64,000 bases of DNA, taken from positions 1 to 64,000 of the forward strand of contig JAJKFJ010021272.1 in NCBI GenBank assembly GCA_027382625.1, read 5' to 3'. A program made the position numbers and the translations under genes. The notes under the pieces were generated by a model that had not been told where the DNA came from, did not search any database, and was given only the letters and a program-made list of their open reading frames with translations. This document shows positions 1-64,000 of this stretch, piece after piece (within the stretch, counting starts at the first letter, position 1; every line of letters begins with the position of its first letter). Source of the stretch: Tetmemena sp. SeJ-2015. Its lineage: Eukaryota > Ciliophora > Spirotrichea > Sporadotrichida > Oxytrichidae.

Positions 1-1
1 A

Positions 2-638
2 ATAGCATATTATAAATTAAATCCTCATTTGAATAAAAGACACTACGAGATAAGCGGGAAGATGACTTGCCATTTCTTAGCGCTTAATGAGCAGAATTCC
101 ATTAAAGGTTTTTTTGTAAAATCTATCGGGAGGTGATGCTGAGTACTTCAAATGAAGCATTTTTATTATGAAGAGTATCGAAACAGTCTCTCCAAGTTAG
201 ATATACCTTTCCCAAGATTTTTTATGCCACTTAAAGGATAAGTAGGTTCATAAATTAATAATGATCGTGATTAAAAGGCTAGGGTTGATATATTAAGGGA
301 TAACTGTGGGGGGGATTTTTTGGCTTCTCTTTTGAATATTTTTTAGGCAAGACCTCTAGTAATAACTTTGTTAAATAACTGCAGGATCACTAGCATGGCA
401 AAGTCTCTCTAAACTTTGGTGGTAAAGCTAGGTTATTTTTTCTCTTTCCAATTCTTTCTCATCAATGCCAAATTTAAATGATTTGGATCTGGTGCGTTTA
501 CTAGAAGATTTGGAACTGAGATAAATTGCCGAAGGGGTTACTGAGATGTTTGAATCCACTGAATTTTTGTCGTTCTAGTGGGAGGGTGTGTGTCTGTCAA
601 TCTGTCTGTCTGATTCTTTTACGTAGAGATCTTCTTGA
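2..638 (+). CDS. 3' part of an unidentified gene
   Basis: With TAA/TAG as Gln, protein-like sequence runs from the window edge. An open frame from position 2 reaches a TGA at 134-136, an ATG-led frame in the same phase runs 152-481, and another phase continues to a TGA at 636-638 with acidic, helix-like sequence (NDLDLVRLLEDLELRQ). The phase change near 350-480 implies an intron or IES; GTAATA (358) and GTAAAG (421) are candidate donors. No family is recognised and the 5' part is outside the window. It is judged coding because of balanced amino-acid composition rather than the Ile/Lys/Asn/Phe runs seen in random AT-rich frames here. Confidence 0.5.
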
Positions 639-1219
639 TAAGTCTACTAAAATTTATGTGTTGCTTAATTTATGTAGATGTTATTTTCATTTATTTTATG
701 TTATGAGAAGTTCCTGGTTAATACATATACAAACTTTTAATCCTTAAGTAGAAATTAATTTTAAGTTTTTTAAAATATTACTTTTTTAATTATAAAATTA
801 CATCTAAAGTTTATATTTAGAAAGTTTCAATAAACCATTCACTAATCAATATTTGTTAACGTCTAGAATCAAATATAAATAAAATAGCTGGTAGATTGAT
901 TAAATTCTAAATAATTTATTAACCTGAACTAAAGAACCAGAAATATGCAGTACCCACATAATATAACTTAGAATAAATTATTTCATGCTATTTAAATTCA
1001 TATTTTATAAAATCAATGATTAATTAAATTAAAAATGAGAATTAGTCACAAAAAGTAAGTTAAAATCACTGAGATCGAATGAACTACATTTTTCAGTAAT
1101 CTCTCAATAAATATTTTTATTTTCTCCTCTAATAAACTTTAATTTTTTTTACTTTTATTATTATATCTTCCTTATCCAGAAAAATGAATGGATGCTTGGT
1201 GGATTCTAAATTTTAAATC

Positions 1220-1510
1220 TCAAGCAACTATATGCATTTGATCTAAATAAATAATCTATATTTAAATAAATCCAACAATCTCTCTGCGAGAATTAGTATT
1301 AATTTTAGTTTTGAAATAGTTGAGAACTATGGGTGTAGTATCTGTCCATTGTAGAGTATAAAAGAATGGAATAAATTCTGCTATGAATCTAGCCTTTCTG
1401 ACAAAGTTATCTGCATCCACCCATCTCATGATTATTGTATGGTTTCCATAAACTGATGGTCCAGTATTCTTCAAACAGAAACTTCCCCTCGAATCATAAT
1501 AGTATATTAA
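1220..1510 (-). CDS. Isolated exon, unknown protein
   Basis: On the minus strand an acceptor-like TTTAATTAG lies directly before position 1510, followed by protein-like sequence (including GNHTIIMRWVDADNFVRK) ending at TGA, complement of 1220-1222. The composition (Trp, Asp, Arg, Gly, Pro) is unlike the surrounding low-complexity translations. No family recognised and no upstream exon found. It may be the last exon of a gene whose other segments lie elsewhere, or a gene remnant. Confidence 0.45.
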
Positions 1511-1619
1511 CTAATTAAATAGGAAGGAAAAAGCTTCTTAGTTAGTAATATATAATACGCAAAAATAATAAATCTGCATACAGGCTTAAAAACATGATGC
1601 CAATATGTCAGTCGCGACA

Positions 1620-1985
1620 TTCTGTTTAAATCATGAGAACGTTAAATATCTAGTGAAATCATTATCCATTCGCTTTCGTCTACAATTCCTCTGAGTTTTA
1701 CATAATTGCTGTTTTTACCAATAGACTTCAAACCTCAAATTGGAATAGTTTCGAAAGTTGGAAAATGTAATATAGTCTAACCAATTAGATTTGATTGACT
1801 TCACGGTAACAAATTCAAGGATGCAAAGCATTATATTACCAGAGACTAAACCTTATTTTTAATTGTTAAAAGAGGTCAAATTTGAATTCAACAGCAAACC
1901 CTTTAATGTCATTAATTTAGTGTCAGGAACATTCAAATTTTTGCGATAGCGTAGCATAGTTTCAGGGTTCACCACAATTCATCCA
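1620..1985 (-). CDS. Possible coding segment, unidentified
   Basis: A TGA-free minus-strand frame of roughly 120 codons with somewhat protein-like composition (SGNIMLCILEFVTVK is a sample). It starts just after an in-frame TGA and has no clear splice signals. Because TGA is the only stop in an AT-rich region, a frame of this length can arise by chance. It could be an upstream part of the gene represented at 1220-1510, which lies on the same strand. Confidence 0.25.
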
Positions 1986-2989
1986 CTCTAAATTAATATA
2001 CTTATATCCCTTACCTCTAAATTTTTTAATTAGGAAGCATAGAGAGGGGCTCTGCTCACTAAATGTTAATTATTGGCCCGCTAAATATTTATTCTAACTC
2101 CTGATTGACTTTGGTGCAACATGGAAATTTATATATCTATAGCAAATTAGAATTAATTTAATAGTATGTTAGACCAGCAGTGTTCGTAGGGGCAGAACTT
2201 TTTAAGTAAAGAACATTAAGCCCGTTTTTATTTTCTCACAGATATATTTTCTCAAGTATTTTATATAATATTTTGAACAAGACGATTTATAAACAAGTGA
2301 ATATTCTAATGTAACCAATAAAATCAAAATAGTTTATTTTAATAAAAATCTGATAATAACTTTAATAATTTAATTAACCTAGATATCATTCTCTAAAAAT
2401 TAGTGACCCTAAATTTATGAGGTAACAATAGATAAAGAAACTTATTAAAAAAGCTATGGTATTGAATGGTGAAAGATATAAAAGGAGATAGCGTTATATG
2501 TCCAGAGTTAAACTGTTCTAACAAGTACTAAGTTACTCTCTTTTTTCACACTGCACCTTATGAAGTTAATTATCTAACCCTGAGAATTCTTCAGCAATTT
2601 TGAAGGTGAATTCTATATTGTTAAGATTGTTCTATATGAAAATTTCTAAAATAATTAGAGAAACTTTGATAGACGCCCATATCAATTATATGAGTCCAAA
2701 TAATATCTCTCCATAATATGGATAGGAAGGGTGTAAGGAATTTTGACTTCATCAACTTTAAATGTCCAAATTTGCAGATACAATACTGCATCACATAGCA
2801 TTGATAAGAAATAAGTTAGATTTTACGAATATTAGAGAGAAAAAAATTTCATTAATTTTTAAAATAACATATCTTGTAAAATATTTATTTTTTTTAAAAT
2901 CAACTTTTAAGCATAGTCTATGGAATCTATTGAACGAATAAGCTTTTAAATTTAGTTAAGATGGAGCGATTAGCAAAAGTTAAAGTTTT

Positions 2990-3215
2990 TAGAATTTATC
3001 CTATTCTATAAGCATTCTCTTAAGCTTATAATTTTAAAAATCTTTAACACCTTCAAATTGGTTGTTAGACTACTCAGCACAGAATTTTAATCAACAAACA
3101 TTAAAATTTAGAAGTTAAAAAAAGATTGAATTAGTGTACTCATCGAGTCACTCAATAAGTAAATGTTAATGAAGCAGCTATTAAGTATGAATAATGATAA
3201 TATTTTGTTAAGTAA
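2990..3215 (+). pseudogene. Weak, decayed copy of FHA-gene segment
   Basis: Around 3025-3110 the sequence can be aligned by eye with 9185-9260 (a shared CTCAGYACAGA block followed by a CAAC block), and 3170-3195 resembles the exon stretch encoding LLRRALKMIKE in the FHA gene at 42.9 kb. Similarity is much lower than for the 9095-9490 copy, so this is an older copy or a chance resemblance. Confidence 0.3.
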
Positions 3216-4813
3216 GGAGAACATAGAAGAGTTTTAGAAGAGTCGATCAAAAAATGATTTTTTTTATTACTTTAATCAAATTATTGAAATAATTTAACTC
3301 TCAGTATTTAATTAAGTTTAATTTTTTAGTTTTATTATCAACAGTCACTTCGGTAATAGGTACGTTATAAGCATCGTCATTATTTAAAAACATAAGTTTC
3401 GAAAATTAATCATCAATTTAAAAATTAATTTTCCTATTCTTAAGATTATTATTTCCTCTTCTTAAGATTATTATTTGAACAATATCGGAGAAAACAAAAT
3501 AGAGATAATCACTAGAATCAAAGCAATTAAAACTAAAAAAATATTTTACTGGTTGACTGATTAATTTATCTTTGTTTACAAAAAAATATATTTTTTTAAA
3601 TATAAGATTTATCCAGACTATTATTTGAAGGGAAGTTTGGTTATATAAAAGTATAACCAGTGATTTGCTGTGCATATTTTATAGGAGAGTTGAATTATAA
3701 TTCAAATAGTTCATTTGATAGAGTAATTGGGCAAGGATATTAATTAAGATAACAGAAATATCTTATTATAGCTAATTAAGGAATTAACTCCAATTCTTTC
3801 AGTTTTAATGCAATAAAGCATTTAAGATAGTAGTATCTCATTTTCATATTCTTTCCCTACTTTATTTGTTTGTTTTTTAAACAAAGTAATAATCAAGCAA
3901 CCTATGAAAGCTAACACTCAGTTATCTGAGATAGAGGAAGCAAGGTATAAAATTCAGAGAATATGAGACAGACGTCACCTTCCTAGAAGACTTTAGATTG
4001 CCTGTTTAGGGTTAAAATTTAGCATGATTATAAGTATTAATAAAGAAATTAATTATACACAACTTATTTTCACTTTCTTATCATATTATGGAGTTTAAAT
4101 AAGTAGAATCTTTCTTAACTTAACCGTAGAATCTATATTCTTCCCCATTAAGCACAGATCGACCTTTGTCCGTACTTTAAAAATGTCTCCTGAATATCAT
4201 TCAAATATATAACTAAGCTATTTAAATAATAATCCGTATTTTAGTATAAATCTAATTATTTTTAGCACTTATTTTATTAAATAGTTTTAATAAATAAGAA
4301 ATTTAAAAATTAAATAATACAAATAAAAAATGCTCAATCTAAAAATTAAATAATTAATAGCACTGTAAAAGTGAACTAAGATACAGTAACTCCAGTATCG
4401 ATTGAGAATGATAAGGATAAAATATATACAAATATTTTTGTTTTTTTTTTAGATCAAGGAAAAAAATTCTTTATATAACTAAGAAATAAATGAACTACAA
4501 ATGATAAACTAATAGCACTCATTCTTAACCAAACTTATTAAGAATTTCATAGGAAAATATTATTGCACACATAAAACTTAAGATTCCTTTAATTCTGTTC
4601 GCAGTAAACCTTTGCTATTTATAGCAATTATTAAACATTCTCGTAATTAATGCGCTATTAAAAGTAAGAATTTCAAAATTAGCCAAGTATTAATATTTCC
4701 AAAGGCTGTTTGGATTTAATTATGATTTAAATTCAAATATATTTTCCAAAATATGCTCCTACTGATAAAGTATAGATAAGGTAAATTATTTAATTTGACT
4801 TTTGTTTACCTTG

Positions 4814-5515
4814 TCAGATTTCCTTATATAGGAGTAAAATAAAATTGAAGGCTATCATTGTATCTGTAACTTCATCTCTTTTCCATTCATCAACCTTCAC
4901 TTTAACTACAACTCCAATCTCAGGAACGTAGGAAGCCTAACCATAAGTAGAATTTGACGAGAAATCAAAGTATCTCCATTTGCATCCAATATCTCCAAAG
5001 TCTTCACAAATAAGTTCTATGTCGCCATCTCCTTCAGGAACTTAAACTAATAAAAAGATACTAAGAATGAGCAAATAATAGATGGATTCAATAATGGTCT
5101 ATTTTTAGATTTTAGTTCTATACAAATCAGAGATTTTTTAATTAATTTTTTCATATCTTATTACAGCTAATTTATAATAATCAGTGATCCATCATTTTAT
5201 ATAAATGAGACATTTTAAGTAAGCTTCAAATAATTATTGCAGAGAAAATATAAGAAATATAGTTGTCTATCTAACATAAAATAATCATGCTCTCATAAAA
5301 CAAGCAAAGGTTGGCATATTTCTACAACCAGATCTTAAATGAATTTGGGGTGAATACATAGGTTCTAAATTTTTTTAACTTCCTAATTTAATAATATTTA
5401 TTGAAAATTAACTTTAAAATTATTAAATAAAGCATAAAAGTTTAAGTTCCCAAGAATGTGCCTCCATTTAAGTAAATTGGAGCTTCTGGTGATGAGTAGC
5501 ATTAATGATAAGAGA
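4814..5515 (-). CDS. Two-exon remnant or orphan gene segment
   Basis: Minus strand. The downstream exon is 4814-5046: an acceptor-like TTTTTATTAG precedes it and it ends at TGA (complement of 4814-4816). It encodes clear protein-like sequence with acidic, Cys/Trp-containing text (CEDFGDIGCKWRYFDF). The upstream piece, about 5270-5515, has an open frame including APIYLNGGTFLGTQTF and TPNSFKIWLQKYANLC. Between them is AT-rich sequence. No family recognised. Either a small gene with the start missing or germline segments stranded in the gene-poor stretch. Confidence 0.45.
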
Positions 5516-8500
5516 GTATTAAAATAGAGAAGTTATTATTTAAATAAATCTATTCAATTAATATATAACTAAAAAATTAGATAAAAGTAAATCTAAACGA
5601 AAGAGTGTTAGACTTGAAAGTACAAGTGATTCACATTTTTTAAAATGTGAAAAAAATATTATAATCTTTGATGATAGGAAAATTCTCTAAGTTTAATGAT
5701 TATAAATTATTAAATTTTCTGAATAGATATAATAAATTACTAACCCTAAATTAATATTTATCTATAACTAGATTATGTGACTAAATGGCGACCTAAAAAG
5801 TTAAAATAACTCCTAAATAATATCTATATTTTAGTATAAATTCGTTCAAATAAATATATTTTGTTTATTTAAATGAGATATATAGTATAGATAAATAAAT
5901 GAAAATAATAATTGACTTTCAAAATCCTGAAAATTTAACCGTTAAAATTGTTTTGAGACTAGTAGAATTTTCATATGATATCTGCTATAATTCTTCAAGA
6001 AATTTAAGATTTGCTATTTTTTAATCTGTCATATCTAGGGTTTAGATTAATTTAAGAAGTCTAAATATGAATTACTTAGTATTCATAACTGAGGGTAAAC
6101 TCAAAGATTTTTTAAAATTTGATTTAAAAATATCTTGCTTTATTCATTTAATCTGGTAAGAGGCTATAATTTTATCGTTTATATCTAAAAATAAACAATT
6201 TTTATAGTGTTTAAATACTTAAGACTTTTCATCATTAATTTTTCTAAAGCCAATATGTTCATTATAAAAAAAATTTTAAAAATTTCCAAATAATATACTT
6301 TATTTAAAGAATGTTCAATCTAATAGATTTGGTATCTTTATCCTCGAATCTTTTTTTATGGTAATTACATCTAGAAATTATTTAAAATTTTAACTTTAAA
6401 ATAACAAAATAATAACAAAATAAACGAAATCAATTTTATAAATAAGTTGAGTTGGTTGTTAGACTGCTGATATGAGTAGTTCTCAGTGATCTCTGAGTTT
6501 TTGTGTATTTATCTTTGTATAATTGAATCTGAGGGCTTAAGCGAGGGGACGGAATAATTAAGCTATTATAATCTCAAATATAATTATAATTTATACAATT
6601 CTTTATTTAGGTTGACATTTATCCAAATTTATTTTTGCAACTAAGAAAATTATTAAATAATATTTAGTATATCTCGTAAAGAAAATCCATTATAAAGCAG
6701 AAGAAAAATCTATGGTAACTTATTTTTAAATGATTCTTATTTTATTATATATTTTAACATAAAGTTTTAATCATGATTATCAAAATTTGGAAAGAGATAA
6801 ACTTCTTCTAAGCTTAAAGAAATTAGTTGTGAAATATTCCCTTGCTAAAAGTCATAAATCAAAATTGATCGAAATTATTTATCTTATATAGAATGTGGAT
6901 ACTTTAAATTAAAAAATATGCTAATTAAGTTATAAATTAATCAATCAATCTTAAATTTGAGTCTAGAAGACTTGAAAATACAATTTAATTAATTAATTGG
7001 TGATATTATCATAATAATTTTAAAAGAGGGAAATATCTTAAATCTCTAAAGATTAAGACAAGTTTTTGATAATTTTACTTAATTTAGTTTCATTTATAAA
7101 TAACTCCGATTAATTAGGAGCTCACTTTTTAATTGTTAAATTGGGAAATTAAATTATAAATATAATTAGCTTGTCTCTAAAAATACTTAATTCATTTTAA
7201 TCTTGAATTATATTGGTTGTGGTAATGTTCATTCTATTCAAATCTAAATCCAGCTGTGGAACTAACTATAAGAGAGAGTCCCACTAAACGGTATGTTATC
7301 TTTAGAATATTTATATTTTGCCAAAATTTAATAATTTAAAAATTAAATAAAAGAGCTAACAAAAACCTATTTTATAAAACCATTACTGTATACAAAAATT
7401 ATATCTTATAGATGATTGAGATAGTTTTAAAGAATTTCATAAAGTAATGGTTTAATTATAAATTATCTTCTTTTTTTATTTCAAAAAGTAAAAATAATTT
7501 TAATTTAGCTCGATGAACTTTTTTTTGTATTCATAATGAGTTTTTTTTCTTCCATTTAGAGTACTCTATAATTAACTTGAGTAAAGAATTTATAAGATCA
7601 TCATTCTTTCTATTAACATTTCTTATGATTCTTTTAATATTTATTCCTAGAAATAGAAAATATTGTTTATTTTAACTAATTATAGATTGCTAAAAGTAAT
7701 TATCAATGCTTATTATAATTTATTATACTTAAACAAAGAATGTTGGTAAGACTATTTGTATGCATCTTGAATTTTAAGTCCAAAATTTTATTATAGCAAA
7801 AATTTAACTAGAATGCAAATTTATACAAAAATAAGCATTAGCTTGAAAAATTATACACAATTTTAATCTTCTCAAATTATTCATATGCTCAAGACTTAAT
7901 TAGTAATTAGTAATTGTTAATTAAGATAAATATTTTATCAGCTAAATTTTATAAAAGGATTAATTAATTTTGATTAAACATAAAAGCTTAATTAATTTGT
8001 TATAATATTTATTAACTAACAAATCTCTTATCTAGTAGTATCAGATGTTGATTTTGTTGATTTTTTAGACTTTAAATTTATTCCCTAATGGATGGATCCC
8101 AATCACAAACGCCAAATAATTTCTGGAATACTAACTTTTTTTAAAACTCATATTTTATAAAATTAAAAGACTATCCAACTTAGTTTTTCAAACTTATGCT
8201 TATTATAAGGTATAAGAAACGGAGTAAACCTTTTATAGTTTTTATTCTATAATTTAATTAAAACCATCCCAGATTTTATGTATTTGGTTCAAAAATAATC
8301 TTTATAATTCTTGTAAAGAATGCCTTCATAATCTATCAATTAATTTATTTTAGAAATTTTATGAAGAGCTTTATCTTTAATTGTTTGAGCTGCAGAATTT
8401 CCTTGCATTCCTAATTGTTAATTTTGAATGAATCACAAGATTATAAATCTTACTTTAATTGTAATACATTCAAGCTAAAAATGATTATTACGTGTATTGA

Positions 8501-9094
8501 TATATAAAAATTCTCAGAAAAGTAGGCAAAGAGCTATTAAGAAAACCTTTTTCTTAAAATGCTTCATTCAATTTAAGTCAATAAATATAGTCCTATTTAT
8601 AATAAGTTTTTAACTATAAGGTTTATTACTGCATGTGAACGAAACAAACTTATTTAATCCCTTAATTTGTTTTTTCTGTAGAAAAAATATAGGATTGAAA
8701 TTGTATTTTATATAGTATTTTAATAGCCCCTCTCATTGATTTATCAATTCGAATAAATATATAAGTATGCTAAGAAAACTACATCAAGATGTAGTTAAGA
8801 CAAAAATGCCTCCATTAAATCAGATTAGGGTCTTTGTAAAAAACACTTCCATATCGTAAAAGACAAAAGACTCTCTTTTTTCAATAAATCATTTATTGTT
8901 ATTTTGAATTATTAAATTTAATTCTAATCTATATTAGAATTTATTGGGGGTCAAATAAGAGTTCACTGATTTCTCTTTCTAAAATAATGAAAATCAACAA
9001 ATGGCTCAAACATCCCTTATTATTAAATCTCAACATATTTCACTTGCCTTTACGGAAGGTATAATATAGTTGAGATTTTAATGGAAAATGAAAT

Positions 9095-9490
9095 AAATTT
9101 ATATATTAATTTAAAATGGAATAAATCAGCTGAAGTTGAAGTGTGTCCAATTTAAATAATTATTACACCATTCGATTCAGTATCAAATTTTAAGAACTTT
9201 TTATCCTTGCAACTTTTGTTTGGGAGCGCTCAGTACAGAGTTATAACCAACACAAGTTTTAATAGAAGTGTTATTTGGTCTTTAGGATAATGCGCGATTC
9301 ATATCTCGCTGCTGAGAGGTGCTGGGATGATGATCAAAGAAAAAACTCATATTAATTTTTTTAAGAGCTATCGAACAAGAGACATATCAGAGGGTAAATC
9401 TGTAATTTTAACTGCCACGATGTTGCAACTCTTCATTTATTATTTTAACCAATCACCGATTTTAATTAAATTTTCTACTATAATCTAGAT
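9095..9490 (+). pseudogene. Decayed copy of the 5' region of the FHA gene
   Basis: About 395 bp aligns by eye, in inverted orientation, with 42795-43190 (the 5' part of the FHA gene) at roughly 80% identity. The match covers both the noncoding part (GTGTGTCCAATTTAAATAAT is identical) and the exon. The exon copy keeps recognisable remnants (CAIHISLLRGAGMMIKE against CVSHIQLLRRALKMIKED) but has lost the acidic Asp/Glu block. No other FHA exons follow, so it cannot make the protein. It is a partial germline duplicate, possibly of one MDS with flanking sequence. Confidence 0.75.
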
Positions 9491-9777
9491 TAAGTTTAAT
9501 AGCTCCATATAATAGATTGATTGATTCCTTCACAATTTCAATTTATTTTATTTTTAATTAATAATTTCTACCATCTTCTATCTCAATCATTAGGCATTTG
9601 TAACAATAGTGTTTAAATATAAAATAACCTAAAAAAGAATAATATTGAAAAGCTGTAAATAAAAAAATTTGAATTAGAAAAGGATTTAAATCATATCGAG
9701 AGTAATAAATGACTTTATTTAGGATCCAATAGGATTCTTAATGATTAATCATATCTTAATTATTATAATTATTATTT

Positions 9778-11977
9778 ATGAAGTGCCTTGGTCTGAAGAG
9801 TACAGCTGTCATAGCTTTATCTTCCCTATTGCTTATGGGTTGCTCTATCTAGAGTGATTCTAAAAAGCATTTAATGTTCGGCAAGCTCAATCATTTCCCT
9901 ATTAAGTCCGATCCAAACGTAGACAATATCAAAATTAAATTTATATTCAAAAGTTTTTCAATATAATTCATTAAATTAATCAAAATAAATAAAGTTATAA
10001 ATCTACTTATCTATATCTTATTTGTCAAATTTACTTCTATCAGCCACAATTTAATTACTTATATAACTAATTTTTAAATTTCTGCTTCAAAATTGCGTGA
10101 GTAAAAATTGTAGCAAATAATATTTGGTTTGAATGATGCTTGGAAAAGCTTGAAAGAAATAATTAAGGAAAACGGATACGCCGTGGAACAGCACTACGTT
10201 ACCACAGAAGATGGTTACATCTATAAATTCATTTAAGCATCTAAACATTGGTTAATTAATCTTGTCCTTGTTCAGACTGCCTGGCTTTGCAAATGAGACT
10301 GCTGTTATACAAGGTGACCCAATCAAGAAGCAATTTAGTTATTTATCATTTATTAGCCAGTTGTTCTACTTCAGCATGGTCTTGAAAGTGACGCCGCTCA
10401 GTGGTTAATCAACACACCCGACAAGGCCCACGCTTTTATCTTGGCTAATGAGGGCTATGACGTGTGGATGGGAAATAACAGAGGTTCTCAGTATGGCCTT
10501 TAACATAGGACTCAATTTAATAAAAATAACTTAAATTCATTGCTATTTTTTTCTCCAAGTTCCGCGCATGATCAGCACTGGGCCAACGGATTTTTCCGGC
10601 TACTGAGGAAAGCCGGTGGATTTCAATCGACATCAGTGAGTGCTAGCGACTGCTAGTTTGTCAGACCACGTAGAGATCCTCTCCCATCTCTCAAAGAGGG
10701 GGTAGTGCGGCATCACTAACTAACTGACGATGGGCTTTCACGGTGACGTGGCAAAACGGATCAAGGTTGTTACGCCTGTGAATTAACTTTAAATCGATTA
10801 AGTTATTTTATGCCTGTTAGTGGTGTTTAATTCCTAATAAATTAAATTAAAACTTAAATTCAACTCTTGATCCCACCAATGATGCAGACAAGCCTCTCTT
10901 CTTCGATTTTGATTTTGAAGAAATGGGCACCAAGGATCTTCCAGCTACTATAGATTACATTCAATCATATTTTTAGAGCAAAACATATTTAACCATTCTC
11001 TAAATCACTCAGTAAGAGAAGCTTTCATACATCGGTCACTCAGAGGGAACCACGTAATTCTTCATTGGTGCATCTATGCTGAAATATTTTAAGCATTCGC
11101 ATTTAAAAATAGTTAATTTAATGAATGATTACTTCACCCAAAAGGTGAATCTATTTGTGGCTTTAGCCCCAATCACAAGAATTAGTCACACAGCCTCAAC
11201 ATTACATAATTTATTTTCATAAACCTTACTCTGGTTAATGGCAGAGGATGTTGACTAACTGACTCATGTCCTCATCAATGACTATGGAATATAATATATC
11301 ATTATCCACAAGTCAGTGAATAATTTAAAGAATGTACGACATGTTCACTCCCTCATGGTTAGAGAGTGAAGTTGGTATCGCATTCTGTACAACTATCGGC
11401 CAATCTATTTGTGAATCTTTCTTCTCGCTCTTTACAGATCTGGACGTATCCGTAGATGATTTCTCAAGAGCAAAAACTTTCTTGACTCATCTTCCATCAG
11501 GTGCAGGATGGAGAAACTTTGTCCACTACGCTCAGATCATCACCTCAAACCGCTTCCAAAGATACGACTATGGTGAGGCAGCAAACATTCAACCAATAGA
11601 TTATTATAATAAAGTGTCTTCTATATTATTGAAGATATAAATTGAGAAATACAACACTGGAGTGCCTCCTCTTTATCCCATGGAAAATTTCAAGAATATT
11701 CCAATTGCTCTTTTGGGAGGACTTCTTGACGAAATGGGAACCCCTACTGATGTTGAGTGGACTTATGACACCCTCAAGCCTAATGGCAATCAACATAGAC
11801 AATGTTGTATATTCTTATTGCTGGTGTTATTTATTGAACGTTGTATTCTACTAGTAATACAAACTGGGTCACATGTCTTTCATCATTGCAAAGGACATGA
11901 GTTTCTTCTCAGTTGACACTGTCAAGCTTCTCAATTAGTACAAGACTAATGTGTTTGCTTAGTCATTCCTCAACTGA
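9778..11977 (+). CDS. Lysosomal-acid-lipase-type alpha/beta-hydrolase, cut by nine IESs
   Basis: Secreted or lysosomal neutral lipid/steryl ester hydrolase of the acid lipase family. The N-terminus looks like a signal peptide (MKCLGLKSTAVIALSSLLLM). Next comes the AB-hydrolase-associated lipase region (VEQHYVTTEDGYIYKF), then LLQHGLESDAAQW, GYDVWMGNNRGSQYG, the nucleophile elbow GHSEG (11034-11048), VALAPITR, a candidate Asp in LLGGLLDEMG, and the catalytic His in LGHMSF, ending at TGA 11975-11977. Nine insertions with direct-repeat ends interrupt the frame; removing them (748 bp in total) leaves exactly 484 codons including the stop. Gln is encoded by both TAA and TAG. IES-corrected length (483 aa) is somewhat longer than animal homologues. 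Confidence 0.9.
9943..10119 (+). other. IES 1 of the lipase gene (177 bp, pointer ATATT)
   Basis: ATATT occurs at 9943-9947 and 10120-10124 in the same codon phase. The intervening sequence is AT-rich and unlike any lipase; removal joins the signal-peptide region to the start of the lipase domain. The insertion happens to contain no in-frame TGA, so the boundary is less certain than for the other IESs. Confidence 0.6.
10228..10270 (+). other. IES 2 of the lipase gene (43 bp, pointer TTCA)
   Basis: TTCA at 10228-10231 and 10271-10274. Removal shifts the frame back and gives DGYIYKF-RLPGF, matching the family, where ETEDGYIL is followed closely by R(I/L)P. The segment has no GT..AG ends. Confidence 0.85.
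10329..10354 (+). other. IES 3 of the lipase gene (26 bp, pointer AGC)
   Basis: AGC at 10329-10331 and 10355-10357. Removal joins DPIKK to PVVLLQHGLE, the conserved PVV(F/L)LQHGL block. The insert does not begin with GT, so it is not a spliceosomal intron. Confidence 0.85.
10528..10850 (+). mobile_element. IES 4 of the lipase gene: retroposon-like element with 12-bp target duplication
   Basis: AACTTAAATTCA flanks the insert (10528-10539 and 10851-10862). Removing the element and one repeat copy restores the lipase frame, FNKNNLNSTLDPTND, ahead of FEEMGTKDLPATID. The 311-bp insert is far richer in G+C than its surroundings. Its right part (10734-10850) is closely related to the element at 31928-32046, and its end (TTATTTTATGCC ... 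TTTAATTCCTAAT) is shared with the element at 44393-44925. Repeat-length target duplications, shared 3' ends and differing 5' ends suggest target-primed reverse transcription (a SINE or truncated LINE). No reverse transcriptase is encoded here. Confidence 0.85.
10966..10983 (+). other. IES 5 of the lipase gene (18 bp, pointer CATATTT)
   Basis: CATATTT at 10966-10972 and 10984-10990. Removal shortens the loop before the nucleophile elbow to ...ILQITQQEKLSYIGHSEG, close to the family pattern TGQ-(K/Q)LSYIGHSQG. The length is a multiple of three and there is no stop inside, so the call rests on similarity and the 7-bp repeat. Confidence 0.65.
11080..11121 (+). other. IES 6 of the lipase gene (42 bp, pointer TGAA)
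   Basis: TGAA at 11080-11083 and 11122-11125. Removal gives GASMLNDYFTQKVNLFVALAP, the expected spacing between the helix after the nucleophile and the ALAP motif. ATG at 11076 and 11121 is an alternative pointer. Confidence 0.65.
11287..11317 (+). other. IES 7 of the lipase gene (31 bp, pointer GAATA)
   Basis: GAATA at 11287-11291 and 11318-11322. Removal changes phase so that NDYGI runs into the frame of YDMFTPSWLESEVG, which then stays open to the next IES. Confidence 0.75.
11587..11640 (+). other. IES 8 of the lipase gene (54 bp, pointer ATT)
   Basis: ATT at 11587-11589 and 11641-11643. Removal gives YDYGEAANIEKYNTGVPPLY, matching the conserved YDYG..N...Y....PP.Y block. ATA is an alternative pointer. 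Confidence 0.65.
11810..11843 (+). other. IES 9 of the lipase gene (34 bp, pointer TATTCT)
   Basis: TATTCT at 11810-11815 and 11844-11849. Removal shifts phase and joins CCIF to YQQYKLGHMSF, bringing in the catalytic histidine region. Confidence 0.8.
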
Positions 11978-12312
11978 GATATATTGGATCCAATCAATCC
12001 TTCACTTATTAGCTTATCATTTAAAAGATTAGAAAAATGATATTTTTATTTAAAATTAAAGATAATCATATGGCAATCTTTTATCCCAATATCACTACGA
12101 TTTCTATTAAATTTTACATCATCAATTTCTTCACATACGTCATTCTGTACCAAAATAAATACTTAAATTAGTTCTTTATTTTACTACAAAATGTAATAGA
12201 TATGTATCTAATTAAAAAATCTTAAATAATAAATCTAGAAACAACATTTAAACTCAATCTCTAAGTTTACAAAGTTGATTGTTTATACCTGAAATTGATC
12301 ATAATATTATAG
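11978..12312. other. Spacer after the lipase gene
   Basis: AT-rich, with no recognisable coding sequence. It ends in an acceptor-like ATAATATTATAG before the next exon, so its right part may be an intron or IES of the following gene. Confidence 0.4.
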
Positions 12313-13098
12313 CTTGAAGAGATAGAAAAAGAGCTGAGCAAATTATCTAGTCTCACTATGAATGAACGCTCACTGCAATACAAACTCAAGAATTCTCTCA
12401 AGGATTTGCAAATCGAGCACTCTCAATTAAAAGTAGAATATCTTGCTTACTTAAGTTTAACATTAGAAAATTCTAAGAGCTCAAATAAAGCAATAATAAG
12501 CTACTTTGTTGAGCTAAAATAAAGAGAGATAGAGTAAAGGCACCACTAATAGAGTCAAGGGTCTAATCAAGGAAAATGATAAAAAGAGTTTAAACCATTT
12601 ATATTAAAGCATTATTATGATAGGTTGGACAAGACGCTTTCCATAGCTGAGTCTATCATCAATCTAGGTCAATCAAAGTATAATTGACATTCATAATATT
12701 TAAATTATAAATCATCGAGTTCATAAATGCATTCATAAAGTGAGAAACTTAAAAAGACAAATAGAAACTTAAAACGGATATCAGAGAGTACAATCCCTGG
12801 CTTAAACTAAGTGATGGGTTTGATTCGCAAAACAGAACTTAAGAATACTGTCATAATAGGTTTCGTGATTGCAGTGTGCCTATTCATTACTCTCTATGGA
12901 ATGGGTCTGGGAAATATGATTACAGCCACTTAATAAACAGGAAGCAGTTAATAAGTAGAAGATTCTAGTAGCTCAAGTTGGAGTGACAGTAGTTAAGAAA
13001 TCTACAATTCATAAGGCAGCAATTTTAAATTATTTATCTCATATCTGCAATTTAAGTAGTCAGATTAATCCTTGACAAAGTTTTTAAAGCAACTGTGA
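12313..13098 (+). CDS. Golgi Qb-SNARE-like membrane protein (GS28/membrin type)
   Basis: Helical, heptad-like N-terminal segments (EKELSKLSSLTMNERSLQYK), a middle segment (KHYYDRLDKTLSIAESIINL), then a SNARE-motif-like stretch leading into a hydrophobic anchor: IPGLNQVMGLIRKTELKN followed by TVIIGFVIAVCLFITLYGMG. Order and text resemble GS28 and membrin, Qb-SNAREs of ER-Golgi transport. TGAs near 12579, 12685 and 12738 show that IESs or introns separate the pieces. Oddly, Ser/Gln-rich sequence continues for about 50 codons after the anchor to a TGA at 13096-13098, whereas SNAREs usually end at the anchor. Its tail may therefore be joined to the next gene, or the true stop may be hidden by an IES. 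Confidence 0.5.
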
Positions 13099-13195
13099 TT
13101 AAATGTATCAATATTCTCATTCTAAACTAAAAAAATCTGATTGAGTGTATGTTTTAACTATTTTCCTAATCTATTAATATTTAAAAATGAATCGT

Positions 13196-16100
13196 CAGAA
13201 AATCACAGTAAGAGCAAGGACTCAAGCCAATCCAAACTACATTATTATAATTATGCTTTGAACTAAGTTCATCAGTAGATGAGCTAAAATAGTGATAGTG
13301 GAAACAGAGGGAAAGAGCCATACATTAAAGACTTCTCATTTTACAAGACGAGGTTCGCCACTAAGCATAAATCTATCAAGGAGAGACTCCGTGACTTCGC
13401 TCTAATCGTTGAAAGATTTGAAGACCAGTCAAGTAAAGCATATGGGTAAGTTTATAATATAAATAATTATTACATGTCTTCGGTAAGACGTCTAAAATAC
13501 TTTTGTGAAAGAGAAAGGTACTATAATTTTATTTATAGTGATATGGAGAGCGGGAGCGTATGTGGAAATATCTAAGACGTGATCGCTAAAGTTAACTCTA
13601 CCTCTGAAAGCATTCAAATGGAGATAGACGAGGTAAGAAACTCAATCTAGCATTTATTCACTTGATATTACTTTGAAAATATAGAAGTTAATTAAATTAT
13701 CGCATTATGTAACCAATGAAGAAGACATTACTGAGACCTATTGAGAGGACTGAACGTAAGCTTCTCAACTTTTGGGCCGGCTCTATTCACTACCTCCAAG
13801 ACCTTAAAACTAAGAAGTCGACATACTTAAACTAAATTTAGAATGAGACCCTTGCTCTATACCAATAATTCTATCCCCTTAAGGACTAGCAAGAACTCAA
13901 ATCCAAGTTCATGTAAATTAGAATATAATTTATGAACTATGCATATGTAAATAGCTTCTGCTGCAGATTCGTCTGATAAGGTAATGTCTCTTACAGGTTT
14001 TGAAGACTAACAAGAGCTGACAGTCGCAATGTTCCAAGTCCTTGCCTGTTTAGAGGTTTAGGCTCAAGCATACTTAGAAAGTGATGTGTCCATAATTAAG
14101 ACTTTGTTTGATAATGGCTACTCTCAGTAGCAAAAAGACAGACTCCTTACCTATCTGCAACTCAACTCGCACATTAAGAAGAAAACGAGTTCTGCTTCTC
14201 TGATAGTGCAAGCACCACAATCTAATATAATTTAGCTTTAATATTTATCTCTGGACTCTAGTTATACAACTACAGCTTCCTCCAGAGTTGGAACCTCTAC
14301 TTCTTGCTAGCACAGAGTGATTGATAGCTCTAGGTTTTAAAAGTCTTTGAGAGCAGATGGGGTTTAGGCGCTTCGTACAGCCAGGAATCAAATCTTATCG
14401 GAAGACTCAATAAACTAGCTCATTAGTGATGTTAACTCAAAAGCGATTGAGAAGGATGAATAAATCCAACAACTGGAGAAAGACATCGAGGCGTCAGATA
14501 AATGTTATTTACCATCTTTCTTTCTTATTAAATGATTCAGATCGGTAGTTCAGATCACTTAAAAAAGAACTGGAAGCCAAGGTTTAAGAACTGGATGCAA
14601 CAAGCATCAGAAACTCAAAACTAGAGGAAGAGATATTTTCACTAAAGCAAGAGCCAGAGAAACTAAAGTTTAGCTATCAGAAGCAAATAGATGAACTTCA
14701 AACTTTACTATTCAATTTGTCATATACTCCTATACTTTGGTGATTAAGCTTTAGCAATAAGTTTAAGCACTTAATTCTTAAGCTGAGGAATAATAAGTCT
14801 AAAATAAATCTGAAGACATCAGTAATTAATTAAACTAGCAACTCACAGAGCTTAAGCGAAGACTAGAAGAATAGGAGAGTTATAATCAGGCTCTCAAAGA
14901 GAACGAGTCAAATCTAGAGAATGAGATAAAGTTCTTGCTAGAAAGAGTTTAAAAACTAGAAGGAGAATACAGTACTCTCCAAGATAGCACAGATATCATG
15001 ATGAACAGTCACAAGGAAGAAATCGACAAATTTGAAAGCTTTAATATTGAAACAAAGATTCCATTTATTTTTAGCTAAAATAGAGTTAAACTTCAATCTG
15101 CTCTTAAGGATTTGGAGATCAGTCATTAGGCAGTTATATAAGAAAAGGATTCTTTAATTAAAGAGCTATAGGATAAAATACAGCCATAGCAAAAAGAAAT
15201 AGGGATATTGAGAAACCAATTAGCAAAGTTAAATAATTCAGACGATGAAGTTGAGAATTTGAAGGAGTAAATTAATCAGCTCAAATTTACAAAAATTTAG
15301 ATAAAATTGAAAGTGATATTTTACGAATTGCTTTTGGATAGTAAGTTGGACTATATATCTTCTTTAGAAGAGGACTTGGCTGAAGAATAAAGATAAGTTT
15401 CCATTTCTGGACTTGAAATCAGCACGCTAAAGAGCTAAGTAAAACTGCTAGAGCAAGCACTCAGAGACCTCACATAAAAATAATTATTCATATCTTTATT
15501 AGTTTGCTTTGAGAGTTATTTATCCTCTTATTCAAGATGCATTAATTTTAAGTCTTTTTAATTAGGAAAATTTAGCTTTTCTTGAATCTTTTTAATTAAA
15601 TAAATGGTGACATAAAAAGGACGAGGAAATCCTGGGTATAATTATGACGACTCTTATGAGGCTGTGCTTCGGTCAGAGTTTGAATTAATGAGAGAGAGGT
15701 TTGAGAAACAAGTAGCTTCCTTAAAGGAAGAAATAACCACTCTTTAAATGAGCCACTCCAAGGAAAATCAGTCTAGAATTTATAATTTCAGATTTGATTT
15801 AGAATAAGAGAGATAGATGATTTGAAGATGCAGAGGGATGCTCTCTCCAACAGACTCATTAAATTAAGACTGGATAATAAATAGTGAGGAGCTGATATAA
15901 AGATTTGAAATGAATGTGAAAGGCAGAATTCTTTGGTCAAATTAAATCTATGAATTTCTAATTTCATTATAGAGACATGACAGAACAAAGTATATGAAGA
16001 TTTAAGAATAAGAATAAATGAATAAGCAGTTATTAAAGTCAAAGAGAGTATAAATAAAATCCATAACAAACAACCACAGTATTCACACTTTTCAAAAAGC

Positions 16101-16575
16101 ATTTAAGAATTTAAGGTCCTCTTTCAAGAAATAAAAATATGAACTTAATTACACCTTCTACATCCTATATGTAGCAAAGGAGAAACAATTTTGAGAGCAC
16201 CTAGGATTCTTATGGAAATAGCTCAATGAACAAAAGGAACAAGCAATTCCTACAGACATCTGCTTTAATGCAGAGAGATGATGAAATTTTCAACTAAAGA
16301 TTACTTTACAATTAAATTATAAAATTAAGTAAAGATTGAACACAGCAATCTCTACTTTCTAATAGAACCATGGCACTGGTGAAGACTTCCAGTTTGAGTA
16401 TTCTTAGACGCTGGGTTAAGGGAATTTCTTTGGTATGAAGAATAACATAACTGGGTTTAGTAAACCCTCAAAGAATCAATACAAAACAGGCAGAGGGAAA
16501 ACCAATTAAACAGCTCATAGAGAAATATATGGACTGCACTCAGGATACAGCGATCTAGGCCTTATAATTAGTTGA
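13196..16575 (+). CDS. Long coiled-coil protein
   Basis: Unidentified. N-terminal Ser-rich text, then GKEPYIKDFSFYKTRFATKH, then long Glu/Lys/Gln/Leu heptad-like coiled coil through about 16.1 kb (for example EKDEQIQQLEKDIEASDK; RSEFELMRERFEKQVASL), and a Gly/Asn-rich tail (GKTNQTAHREIYGLHSG) ending at TGA 16573-16575. A good GT-AG intron starts at the GTAAG near 13446 and ends TTTATAG before 13550; another lies at about 13633-13684. Several further frame changes (near 13740, 14500, 15870, 16330) imply unresolved introns or IESs. Likely a cytoskeletal or basal-body type structural protein, but nothing specific supports that. Confidence 0.6.
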
Positions 16576-16861
16576 TTAGCTTAATATTAGCAGTATCTTT
16601 GCTTTACAATTGATATACTAACTCAACTACCTTTCCATCTTTAAGAGCTAATTCAAATATAAAGTCCAGGAATGCTGCAACTAGGGGCTCTCAATTCATT
16701 TATTGCTTATTTTCTAAGGCAAAGAAACTTTGAAGGAAACAGGTTTGAATTACTACTCTTCTCATTTGTAGGATTCCTCATCGACTGAGATGATGAGCAG
16801 CCTAATTCTCAAAAAGAGACCCTAATTAATATTACTTATAAAAAGCATTTGAAATTAATTT

Positions 16862-19800
16862 ATGAGACCTGGAAAATCATTTGAAGGAAAGAAGAAGAAG
16901 TCCTCTCCAAATCAAAGCCTTATAAAAAGAAAGATACTCAAGCAGCAACTTCAGAACTCTACTTCAGTCAACTTTGAAGAACTATCATAAATAAGGTTTT
17001 TATTAATTGAAGACCTTAGATAGAAAGAAGAAGTTTCAATACAAATTTAATCTACAGACAATTAATAGGCATCTAAATAAATAAAGATAACTATTTATGA
17101 GTGCTTAATCTACTTTTATGTAAAAAAGAAAACTAAAATAGCTGACATTAAGAGACCAAAACTCTAAAGAGGTATAATTACAAAATAAGTCGTAGATTGG
17201 CTAGAATAAAAAAATAAGTCTCGACTTGTCACTTGAGAATAAGAGAAAACAGTTTGAACATAGAACTAATCAATCGTTCATGTATAAATTAAAGATTTTC
17301 CAAAGATATTAACTATCTAATTTTCACTCAATTACTGCAGAGAATTTATTATGAACTAAAGTTCTTTTAAGATAATAATTGTTATCTTTAGCATTAGAGT
17401 ATCAGAGGAAAAAAGTAAAGTTTTAATTGTACTTGAGGAGATTTTTAAATGTATATGAAAGGTAAAAATCCAAAATTTCTCGTTAAAGTTAAAGAAAGTA
17501 CTTATGTCTCTAGACATTTATAAATCTCTATTTAATTCAAATTAAAATAAATACAAAAATGAATTCATACCCTTGTATAATAGTAGAATGCTAATTAATA
17601 TGGATAGGTTGTGAACCAACTAGGAGAATCTTCCTTAATGAATAACTCTGTAGACCACTTCGATTTAAATAAATCAGCAAGAGGCTTTAACTAATCAGCA
17701 ATCAGTGATGAGGGCAAGCACATCTAAGCATTAAATTTAAAGCCAAAAGTTAATAAAGGGATGAGCAAGTTTACAGAAAACATAAACTAAGACTTGAATG
17801 TCCTTATTCAAAATTTTGATGAGCTCACTGCAAGGGCTAAGTTTTAGGTTTCCCAAATGCAAACTGAGGATATTACTTCTATAATATTATGATGTAATTA
17901 TATGACTGACATATTTACATTTTTTTTTAAAACTTAATCGTAAGGTTTAGATTTCATTAAAATTTTTGTAGTTCAAAGGAGTTAAGGAATAAGGACATCC
18001 TGTAAATTGATACAACGAGCCTTCTAAAGACAACTAATAAGGAAATGAAGACGCTTCTCTATAATCTTAACAAGGTCATTATTTTAATCAGATCTTTTTT
18101 TAATTTTCTATAAATTCTGATATCCCATTTTGAATAACACTGGTGAAGAACAACACAGACAGATAAATGAAAATCAAAATGTGGACATAGATGTTTTTGA
18201 AGGAATTACGATTAGTCTCAAGATTTATCTTTTTGAGAAGAACCCACCAGGTGTCATCAATTTTCACTATGGGAATGGGCCTAAGGACCTAACAGTGTTT
18301 ATAAGTAGGCAATCCAAGGATCCATCAGAAGAAAATAACTAAGGAAAGTACTCAAATGTAAGTATAATAATTACAAGGGAGAGTATTTGAATAATCTGAT
18401 TAAAACTTTTAGCCAGCAAAGATAGTATTCACGGGATCAAGGAATGGAAATCATGGATTCTTCAAAGAGAGATACCTCTATTTAACTCTCTAATCTCAGA
18501 AAGGATCTTCGGTTAGATTGCATATTTGTAATCTATAACATTGATTTATAAGCATCTTAGTTTCAAACCTGAACAAGTGGCTAAGCCTCATTAACCTCAC
18601 GCATAAAGTATTTAATGCTTTGTGTTTTCATAATAAGACAACTCGCCAGTTAAATCTGCAATCATTCAAGACCAGACTATCCCTTAAGCAGGTGCGGATG
18701 GCTAATAAGTGGGAGATGTGCATCATGAGCAACACTTGCTTAATAATGACCACAACTATGAACCCTTTTCACTTGGTCAGGGTATAAATTCAGTAAAACA
18801 GTTTCAAATGATTATAAAATCCTTAATTTACCTGATAACTTGAAGTAGAAAAAAGAGGCTTTGGAGAAATAACTCAAGGCGCTAATGAATGATGAAAAGA
18901 CTTTCTCAGATTTCAGACAACGGATCAGTTATAAATACTCATCATCATATTTTACAGTGAGATGAAGAGAACCAGACAGTAAAAGCATAAGTCTACTGTT
19001 AGTTACAGAAGAAGCGCTTCTATGTCCCCAGTCCAGGAAAGTCTATGAAATATTAAGGAAATGCTTTTAAATGCTTCATAAGTATCATAGACAGGAACTG
19101 CAACTTGGTTCCTCACTATAAAGAGTATGAACAGGAGAAAAGAAAGCTTTTGTCTTAACTTACTTCTCAGTAAACAGATAAGGCAAAGAAACTAAGAGAG
19201 TAACTTGAACTCTAAATAAGAGAGAAAAATCTCCGATAAATTAAATGTACTAGCCTTTTACTTATTATCTCTTCTAGCTAAGTAGATGGGAATACTATAG
19301 GACTTAAGCAAAGGCAGAGCAGGAGTAGATTGATAGATAGAAAAGACTTTAAGACACAGTCATTTTCTGGTGCAGGCATGTTAAGAGCGATATAGTCCTA
19401 AGAAGGGTTGCTTAATGGGTGTACTAGGGAAGAGAAGAACGAATTAAGAACATCAGAGTGGAGTTCAAAATAAGGAGATTCTAGAGAATAGCAAGGCGAC
19501 ACATCAAACGAAAGGGTGAAATGAGAAAGGAGAGGCTAGCGAATACAATAAGACAGTAATACCAAATTCTAAGAGTTCATTAATTCCTTATAGTGGCTTG
19601 AATTCAGTTCATCAGCTCATTTCTCCCAATATCATAATTGTATACTATTACTTATAAGATATCGAGGAGAAGGCAAAGCAAACTTTTGTCGATTTCTTAA
19701 GAGTCTATTCTAAAAAGTTTTTCATTAAGGTTAAGATAAAGCAGTTCTTCGAAAAATGTAAACTTTTAATTCGTCTAAATGCATTTTGTAAAGTGATAAC

Positions 19801-20459
19801 GATCTAGAAGAGATTCTAAAATTACGTGAATCAAATGAAGAAGAGATACGAACTGCTTGACAAATATTTTGTTCAAGAGCATCAGAAGATGATACTCCAA
19901 TTAGTTAAGGTAAAGCAGAAGACTAAAAGGCAAAAGGATCTGCTTCAAAAACTCAGGGAAGTTCAAGATGAAACTAAGCACTCAGTCTTGAAAAAGTAAA
20001 CTTATCCATAATGAGAAGTTATAATAATTATATGAAATATCATATCGGGCTTATTTAGATAAATGCAAGCATGAAAATGCTAACTCCTTCTTTGAATGGA
20101 GAGCTAGGATTTAATAAAAGCAGATGGATAAGCCTTAGCAGCTAGTAATGAGCATGAGAATGGCTATGATCAAGCGCAGTGACACTCTTCTCTTTTCAAA
20201 TACGGATGAAATTTTATAGAAAGAGCTTAAAAAACTTGAAGAGGAAACTCATTATAGGTCAAATACGAATACATTATAAGGAATCATATAAAGTTTAAAA
20301 ATCAACAGAAAAACAATTACAGGCTGGAATTTAATTGATCAATAGAATAATTTAATAATTAATTAATGGCAAGCAAATGAAATCTACAACCAGATCTCTT
20401 TTTAGATAGACATTTGCTTAGATAGTGCTCAATGGAAAAAATTTGTTCATAGTTAGTGA
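16862..20459 (+). CDS. Unidentified protein with central beta-rich segment and C-terminal coiled coil
   Basis: The start is ATG 16862 (MRPGKSFEGKKKKSSPNQ). Recognisable parts in order: a disordered N-terminus, a helical block (KFTENINQDLNVLIQNFDEL), a compact segment near 18.13-18.53 kb (FEGITISLKIYLFEKNPPG; KIVFTGSRNGNHGFFKERY), a Gln/Pro/His-rich linker, a Lys/Gln coiled coil (KEYEQEKRKLLSQLTSQQ), a basic IQ-like helical region near 19.75-19.85 kb (VITIQKRFQNYVNQMKKRYE) and a coiled-coil tail. It ends at TGA 20457-20459. Multiple phase changes mark introns (GTAAG donors near 18075 and 18359) and IESs. The family is not known to me; basic helices plus coiled coil would suit a cytoskeletal scaffold. 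Confidence 0.55.
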
Positions 20460-20789
20460 GATATCTGCCAATCAGATTATGTAAGTATAAAAATTTGACT
20501 AATTCACTAATGTTTTAGCCAATCAGATAGCTATGTTAGTAATGGTTGCGCATACGTTTTGGCAGCTTTCAACATGCAGGAATTTAATATTGAAAACCTA
20601 AACTGACTTAGTTATAGATTCTTCATACACTTTTCGTTATTAAAACTTGCCCTTTCACTAGTGTTTCAACTTGTAATTAGATTAATGCAGCTTTCTTCTG
20701 TTGATTTTTAAACTTTATATGTTTCCTTATAATGTATTCGTATTTGACCTATAAACAAATCAAAGGACCCATAGTGGAAAAAGTTTATC

Positions 20790-21660
20790 TATATTGTGTT
20801 TTTGAAACAAAGACGGAGCCAAAATTAAGAAGAATGTAACAGGCAGGGCAACAGCCCATTATCCATAAAGTCAAGGAGGTTTGGGAACTTTTCTGACAGA
20901 GGCTGGAGGTGAGGACTCTTTGGAGCAACTCTTAAATGAGGCTCCACTTTAGTTTTAATACTTCCCCACTCTCCAAGTTTATTTACTATTATTTTACTAA
21001 GTAATGCGGCAACTTATAATCAAGTCAACCTAAGTAAAGAACCCTCAGGAATTTTCTTAATGATTAGCGATATTATTTGATAATTAAATTCTTAAATTTA
21101 GAAAGAAAATACCCATAATAAGAAGTTAGGGAAGGAGATTTCTGAAATTATAAATAGAAATTAGAACTTTTTATTTGAATTTGCATATTTTTTAATAATG
21201 AGAGCAGAAAGTGCTGCAAATATAGATACTTTGTTTAAATTAAAATCTATAAAAAGAGATTCTCTGTCTCAAAATACTTGACAAATCTTTCTTGTTTCCT
21301 TTCTTCTATATTGACACCCTCGTCGTTTCAATATATAAGAAGGATGAAATTTCAGAAATTAATTTTGACTAACTGCTCTCATGTTAGTATGATTATTTTG
21401 AGAGAAGAGTAATTCGATCCTATCAATATTGCAGCTAATTGATTTAGATAATATTATCTAAAATTGATTTGTTTATAAAAATAGAACAATTCAATAACAA
21501 AATAAAATAATTATCTTAAGCCCTACACTTTAAAGTAGTAGTTGGAAAATATTAAATAAGACATTTCAAACATATAGGAAATTATAAGAGCGAAATTTTA
21601 ACACTGCTGATTCGCTACAAGCTTTTAGAATATTATATAATTATTATAATAAGGAGTTTA
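20790..21660 (+). CDS. Coding segments of an unidentified gene
   Basis: Two protein-like stretches. About 20810-20960 includes HYPQSQGGLGTFLTEAGGED, and about 21280-21660 includes FLFPFFYIDTLVVSIYKKDE, open to a TGA near 21673. They could be one gene with an intervening intron or IES, or stray MDSs of the neighbouring genes. No family recognised, and the second piece drifts into low complexity. Confidence 0.35.
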
Positions 21661-21984
21661 CTTGTATATAAATGAGAGATAGATAATAAATAATACCCGC
21701 AATAATAAATTTAAAATCAGACATTTAAATATGACTATTGTAAAATTAAAATACTTAATTCCCTTAATTGTTTATTACTGCTTTTTAATTTAAAAATAGC
21801 CTTCCTTTCTCAAGCTAATAGAAACCCGAAATATAAGGCTCATAAATCAGCAAGTGAATGAATTAATATCCTGCTCGAGAAGAAAAAAGCGAGGCAAATT
21901 AGAATTTTGCTAAATTTTTAGAATTCAAAAGCAATTTCCTAGAATAAGTAGTATCTTTTGATGTTTATTATTGATAAGTCAAAG

Positions 21985-24229
21985 GAATCGAGTATAATTA
22001 TAATTATGAGTTTCAAGATCTGATAGATGATAACGAGTTTGAGAGTGGCATAAAATAGTATTAGGGCTACATATTTAATCAGAATACAAAACAACCTCAA
22101 AACTAAAAAAATGGCAAACAAAATCGCAATTAAGACATACTCATGGATTAAGAATAATTTATAAATATTAATTCTTAAGAAAGTGAGCACGATCGTAATT
22201 AAAAATATTTATTTGATCTTGGATTAGGCAATGCACTTCAAGAGTCTAAAGCTCAGCATGGCGATATATAAATGCCTTAATAGCAGATGATAAATTAGCC
22301 ACAAGATTATATAAAGACGATTAATTAATAAAGAGATCTAGAATAAACCCGTAGATCTGGAAATTTGCCTCCATTTTAGACATTTTAAAATATTACCTCC
22401 ATAACTTGTGGAAAGTAAGATTTTCCAGCATCGGAAACTTTGAATGACTGTTCTACTAGCGAACATAAATTATTTTTCCTCTATTTTATTGTTTTATATG
22501 CTTACACCCTATCAGTAATTCAAATTTTATGATGGAGGAAAGGCAGTAATAGTAACCTAAAATACTAATAAATATGGTTAGCTAGAATAACTCAGGCAAT
22601 ATAAGAGAATTATTGACACCTACAACAACTTACTCAGACCTGGAAAAAGGATTTTTACAAAATCCTCATGATAATTAGTAAAGTCAAAATTATTTTCAAA
22701 AATATATAAAACAAAGCAAAAGTGAAATTAGTGACCCACAGATTCAGATAAATGGGGAAGATGCAAATAGAACAGGATAGAAATCATAGTCATATTCTAT
22801 GAGCATTTTGGATTACGACTTCACTAACGATAAAAAGCTCAAAGAATATTAAGGCATTCATTATGAGTAGAATTAGTTTAAGAGGAATTCTGACCCTTAT
22901 AAGCTTAGAATTATTTTTAAAGCAGAGTCTAATAGAAAAGAATGACGAACAAACTTAGCTAGTCAAAAGGAAGTTTTCGGAGGCATTAGATCAAAGTTTA
23001 AATATCTTTATAAGTGGCACTCGTGAAAGTCTGATTAACGATCAAGATTAAGACTTTCAAACTAAGATAAAGTATTGCATAAAAATATCGTAATTATTAT
23101 AGCTCGCAGTAAATTAATCCCATAGTTTTCTACTATTTATTTTAGAATGAATAAATTATATTTGGAGCCAAGAAAGATATTTGAATTCAGAAGTAAAAAA
23201 GCTCTAAACTTTAATCAAAACAACCAAATTTAGCAATCTCAACCTAAAAGTATGAATGAACTCTAAAACCTGTCATTCTCACTTTACAATAACTAAAGCA
23301 TTATTGAGGATGAGGATGAGTTGATGGTGGATGATGAGAATTATTTATTCTTAATGAGGAAGAATATGGATGTAAGATATCACTTTAGCAGATGTTTGAA
23401 GATCTCACCCCATCTCAGTAACTCCAAGAAAGTATTTTAATATTTTTCTTTTTTTTGTTTTGATATCATGAAAGGATCCAGAATCTGAAAGTTAAAAGTC
23501 CTTAGACATTTGTAAGAAGTTCAAACAGCAATCTTATAAAAATAGAGTAATTTAAAATATCTGAATTTATATTCATAATGTTATTCAGGACTATTGTGCT
23601 ACTTCCAAGCATTCTCAAAACCATTTCAAAGCTAAGACTTTTAAGAACTTGTTCGCAAATCTTAAACCAGATATCACCATGACATAGCAAGAGAAACTCT
23701 CAACCCAAGAGCCAAACTCCGCAACTCTAACTAGATTAGACAGCTCATAGTCCACTAATCAGAATTTAAGTTCGCAGCTAGACAAATGGCATGATTTATT
23801 TTATAAAATTGGCTTCTGAGTCCTACGTTGAAATCTGAAAGCAACCCTAGTCACTTAATCTTAATTCAAAATCCTGGGGAGTCATCTTCATAAAATTTGA
23901 TAACTGAGAAATAGGAGGAAGATGAAGAAGATATGAGCAGTCCTATTTAGTTCAAGTCTCCAGATCAAAAGAGAAGGAAAACAGTCAATACAAATTAGAA
24001 TTCTCAGCAAATTACATTTGAGAGTCCTTTCAGAGAACACCGCCTTTCAGAAAATCTAACCCCCTTTCCCTCCACTGATTTAATGTTTTATATTCGGCCT
24101 TAAAGGTAGAAATATTCAAGACTCCCAGTTCTATTGATATCGAATCAAGACACTATTGCCTTATTATAAACGCGTTTGAAATTTAATTAATTGGGTTCAA
24201 ATTTAGAAATAATCATTAGAAAATAATGA
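21985..24229 (+). CDS. Gln/Asn/Ser-rich protein with basic nuclear-localisation-like patch
   Basis: Unidentified. From about 21985 a frame rich in Gln, Asn and acidic residues runs on (QDILMDQEQFININSQES; LGNALQESKAQHGDIQMPQQ), then KRNSDPYKQSLIEKNDEQTQ, an acidic block EDEDELMVDDEEEYGC, FEDLTPSQQLQESI, and a C-terminal part with QKRRKTVN, which could act as a nuclear localisation signal. It ends at TGA 24227-24229. At least three short IESs with pointers (AAGC, ATGAG and probably ATT) explain phase changes. The start is not resolved because an in-frame TGA lies near 21973. A nuclear, largely disordered protein is a guess from composition. Confidence 0.55.
22901..22919 (+). other. IES (19 bp, pointer AAGC)
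   Basis: AAGC at 22901-22904 and 22920-22923. Removal changes phase and joins NSDPYK to QSLIEKNDEQTQLVKRK, bypassing a TGA at about 22945. Confidence 0.75.
23334..23353 (+). other. IES (20 bp, pointer ATGAG)
   Basis: ATGAG at 23334-23338 and 23354-23358. Removal changes phase and gives DDEEEYGCKISLQQMFEDLT, which continues in good protein text. Confidence 0.75.
23550..23582 (+). other. Probable IES (33 bp, pointer ATT)
   Basis: ATT at 23550-23552 and 23583-23585 in the same phase. The insert contains an in-frame TGA (23560); removal joins QQSYKNRV to IQDYCATSKHSQNHFK. Confidence 0.6.
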
Positions 24230-24450
24230 AATCAGATTATAACTATAATAAAGGGTATATTTAATAATCGAGTTTATAAAATACTATTCATAAATCCTTA
24301 CTGAAATTTAATTTTTATACTTATGCACCTATATTAAGGAAGGAATTTTTAAACTTCCATTATTTAATTTAAAGAATTTCTCTTTAAGCAAGTACAAATA
24401 AAGCACTTAAGAGAGTATTGAGAAGTTTGATATCTCAGATCTTAAATTTT

Positions 24451-26540
24451 ATGTTTTAGAATAAGAATCTTATGCAAGATCCAAATACTACTGCTAAGAA
24501 ATATAACAGAGAAAGCACTAACTTATATTCAAATTTAAGCTTGTAATCAACACCAGCTTATCACTAACCTATATCCAAATTTAAAGTAAAGAGCTAAGAG
24601 ATTTTCAGCAAGAATTTCATAAGCTCCTAATCAATAATTAAGCAACTCTAATTAGAAGATCAATTATTTTGGCACTATGTTTCAATTTTTAAGAGCAGCA
24701 GAATCAAATCTCTTCCTAGATATCTCATTCTCAAACTTAAGAAATAAAGGACTCTACCCAAAAATCTTCAAAAGCCTGAAGTCTAAGAGTAAAATAAAAA
24801 TGAGAATATATCATGCCTAAATATGAAGAATCTCTTATCATAAATTTTAAATGAAAAATTTATTTCTCTTTCAAACTAGAAGCAGTGGCTAAAATGAGTT
24901 AAAATCAAAGACCACCTCTTATTTAGAGGTCTCCCTTGATAGGCCCCAGTATCTAAAATATCCCAGAGCCAAAGATTAGTGGAAGCTTCTCTGCCACTAA
25001 AAGAAGCAATCTTCTCTAGCCTACTAATTCTGCTTCAATAAATCCTTCTCCGATTTCTCTTTTCGCTTCCACAGCATTGCTTTAAAGATAACAAAGCTGG
25101 ACTCTTTAGCCTATGTCTTTTAAAGGCAAAACTAATTTCAAGCAGAAATGAAGGATTTTAGAGTAAAGCAAGGGACCAAGTATCACAGAGTTCATTCTTT
25201 ATAATTTTAATCATATCCAATTTTTCATTCTCATCATAGGCTTCAAACTTGTTGTCATTATCATCTCCTTTCCCCTAAGAATGACAAAGTTAAGGCTTTG
25301 AATAACAAAAAAGGAAGCAAATGAAGAAAATTAAGATCAAAATATCCCCAAATAATCAATAAGTAGTTTAAAAAATCAGGCTTAAGTGCTAAGCTTATTA
25401 GATTCAAGTCTCAAATCTATTCACAAGCAGATGAAAATCTCTAATTGTCTGTCATTTCTTAAAAAGAAGCTTCCACTTCATCAGTAAAATCTTAGGTATT
25501 CTTTGGCCCTCATCAGCCAAAATTTTTCTTTTATTTTTAGCTTCCTTTCAATGTGAACTTTTACAACTATTTAAGCCCAGAAAGCTAGCTACATTTAGAC
25601 ACATTCAAGTCAAAATACTCTCTCAAAGCTGATGGTTTTTAATTTTCTAATTAGAATAATTTTCTATTTAATTTGAAAGCTATGATTCAATCCATCAGTG
25701 CGGAGACTTTGAATTAATTCCTGCTAAACCCAACAAGGCCCTATCTGATTCTAGATTGTCGATTTTAGTTTGAATTCGATGGAGGGCACATAAAAAACGC
25801 AAAAAATTTCAAAAATTAGGAAGAAATGGAAGCATATTTCTTCAGTGAAAGCAATAAAGCTATGGTGGAGAAGTTAATGAAAAAGCAATACCAAATTATA
25901 TTCCATTGCGAGTTTAGTCAGCAGAGAGGTCCTCACATGTACACGGCCATGAGAGAAAAAGATCGCAATATTCACATTCATCATGGAGATCAACTCTTCT
26001 ACAAGGAAATTTACCTAAACCAATAATAAAATTCAAAGTTAAAAAGCTTAGATTGACTAATTTTGTGTTAAAAAAAAGAATTTTACTAGAAGGAGGCTTC
26101 AGTGAATTTTATGAAAAATTTCCAGATCATTGCACTGGTTAGTATATTACAATGAAAGATTAATCAAACAAGAAATTGGGAAAGGTACTTTTCGGAGAAT
26201 TTTTATTGCCTCTAATTAGTTTTACAAGAATTTAAGAACTCAAATTAACTAAGACTACAAAAGCAACTATCATTTTGTGAACCTGCTAAAAAATTATTTG
26301 AAGACTGATATGAAAAGAATGGGTTTAACAAAGTTCACTCAAATTAATTAAAAGTTGAAAAACCATGAAAATTAATAAAATTATGATTTGGAATCTAAAG
26401 ATTCAAAATTTGACAATGCAGACTACTTTAAGTAATTTATAGCATTCCTATTCAAGTTAAATTCAATACATTTTTAAACATATTAAAATGGAATTCTCTT
26501 CATATATGAGGAATGGGTAAAGATTAATCATTTAATTTGA
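24451..26540 (+). CDS. CDC25-type dual-specificity phosphatase
   Basis: Predicted activator of cyclin-dependent kinases that removes inhibitory phosphates. A long, low-complexity N-terminal region (from ATG 24451; the alternative start ATG 24894 gives MSQNQRPPLIQ) precedes a rhodanese/CDC25 domain: ISAETLNQFLLNPTRP, LILDCRFQFEFDGGHIKNAK, then the catalytic loop HCEFSQQRGP with Cys at 25907-25909 and Arg at 25925-25927 (CX5R), MREKDR, and after IES removal YLEGGFSEFYEKFPDHC. A 35-nt GT-AG intron lies at 26185-26219. The C-terminal tail is Lys/Asn-rich, to TGA 26538-26540. N-terminal frame shifts near 24895, 25140 and 25300-25400 are unresolved IESs or introns. The family assignment is firm because loop text and order match CDC25 proteins. 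Confidence 0.85.
26015..26085 (+). other. IES in the CDC25-type gene (71 bp, pointer CTA)
   Basis: CTA at 26015-26017 and 26086-26088 in phase. Removal joins KEIYL to EGGFSEF, the conserved (I/V)Y(L/V)..GG(Y/F) segment after the catalytic loop, and discards an in-frame TGA near 26053. Confidence 0.75.
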
Positions 26541-27261
26541 TCTCCAATCTTAAGATTTTTCATAATCTTTCTAATCTCTTCTTCGTCTATTTCCCTTTAA
26601 TCTTTATTTTCCTCCTATTCACTTACTTAATCTAATTCTTCTTCGTCCAGATTTGTAATTAAATACTTCATTTAAGATTAGAGTCAGTTATATTCGATTT
26701 CTCATTTTTGTCTTTTTCTGCTGCCTTTCTCCTTCTCTCATATCTATCCTTTGTCCTCACAACCTTAGTCTCTTTTATCTTTAGTCTACTATTTTCTCCG
26801 TTTACTAAAATGTCTAGCTTGTCATACAATATTTTTCGCGCCATGCTTCTATTTGTAGCCTGTTCACGTTAATCATGACATTTGACTACCATTCCAGTGG
26901 GAATGTGTTTTAGAATGACACAGTTATTAGTTTTGTTAGTCTTCTATCCTCCAGGTCCAAAGCCTTTATTAAATTTCTCTTCTAGATCTGATTCAATTAA
27001 GTACAATTTAGGGTAAAATTTTTAAGTTTCCTTGAGCTCAAACTTAATTCTTGTCTTTCCTGATTTTAATGGCACGATGTTTATATTAGAGGGACTCGCC
27101 AAAAGCTGCTACTTCCAAGCAAGCATGAGCTCTGAAGGCTTGAACTCGTTAGAAGTTGAAGCTGCAAAACCTCTACATGCACGAAAGTAGAAAGACTATT
27201 ACTCGTAAATAGGTCTATTCGCTCTGCAGAAAATAAATGAGTTTGCAAATTATTTAAGCAT
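26528..27261 (-). CDS. Mitochondrial release-factor-like protein of the C12orf65/MTRFR family
   Basis: Class I release-factor-fold protein expected to rescue stalled mitochondrial ribosomes by hydrolysing peptidyl-tRNA through a GGQ motif. ATG 27261-27259 opens a Cys/Arg/Ser/Phe-rich, presequence-like N-terminus. GFGPGGQKTNKTNNCVILKH and IPTGMVVKCHDQREQATN follow, then MARKILYDKLD, as in MTRFR, and a basic RYERRRKAAEK tail. Release-factor codon-recognition domains are absent, as is usual in this family. The Gln of GGQ (codon complement of 26944-26946) is TAG. One 26-bp IES brings an in-frame TGA; without it the ORF is 236 codons, ending with an acidic helix at TGA 26530-26528. Confidence 0.88.
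26649..26674 (-). other. IES in the release-factor-like gene (26 bp, pointer AATCT)
   Basis: AGATT (AATCT on the coding strand) at 26649-26653 and 26675-26679. The insert carries an in-frame TGA; removal joins NITDSN to LDEEELDQVSEQEENK, and the total length becomes a multiple of three. Confidence 0.8.
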
Positions 27262-27589
27262 TTTTATTAAAATATAACCTCTCTCATTCTTCTAAAAGGG
27301 TGAAAGAGAAAACTAATGATCGAAAAAGAAATATTGTTTCATAAATCAACTGAAGGGGTATCTACATATTTCTTTCTGTTTTCTACATAAAAATAAGTTT
27401 GAGTTAAGTTCTTACAAAAGAAATTTATCATATTAGATGTTTGTTATCTATAATTAATTTCTAAATAAAAGGGGATAACTATCACATAAGTTTTTATAAA
27501 ATTAAGAAAGATTTAAAACCCCTAAATAAGTATTCAAAGAAAAAAGGAAGAAGAAAACTTAAGTGGGGAGAATAAAACGCATCTTTCAA
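27262..27589. other. Spacer between two minus-strand genes
   Basis: Lies upstream of the release-factor-like start and downstream of the LOTUS gene. AT-rich, with no coding sequence supported. Any promoter for the release-factor-like gene would be here; no motif is distinguishable. Confidence 0.4.
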
Positions 27590-30500
27590 TCAAAGATTGT
27601 CAGAAAGATGAGGGTCGAAAACTCCCTGTTTCGAGGAAATGGTCGCCTTCTCGAGGTTAGAACCATTTTCGCTCGTTATGAAGTTGATTCTCGAAGCTAT
27701 CAATCTCTTCAAATGAGAGTAGATTAGGAGTTCTATTAATCTTATTATTGGGATTGGTAATCTGAGTTCACTTGCTAAAATAAAGGAAAAAACTATTTAT
27801 AAGGAATTGGAGTTAAATTTTATTAATGCTGCTGTTAGTTAGAACCTTTTTGTCCCGGGTATACCTGATTAGCATCATAGGCATCTTAGTTGTTAGTGGA
27901 GAAAAGAATGCTCTCTTAATCTTGCATTATGCCTTGAGGCTACTAATTCATCATCGCTTGCCATTTCTAATTGAGGATAATAGATGCAGCTTAGTTGTCC
28001 TCTGCATCCTCTTCTGTCCTTTGCTCTTGAACAGTTGAAGGTCTTTTGTTTTCCTCTGATGATGAACTTCCTCCCTCTGCAATAGATGTTAATTCCATTT
28101 TAATGATGGATTCATTTTAACTCAGTGAATGCCGATAATGCTTTTGCAAGAGTTGCTAGTCTAGAGTTAGGCCAGAGCTCCTTTTAGCCCTGCTCCAATT
28201 AGTTAGCCAGGCTTGTTGAATTCAAATGAGCCCCACTGCTTCTTTTAGATTTGAGATCCAAACTACTTTGACATTGTTGTCATCTGTGGTTGATGTTGCT
28301 AGTTCTAGTTGTAGTGATTGATAGCAAGTCCAGGTCCATAGCCATTGAAATTTGATATAGGGAGCCTGAGTCCGATGTTTCCAACTGCTGAGAGTTGAGG
28401 AGATTGGATACTCATTTGAGATTGATCGTCGCCTCCAGACTTAAAATCCATGTCATCATCGCAAACTAGCTTTTCAATATATTGAAAATCTCTCTTGTTC
28501 TCTTAAAGATAAGTAATTGGATCAAATTAAAAAATTCTCTCCATCATCTTCTTCTTGATTGAATGGAGGACTTTCTTCAAACTAACCTTGATTGTTCGAA
28601 TCGTATTATAGGAAAATTATATATGGACTATGAAAAATTATCACGCTTTTCAATTGTATTAGAAAGATAAAGCATGATATTTAGAATATTTCAAAGTAGT
28701 AAGTATTATTTAATAACATTTTAATCTAACTAAATATCTCAGATTAATAGAATTCTAATTATTCTTGAATTATATCTAAATGAGAGACCTGGCATTGGAG
28801 ATCCAAAGGTTGATTCAATAGAGCCTCCATGATTAAACATGGGACCTTAGAAGTTCATACCTCCAAAGAGATTTGCTTGAGTGTTAGGTGATGTAAATCC
28901 ACTCTGGCTTGAAGGATATAAAATGTGATGATTTGTTTGCAAAGTCATACAAAATTAAATGAAAAATTATCAGCTAACTTGGATGCATCTTCGATTGTAT
29001 GGAAAAATCTTAGGATGCTGATTTCGAGGTAGCACTTTAAAGTGCAGCCTGTCCACCGAATGCTGAGTTATTGAATGATATCGCCCTACTATGAAGTGGG
29101 GATGTAATATTTGAGGGATTTTGAGAATTTGGCTATTCTATAGAGGCAAGTTTATTCATATGCAACTAACTGGGTGAAAGGAAAAATCCCCTTTGAGCTT
29201 GAGGGTGATTAAATGCGTAAGGTTATGAAGGTGCAACATAACTCTAGAGGGAAAAAGTTGTTGCATTTGAAGAAGTCTACTAATGCTTTATTGAATTCTA
29301 CTGATTCTACTATAGCTAATTAAGTTACTGTTGAGTTGGAGATATTTGATTTTGAATTTGAACTGGAGGGAAAGTCTTGAAGGAACCAATTCTTTATTAA
29401 CTCTATGATTGGTTTGATTAAGGAAGAACTTTTTGTTGGACTTAAGACATTTGAATTATGTGAGGATGCTTAGGAGGCTTTGAAAATGGATTTGCTGCAG
29501 GATTTATAGAAGTATTGATTTCATTTCTTTGTTACATCTCCAAGGTATCTGCTGTGTTGAATCTTATGTGGCTGACATTTATTTAAGCAGAGGTATTTGC
29601 AGATGTTGAACCTCCATAAAGGCTTTAATGATTAGGGATATAGCACTGAGATGAAATATTCAAAGAGCTTGAACCTGAATCCTATCGCATCATCTACTAA
29701 GCAAATCTTTGATCCTGATTGGGATAGATTTAGTAATTAGTATTCGTGGGAGAAATGTTGTATGCAATTTGATTCATAATTTGGGCTTAATTCTGTTGAT
29801 TCATCACAACCGGATTCATAGTCTTCATCTACTAAAGTTGCTACGTTTTCAAATAAGTTGCATAGAAGCTTCTAGATCTAATAAGATACACTTCGCTGTG
29901 TCCAACATCATTGTAGATGACTTCAATATCCATTGTCGGTGTTACATACTTCTTTAAGAACTCAAGAAGAGAGTTGCACCCATAATTTTTAAAGCTGAAT
30001 TCTTTGTCAAGTTTCTTACTTAATACACCTTGAATCTTATCACTATCATATCCAACAGGGCACTCTCTCATTATATTGTAAAATGCAGTCAGAACTATTT
30101 GAATATCATCCTCGGGGATAGCAATTGTATTTCTGAGATGCCTATTCAAGTTCACATCTTCAGAAAGATTTTAATGACCAGTCTTAATGAAAGTTTTACT
30201 CTTAGGAATCATTTGAAAATCATCAGAGTTGCTAGTAGAGTGCTGATACCTTCCTATCTTAATCAGATATGCAAAAGGATGATTATGACCTTTAAGCTCA
30301 AGCTTTATTTTATCCGACATCGATAAAATTAAGTCCTTTAGTTTTGGGAAGCCTAGTTCATTCAAATCTAAAGTGAAAGGAAGCTTTCTCTTGAGATAAA
30401 GGGGAAGTTGAGCAAGGGACATTCCATTCTTAGATTCTGCTAAAATTTCGATAAGTGAGGATTTAACAACTTCAAGCTTTGCTGCTATAGCAGCGTTTTG

Positions 30501-31860
30501 AGTACTTTTCTTTTAGAGTTCCTCAGCTAATCGTTTATGCTTGTCGACAGAAGTAGTCCACACTAGCAAAGTTTTATGATATCTAAGCACATCTTCCTTA
30601 ACTGCAAACTGCACAAGTTATGCTAGCCTTCCCAGAGATTGATTTTTAAGTTTGAAGGGCCCACAGAGTTTGACAAATTAAGCACAGCCATATCTTCCTC
30701 CAGCTATAGCTCTAACCTCTTCAAAATCTTAATCAGTAGTTGTTTGAGTATGATTAAACTTGATACCTCCGCTTTTTCCATGATTTATTTCCTACTAAGA
30801 TATCAAGTTTTACTAATCTTCTTCGATATCAGGACTACAGAAGTACTCATGCAGAAAGGTTTTTAGATCTTCATACAACATATAATCGACATCATCCACA
30901 TTTTAATCTACTCCTATCCATTCCTCCTCATCTTTGATATAAATAGCCTTTGTCATCTAACCTATCGAAGGATCCTCTTCTAAATCAATATGAATAATAT
31001 ACAAAGCCAAGATATCTCTTCTATATCCTTGACTTTAAATTAAGGGTAGGCGAATCCTTTCTTGTCGGGATAGAGATAATTTTACGTGTACTCTTCATTT
31101 GAAGATTTTGCTTGATAGTTAGTTGAATTTCCACCTCTATGATCTTCGTTGTAGTATTCATTATAAGATGCCCCATAGGCTTTAGATTTCGAAAGTTTGA
31201 TTTGAATTTGGATCTTGTTTTTGTCCTTAGGTGCTTGTCTATAATCGGTACTTTCTAACGACTACAAAATTATCTCCCAGAGACTTGCAGAAATCTTAAA
31301 TGCAAATGCTTCCTTGATTCTATTCTGTAGAGTTTTCTCTGTGGGCGTCATTTCATCCCTCTTCAAACTCTGCATCGCCCAGCATATACTTTCATGAGAA
31401 ATTATAGATAGCTTGGGGCTAAGGAAGACCAGTGTTTTCATTTTCATGAAATTTCTGCTCGTTTGGTAGATAATTTTAAGCTCGACTGCTTGATCTATAA
31501 GTCTCTAGCACTCATTTTCTAAAAAAGATTCGTCAAAATTTAATCAAATAGGCAGATTCAAGTAGAATTTTATAAAGTGCTCACACATACCTTGGATTTG
31601 TAGTTTGTCAGCTATCACACCCAAAAATAAGTTACTCTCTATTAGAAGCTCTCCTTTTTACGCAAAGTTAAAGAGCTCCTTCTATATTAAACTAAATAAT
31701 TCTACAATCTTTTTAAAGAAGATTGTATTTAATGGTATTTTTAAATAAAATTTAAATTCCATTTTGTAAATTAATGAATAATATATTCAGAAAGTTTACT
31801 AGCATCTCCTTTTGATTTTGCTCGCATTTCACAAGAGGCTACCAAATAGGTATGGCTATG
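27590..31860 (-). CDS. LOTUS/OST-HTH-domain protein with long Gln-rich tail (main part)
   Basis: Two winged-helix LOTUS/OST-HTH-like modules are visible: one near 30430-30290 (LAQLPLYLKRKLPFTLDLNE, GFPKLKDLILSM) and one near 30110-29890 (GYDSDKIQGVLSKKLDKEFS, NSLLEFLKKYV). LOTUS domains bind RNA or Vasa-type helicases in germ granules and also occur in MARF1-like proteins. Upstream is a region weakly like the end of a BTB fold (KGELLIESNLFLGVIADKLQ) and a conserved-looking GGRYGCAQFVKLCG segment; downstream are about 500 residues rich in Gln/Asn/Ser. A basic helical block (VSLKKVLHSIKKKMM) follows. The C-terminal exons near 28120-27590 are Q-rich and less certain. The first segment appears to lie at 36508-36762. 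A role in ciliate germline RNA biology would be speculation. Confidence 0.75.
31012..31022 (-). other. Very short IES (11 bp, pointer GATAT)
   Basis: ATATC (GATAT on the coding strand) at 31012-31016 and 31023-31027. Removing 11 bp switches phase exactly between KKGFAYPQFKVKDI and LALYIIHIDLEEDPS, both strongly protein-like, and keeps a long open frame on each side. Too short for an intron. A sequencing or assembly artefact is the main alternative. Confidence 0.7.
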
Positions 31861-31912
31861 AAAAATAGTAAGCTTACTTAGTTATTGACGTAATTAAAGA
31901 AATTACTTGAAA

Positions 31913-32061
31913 ATTTAGTTAAATATATCTCTGTGCTTTCACGGTGACGTGGCACAACTGATCAAGGAGTTACGCCTGTGAATTAACTTTAAATCGATTA
32001 AGTTATTATATGCCTTATTAGGAGTTCACTTAATTCCTAATTAATTATTTAGTTAAATATA
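31913..32061 (+). mobile_element. 5'-truncated retroposon-like element with 15-bp target duplication
   Basis: ATTTAGTTAAATATA at 31913-31927 and 32047-32061 flanks a 119-bp insert. Almost the whole insert matches the right third of the element in the lipase gene: GCTTTCACGGTGACGTGGCA is identical, as is GTGAATTAACTTTAAATCGA. It ends CTTAATTCCTAATTAATT. It begins only a few bases before the shared block, so it is truncated at the 5' side relative to the lipase copy. It sits just upstream of ATG 32106, so it is not in coding sequence, but it lies within the candidate large IES. Confidence 0.85.
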
Positions 32062-32105
32062 ATCAACACTTTTAATTAGCTTTATTATAAGAGAATCAAA
32101 TAAGT

Positions 32106-33761
32106 ATGAACATTTTCTCCCGCAGAGTCTCGTTATCAAAACGAAGCCCTAAAAATTAAAACCAACAATCAATGCAAAGTACATAGGATAAACTTTAAAT
32201 AAGTAGTGGCAGACTCAACACGCTTGATTAAAGTGTGTCTCGAATTTCAAGAGCAAGTAAGTTTTTTCCTTATAAATTGCATTATTCTAGATATTGAGGA
32301 CTTAAGCATAAACTTAGACTAATCGCGATCCATTTACAATCAATTGATTTTATAAAATTTTAATGAAATAATTTACCTAAATTTTTATAATTACTTAAAT
32401 TTATTAGGAGTGATTGACTTTGGCTTCTTGAGGAAAAATTCTCAAGGTAAAATTAATTGCTTAAATTCAGTAATAATCTTGCTTCAGATAGAATGAAGAA
32501 ACAAGATTCTTATCGCAGGTTTGCCCAGGGACTCAATGAATAAAAAAACAGAAATAATCCGCACAAATCCAAGCACATCCCAGCAAACTCACAGTTTCTT
32601 TAAGCCTCACCAGATTATAACAAAAATAGCTTCCTAGATAACTAGTCAGCATTCAGAGAAATTAAATTCTAATTTTTAAATGGAGGAAGATATACTCAAG
32701 GAGTTGCAAGATATGCCTACGTTATTGAACGAAAGGCCTAACTTAGGAAAAACAGTTAAACCTATTTCCTAATTAATATAGATACAAACTTTTTAAGAGT
32801 GCTTACCTCAGGATGTCATTAATACATTTATTTTACTAAAGGATTTAACTCAGTAACGAATGACTTAGAAGAAATGCTGAGGCAGGCAAACTTTGATTCC
32901 CTTTGTAAGCTTAAAAATTCTATATTTCAAATAAAGACTTCGCTATTTTTATCAGACTTAATCTTAATCAATATGTTTTTACTTACATATGATAATAGTA
33001 CGTTCTCTTAACTAGTACTGAATAAGTGCTGGTTTTGAAAATGATTATTATTTACATTCCTCAAATTTTACTTTAATTATTTTATGTTTTTAGTGTAGCA
33101 ATCAAGTCACCACAGAGGTTTCCAAGCAGGTCCATATAAAGACAATAAATGTAAATTATGCTAATTTTATTTTAATAAGATAATAATACTAATTCATCTG
33201 AGAGATTCGAAAGCTTGAACGTAGCTTATCGATCCCCAATCAACTTGAGGCAAAATATCAACATTACCCCAATAGCAAAGATTATTTTTAAGAATGCCAA
33301 GGATCAAACAAGTTTCTAATAGTAAAACAGCGCTTTTTAAAATTTGAACAAAGGCTAGGGCCAAACAAACATACAATAAAAATAGCATTATTCTCGTTAA
33401 ATGTAAGTCAAATTATTGAGAAATTTGTTCCATCTTGGCTATTTCAAATTGTATTAAAAAATCTAAAATAGAAGCAATAATAAAAGAGGTAGTTCACATC
33501 ACTCATTAGAAAGTCTTATAAAACTCGCTAGAATCGAAGAATCGTTTGATGGATCGTAGTCTAATGCAAAACTCAGTTTCTAGTAAAACTTTTTTACTCT
33601 TATTTTTTCATAGAGTTAATCTACCAAAAAAGAATAATATAATAAATTATAAAGCATTTTAATTTAAGAACAAACCTCTTCAGAATGAGGAAGATTTAGT
33701 AGAGGATATACTCAACACTATTATGAGCCCAAGAGAAGAATATAAGCAGAATAAATATTGA
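32106..33761 (+). CDS. Unidentified protein, nested inside the LOTUS gene's candidate IES
   Basis: ATG 32106 opens MNIFSRRVSLSKRSPKN. Two GT-AG introns fit: 32257-32290 (34 nt), giving SRISRANIEDLSINLDQSRS, and 32447-32487 (41 nt), giving NSQDRMKKQDSYRRF. A further phase change near 32665 can be met by a GAA-flanked insert, leading to EDILKELQDMPTLLNERP. Later segments are TNDLEEMLRQANFDSL, SSHHSLESLIKLARIEESFD and a C-terminal NEEDLVEDILNTIMSPREEY, ending at TGA 33759-33761. Ser/Asn/Gln-rich with short helices; no domain recognised. It converges with the SAC gene 258 bp downstream. Confidence 0.6.
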
Positions 33762-34019
33762 AAAAGCTACTTAATTTCATTTCAAATAGCAGCTATATCA
33801 TAATAAAGTTTAATTTCTTAAGAATTTTCTGATTGTATTTGCTATTTATAGTTCTTACAAAAGTAGTTGTAAGCATTTCTCAAAAGCTCCGAAAAATATA
33901 CTATGACATGAAGATTTCTAATTCTTTCTTGACCTTCGCTTTCTTCTTGATAAGGAAACGTATAGAGCATAAAAAGCCTCAAGACAATGAAAACTGCTAC
34001 GGACTAAAATTTTAGTTTA

Positions 34020-36215
34020 TCAAGGCAAAATTCTTACTTAAATTAGGTCCTATGTTAATGGAGTAATAAATTTGTTTCTCTTCTTGATTTATGCTGGTTC
34101 TATTAATCCTTAAGCAAAGTAGAGGCAGTCAGTATTTTTTCCATCGTTAAAATTGTTTATGAAGTATCTCTGCACTCCATACTTCGCATCTTATAGGGCT
34201 CCTCCCATCGTTCTTTTGCCTGTTTAAGTGAAATCAGATTTCATTGCTGGAGTCCCCGAGTATAATATTGATAAGCTGTTTGCATTCAAAGTCCAAGCAT
34301 CCCTAAATATTCTTTCTAAGTTTCCTTAAAATTACTGATGAGTATCTGTTTAAACTTAATCAGAGAAGCCAGAATTTTTTAATTGCAAAAAGAGAGTGAA
34401 TCTATCTATCACAGATTGCACGACATTTGTTCTGTCGAGGCAGTCCATGCAATTAGTCCTAACACATCCTTTTTGAGTCTCAATTATTCTAATGCTCTCG
34501 TTCTTTAGTTATTGCCTATCTTCAAAACTTACACTTGCAGGTAACTAAGCTTGAAAGTATCCATATGCTTTTAAGAGAGGCTAAATCTCCTGAATTAACT
34601 TGCCAAGGTTTTCGTATTTCATTTTCTTACACTCGTGGTGGAAATCAAACCAAGTATAATTAACACCAGAAAACGCCCTCAAATGCTCTTATGCTTCAGA
34701 GCAAGTGGAAATTACTGAGTCTTTTAGGATAGAGTGAGGATTCTTTAAATCTTCAATAAGCTTTGAAAAATGTGTACCTATCTTAAGTTAAGAGCCTTAA
34801 GATAGATTTAACAATTAATTCACGAATATATCAAATTAAAAAGCCTTGCTTGTTAATGAGATTCACGCAATATTGAGATGGGTAAGCTCCAAAATCTCTT
34901 TAAAATGAGTGGAAGCTGCTCCTTAAGAAAAAAGCATATTCCTAATTAATTCCCAATTTTGGTGTCCATCGCAAGCTTGGAGTTTAAGTCCAAATCAAAG
35001 GAATTTAAGACGTAAAAATTATCATCAAAATATAAATTGAGCCTCTTGATTGAACATATGAGGATACTTATATCTAGTTTGCATTATTGGCTATAAAAAT
35101 TCTCTCCGTTTCTACGAAATTTGATGCGTTTCCTTTCTTGTCAAGGCCTCGAGAGAAAAATCTTCTTCCTAATCTTCTACAATCTTTTCGAGATATCAAG
35201 ATAAAGTCTGTTTCGCTTGCCATGGAACCTCTAGTAAATAATTTGTGTGTGTTAATAAATGAAAATTTCACTTGAGTATGATTGAAACTATGTATAGAAA
35301 TATTTCCATAGATGCAAGGCAATCTGAAAGGAGCATACTAAGGATGATTTAAGTCTTTGAGAATCTTGTTATTGAAAATATACTGTTACAAGTAGTCAAC
35401 TGAATGAGGAAACCTACACTTCATCATTCTATTTGTAAATTACAATTAAATATAATCATCAACAGCTCTATTGTATCGTTGTCATTATCTTGACTCAAGT
35501 CTTAATTAATCTTGGCAAAGATCTTGAAATTTTCTTAGAGAGATCTTGTAAGATCCATATCGTACGAGAAGTAGAAACTCTTCTCTTGAACGATTTAGTC
35601 TATCAATTTTTATTTTAAAACATTAAATCATGTCAAGGTACTGCTGATGCTCTTATATCTTGCCTAAATGATTTAATGCAAAAAATTAAGCTTTACTTTC
35701 TTTACTAAGTGGTAAATAAAGAAGCTTGCCGACTCTGTAAACATTTGCTTTCAGAATAGATCCTATGAGAGTAGCCTCTGATACCAAAAGCAAGTATAGA
35801 ACATCTTAAATAACTCTCAATCCGAATAAAAATAGATGATAATTTATTATGAATACTCCATAGACATCCTATGAGAATTCACTCTATAATTTCAAAAGTT
35901 AAATGATGAGTTCTAACATTTCTTTGTTAAACTAAAAAACACATATATGCTTTTGAAATTCTCAAAATGCTCTGTATCTCTTGCTCATCTAATTTATTAA
36001 AAATACTAAGATTAAAAAATGACTACATCTTAAAGATAGAGAACTTCCATTCTGCATTGTTTCTAAAGAAGGGGGATTCAGAGTTTACAAATTGAGAGGA
36101 TTGAATAAATTTACACTTTAAGAGCTATTGCAGCTGTATTGCTCTTCAAAATTATATTTTCAGAAGATTTGCTAACTTTGAATTGAGGTCTGATGAACAC
36201 CTTGGCGTCTACCAT
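34020..36215 (-). CDS. SAC-domain phosphoinositide phosphatase (Sac1 family)
   Basis: Hydrolyses phosphate from phosphoinositides on cytosolic membrane faces. ATG 36215-36213 gives MVDAKVFIRPQFKVSK. Family landmarks in order: FYFSYDMDLTRSLQ (about 35.55 kb), LPCIYGNISI, FILISRKDCRRLGRRFFSRG then NASNFVETE (about 35.2-35.1 kb), WFDFHHECKKMKYENLGKL (about 34.65 kb), the catalytic CX5R motif RTNCMDCLDRTN (Cys at 34449-34451, Arg at 34431-34433), and YFINNFNDGKNTD near the end; TGA 34022-34020. No C-terminal membrane anchor is evident, unlike ER Sac1. Frame breaks between 36.1 and 34.7 kb imply IESs or introns not individually resolved. Confidence 0.88.
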
Positions 36216-36507
36216 AATTGCTATTTTTAAATGGTTTAAATTAAAGGTAAGTAGTTTTTAATTTAGCAAGAGCTGAATTAGGAGATCTATTTAAGTTTCA
36301 TCTAATTTAATTGAGTAATTATTCTCCATGAAAATTTTTAGTTTAATTTATAAATATGGTGAATTAAAAAATAGCTTAGCTTATTGAAAATAAAAATTTA
36401 TACTGGTCAATTTGGTTTTGCCTTTATCAATAATTTTTTAATTTATATTATTAAAATGATTGACTTGTATAAACATAAATGACTAAAATATATATATTTT
36501 TTTAAAA

Positions 36508-36762
36508 AAATAGGTATGGCTATGGTATGTTCATCGTCTACAATAGAATGAATGAATATTTCTGGTTTAAATTAGAAATAGTTCTTAAAAATTATTTGAA
36601 TACTCTTCTATCTTTTGAATTAACACAGCACTCATTTCTAAAATAAGTAGAAAGGGAGGAGGGAGAGCTTACCGAAGAATTAGGGAGAAATGAAGTCTTG
36701 ATTTTGAGTCTACATCTAAGTTTGGTTATTCCCTGAGGAGCTCCCATAGTTAGTGTAGGCAT
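36508..36762 (-). CDS. Probable first MDS of the LOTUS gene
   Basis: ATG 36762-36760 gives a 30-codon exon (MPTLTMGAPQGITKLRCRLK...). GTAAGCTC at 36672 starts a 65-nt intron ending AAAGATAG at 36608, and the second exon (NYFQFKPEIFIHSIVDDEHT) runs into the 17-bp repeat at 36508-36524, after which the sequence turns to A/T runs. The exon therefore has a start and no end here, which fits an MDS ending in a pointer. Its partner repeat is at 31844-31860. It could instead be a short independent gene remnant. Confidence 0.5.
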
Positions 36763-36853
36763 TTTAAATACAAATCGTCACAAAATATAAAATTATCGGT
36801 TCTGTCATGATTGTAACTTTTGTGTGAAAGATAATAAATAAAGTGAGAATCTA

Positions 36854-38837
36854 TCATGGGTGGAATTAGCGTTATTGTTTGAGTTTAAATTCATAAATAA
36901 ACACGATTTTTAAGTTGCTATAAGAATTTGAATATTATCCACTTTGACTATTTAAAAATCTTAAAGAGGATATAAGTTTAACATATTAAGTATTTTAGTA
37001 GCCGTTGTACTGCTGCTACTTCGAAGCATAGTGCGAATTGTGGCTTGAGCTCTCTGTAAATATTTTAGCAAATAATATAGTAAAATTTTAGATAATAACT
37101 TTCTTAGATTAAACTTTGAACCTAAGATATATGATAGGAAGATATTTTATCTCTTGAGAGGAGGAGTTTGGAGGATGAGTGTATTTGATAGTTCTGGTTT
37201 AGTGAGCCTGGGGTGGTTTGGTAGACTAGTGTTGCTAATTATTGGTTGAGTTTTTTGTTGAGGAGAAGTTTGCGGAGTTATTGCTGTAGCTGCTAGACTC
37301 CTTCTGATAATAACTGCTATCATGGTGTCCTCCACCTCCTCTCTGATAAACCAATTGCTTTAGATATGAGTATAAAATTACAGATTTTGAGTTTAGTTAG
37401 AATAGGAGTTGTGATGAGAGCCGGAGGAACTTCCGCCTGAAGAGTAGCAACCACTTCCCTTGGAGCCTCTCGCACCTGTGCCAGAAGTATTCTTATTTGT
37501 GCCACTATACTCACCAGCTCATTAATTTATGATATGATGAAGTACCTCCAGAAAAAAATAGTTAACTTAAAAACCACCCCTTCTCCTGAGAAAACTAAAT
37601 CAGCAATAAGAGAGCCATAGCTGCCTATGTTGTTTTGAGTAGAGGTGGATCCGGAAGACGTGTAGCTAGCACCTTTAAAAAAGAATACTTAAATACTTAA
37701 ACCATTTAATAATTGAATATAATTTGAAGGATTTTTTTTGTTAAATTAATGATAACCTTTGTCAAACTTCGATGCAGTATTAGGTGGCTATTCATATAAA
37801 AATCTTTTAAAATATCATATACTTCGAGGAATTAGAAAGCATATTCAAACATTTTTTCTATTACCTTGTATTGAAATATATTTTCTAATCTTATTTAATT
37901 TGCTAAATTTCTGGAAAAATACTCACCAGCCAGGGTTGAATTATTATGATATACTCTAACCTCCAGTTCCTCCTCTAGGTGGGTAATTTTGATTGTGGAC
38001 ATTCCGCCCCTTCTTCTAATTTAAAACTAGCTAGATGACTTTTACAGAGTAGAGCCATGTAGATTTAATATAAATGATAGGTGGCTACCGGGAATAGTGA
38101 GACTTTTGATAGGTGGGTGAAACCATCTACTGAGCATTAGTTTAAGATTTTTAAGTGGTATTTCCTTTAGAGATACTTTAAGTCTCATTAGATATTACAT
38201 TCAAATATATAGATATATTTAAACCATTAGTATCTATATGCTCTTCAGTTTGAAGATAAGAGCTTTGCTTTGAGGACTTTGCCTCAATTTCAAGAGAGCT
38301 TTTGGGTGAAGTTTGGCTCTGTGGTCTAATACCACCAGTTATCTACCCAGAGAGGTTGGATGAGGAACTGTTTTAATTTTCCGCTTAACTTTTTTTGTTC
38401 TCTTGGGTTTACAAAGAGTCAGATTTAGAGAATTCAGGTCTGATGAACTCAGGACTCGACTCCACTCTATGACGCTTGTGTTTCTATCTTGATCCTTTTT
38501 AGTGGAACCTATCATCACACTAGGGGCAGAGCACTTACTCGCACGCTTGGCAAGAAAATGCGCATTCTTGTTTAAATAGAAACACACACACATAGGAATA
38601 AGAATTTTAGTTCCTCACATTCATCGCAGATTCTGAGGCGCTTGTGTTGGGAAAATTTGACTTTTGCGCCACTGCTCCTTGCTCCACGAGAGAGCAAGTG
38701 TTCTTCGTAGTCGCATTGTGAGCACAGAAAAATCTCACAATCTAAGCAAAAAATGTAGTTTAAAGTATAATTTAGCATCGGACATAGGCTTTAGCTATGT
38801 CCTGGGTGCATACTTGACACAGAGCCGAATAGTTCAT
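36854..38837 (-). CDS. Tandem B-box zinc-finger protein with Ser/Gly/Gln/Tyr-rich tail
   Basis: ATG 38837-38835. After removal of a 29-bp IES, the first B-box reads CQVCTQDIAKAYVRCLDC then LCSQCDYEEH and QHKR; the second starts CDECEELKFLFLC and, after a frame change near 38590, continues ECAFSCQACE. The spacing resembles CONSTANS-type B-boxes (C-x2-C-x8-C-x7-C-x2-C...H), which bind zinc and mediate protein contacts. The rest is a long disordered region (RQPPIIYIKSTW, GRNVHNQNYPPRGGTGG, GSKGSGCYSSGGSSSGSHH, QQQYNGYQNTQ), to TGA 36856-36854. RGG/SYGQ-like composition suggests RNA granule or transcription roles, unproven. Several IES or intron breaks (near 38.59, 37.95, 37.5 and 37.35 kb) are unresolved. 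Confidence 0.7.
38745..38773 (-). other. IES in the first B-box (29 bp, pointer TGCT)
   Basis: AGCA (TGCT on the coding strand) at 38745-38748 and 38774-38777. Removal joins AYVRC to LDCEIFLCSQC, completing the zinc-ligand spacing of the first B-box. This agreement with a metal-binding pattern makes it one of the best supported IESs. Confidence 0.85.
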
Positions 38838-39351
38838 TCTTAATTATCTCACACTCATTAAATATACAGGCATGAAAATTTTAAAGATTCATTATTGATG
38901 ATTTCATAATTAATATCGCTTGTCAAAAAGATTATAATTTATGAATAAAAGGTGCACTAGTGCACTTAGTATGGAATATTTAAATTATTTCTTAATAAGA
39001 GTTGGCCTCATAAATTATATGCTCCCTACTTTAATGATTCAATCCAAAATTAGCTATATCTCATAAATATCTCATCAATTAATGTTCCTTGTTTATCAAT
39101 TAAATAAGAATTTAGAAGCTGAATCTTTTTTTACTAACGATTAGATAAACTAGTTAGATGCTCATAGCAGATATATGTGCACTCCTATTTTTATTCAAAC
39201 ACAAAAAGAAATAAAGCTGAAGTAGAAACTTTTGAATTTCGTGAATTTAATCAATTGCATGTATGTTCATAAATATAGATTTTTAATGTTAAAGAAAACT
39301 TAAATCTACAAGAAACATAGTCTGGGCCATTTATTAAGTGGCTTAGTAATT
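38838..39351. other. Spacer between B-box and MYND genes
   Basis: AT-rich, no coding sequence supported. Lies upstream of the B-box start and downstream of the MYND gene's stop; no repeats or RNA genes noticed. Confidence 0.4.
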
Positions 39352-41188
39352 TCAGTAAGGAAACCTAAATATATGGATGAATCTCTTATAGCTTTGATGC
39401 TATTCCTGTAAAATATCTGTTACGATAGCTCCAAAATTTAAGAATACTACTTTGATCTCTTGAATTATCGGCAGCTTGGCGAAGTATTCATCACCCTGCA
39501 TCTCCTCTTCCAACATTTACTACTGCTAAAGCCTCTTTTCAATATAGTTTTTACCTACTCGCAATTTGATATTGTTACCAGTTACCAACTCTCCCTCTTC
39601 AAAGAAATATCCTTAGTATGAGAATTAAATGTTAATCAAAGGAGTGCTGTTCAGATTGATTTAAGCGATTAGATTGAGAGTCAGGCTCAGATACTGAGTT
39701 TGCAAGTTAATTATTCTCAGTCATATCCTCTTAAGACATGTTAGTTAATGTTGCATCACCATTCAAACAAGTTAAATATCAAGAGTTACTTCTTAATTCT
39801 TGAGAGCTGCCTTGGATCTACTTTCATGAGTATCATTCAGGTGTTGATCTTCAGCTGTCTCTTCTTTTATGCTACCTCCGTGAGTACCGGCCAGGTTGTT
39901 ATTTACAAACGACTCTGGAGTTATCTGAGTGAATCTAATCATAGATTGCTCGCTCTCCTCCACTTGATACTTCCAATAAAATTCATAAAATTTAAGTTAT
40001 ACTTGTTTCCTTTTAGCCACCTATGCTTTAGGAAAAACTTAGCCAAGTGAGTGAAGAGCTGCATGCCTCTGATCTTCTGAGAAAATTTCATCTCATGTTC
40101 GTAGTAAAGAGTCACATCGTATCTCATGTCGGTTCCTGAATGGAGTTCTACTATAAGAGGTGACAAAAGCATAGGGGTCATTGCTAAATCATGCACACAG
40201 TGCTTACAATCGATTAGTAACTTTTAATTGATCGAAAAGCGAAAATTTATAAATTTGTTGTTAATGTATGGTGAGATCTGCTTTGACACATGATTAGTCA
40301 CAGTAAAATGCATTCCTACACTTAGAGCAAGTGTTCGTGTAATAGACGTAAGAGTTGCAGTTATTGCATCGAATAACGATCTTAGGAATGTTTTCTTTCG
40401 TAAGACTCAACCCAGTCAGATTTAGTCGATATTCATTAAATCATTACTTCCTTCTTCAGAGCAGTTCCTTATGCAAATAATTTTCATTTATTTCGATAAA
40501 TAATGACCTAGAGGATTTTGTAAGTTTGGAGGCGACATAATTAAAAGTTAATAAAGCAAAATCAATCTTATCATCGACAAGTCCTATCTATTTCTTTAGT
40601 TATAGAGCGTCATTCGTAGTGTCAAACTTCTGGAAGATTATCATAATTAATTACAACTATGAAATAATCTGCTTTCTCTTTATGATGCCGTTGATTATCC
40701 CATTATATGATTTAGATTATTATATGTGGAAGATTATCCAGTTGTTCCACATCATCTTAATTTATATCACATGAAGATATATTCTATAATAGACATAATT
40801 GAAGGTCGTACTGCAAAATTTATATTTTTCCATAAAATTAGTAAAATTTAAAACTCGTTAAGTGTTGTCTGTAATAGGCTTCATTATAATTAAATAAGTT
40901 ATGAATTTAAATTGCACAGATTTTGGAACATGTCAATCATTACTTATTCCTCAACATTTACAAAGTAGATCAGTTCCGTACATCTTCAAAAACTCGTTTC
41001 AATATATTATTATTGTCTGTAATTCTTGATAATAAGTGAAGGAATTTTGATAAAGCCCTAGCTCCTTTCTCTTAAATTTATTTGATTATTCCTTCATAAA
41101 TCTCTTGTAAGTTTAGATCAATATTATAAGAACAAAAATTCCACATCTCTTAATACTCTTGATCCACCACATTGCTTATCTCCTCCAT
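39352..41188 (-). CDS. MYND-type zinc-finger protein
   Basis: ATG 41188-41186 gives MEEISNVVDQEYQEMWNF, followed by a helical N-terminal region (NLQEIYEGIIKQIQ; TTNDALQLKKQIGLVDDKID), then EYRLNLTGLSLTKENIPKI and a MYND-like cluster at about 40.38-40.20 kb: CNNCNSYVYYTNTCSKCRNA, FYCDQSC, a His, and, after an interruption, DCKHCVHDL. MYND fingers bind zinc and Pro-rich partners. The C-terminal region has DMRYDVTLYYEHEMKFSQK, an acidic stretch and KLRVGKNYIEKRL, with TGA 39354-39352. The zinc pattern matches C-x2-C, C-x2-C, YC-x3-C and H...C-x2-C. A 32-bp IES is well supported; other frame breaks (near 40.60, 40.45, 40.25, 39.78 and 39.62 kb) are not resolved. Confidence 0.7.
39967..39998 (-). 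other. IES in the MYND gene (32 bp, pointer AAGTAT)
   Basis: ATACTT (AAGTAT on the coding strand) at 39967-39972 and 39999-40004. Removal changes phase and joins HRWLKGNKY to QVEESEQSMIRFTQIT, which stays open downstream. Confidence 0.8.
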
Positions 41189-41369
41189 TGCTAATTTCTT
41201 TATTTGTATTTTGCCTTTGGAAAGTTTAATTTAAATTTGTTTTCATCTTTAATTTCAATATTACTCCACCAATTACTATTGCAGATCTCTAAATCTCTTT
41301 ATTTTAAATTCATAATATTTTTTCTAAGAAGTATTTATCAATAAGACTTAAACTCCTCAAAATTGGTGG

Positions 41370-43381
41370 TCAATGCTAGGAGGGAGGAATCATATTGACT
41401 TAGAATATAGTTTGGTTTGCCTTGAACACCATCTCGTTAAATATTTCGTAGTCCTCATTTAAGTATAGCCAAGTTCCATTTGTGCTAGGCTTGTTATGGA
41501 ATCCATCTATCAACACCCATGCTCCGGTCTCGCTGCATTTAATATGAGCCTGCGTCTTAGACAGCAGCTTATCGTCAATCCGGATATCGCAGTTAGGTGT
41601 GCGTCCAATAATGATCTCCTATCCCTCGTTTTTGAAATAACTATAGAGAATCAATAACTTTGTTGAGAAGTAAAGATATACTTACAAGATCTCTCCGGAG
41701 GATGGACCACCAAAAATCTTAAGCTTTAGCCTGTGTGCTTCAACATGTGCATTATAGCTGTCATAGTCATCACCCTAGTCTTTTAGCAAATTCACTACAA
41801 TATGGGCCTCTCCCACGTTAATTATCATATTATCTTTCAAAATCTAAAGAAGAATCAGTAAGTACTCTTAACTTACAGTTGGCGTTTCTTGCTTCACAAA
41901 GACTCCATGTCCTATTCCCAGATCTTTGATGAAGTATCTTAGCTGATCTGCATCAAACTTAATTTGAAAGTGTCTGCCCCTTTGCTGTTCGGCTGTTTGT
42001 GGGTTCTTGCTCGGAATTACAAAATCATTCACTACTTGCTTCTACAAAGAGGTTTTAATTTTTTTGAGTTGGATGCAATTTAGCATTAGATGACTTACTG
42101 GTTTAGTTGTAGTTTCTGCGTTAGGATCATGCGTTCCTTTCTTGACACTCTTCTTCCTTCCAAAATAAACGACTCCATCGATTATTCCTCTTAGAGAAGG
42201 ATGGCTTTGGATTCCTAGAGCGTTTATCTCTATTTTCATGCCTTTTTGAAGCGTGGCAGAGCTCACAACCTATAGAAATTATGATTGGGTCAAACATTTC
42301 CAATTATTGTTATTCAAATTTTTTGATACTTTATTTTTGCTTCAACAATAATAGTAAATTACTTACAGTTAATTCGAGCTTTGGGATTTGAGGAGCCAGC
42401 TTGATAAGTCTATTTTTGAGTTCAATATCCTAGCCTTCGAAAGCATTTTTGATCTGCTGTCTCTTATTTTTATCAGTGAGGACATCAATGCTCTCATTTG
42501 GGTCATTTCCAGCTGCATTTGAATTTTTATTATTCTTGTGTACAGCTGTGGTGCGGGAGTTTTGCTTGAAGAGTGCGGCCTCATCATTTAGATTGTTATT
42601 GTGATTTCTTTTGTTTACCTCTGTCATGTTCTCAACATTGTTATCATAGTTACAAAGGTTGTTGTTGCAGCACAGCTTCTATAACAAAAGATTTAGTAAT
42701 GCTCCAAGTTAAGAATATATCCATGCTTAAGAACATGATTTTGGAGAAATAAATGCTTCTCTTTATAAGTTTAAAGCAAAGTTCAGAGATTGTAATTGAC
42801 AACAACAAGATTATAGTAGGAAATTTATTTAAAATCAGTGATTGATTAAAATAATAAATGGAGAGTTGCAACTTCGTGTCAGTTTAAATCGCAGATTCAC
42901 CCCCTTATCTGTAGCTTGCTCGATAGTTTATTAAAAATAATATAATCTTCTTTAATCATCTTCAGAGCTCTTCTCAGCAGCTAGATATGACTCACGCATT
43001 CCTCGTCATCTTCATCATAATCTTCATTTAAACTTGTGTCGCGTATAAATCTTTACTGAGTGCTCCCATAAAAAAGTTACAAGGATCAAAAGTTCTTAAA
43101 ATTTGATGCTGAATCGAATCAAATAAGAATTATTTAAATTGGACACACTTCAACTGCCACTGATTTATTCTATTTTAATTTAATATCAAATTTATTTGTC
43201 TTTTTTAATTATATGCTCAGTTATAGTAGCAATTATACTTTAGTAAGATAAATGGCCTTAGAAAAGTTAACCTCATTCTGCAGAATATCGAACTAAGCAG
43301 ATTGATTTCCCACATTTATCTTATGAATATCCAGGTTCAAACGCGTTTACTTACCGAGAGATTGGAATTTTGCTAACCCAT
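41370..43381 (-). CDS. Protein with two FHA domains and a myristoylation-like N-terminus
   Basis: Forkhead-associated domains bind phosphothreonine peptides. ATG 43381-43379 gives MGQQNSNLS, with Gly2 and Ser6 fitting an N-myristoylation signal. Intron 43293-43354, then noncoding sequence, an acidic exon (LNEDYDEDDEECVSHI), an Asn-rich exon, and the FHA part with clean GT-AG introns at 42270-42366, 42042-42098, 41844-41876 and 41641-41685. FHA1 lies around VYFGRKKSVKKG, FVIPSKNP, RGRHFQIKF and YFIKDLGIGHGVFV. FHA2 is canonical: GIIIGRTPNCDIRIDDKLLS, KTQAHIKC, WVLIDG, KPSTNGTWLYL. TGA 41372-41370. In the FHA part all breaks are introns, with no IES needed. A decayed copy of its 5' region lies at 9095-9490. 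Confidence 0.88.
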
Positions 43382-43653
43382 TTTTAAATTATAAATTAAC
43401 AATAAATAAAAGCATTCAAGAAAGAATACCTCTATTTATATCAATTAAAATTTATCTCTAATCTTTTTTAATTTTCCATCAAACTACCTATGATTGAAAC
43501 ACTACCTATCGCATTATCATAAGTAGAGATAGGAAGAATGAAAATTAACTAGGTATTCTTCTTATAGAAGGAAACGATAAGCATATTTTATTCATAGATT
43601 ATTGATAGATCATACTTTCGTAATTGCTCTGCCAGAGGCATTTAAACTCATTA

Positions 43654-44978
43654 TCAGATACCAGACTCGCCAACTTGATAATAACATTAAGGACACAAGT
43701 GCTTTACATTATAGCATCTCTTAATGCAAAAGGGCACACAGCAAAGAGGATAGCAAGCAAAGAAGCAGAAAACAATGCAAGCACACCACTGATTACCAGT
43801 GCATTCATACTTCAGCTTAGTTCTTTATTCTTTGTCAGTTTTACATTAAGGACACTTGAATTGCATAGGGACTCGTTTCCCGTAAACTCGCGGTAGGCGA
43901 ACAAATTTTCTTTGCTTCTCAGCTATTAAGAATTCTGTAAACTTTCCACTCTCTTTCGCCAAGTTATGATGAATAAATCCGATATAATAAAATTAAAAGT
44001 TCTTCTTACTAGATGATGCATTAAAAGATAAAGTGAATAATAATTGGTTAATTGCGTTGTTATTAGTATTTTCTTGATGTTCAATGGCTATGTGATTTTT
44101 ATAAGCTTGCTGTAGGGGTTGCGTCTCTCCAATGATGAGAGTCTTAGGTTTTTGAAAGTTATAAGGGACATTACTCTCGTTATCTAAGGCTTTCTTTTCT
44201 TCCTCTATCTCCATGTCTAGTGAGCCATCAAGGTTCTTCCTCTCCTCTTTGGATCGGTTTGCATCTTCAAAATGTAAAAGCACACAATATCCTTACTTTA
44301 GCTCTAAGAGGTATTTAGTATCTTGCTCTGAGAATTATGGTTGGGATGAGCATGGCGGGGACTGCCCTCTGTTACTATATTTTTATTGTTTGTAATTAAA
44401 GGGAATTAAAGGGCCCCCGGCATAAATAAGATAGGCCGTGACGTCAATGATATTGCTGTGACGCACTTATCTGACGCACACAAACCTACCAGCCGAATAG
44501 GGATATTAAACACGTGGCACCCCCGCCACCTCACATTCTGAGCAGAAGCCCCAGGCTTCTGCAGACCATCCAAAAAACCTAAAAGGAGAAAAAAATCCGG
44601 TAGCTTCGGACCGAGAGCAAGTCGCTGCTCCGTAGCGTCTGGCTTCGCTGTTCAGCTGCATGACTGAGTGTTTACCCATAGATCTCGTCCCTCCACGCCT
44701 ACAAGGATTAGGAGGGTGAGTGGGAACCACTCACCTTTGATTATCTCTCCAGTGAGCAGCTCAACCACCTTCCCCAGGGCTTCGGCTGCCATTATCCCTT
44801 GCCTCTTTTAAGCACTCACCCACCAGCCAATGGATTATCAAACCAGAAAGCCTTCAGGGAAAGGGCGACCGGTGCCTAGTGCCGGTCGTGTGCGTCCTGA
44901 ATTTTAACTTTCTAATTTAATACTTTTTTTATTGTTTGAATGATTAATTTTGTTGTTGCTTTCGTTTTCTTCCATCAT
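43654..44978 (-). CDS. LITAF-domain membrane-associated protein, first exon split by a retroposon-like element
   Basis: LITAF/CDIP-type domain proteins sit monotopically on the cytosolic face of endosomal/lysosomal membranes through a zinc-ribbon split by a hydrophobic stretch. Here: FKCPQCKTDKE, then NQWCACIVFCFFACYPLCCV, PFCIKRCYNVKHLCPQC, ending YYQVGESGI and TGA 43656-43654. The N-terminal region is acidic and disordered (DGSLDMEIEEEKKALDNE). ATG 44978-44976 (MMEENESNNKINHSNNK) is separated from the rest by an insert at 44380-44925. Removing it and a 32-nt intron (44265-44296, GTAAGG...GAAG) leaves 747 nt, 249 codons in one frame. The intron acceptor GAAG is unusual for this window. Confidence 0.8.
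44380..44938 (-). mobile_element. GC-rich retroposon-like element in the first exon of the LITAF gene
   Basis: TTTTTATTGTTTG at 44380-44392 and 44926-44938 flanks a 533-bp insert of strikingly high G+C. On the minus strand its end (CTTATTTATGCC, then TTTAATTCCCTTTAATTA) matches the 3' ends of the elements at 10540-10850 and 31928-32046; the rest differs from them, so it is a longer or separate family sharing a 3' end. It contains a perfect 7-bp stem (CGACCGG 44866-44872 / CCGGTCG 44882-44888). A minus-strand ORF at 44506-44730 resembles no known protein. Read through, the element puts a TGA in the LITAF frame; precise excision restores it. Confidence 0.8.
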
Positions 44979-45046
44979 TTTATAATTATTGTTTTAATTA
45001 TCTCTCTTTAAATCAAAGATTAAAATCTAAGGTCTTACACTAAAAT

Positions 45047-45275
45047 ATGGCTTGTGGTAATCTGGAGAGTGCTAACTCGTAACAAAAGTTTATTAGAGGC
45101 ATTGCAAGATTTATTAAATTAATTTTATTTAGATAGAAAAAAATTAAGACTGGCTGAAACCTTAGCGAACTGGAAAAGGAAAAATATTTCATTTTTTGAA
45201 AAGTAAAATGAGGTAGGAAAATGTTTAATGAATAGTTTCTATTCGGATTGAATTAACTACAGAGAGAAGCTTGAA
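45047..45275 (+). CDS. Short unidentified coding region
   Basis: ATG 45047 gives MACGNLESANSQQKFIRGIA. A phase change near 45130 leads to RKKLRLAETLANWKRKN and FGLNQLQREA, with a TGA near 45273. Protein-like composition, but short; it may be an N-terminal MDS of a longer gene. The start faces away from the LITAF gene, whose start is about 70 bp to the left. Confidence 0.4.
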
Positions 45276-45429
45276 AATCTTATAAGGAAATCGTTTTGTA
45301 CCAATTCCCTATTCATTTAAGCAATTAAAAGTATATAGGATTTAAATGCTTAATTATCTCTCTGCTGTGAATGACTTTTATGATGAGTTATCATATTTCT
45401 AATTTACTTGACTTATTAAAGTGGAGCGT

Positions 45430-46225
45430 TATGAAATTAAATTAAAATGTCCATTGAAGGACCTCTCTTCAGTTATCCTATCCATCTCGTCGTCTTCCTG
45501 TTATCGTTGATTGTAATCAAGCAGATCTCCTTGTACTTTATTGTGTGAGTTAATATTCAGATGAGTATTGTTTAAAGTTTCCTTCTATTAGGTAAAGTTT
45601 TCAGCTGTAAGAATAGCTGGAGTTTGCTAACTTGAATCATTTTGGTAATTAAATGAAAGAAAGACCCATTATAAACAGGTACTTGTGAGGAGAAATAATA
45701 GAAGACTTGTGCTTGATTTTAACTACATGAGTTTATAAAACCAATTTATTCTTTCTCCTTTCACTAGCTCCTCCATCATGGGAAACTACCTCCTCATTTT
45801 GATTGATGTGATGCGAATGAGGCCTTCCTCCATTTCTCTAGTTAAGTTTAAGCTCTTCCTCTCTCTGCTAGAGAATAGTCAAATCACTCTTGTTCAGAAG
45901 TTTCTAGTGGTCTTCCTCCTCACCTTCTCCAAAAAACCCATCTCTCCTACTTCTGTCATCAATCAAATGCATCAAAAGTGCAACAATTAAATATCATTTA
46001 GGAATGATGAATGTTCTCTGACTCTTAGGCATCGAAAACTTAGGCAGACACATCAAGTGAAGGATGAATAACGCTCGGACTGTGTAGCACAGGCATGCTA
46101 CTTTCAAATTTTTAACGATTGCTGTACCCTCTTTGATAAGGAGACTACTAATTAGCCACGTTAATCTTTTAATGGCCCTAATCATGCTTGTTGTCATCTA
46201 ATGAGCTCCAATTATTTTGCTTTGC
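45430..46225 (-). CDS. Unidentified hydrophilic protein
   Basis: Minus-strand segments with typical polar text: NWSSLDDNKHDQGHQKINVA, RGYSNRQKFESSMPVLHSPS, then, in another phase, GFFGEGEEEDHQKLLNKSDL, ILQQREEELKLNQRN, and near the end LLDYNQRQQEDDEMDRITEE. The plus strand is also open but would give an improbable run of hydrophobic and Ser/Leu-rich text, so the minus strand is preferred. Phase changes near 45.97 and 45.65 kb mark IESs or introns. No domain recognised; start and end are approximate. Confidence 0.5.
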
Positions 46226-46536
46226 TCTAAAAAACTGAGAATAAAATACACTTTCCAAGGATTTATTGCTTCTTTATGTATAATTAAAAATCACGTTTGA
46301 GGATTTCTTTCTTTAGAAAAATACTTACTCTTCCATCTTATAAATCTACTTTCAATTGCGATATTTTGCTTTTGTTTCCTCCTGGAATATCAAATTTTAA
46401 AACTTAAATTTTTCAATGAATTATAATTATCTAAATATAGCCTAAATCGGCTGAATTTTATTATCTTATTATGCTCTTATTTATTTGAGAATAACAGGGA
46501 GAGAATTAACTTGTTCAATAAATAATTGAAAGAGAA
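46226..46536. other. Spacer between divergent genes
   Basis: AT-rich sequence between the minus-strand hypothetical and the plus-strand ERV46-like gene. No coding sequence supported; a promoter region by position only. Confidence 0.4.
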
Positions 46537-47798
46537 ATGAAGTCACTAGACTTATTTAGGAAGATGCCTAAGGATTTAACTGAAGGAACTTATCAATTTA
46601 TTTTATTAATTTGAATTTAAAAAACGAACTTACTGCGGTGCTGTGGGTAAGCTAGAAGCCTCTGTTTATTGATTATAGTGTCCCTTGTGTGCACAGGATT
46701 TCTCGTTTTGCTTTGTGGCACAGAATTCATGAAGTTTCTTACAGTAGAAACTAAACTACTCATACACACAAACACACATATTCCATTCATGACTAAGATA
46801 ATCGATTTGAATGTTAGGTTTAAGTCTTACATGCTAGTAGATGGAAGTCACCACGATGATAGATTGAATATAAATGTGGACATCACCTTCCCATACATGC
46901 CTTGCGAGCTTCTTTCACTTGACGTCATGGATGTCATGGGTACTCACATTCAAGATATTGGGGGATCACTTTTCAAGCGAAGACTCACAGATAAAGGGGA
47001 ATTCATCTCAGAAACAAGCATGCTTGATTATGTACAAGACAGGTCTGAGCTACTCAGAAAGGTAAAGGATGAACGAAATCAAAATCAAGGATGCCAACTC
47101 AAAGGCTTCTTCAGTATCAATAGAGTCCCAGGAAATTTAAATAGCTGAAATAATATCATCTATGAAAAAGACATGAGTATATTCATATATGGCTGATTAA
47201 ATTTCCACATAAGCACTCATGCACATAGCGACTTACTTATAAACCTCGAGCAATAAGGGCTTACATTTGACTTCAGTCATAGAATTGATCACGTGTCATT
47301 CGGCAAGTAACAAGACTTCGACTAAATAAAGGCTTAGTATTTCTCGAAAGGAGCGACCTATGGAGAACTAAATCCCCTTGATGGTTTGGAATTCAAGCCT
47401 CGCCTTGATAAAGACTAAAGACCTATGGAATTAAGTACCTTCTTCTACATGGACGCTGTATTAACAGAATACTAGGACATTTCAGGCAATAAACTCTCTA
47501 TGTATCAACTCACTGCAACAAAGAAATCAGAATCGAACACTTAAGTTTATTTAAAGTGAAGTTATTTTTATATTGCCCATATATCTTAATTAATTGAGTG
47601 TCCAATCAATTAACCTTTAGTTATGCTCTCTCTCCAATCAAGGTTATCTTTACTCAATAGACAGAGAATGTGATAGACTTCTTGACTTATATCTGTGCTA
47701 TTGTTGGAGGCATCTTCACAGTTGCGAGTGTCATAGATGCTTTAATTCACAGATCTGTTGCCATCTTATTCAAGCAGAGGATTGGGAAATTAAGTTGA
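46537..47798 (+). CDS. ERV46/ERGIC3-family COPII vesicle cargo-receptor subunit
   Basis: Cycles between ER and Golgi, usually in complex with ERV41. ATG 46537 (MKSLDLFRKMPKDLTEGTY), then a first membrane segment (GAVVSLVCTGFLVLLCGTEF) after a 40-bp IES and a 32-nt GT-AG intron (46647-46678). Lumenal landmarks: LNINVDITFPYMPCELLSLD, VMGTHIQDIGGSLFKRRL, NQGCQLKGFFSINRVPGNFH, HRIDHVSFG, NPLDG, FFYMDAVLTEY. The C-terminal anchor is CAIVGGIFTVASVIDALIHR after KVIFTQQTENVIDFLTYI; TGA 47796-47798. The lumenal Cys-rich loop of animal ERGIC3 is shortened. Further frame breaks near 47.56-47.64 kb fit an intron or IES. Confidence 0.9.
46586..46625 (+). other. IES in the ERV46-like gene (40 bp, pointer GAACTTA)
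   Basis: GAACTTA at 46586-46592 and 46626-46632. The insert holds an in-frame TGA (46611); removal joins KDLTEGT to YCGAV, giving the family's spacing before the first membrane segment. Confidence 0.8.
47133..47198 (+). other. IES in the ERV46-like gene (66 bp, pointer AAATTT)
   Basis: AAATTT at 47133-47138 and 47199-47204 in the same phase. The insert holds two in-frame TGAs; removal restores RVPGNFHISTHAHSD, matching the conserved V.GN(F/L)H of ERGIC3. Confidence 0.85.
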
Positions 47799-47901
47799 GC
47801 TATCTCATTCCATAATAGACTTTAATAGTTTGAAATGAAGTTGATTAACATCCTTAGTCTTAATATTTATATTTACATATTTAAACAATTTAAGCATTTT
47901 A

Positions 47902-50900
47902 ATGAACACTTTCTAAATTCTTGAGCAGCAGTCACTCATTCAACCGGCTTTATAATCAGCTATGTCCAATCTAGAGGGAGGTGTTGCGCCTTCTCCTTAT
48001 GGTTCTTCTAGTATTTTAAATCAAACTCTTTCATCTCTATAAAATGCATTCACTTTTAAGGTGAATAAAATGCACAGCAGATGTATGTCTAAGGTGATCA
48101 AGACAAAAAACCTCACTCAAATATTATTGTCCCCAGTGGAGTGGGTGAGTAGGTAGCTACTGATGCTTCAAACGGAGGAAGCAGTATTTTTCCATCTTAA
48201 TAATCTATAATCCCTAGTTTTCCTAATAACTAAGCCTCCTCTGTTTAGGCTCAGTAGCCTCCACTCACGCCCATTAAAGCTAGTAGTGATCCATAGTAGA
48301 CAATAGTATAGTAGAATTAAGCAGCCTAGGGAGGTAGTGGCGCCTATTATAATTAAAACAATCATACTTATTCATCATTTCCAGCAACTAATCTCGCGCC
48401 AGCCAACTAGCCTCAATCGTATTCTAATAACTATATGTATTCTCACTAGCAGCAACAACAGTATTAAGCAAACCCCTACTATTAGTAAACTTACAAAGTA
48501 TTATTAAAGATATATATTAATTTAACTTAGGGCTACTATGGAGATCCTCAAACTAGTTATTGGAACCAGTCAACCTATCAGTATAATGCTCCTTACCAGC
48601 AAGCTTTTCAGCAGTACCCAGCTTACGGCGGCTCTCAAGTGACTTCTTAGGCCTATTATCAAGCAAGTGGTGTTCCTTACGCCTCTTCTCTCAACCAAAC
48701 AAGTTTCGTTTCATTGTGATAGATTTGAATAAGTTAGATTTCTTAGTATGCCTCTCAGACTTCTCATTAGATACCGCAAGCAGCTTTCGCGTCTTCAGAT
48801 CCCTCGACTTCGCAAATGCTCATGGCTTCTTAATCAGCGAATTCTTCTTCCTCAACAAACTAATGTTGCATAATTTTATGAACAAAGCCTTCATTGACTG
48901 GCTAATTATAATATTTTTTATAAATGGCGGAATTGAGCAGATAAACTTAGACAGTATGCAGAATGTAGATGAAAATGATAAAACTCACAATTTAGCTTTT
49001 AAATACTCCTCTAATTCTACCACTTAAGCATCAGCCACTTCACCGTAGGAACAGCAGAGACCGCAGTCAGGATGGGGTAATCCACTCAGCAAGGAGCAAG
49101 TTGACACCTTCATGCACTAATATATGCCTTGGCATAAGAAATTCACCTCCTCAAATTTTATTAAGTCGCTGCTTTCCACCTCTTTATCAGGTAATTTTTC
49201 ATTAATATTCCAGAATGAGATTACTTTAAAATAATCTTGCAATATATGTGCAGACTTAAATTTCACATGAGTTGATTTTTGTATATATGCAATAGTTATA
49301 ATTTAATTTGTAGAAGTAAGTAGCAAAAACCCCAGTGCACAAGTAGCAATGAAACTCAGCGTAAAGTGTCCCGACAAGTTATCCACCTATATTGAAAAAG
49401 CATTCCAAAAGTGCGTAAGTCAGAGCGAAAGAGATTTCATGGATGGCGCTCTCAAGCGCATCTGCAATTCCGCAAAAGATAGAGGCTCCCTCCTCTCAAA
49501 AGACTGGGATTCCATGCAACTACCAAGTCTTCCTCGTGAAGGTAAGTATAAAACCAACACATATATTAGACTGGGAGATTAAAGAATCTCAATTTTTGGT
49601 CAGCTTAAAATTTGTTAGACTCACTGTATAATCACAGTCTTGCTCTTAATCTAATTAGGAGATACCTTTAAACTAATTTAGCTTTTATTTAATTTATGAA
49701 GGAGCCATTTTTGATAATTATATTGGAAATTAAACTAAATTTATTAGGTCCTAATTACTAGATAATAAACGCCAGACTTGAGAACTCAGATGTAAATTTG
49801 CAAACTTCTACTTCTTCCCTCAACCAAATATAGTTGTAGCATCACCTTTCTCTTTCTTCCTCCTCTTCTACCTCTCTTCAAAAACCCCCTTTGTCTTTTT
49901 CTTCCTTCAACCAAAACAGCAACGTTTCCTCATCTTTAAATCTTTTGAATTCTCTCGTTCAGACCTCTTAACAGCTCAAACTCTCCAATTAAGAATATAT
50001 TTATCATATAAAAGCTACAATTATTGTTGAGAGAATTTTAAATCCAATTAGTAGAAGCTTAACTAGACGAATTCTCTACCCACCAAATCTTTGAATCAAC
50101 TTATTGGAGATTCTAAAACCTCTCCTTTTAGTGTAAATAAGCAGCCTTTACTCTCAAACATTATATTTCGTTTATTAGATGCTTGGAAATATTTAAACAA
50201 GTAAATCAACAGCCTTGGAAAGGGCCCACTCAATCTTGAAGAAAATGTCACTGAGGAGGAACTGCGCAAGAGAAGGCAGAGACTTGAAAAGTTCAACTCT
50301 CAAATGTCTGCTCCAAATATGGCTACTCCCTCCACTACGCCCAATTAATTCAACATACATACATGAAATGTATTAGAGTAAATTTTGTGAATGGAAAGCT
50401 GAATCTCATGACTTAGAAGACTAATTCTCAGATGAGCTAAAAGCATGGGCCACTTGTATCACAGTTTTCAAACCTCGACTACGATAACGGAGATTTGGAC
50501 AGCCTTACAGATCACAAAGCAATCAAAGTAAGAAGATTAAATTTACAACCTTCAATCAAGTACTATAAACTATTCCAGTGAGCATTTTGGTTCATTTTCA
50601 TCACCTGATAGTTCATTCTAAATCTTTTTTAGGGTACATGTCAGCGAATCGAAAAATCGTACTTTAGACTCACATCTGCTCCTGACCCAAGTGAGGTGCG
50701 ACCTGAGGATGTGCTGAAGAAGTCGTTGAAACATGTGCTAGGAAAGTGGAAGTACAAATAGGCGGATTACAAATGGGTCGATGACCAATTCAGATCCATC
50801 AGGCAGGACCTGACCATCCAAAGGCTAAATAATTAGCTTTGTGTCAAGGTAAGCATGAGGTTCTCTCCTCTTAGAGCAAACATGAGAAGCTTTAAGTAGC

Positions 50901-52268
50901 CAATATATCTCATAATTAAGTTCCATCCTAGAAATCTTGTTATCATTTTCTATAATTCTCTCATCTTAAATCGAAAGGTGATGAGATTGCTTTGAAAATA
51001 CTTCTCTTGACCATCCTATTTATTAAGATGGGAAAAATAGTTTTAACAAATCTATGTTTAGGTTTACGAAGCCCACGCTAGAATAGCTCTAGAATCTGCG
51101 GATTTAGATCAATTCAATAAATGCTAGACTCAGCTCCACTATTTGTATCATCAGAAGCTGGAAGGTCACAGAATTGTAAGTGAAAAGTTAATTTAAGGAG
51201 AGAAATTTCTTCAATTTATGGGGGAAGGGACTTGGTTGAGAATCTTAATAATTTATTATTAAATATCCGCCAGCCAGCTACCCTTCTTTAAGCTATAACT
51301 AGAGTAACTCAAATGTTAAATGAGCCATAATCTAGGGCTTTACAAACTACCAAAATATAAATTAGGTCTCTAATACATTATCTATAGGAGTTCTTGGCAT
51401 ACAAAATTCTCTATCAAGTTTTTTGCGAAATGGAAGTAATTTATTTTATAAGTTAAATCTATGCATATCAAGTATTTTATTTGTATTAAGGTAATTTTGG
51501 AATGTATTTTATTTTAGAGAATATATTTATCATTAACGCTATTTTATTGTAAGTAAGTGCAGTGAAATCGGATAAGAATAATTTTAAGAATATTATGATG
51601 GAAACCTATTTTCTGTCTCTGCAGAGAAACCCAATTATAACTGAAGCTAATCTAATTTTAGGGAGAAGTTTTAAGAATGCTCAAGACTCTTAGCTTTGAA
51701 GAGAAAATGTGCGAACCCATTCAGCATGCTACTTAATAAATAAAATACTAAAAAGGAAAAGTAAAAATGCTTTGAAAGTGCGTGAAGCCATCGCCTCTGG
51801 AAACTTCGGCAGATTTTTCAAGTTATATAGGGTTGCCCCTAATATGGGCGGATACTTAATGGATGTATTCATAGAAAGATACTTTAAATTTAGAGTTAGT
51901 ATCTCTTTATCACGCATCTATTATAAATTGAATACAGGGTGATGAGTTTGCAAAAATTAGGGCTCGCCTACAACGCTTCTAATTTAGAGATGGGCTATTT
52001 GTCTATTCTGTTAGCTTTCGATGACTAGAAGCAGTGTGAGGCTTTCCTAATCGGCCTAGGTATGTTTATAACTTGGTTTTTCCATCCCTTCTCATCAATT
52101 CAAAGATATTCTAACTGTAAATAAGAATTGTATTTATGAAGTTCTCATTTCTTTTGAATAGGTTGTAAGATAGCGCCGCTTCAGGACCAGAAAAAGTATC
52201 TGATCTGCAGAGATAGTCTTCCAGCCATCAAGAAGGCTCCCCTCAAGGTCAAAATATGTGTGAAGTGA
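47902..52268 (+). CDS. LENG8/THP3-like SAC3-GANP-family protein
   Basis: SAC3/GANP-related protein of the LENG8/THP3 type, linked to mRNA processing and export. ATG 47902 ([18 protein letters not shown]) opens a long Gln/Tyr/Ser-rich, prion-like region (to about 49.07 kb; NNYMYSHQQQQQYQ). Then [18 protein letters not shown], a [19 protein letters not shown] block, the [10 protein letters not shown] segment, and the SAC3/GANP core: [124 protein letters not shown] 52266-52268. Introns with GTAAG donors are common (for example near 50848 to 51060). This sits at the conserved core almost residue for residue. Confidence 0.9.
51726..51766 (+). other. IES in the LENG8-like gene (41 bp, pointer ATGCT)
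   Basis: ATGCT at 51726-51730 and 51767-51771. Removal shifts phase and joins CEPIQHA to [12 protein letters not shown], matching the AHAL.LR.A...GN pattern of LENG8. Confidence 0.85.
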
Positions 52269-52839
52269 TTGCAGATTGTTCTCTCTATTCAATGATGCAA
52301 GTTATATACTCTCTCTATATCTCTAATCCTTATTTTCTCTAAGTCAAATTATTCAATAAGATATATTAAATTGGATATATATGTTATCTAAGTATTAACT
52401 AAACTTTGTATTTGAAGTGATTTAGCCTTTGCAGTCCCTAGTTATTTAAATTTAAACCTCCCCTCTCTTGTCCATATTTTCCCAACTAGTATAAAATAGT
52501 TGCTTTTGAATAATCTAACTACCTCAAGACATGTATATATCTTTAACTTTTTAAAGCGATCTTTTAATTTTATCGAAGTCATTTCAAATTTGACATTCCT
52601 TCAAAACTAAGATATAAAATTTGCCCTTTCAGCTATGTTTATTTAACTTATGATGCTTAAAAAGAGTTAAGTTTGATCATAGTAGTATTCTAAAAATAAG
52701 TTGGCCATTTATTTAACAGCCGCAGCCTACTGAAATTATAAGATAATCCACTACTCAATTTAATCGACTCTCAATTATATACTGCTGCACTTTATTATAA
52801 TTATTCTTAAAAATCTATATTATCCTCTCACCACTTAAA
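52269..52839. other. Spacer
   Basis: AT-rich, no coding sequence or RNA gene supported between the LENG8-like stop and the next start. Confidence 0.4.
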
Positions 52840-55800
52840 ATGATTAAGCGCAAGAATATTTACACTCATTTATCATAGGAAATAATTAAGGAATTGAAGA
52901 GAGAGTTATTAAAAACCGAATCTCAACAAGCGAAAGGTATTGTAATTACTTATAATAGAAACTACTGGTATAAAGTGAAGATAAGTAAAATAGTTTAAAA
53001 ATGGAAGAACCACAAACTACCTAAACTTATAAGCCAAATTAAATAACCAGGCACCATACTATCTCCCCATACAGTTTGACACAACCAAACATTTATTTTA
53101 ATTTAAAGCTTATTTCAATTATTGCAAACTCTCTGGAAGCGAAAAGACACACCTCTAACGTCTCTTTCCTAAATTCTGAGGAAGAATAAGTCTTTAAATA
53201 AAAGCAAGGGAATTTTCAGGCTCCTAAAAATTAGTAATAACAGCTTTATAATGGGGACTAGATTTCTCATTAGAATGGTCTATTGCAGAGAAGAACTATG
53301 ACGTATGGAATTTCTGCTTTTCCTGGATCTAACGCTTCTGAATAAAATTAGAGTTTGGAGCAAGGGTAAGGAGGCGGCAGGTAATTCTTCTAAATAGACC
53401 CTTTGAAGAGAATAAGCAGTAACTAGCAAGAAATCAACCCTAATTAATATAGATTATCTTGTTTTCTTATAATTAAGCTCTGCTTTAGAAGATGATATTT
53501 ACAAACATAGTTTATATTTTTCTATTAAATGAACACCCTTAAGCTTCCTAAAGAAAGTTAGTAACCCCAAAAGAGTCCTGGCTAAATGTCTCCATAAAGA
53601 TAGCACGAGGATCATTAAATTCTTCACAAAGCGATAAGAAGAATTTTAATTAATCTGATTAATGTTTCATCATGATAAATTTCAGTTGGCTTGCCATCAC
53701 ATTAGCAACTGGAGGTATAAACCTTTCTTGGTTAGTATATCTAAACACCAAATAAACAAGATAAATAGGTAATGCTGCAAAGCTTCATCCACAAGTTTTA
53801 GCAAAATTATATTCATTTTATTCAAGAACTAATTAAAATGGGAATATAACCCAAAATTATAGAATAAAGGAATATAAAAGCTCAGTATAGTTTTTATGTT
53901 AGACCTTTATAAATAGCAGTTTAATTTGTATGAATGTGACACCTGCACATCACTAAATGCTAGACCAATTTATCTAGCACCATTCCCAAATGAATCCTAA
54001 TACCTCTAATCTGAATACTCTGAAGCAGCAACTCTAAGGATCTGAAAAGCTAATGAGTCATAGAGGCAGCTTTAGGAATGTGCCTCCATAGGGTTCATTA
54101 ACTAATTCTAATGACGACGGGGGAAGTCCAGGCATCTATGATATAGAAGCTTATCTTAATCAGAAAAAGAATAATAGGGACTTATCTACTTATTTTAGCA
54201 TTCTATTTAAAGAACAAAGAAAATGCAAAACTAAAGGAGTTGCAGAGTAGTATATTCCTCAAAGTCAAATAGAAGCTTGTAGAAATTCAAAGCAAGAAAG
54301 AGGAACTCAAATACAATCAATCATTTTAGTATTGCTTTAGAACTAGAAATGTATTAGAAGAAATTGAAAGGGTAAGGGTATAGTGAAGAGGATTTCGCTC
54401 AAGCTATTTTTTCTACAAACGAGGGAGGAGGCAAATTTAATTCTACCAAAATAGGCATTAAAGTTAGCAAGCAAATAGATATACTTTATAGAGTATTAAT
54501 CTTAGTTTATAAACAGAAACTGGTGGGTATAGTGGTTAAGGAATGGTGAATCTTGGTAGTTAAAAATAGCCTTTGCAAGTAGTGAGTCCTATTTAACCGC
54601 AGACTAGAGGTTCAATGGCAGACACTGTTAGTGATAACCTGCTTGCGAAGCTAAAATGAAACAAAATGACAAGGAAAGATTCTCAGGGGTACAGGTCTAT
54701 ACAGCAAGAAAAGAATGACCTCATGGCTACTCTTAAATAGAATTTCAAATTCATTGAGGGGTTCAACAATCAAAGAGGTAAAATGTCTTATTTTGATATT
54801 TTAATTCAACTTTAAATGAATAACAAACCAATAAGGGATGAGAAGGGATTGCTTATAAACAAAGACTGGAGAGTAGAAAGTAACATAGAGAAGAAGATAA
54901 TCAAGCCCACGCAAACAGTAACGAATTGATTTTTTGTATAGGAAGGATATATTTAAGCAAATATAATTGCCTTAGCACAGTTGAGAAACTCAAAAATGAA
55001 AATCAAAGTTTCTAAAGTTATCTAGATAAAGTCAAGCACCTATAGCATTCCAAGGGAGATTTAAGCTCTTAAGATGATGTGCTTTATAACTTAATTTTTA
55101 AAGAAATGATTCAGATGAAAATAACACAACTGGAAGGAAAACTAATAGGGTGAAGACTGGAAGGAATTTTAAATTTGGAGATGCCACTGAATCTAACTTG
55201 AACAAGATCAAATTTAATATTGGAAGGTACAACAAGAGACAAGAAAATTAATCGATATCAAATTCGGGACAATTAATTCTAAAGAATTAGGAATCTATAG
55301 ATACTAAGGATGATCAATAGTTAGACTTTGAAAAAAGTTAGTTCTCAATCTTCCAAAGAGGTGGTCAAACAGCTAAAAATTCACCTCGAAGCACATAGTT
55401 TTTAGATAGACACAAACTGATTAACAGATTAATAATTTACCAGACTATATTAAGTATTAACTTAAAAGATAGTTGAATCAGTCTATTGTAATTTAGCCAA
55501 AGAGCAAAAACTCTGCTTTAGTAGTGTGGATAAGCGGATTTGGGCGGGTTAGATCTCTGTACGAGAATATTTCATCAAAGGAAACTTCAAAGCATCGAGA
55601 TTTACAGTTAGTTTTTTACATATCATTTGATATAATTAGATGATGGGTCAGATGGAACTCCATCCAAACTGACTGGATTACAGTAGATCAACATCATCAG
55701 CCCATCTTCTGTCATTTACGAGCGCACAAGAAAGCAATCAGATGAGGATACCTTCAATGGAAAAATTAAAGGCTTCTAAAATACTCTTAATGAAAGATCC

Positions 55801-57564
55801 AAGCAGCTAGATACCTAGATTTAACAGTGCAAGGATATTCTCTCAAAATCAATGGTATCTCCCAAAGTCTTGAATAAGCTGGGAAAGCTATCTTAGTCTA
55901 AGAAAAGAAGAGAAAAAGAAAAGTTAAGCGCTGCTTCATTCTTTGAGACCTCTACTTTTACTGTTATATTTTTAGAGTTTTAGAATTTACTTTAGAGTAA
56001 AAGTGTGAGCTATACATTAAAGACTTCAAAAAGTACTTAGTGAACAACAAATCTCTGAGAGATAGTATAAATTGGAGAGAAAAATCCAAGAGTGGACATA
56101 CCCCTAAAAGCACCAAGAGGCATTTTAAATCTAAGAAAAATAGCTAAGGGACCTAATTTTATTATAAGCAGCTGACTGTTCCTGAGTTCCCATAGCTGAG
56201 TATAGGTAGTTAATTCAACTAAACTTTGGATGGATAAGATTTTAGAAGAGTGGAGAATGGTGGCTATAAATTCAACATTTATACACTGTGAAAATTTATC
56301 TTAAATTTGATGATGATGGATCTGTAATTAAAGGAGGGCAAGAAGATCAATATTTTTCAGAGCAGGAAACTGAATCCATTGAATAACCACATAAATAGCC
56401 AATCCTGAATTTCAAGTCTATCTAAAACTACCAGCCTCAGTAAATAGGAGAGGCCTTCAATACTTTTAGCCCTCAGAATATGTCCCAAACTTTCCAGAAA
56501 ATAAATCTGAATAGGAAAAAGAAATCTAAGAAGAGAAGAAATATCAATAAACTTAAGCCATTTCTATGATATTCAATTTACAGTGAAGCAATTTTATCTC
56601 ATAAGACGGGGTATTTACCAGGTCTAAAGGATCTAAAGATTTTGAATGATTTATAAACTTTAATCTTATGACAGAAATTTGGGACTATCAGGAGGTAAGA
56701 AGATGTAGAGCAAATTGACTGGAAGCATAGCTAGTACCAATATGAATAGTACTATCGAGTAATTTAGAAATCAGATAAGACCACAAGCTGCCTAAGCCTA
56801 ACTTTATTCTTAACAATCATTGTAAATTATATGAGATAATTATCATCCAGACAGGATCAGCATACAAACTACCAGGCTTAAAGAAACTAAGCAAGCGTCG
56901 AAGCAATAGAAGATACTTTCTTACTTTCTTAATTAGCTCCAATCTCAGATTACTAGTCTGTAACTAATTCAGTCTAAGAATCTCGTGCTTAAGAAAATGA
57001 GAGCAAGGCGCATGCGGAGCGTCTCAAAAATTTAAACTCTCGAGAGTATAGCGTTGACAGAGAATCTATCAATCAGTAGATAGAAAGAGATGTTAGCAGT
57101 AGATTTGCAAAGTTAGATCCTTCCAACTAAAATTTTGAAAGAATCGCAAGAGAAACATAGTCCAATAGGTTGAAAAGTGTTTAAGGTCACAGATATTCCT
57201 AGGGTAACTAGTATCATATTGGCTATTCTCATTGATTATTTTATTGAACTAAAGTAATGGAGGTTCACCTTTTAACGGGTAAAGAAATTCTTCTCAGATG
57301 AGCCAGAGACCATATTACCATAAAAAGGGATTAGTATCAAGCCAATTACTTGCAGCTTAAATGAAGGCTGCTAGTGGTGCAAATTTTTCTCAAAAGCATA
57401 GCAGCTCCTCAAAAAGACAGAAAGGTTCAAAGAATAAGAAAAATAGTGATAGAAGCAATAGTTAGAATAGAGTCTTATTAGATTATATCCCTAACCAATA
57501 GCCTCAATAATTGCTTGAGTTTATTTATAAATTTAAAAGTAGACATAGATTGAGTTTAACATGA
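52840..57564 (+). CDS. Long Ser/Gln/Asn-rich protein of unknown function
   Basis: ATG 52840 (MIKRKNIYTHLSQEIIKELK), then many protein-like segments: RHHTISPYSLTQPN, ANSLEAKRHTSNVSFLNSEE, NVPPQGSLTNSNDDGGSPGI, GQGYSEEDFAQAIFS, GGYSGQGMVNLGSQ, KIKFNIGRYNKRQENQ, GTPSKLTGLQQINIISPSS, LNERSKQLDTQIQQCKDIL, HAERLKNLNSREYSVDRESI, and a basic Ser/Lys/Asn-rich end (KHSSSSKRQKGSKNKKNSD), to TGA 57562-57564. Short helical or coiled-coil segments alternate with disorder. No domain recognised. Many phase changes imply introns or IESs; whether it is one gene or two adjacent ones is not certain. Confidence 0.5.
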
Positions 57565-57788
57565 ATAAGCCCTCACATATTTAACTTAGCCTAATAATTT
57601 TATTGACGAGATAAATACCAGGAAATACGAGAATGAGGAAGGGAAATTAACTCTCAAGAGTGAACAATATGCATTTAGATAAAACAGCTAACACTGAAGC
57701 TTTATTAAGATTTGCTTTATTTCATCTATAACCAAAGTTAAAACCTTCTAATCAAATCATTACTGAAATTTAAAATTATAAATAAACA

Positions 57789-59422
57789 ATGGAAAGATCA
57801 AGTGCATTAAACAAGAATAACTTGCTCAAAATTCCAGACCCTGTAGTGGTTAAGAATGACTCACCTTGCAAAGCTCTATTAGTTTTAGAAGATATTATCT
57901 TGGTAGGCTAAGATTCTGGAACAATTTCGATATTCTCAAAATAAAGTCTAGAGAATTTACAATCCCATCAGTTATTTGTAAATGTTTATTTTGTCTGAAG
58001 TTAATAAAAAGCCCAGTGCTAAAATTGGAGGCACAAATGCAAGCAATTATCTGCCAATACAAAGATCTCAAAGGAACTATCCACATTTATTATCATTACA
58101 TTTTCAAAAAGCTATAAGGAGTTTTACTTATTTATTAGCAGCCTACTTAGAGAAATAACTATGAACTTGTAATTGTTAGTAAACTGGAAACTCTTGCAGT
58201 CTCATTTACTACATTCTCAAGCTCTTTGATCCTTGGAGAATTGAGGGAGCAGATTTTAATTACTACTCCTGTCCATGATAGAATGCATATCCCTAAGCTA
58301 TGGCTTTTGAATGAAAATGCGGATGATGTGTAGCTATAAGCTGAAATTAATTATCTATAGTAGAATTATCTAAGAAATTGAAAATAGGAGCATCGTTGAC
58401 CCTGCTGAAAAAACTAAGAAGCCGTTTGCAAGTCAACTCAATAAAAAGACGGAAGAGGCAAAGGCAACTAATAAAGAGGAGACAAAAAAAGCTTTAAAAC
58501 CATCAGAGAAAGCTTCAGCAAGTGTAAAGAATACCAAAACAACAGATAAAGATAAAAAGACAAGCACAAAATCTGGAGAAACGAAAAATGCAACAGCTTC
58601 AAAATCATAGGAAGAAGCTAAAGCTAAACCAGGTGAGCTACCTCCGAACGGTTAACTAACTTGCTTGTAACTAACTAAGGGGTAAGAATAAAATGAGGCT
58701 TTTCTAATTCTTGGATTTGAGTCAGGAGCTATAGGCTGTCACAAGCTTACTTATGATATGACGAAAAAGAAATTCAGTTCCTCTCAAGTTATTTCTTCAT
58801 AGAAAATGATTTAGGACCCTAATACCTAGCATGTGCTCTCAATTTAATAGCTTTTCTTGAAGCCAACTTAAGAGTAATTCAAAATTCTAGTAGGTTATTA
58901 CTCAGCTACATTTCAGACGCTAGACTTTATTCTTGGTAGCGATGATATCAGCTATAGAGTCCTTTTTTGTAATTATTTTTTTAATTAAAAAGCTATATGC
59001 TTCATAGTTAAAACTTAACGGATTAAAATGCAACTTTTGTTGAAAAGCCCGGAATCGGTTGCATGGATTCTCTAATCATTGGAAGTAAAGCTCTTACTGT
59101 TCTGGGAGCTTTTGATCATAGAGTGCGAGTGATTTCTACAAAGACTCTTAAAAAGTTGATTACCTTGAACTTTCACGAAGGAATCGACCATAGTTGTATT
59201 TTCATATTAATCGTTAACAGAGTGCATGTAGAGCTTAATAAAAGAAAGCCAACTCAGTCTGATGAAGAGGATAGAGCCAGTTTAGCATCTCGCGCTAGTG
59301 ATACTCGGTCTATGTCAATTATTGGAAATCGGGATGATACTCTTATTGATGTCTATTCAAATAAAAATAGATATTCAGTTTCCGAAGATTAATACCTCGC
59401 TAAGTGGACCCTTAGCGTTTGA
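57789..59422 (+). CDS. WD40-repeat protein, GNB1L/ASA1-like
   Basis: Beta-propeller scaffold; GNB1L/ASA1 proteins associate with the TELO2-TTI/ASTRA machinery for PIKK kinases. ATG 57789 (MERSSALNKNNLLKIPDP), first blade LEDIILVGQDSGTISIFSKQ, middle blade AFLILGFESGAIGCHKLTYD, a Lys/Glu/Thr/Ala-rich low-complexity insertion near 58.4-58.6 kb (EEAKATNKEETKKALKPSEK), LVGYYSATFQTLDF, and the last full blade ALTVLGAFDHRVRVISTKTL with KKLITLNFHEG, like the GNB1L pattern (A)G.DHRVR(V/I)...TL.PL..L..H. The end is SEDQYLAKWTLSV, a closing strand, then TGA 59420-59422. Phase breaks near 57.99, 58.37, 58.64 and 59.0 kb are IESs or introns. Confidence 0.75.
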
Positions 59423-59659
59423 GATTGAATTCCAATTAAATTTCATGAGTTTCTATAATTTTCGATGGAGAATATTCTTGAGGGAAATGATTATAAATAT
59501 TTTTGGATATTTGTGAATTTATATAATTTTGGGATGGTTTTGAGGTTAAGAGATGATTAGAGTCAAGCTAATTGTTTACATTTTATGTCTAGAAGTTCTG
59601 TTTTAACGTCTAAGTTTAACTCAGATTCATTTTCCAAGTATAAGTGCAACTCTCTCAGT

Positions 59660-60664
59660 TCAAATAAATTTATTTTTGGTTGTTCACAGTGAGATTGAGG
59701 AGGGATTTGTAAAAGCTATAGAGAGAATAGAATTATAAAATAAGCTTGGGTCTCTCATCATAAGCAGTATGGAAAGCTTGCTCAAGCAACTCAAAGGATT
59801 CGTAGTTGAAGGCTCTAGTCTCTGCATCAATCAAATATAGCTTAAAATTAGATTGGCAAGAATAATTTTCAATGTAATTAGACTGATGATAAATCTGGTT
59901 TTCTATTTCCTCTAGTGCTTCCAAAATTTCAAGGTTCTTAAAGAAATGAAGCTGATAAGATTAGAATATATCATAAATAATGAGGAGAGATGTTTGCAAG
60001 TTGAGAGCAAGAGGATAATCTTTTTCGTTTGATAAATGGTTGAGCTTTTCCCAGACAGCCTTAAAATGGTAACGCTATTTTTCTTCTTGGGTTTCTTACT
60101 CCGAGCTTAAATAATTTCTATAAGCATAAAATTTTAATTAAGCCTTGCCTCACAAAGAGATTGAGCTTTGAAGTTCCTGAATTATCTGAATTATTGGTCT
60201 TTACTTTGTCATCACTGAAAGCCAGCTTCTAAACTTCCATGAAGTTGAATAGGTAGAGACTGTGCTTATCCATGTGGTCAAAATTGTAAGGGCCATCGTA
60301 AATTTCTTGGCAACTTATTTTCTTCTTGCAGAGTTTAACTCTCACCCCTCTTCCAATTTAAAATATACCTTCTTCTTTATAATATAATTTGGAAAGATCT
60401 CATGGGGGTGTCCGACAAGTCGATCACATCTTAATCAGCTTCAGTGTGAGAGGTTATGTTCAAAGTCACTAGCTTTCCTTTGTAAGAGGGCTGATAGTAG
60501 ATTAGGCAAGTTAAAATAATATCCTTATTTATTCAACTATAGTTTTTAAAAGTGAAATCATCAGCTTGAGAAACGCGCACAGCACTTTTATTTGTCTCAT
60601 ATGTTTAAATTTTAGCACAAGATAGCTGCATAATACAGAGAAGGAAACTCAACACCAAAATCAT
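59660..60664 (-). CDS. Secreted protein, unidentified
   Basis: ATG 60664-60662 gives a clear signal peptide (MILVLSFLLCIMQLSCAKIQ). Downstream segments: SHTEADQDVIDLSDTPMRSF, CQEIYDGPYNFDHMDKHSLY, FKAVWEKLNHLSNEKDYPLA, EEIENQIYHQSNYIENYSCQ and ETRAFNYESFELLEQAFHTA, ending at TGA 59662-59660 if TAA at 59730 is Gln. Phase changes near 60.54, 60.35 and 60.12 kb indicate IESs or introns. No family recognised; helical, with few cysteines, so probably a lumenal or secreted alpha-helical protein. Confidence 0.6.
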
Positions 60665-60908
60665 CTTGCTAGGTTATAAAATAAAGCAATGTCGTGAAAT
60701 AGAACTAGCTCTCATTTAAATAATATTGTTGCTTATTGTTTATGTGTGCATCATTTTAGTTAAGATTAGAACTTATAATTTATCTGCTGCTTTAATCCTG
60801 TAATATATTGTCTAAGCAAGCGTAGAGGAATTAATTATTATCTTTCAGTATCCTTAAAATTTAACTCATTGGACACACTCTTCTTTCTTTAAATTTGTAT
60901 AAGATTTA

Positions 60909-61287
60909 ATGACTAATGACCTAGATAGTTTCAAATTAAGAGGTGAGAGAAAAGTTAATCTTACTTAGATTAAGCCCAGCACTTTTAAAGCATCTACAGA
61001 AAGGGAATTATTAGTTTTTACTTAAATTACTGATGAGCTTCTTTTAAGCATTTAAAACCCAATCAGAGAATTTAATTATGTTTCAATTCTTCTCAAGAGA
61101 TAACTTTTGTTTAAAAGCTTTAAATAACTTTACATAATCTAATGATTATTTTTAATTTATATTCGATATAGTGGATACATTCTTGAAAGGCGAGCAGCAG
61201 GAACTTATGGTGATTCTTCCTAACTCCTAATTTATTGAGATAATGAACGGCATATATAAATTACGGCCAATATTTCGTTGCAAATGA
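60909..61287 (+). CDS. Small unidentified protein
   Basis: ATG 60909 gives MTNDLDSFKLRGERKVNLTQ, then STFKASTERELLVFTQITDE and NPIREFNYVSILLK. A TGA at about 61140 must be bypassed by a small IES to reach IFDIVDTFLKGEQQELMVIL and FIEIMNGIYKLRPIFRCK, ending at TGA 61285-61287. About 115-120 residues; no family recognised. The flanks (60665-60908 and 61288-61675) are AT-rich and show nothing else. Confidence 0.45.
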
Positions 61288-61675
61288 GTAATCATTGGCT
61301 ATTTTACATTTTCAATTAATTATAATTAAATGCAGATTTCATAATCTCTCTTTATTTTATATTAAATTAAAAAAAAGCTCTCGATCTTTTTTTTCTTCTT
61401 ATTTAATCAAAAATTTTTAAAGAAATTCCTCCAATATTTTATTATATATATTTTTAAAAAAATAGTTAAGTGGAGGTCTTTGCAAAGTAATCGCTCATAT
61501 TTTTTTTATTCTTCTTCTTCTTCTCAATTTAACCTATAGTAATGATGAGCAAAATTATAATAAATTAAGAAGAAGTATGAACTAAAAGATAGAAGAGCAT
61601 TTAATTAGTTACTATGAATATTTAGAATAACTTATATAAGAGCTTACATTCTATCTTTTATCTTTATATATTGAA

Positions 61676-63705
61676 ATGGGATATAACTCCAATGAAGAAA
61701 AACACCAAATTATAAATAGAGAGCAGGTGGAGGACTTGGTATATGCGGGACGATAGGGCATCTTGAGTTAGTTTTTGGGAGTCGCAAGGCAGAATCGCAC
61801 TTTGACCTCACAGTTTAACGAGCAGTAGCAAAGAATAGAAAGCCTAAAGTTAGATATCTCTAAGTAGAACTAGAGAATCGCAGAGATGGAGAAAACCATC
61901 AATATTTAGCAGGAGAAGATTCAAAGGATTGCGGAGTAGATTCAAAGGCAGGCGGAGTAGATTCAAAGGTAAGAGGAGTAGATTCAAAAGCAATCCCAGG
62001 AGATAAGAGAACTAAAGCTTCAAGTTGAAAAGCTTACAAAGTAGATTAGAGAAAAATACACCCACTGTCTCAATTATCATAGGGAGGTCCCACAGTCTAG
62101 GTCAAATCCAGGCTCCCCTTTTTCTATTCTCTCAAAGATAAAGAGTAGAAAATCTCAGGGCAACGCTTTTGGATTCTCGTAATCAGGATCAAGAATGGCA
62201 AGAAACGTTCGATCTAGTGCGCTAGCAATGCCTTAGTAATCACAATAAGTGTCTGGCAATTTGAGATCTCCACCTTAGAGTAAAAGAAATGCACAAATGG
62301 TAGGCAGTTAAGTTACTCTTCAAAGAATTAAAGATCTCCCGCAAACGATTTCCAGAGATTCCCTCTTGAAAACAAAGTTGAAAGTTCGAAGAGCCCCATT
62401 GCTATCAGCAATTGTGAATAATGTAGATGAAAGTTCTGAGATAGAATCATATGATGTTGATGGAGAAGAATCAGAACGGTAAGTTGTGAACCATATGATC
62501 TGCAATATTTAGAGATATTTCTGAATGCCATTCCATGTTAATATAGCAAGAAAAAAATATCTCGTAAGCCTTTTTCTTAATTCTTAAATATTTCTTTTTA
62601 AAAAAAATATATTAAGTTTGGTTTATATGTCAACTGCACTTTTGCAATGACAGCATTTCAAGAGTCCATCCATTTCTCTGTTTTAAATCATTTAAATATT
62701 AATCTAATTTTTAATTGAATAATCTCATAAAATTTCATTCAAATTGAACGATTTAAATGAGAAACTTTATAGATTTCTGAAAATTAAAGGAAGAACTAGT
62801 TAAGGAATGAAAGTAAATTTAATCCGCTTGTGTAATTGAAGATATATCAATAGTACTTAATAAATTCTATAACATTTGATTTAAGATATTTGCGATGAGA
62901 GTGCACATATATTAAAGAATAGAGATGTATTGCTCTTTAATGATTATGACTTTAAAATAAACTAATTTAGCGTACATAATTGATTTCAAAAATTTAAAAG
63001 CAGTATTCAAAGGCATTATACATCAATATTTTAAAAAAAGGAGCATATAGAAAATAGGAATTTATTAGATTTAACTCAAGTGTTCGTAAACTTAGAGCTA
63101 AAAAATAAAGGAATCTGGTTTAATATATTAAACGTGGCTGTTCTTTCCAAGTTTTCAGAAAACCAGTCTCTGACTGAGTGGACTTAGTAACTCCTGCGAA
63201 AGTATCAGCTCACAATCCTGTACTCCAGAAGGTCGAATCCGCTCATTTTAGAGGAGTGCAAACTTATTTCTAATAGTTGGTCAACACTTCCTCCAAGCCG
63301 AATTTACTAGATTAAAGGTTTATCATGCATACAATTATTTAATTTTATAATAGAATTTTAAATTTAAGATACATATTTTAATTCAATTTTATAAAAATAG
63401 AAGTGAAGGAATTTTATGAATTCTATATAATATAAACTCAAAATATATAGACTTAATTAATTAGTCAATAAAAAGATAATAGAGAGTCAGTGTTAGAGAT
63501 AGCTGCAGTTTGATTCTCATATCTAATGCTTAGATCTTTTAAAAGTAGATGACACAACTTTCTTGAAAAATCATTTTTGTTTTTAGATAGTGATTATTCA
63601 TCTTCAAAATCAGTCACTTCTAACTCCTGGCAGGTTTTAAGAAAGAAAACTGAACAAGAAAATTCCGCAGAAAGAAAAAGTTTATTATTCTTTATAAATA
63701 TTTGA
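61676..63705 (+). CDS. Coiled-coil protein with heptad-like tandem repeats
   Basis: ATG 61676 gives MGYNSNEEKHQIINREQVED. A coiled coil follows, built partly from four 7-residue units, then a Ser/Pro-rich region (VPQSRSNPGSPFSILSKIKS) and LLKTKLKVRRAPLLSAIVNN. A GT-AG intron is likely from about 62480 (GTAAGT) to TTTAG near 62513. Probable later exons are about 63070-63320 (LELKNKGIWFNILNVAVLSK, EWTQQLLRKYQLTILYSRRS) and 63590-63705 (SSSKSVTSNSWQVLRKKTEQ), with TGA 63703-63705. The link of the last exons to the first is inferred from strand and order only. No family recognised. Confidence 0.55.
61913..61996 (+). repeat. Four tandem 21-bp units coding heptads
   Basis: Units start at 61913, 61934, 61955 and 61976, each of the form GAGTAGATTCAAAGG plus six variable bases (the first has GAGAAG, the last AAAAG). 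Each encodes seven residues of the type E-Q-I-Q-R-x-x, one coiled-coil heptad, so repeat number can change without breaking the frame. TAG is used as the Gln codon in three units. Confidence 0.9.
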
Positions 63706-64000
63706 TAAATAGGAAGATAATCTATTCCTGAAACATGAAAAATAGATACTTGTCCTTTTCATGATAAATTAAAAGAGAGAACAAACTCACCTAATTTTAA
63801 TTTAATCTGTTTGGATATAACTCACTTTTCCGTTTCTTGTTGCACTATAAATATAACTTAGAGTGTTATTTTATACCAGTAAAGCCAGTAATTGCTATAA
63901 TAGGGTTATGATGTTTGTGATACAAAATATCATTCTAATACTTTATCTGCTCTAAAAATTGATTATCTTAATATTCAAAAAAATTAATTGTAGCATTTAA
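63706..64000. other. AT-rich end of window
   Basis: No coding sequence supported. Confidence 0.4.

Follow-up and report, generated by a model that had tools for sequence, protein, structure and literature searches.

The IESs derived from TBE, Tec and other DNA transposons, as treated in the Klobutcher-Herrick model and in passages of PMC4724952, PMC9797194 and PMC8384191, are insertions confined to the germline and situated within genes or close to them. TBE and Tec move by cut and paste, have terminal inverted repeats and make duplications of 3 bp, and the target duplication of TBE is given as ANT in a passage of PMC4724952. According to passages of PMC9797194, the joining of MDSs in Oxytricha is programmed by template RNAs. 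The same passages state that many TE insertions are located within IESs, which would agree either with IESs being hotspots of insertion or with TEs having generated the IESs. For hypotrichs, both answers to the question of whether TEs found IESs or shelter in existing ones are allowed there. In a literature search that reaches few subscription papers, none of the matches listed described hypotrich IESs founded by SINEs.

The elements described here are likewise insertions in or near genes of the germline, but they are retroposons flanked by target duplications of 9-19 bp. They share with SINEs, including the putative SINEs of the Paramecium germline (passages of PMC5405496), their short length, dispersal and lack of recognised coding capacity, as well as variable target duplications and the occurrence of several families with similar 3' tails. 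They differ from SINEs in being without convincing pol III boxes, tRNA or a notable Rfam match, in having an AT-rich or (TTA)n tail instead of poly(A), and in that no partner LINE was found among the loci read. One of them is located in a lipase gene, within a segment that resembles a hypotrich IES with a short pointer in its putative ACTC pointer, its AT-rich body of 26 bp and a boundary matched in gene copies, and that differs from such an IES in carrying a retroposon of 311 bp as cargo.

The window, which is the whole stretch of 64,000 nucleotides of Tetmemena sp. SeJ-2015 that was analysed, is germline (micronuclear) ciliate DNA, where TAA and TAG code for glutamine and genes are broken by short AT-rich segments. 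A preliminary description had placed a GC-rich element of 311 bp between two copies of one repeat in the coding region of the lipase gene, and two further elements with duplications of 15 and 13 bp elsewhere in the window. The coordinates and repeats of the first were confirmed and both of the others were located (Table 1). In comparison with the long form, whose common 5' end is CCGG, the lipase copy has lost some 4-5 bp at its start and nothing else. An intron reading of this element was rejected, as on inspection it has no GT at its start.

Table 1. Positions in the window of the lipase gene, its putative IES and the SINE-like elements
Feature	Position	Strand	Remarks
Lipase gene, germline version with several small IESs	9781-11977	+	Both ends set by reading; homologues carry PF04083/PF00561
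Putative pointer ACTC, left copy	10510-10513	+	End of upstream MDS (CAT AGG ACT)
Putative pointer ACTC, right copy	10863-10866	+	Start of downstream MDS (CTT GAT CCC)
Whole putative IES	10514-10862	+	Original 26 bp AATTTAATAAAAATAACTTAAATTCA, retroposon and second target duplication
SINE-like retroposon, long form	10540-10850	+	311 bp, GC 0.44
Left target duplication AACTTAAATTCA, within the putative older IES	10528-10539	+	
Right target duplication AACTTAAATTCA	10851-10862	+	Exact copy of the left one
Short form, same SINE-like family as 10540-10850	31928-32046	+	15-bp repeat ATTTAGTTAAATATA at 31913-31927 and 32047-32061
533-bp SINE-like element, another, young family	44393-44925	-	13-bp repeat TTTTTATTGTTTG at 44380-44392 and 44926-44938

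The three elements had also been described as sharing their 3' ends. The short form is a clear homologue of the 311-bp element (102 of 117 alignment columns identical, 87%) and was the one relative found by BLAST and nhmmer over the whole window; the same searches missed the 533-bp element. For the latter, the likeness is reduced to a resemblance of the tails over a short stretch (TTATTTATGCC...TTTAATTCC), and three comparisons of these tails were equalled by 16, 51 and 70 of 2000 single-base shuffles. The 533-bp element is assigned to the minus strand because its (TTA)n-type tail shows the orientation.

The position of the IES ends is the central point at the lipase locus. The earlier proposal was that the retroposon had turned into an IES immediately, with its 12-bp target duplication serving as the pointer. 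The 12-bp repeat is exact, and excision of the 311-bp element with one copy of AACTTAAATTCA does keep an open frame, as had been claimed, but ten codons missing from the homologues are left in it. The join at the target duplication gives HRT-QFNKNNLNST-LDPTND, whereas the ACTC join gives HRT directly followed by LDPTND, and the homologues mostly show H-x-T/S-L-D/N at this site, without the ten residues. Among 98 homologues found, 83 span the site, and the ACTC join scores higher in 80 of them, while the target-duplication join is favoured by the remaining 3. P0001, at 88% the closest homologue, stops just before the site, and P0002 (65%) is the closest to extend across it.

The gene has a second copy (C2034:20851-21225), which is without the retroposon and is 92-93% identical to the window on either side of the site. 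It reads GACTC-AATTTAATAGAAATAATATTAAAATCA-ACTCTTGAT, and the window minus the element reads GACTC-AATTTAATAAAAATAACTTAAATTCA-ACTCTTGAT. The segment between the ACTC repeats is AT-rich in both, with 27 bp in C2034 and 26 bp in the window, and 23 of 27 aligned columns agree, too few letters to be weighed against the flanks. Since C2034 keeps this segment in the absence of a retroposon, the IES would be older than the retroposon, which landed inside it. Together with its pointer the segment measures 31 bp in C2034, so that retaining it would shift the frame; this argument is weak by itself because further indels also break the frame of C2034, a copy that may be in decay. The corresponding remnant of 30 bp happens to be open and to keep the frame in the window, which gives a macronuclear gene that retains it a slight probability. 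In two distant copies (L098 and L099, on C3480 and C1012), which are near-identical to each other and count as one case, the homology starts one base before ACTCTTGATCC and the preceding sequence is unrelated. The next IES upstream in the window, as read from P0001, has a similar look, being AT-rich and shorter than 30 bp with a 3-bp pointer.

Both the homologue scores and the second copy place the ends of the lipase IES elsewhere than at the target duplication, whereas the ACTC-bounded segment has a pointer repeat at both ends and its removal gives the conserved protein. With ten leftover codons that are absent from the homologues (80/83) and a flanking AT-rich segment that is present as an IES without any retroposon in the second copy, the use of the target duplication as pointer at this gene is highly improbable, even though it would leave an open frame. 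ACTC is probably the pointer. The retroposon is very likely nested in a pre-existing IES of 26 bp and removed as its cargo by recombination at ACTC, a junction deduced from the homologues and the second gene copy; the repeat family, its target duplications, the empty site with an IES in the second copy and the junction at the level of the protein are shown by the data.

According to the nested reading, a non-autonomous SINE-like retroposon would have entered a lipase gene in the germline of a hypotrich, and its target would have been the AT-rich IES of 26 bp between two ACTC pointers, not coding DNA. The target duplications and tails suggest that insertion proceeded by target-primed reverse transcription with a LINE-type reverse transcriptase. 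Recombination between the ACTC pointers would then eliminate the retroposon and both target duplications along with the older IES, and the macronuclear join would read CATAGGACTCTTGATCCC. If the retroposon is cargo of an older IES, its target duplication has no role in its removal. The lipase locus would in this way settle the matter for a single insertion as a case of shelter, the IES having come first.

The genome (contigs of 146 Mb in total) was searched with all three elements, a check that the preliminary description had recommended, and each of them proved to be a dispersed repeat of many copies (best 40 of 608 first-look candidates for the long form, best 40 of 600 for the short form and best 40 of 703 for the 533-bp element). 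For the count of duplications in the first family, 77 fetched loci were reduced to 59 copies by removing those with identical flanks, and at least two pairs among the 59 (L047/L049 and L057/L059) still look like single insertions on two contigs. A clear adjoining target duplication of 9-19 bp (median 14) was present in 47 of these 59 copies, some of the counted cases being doubtful, such as L005, in which the repeat matches the SINE tail. When the left and right flanks of different copies were paired as a control, the count was 2-7 of 59 (mean 4.6, 20 rounds). Clear target duplications were found in 16 of 21 copies of the 533-bp family, L103 being a doubtful one, against a mispaired mean of 4.65 (range 1-9 of 21, 20 rounds). 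Taken as a class, the repeats are thus more frequent than expected by chance. Among the matches listed, 39 other full or near-full matches of the 533-bp family are 96-98% identical.

The first family consists of two forms: the long form starts with CCGGTTGCTATTTTTTC, and the short form, about 120 bp in length, starts with ACGTSTGGGC. In a set of 30 loci retrieved by a search with the short form, the 5' start falls at position 192 of the long element in 20 and at position 1 in 7, while the other three start at 23, 119 and 163; these proportions are not genome-wide frequencies because the searches return the best-scoring copies. The different 5' ends, which had been ascribed to 5' truncation, are mainly those of subfamilies, to which a few truncated copies are added. 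The retroposon nature of the elements is borne out by their many copies, the target duplications of 9-19 bp and the AT-rich or (TTA)n tails, and the family of the lipase element is a large and new SINE-like one.

Two observations concern the arrangement of 533-bp elements. Two full elements lie within 3.3 kb at C1710:26389-29701, with a 74% identical piece between them. The copies L103 and L113 have a common right flank and different left flanks, a pattern that may come from recombination or misassembly.

The assembly is partly redundant, and the copy pairs are about 88-96% identical at the four loci for which a second copy is available. Five insertions were probed for such a copy, and an empty one was found for the lipase gene, CLU, C3013 and C4953 but none for C2615 (L116). 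The empty copy of C4953 (L120) is on C971, where the site can be read either as coding DNA or as an IES of 21 bp. C4953, C3698 and C2499 carry one and the same insertion, with 100% identity over the 129-bp flank queried, and C971 is empty (L120, L124-L126). The insertion on C3296 (L104) has the look of a nested case in what we take to be a lysozyme-like gene, and its flanking frame had no match in Pfam. Scans of flanking frames against Pfam (7, 8, 10 and 10 proteins) gave matches above the cut-off only for CLU, Piwi (L034) and IBR (L011).

Two of these insertions present the opposite situation to that of the lipase gene, namely a retroposon in coding DNA with an empty sister that shows ten silent codon differences, and the question of founding is testable there. 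At C3287:720-1264, a long-form copy lies between two copies of ATTAAGGTGAATAA inside conserved CLU coding sequence (PF13236, E 5.4e-18). The sister copy, C2386:431-661, is continuous and IES-free at the site, where it reads GAGCAGTTGAACATTAAGGTGAATAAGGTGATTGAT, and over 93 codons the two differ in 10 synonymous and 0 nonsynonymous codons (L053, L100). Six CLU homologues among the matches listed (P0099-P0104, of which P0099 and P0100 are 97% identical) pass through the insertion site without extra residues. At C3013:20478-21306, coding DNA is interrupted by a 533-bp element with a copy of AAGAAATTCCAATA on either side. Its sister copy, C4234:900-1600, is continuous at the site and 95% identical (L108, L123), and of 86 codons 10 differ synonymously and 3 nonsynonymously, including a CAG/TAG pair, both glutamine in this code. 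The stretch on C3013 is called a gene because of this codon pattern, since no relatives of its protein were found.

At both loci the element is placed directly in coding DNA, the empty copy has no IES and the target duplication is the only pointer in evidence. For an intact version of these copies to arise in the macronucleus, removal would have to go through that duplication, and at CLU it would produce an element-free join at GAACATTAAGGTGAATAAAGTG. We lean slightly towards the reading that the retroposons of CLU and C3013 lie directly in the coding part of an MDS and that the target duplication is the pointer for their excision, so that retroposons may found IESs. The evidence for this is the location of the element within conserved CLU coding sequence, together with a continuous C2386 that differs by silent changes only, and the continuity of C4234 with mostly silent codon differences. 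Against it, the pattern of silent changes mostly predates the insertions and is therefore no proof that the retroposon-bearing copies still work.

There is another explanation, in which the retroposon-bearing copies of CLU and C3013 are broken germline alleles or duplicates and the macronuclear genes derive from the empty copies only. The finding of an empty second copy for four of the five insertions probed is in agreement with it, whereas no other lesion was seen in the stretches compared (93 codons of CLU and 86 of C3013), and we regard it as a tentative but real possibility. As to excision at the target duplication, where joining is programmed by template RNAs a new insertion that is absent from the old macronucleus would, in our own reasoning, require no more than terminal repeats. 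A paper of 1993 reportedly described that TBE elements are removed precisely together with a target duplication. The chances seem evenly balanced that in this hypotrich SINE-like retroposons enter MDS coding sequence directly, as at C3287 and C3013, and are tolerated because a 14-bp target duplication at once acts as pointer for their precise removal. If this is true, retroposition would join DNA transposons as another source of IESs, alongside the hiding of retroposons in existing IESs, as proposed for the lipase gene.

The origin of the SINE-like elements was sought in their head, their tail and a possible partner LINE. In the short consensus, the search for an RNA polymerase III promoter gave no box B and a box A with 1 mismatch, equalled by 197 of 1000 shuffles; no tRNA was found in this consensus, and Rfam gave no match of note for the elements. 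An origin from a tRNA or a known RNA was left unsupported by the tRNA, Rfam and promoter-box searches. A plasmid collection gave no match.

The genome does contain LINEs, with 14 reverse transcriptase matches. The preliminary description had advised looking for a LINE with the same 3' end, and no LINE terminating in the SINE tail came to light in the loci read, which included further 3' stretches for some of the 14 matches. Comparison of the SINE consensus with the sequence within 1.5 kb of the 14 matches gave a best E of 0.17, and the further 3' stretches of other reverse transcriptase loci were without TTAATTCC or a matching tail. A genome pattern search for the SINE tail followed by (TTA)n returned one match, with 2 mismatches. 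The 3' end of one LINE family is (TTA)n, a feature also of some first-family copies and of many 533-bp elements, but this LINE family lacks the unique SINE tail.

Several features of the LINE loci were recorded along the way. A LINE family with reverse transcriptase (L078-L083, L086) has the 3' end ...TCTAAAATGCGTTG(TTA)n, and some of its loci match one locus in one flank and another locus in the other flank, so that they are perhaps chimeric contigs. A second LINE family is made up of L085, L087-L089 and L091 with the continuations L092-L096 and L127; it has RVT_1 matches, and its upstream frames are endonuclease-like in look. In the window, positions 9063-9376 and 43031-43225 are about 75% identical, in opposite orientations, to one stretch of the reverse transcriptase locus L084 and are remnants of another repeat. 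Positions 32980-33084 of the window match a stretch close to the 3' part of the LINE loci L095 and L096 with an identity of about 85%.
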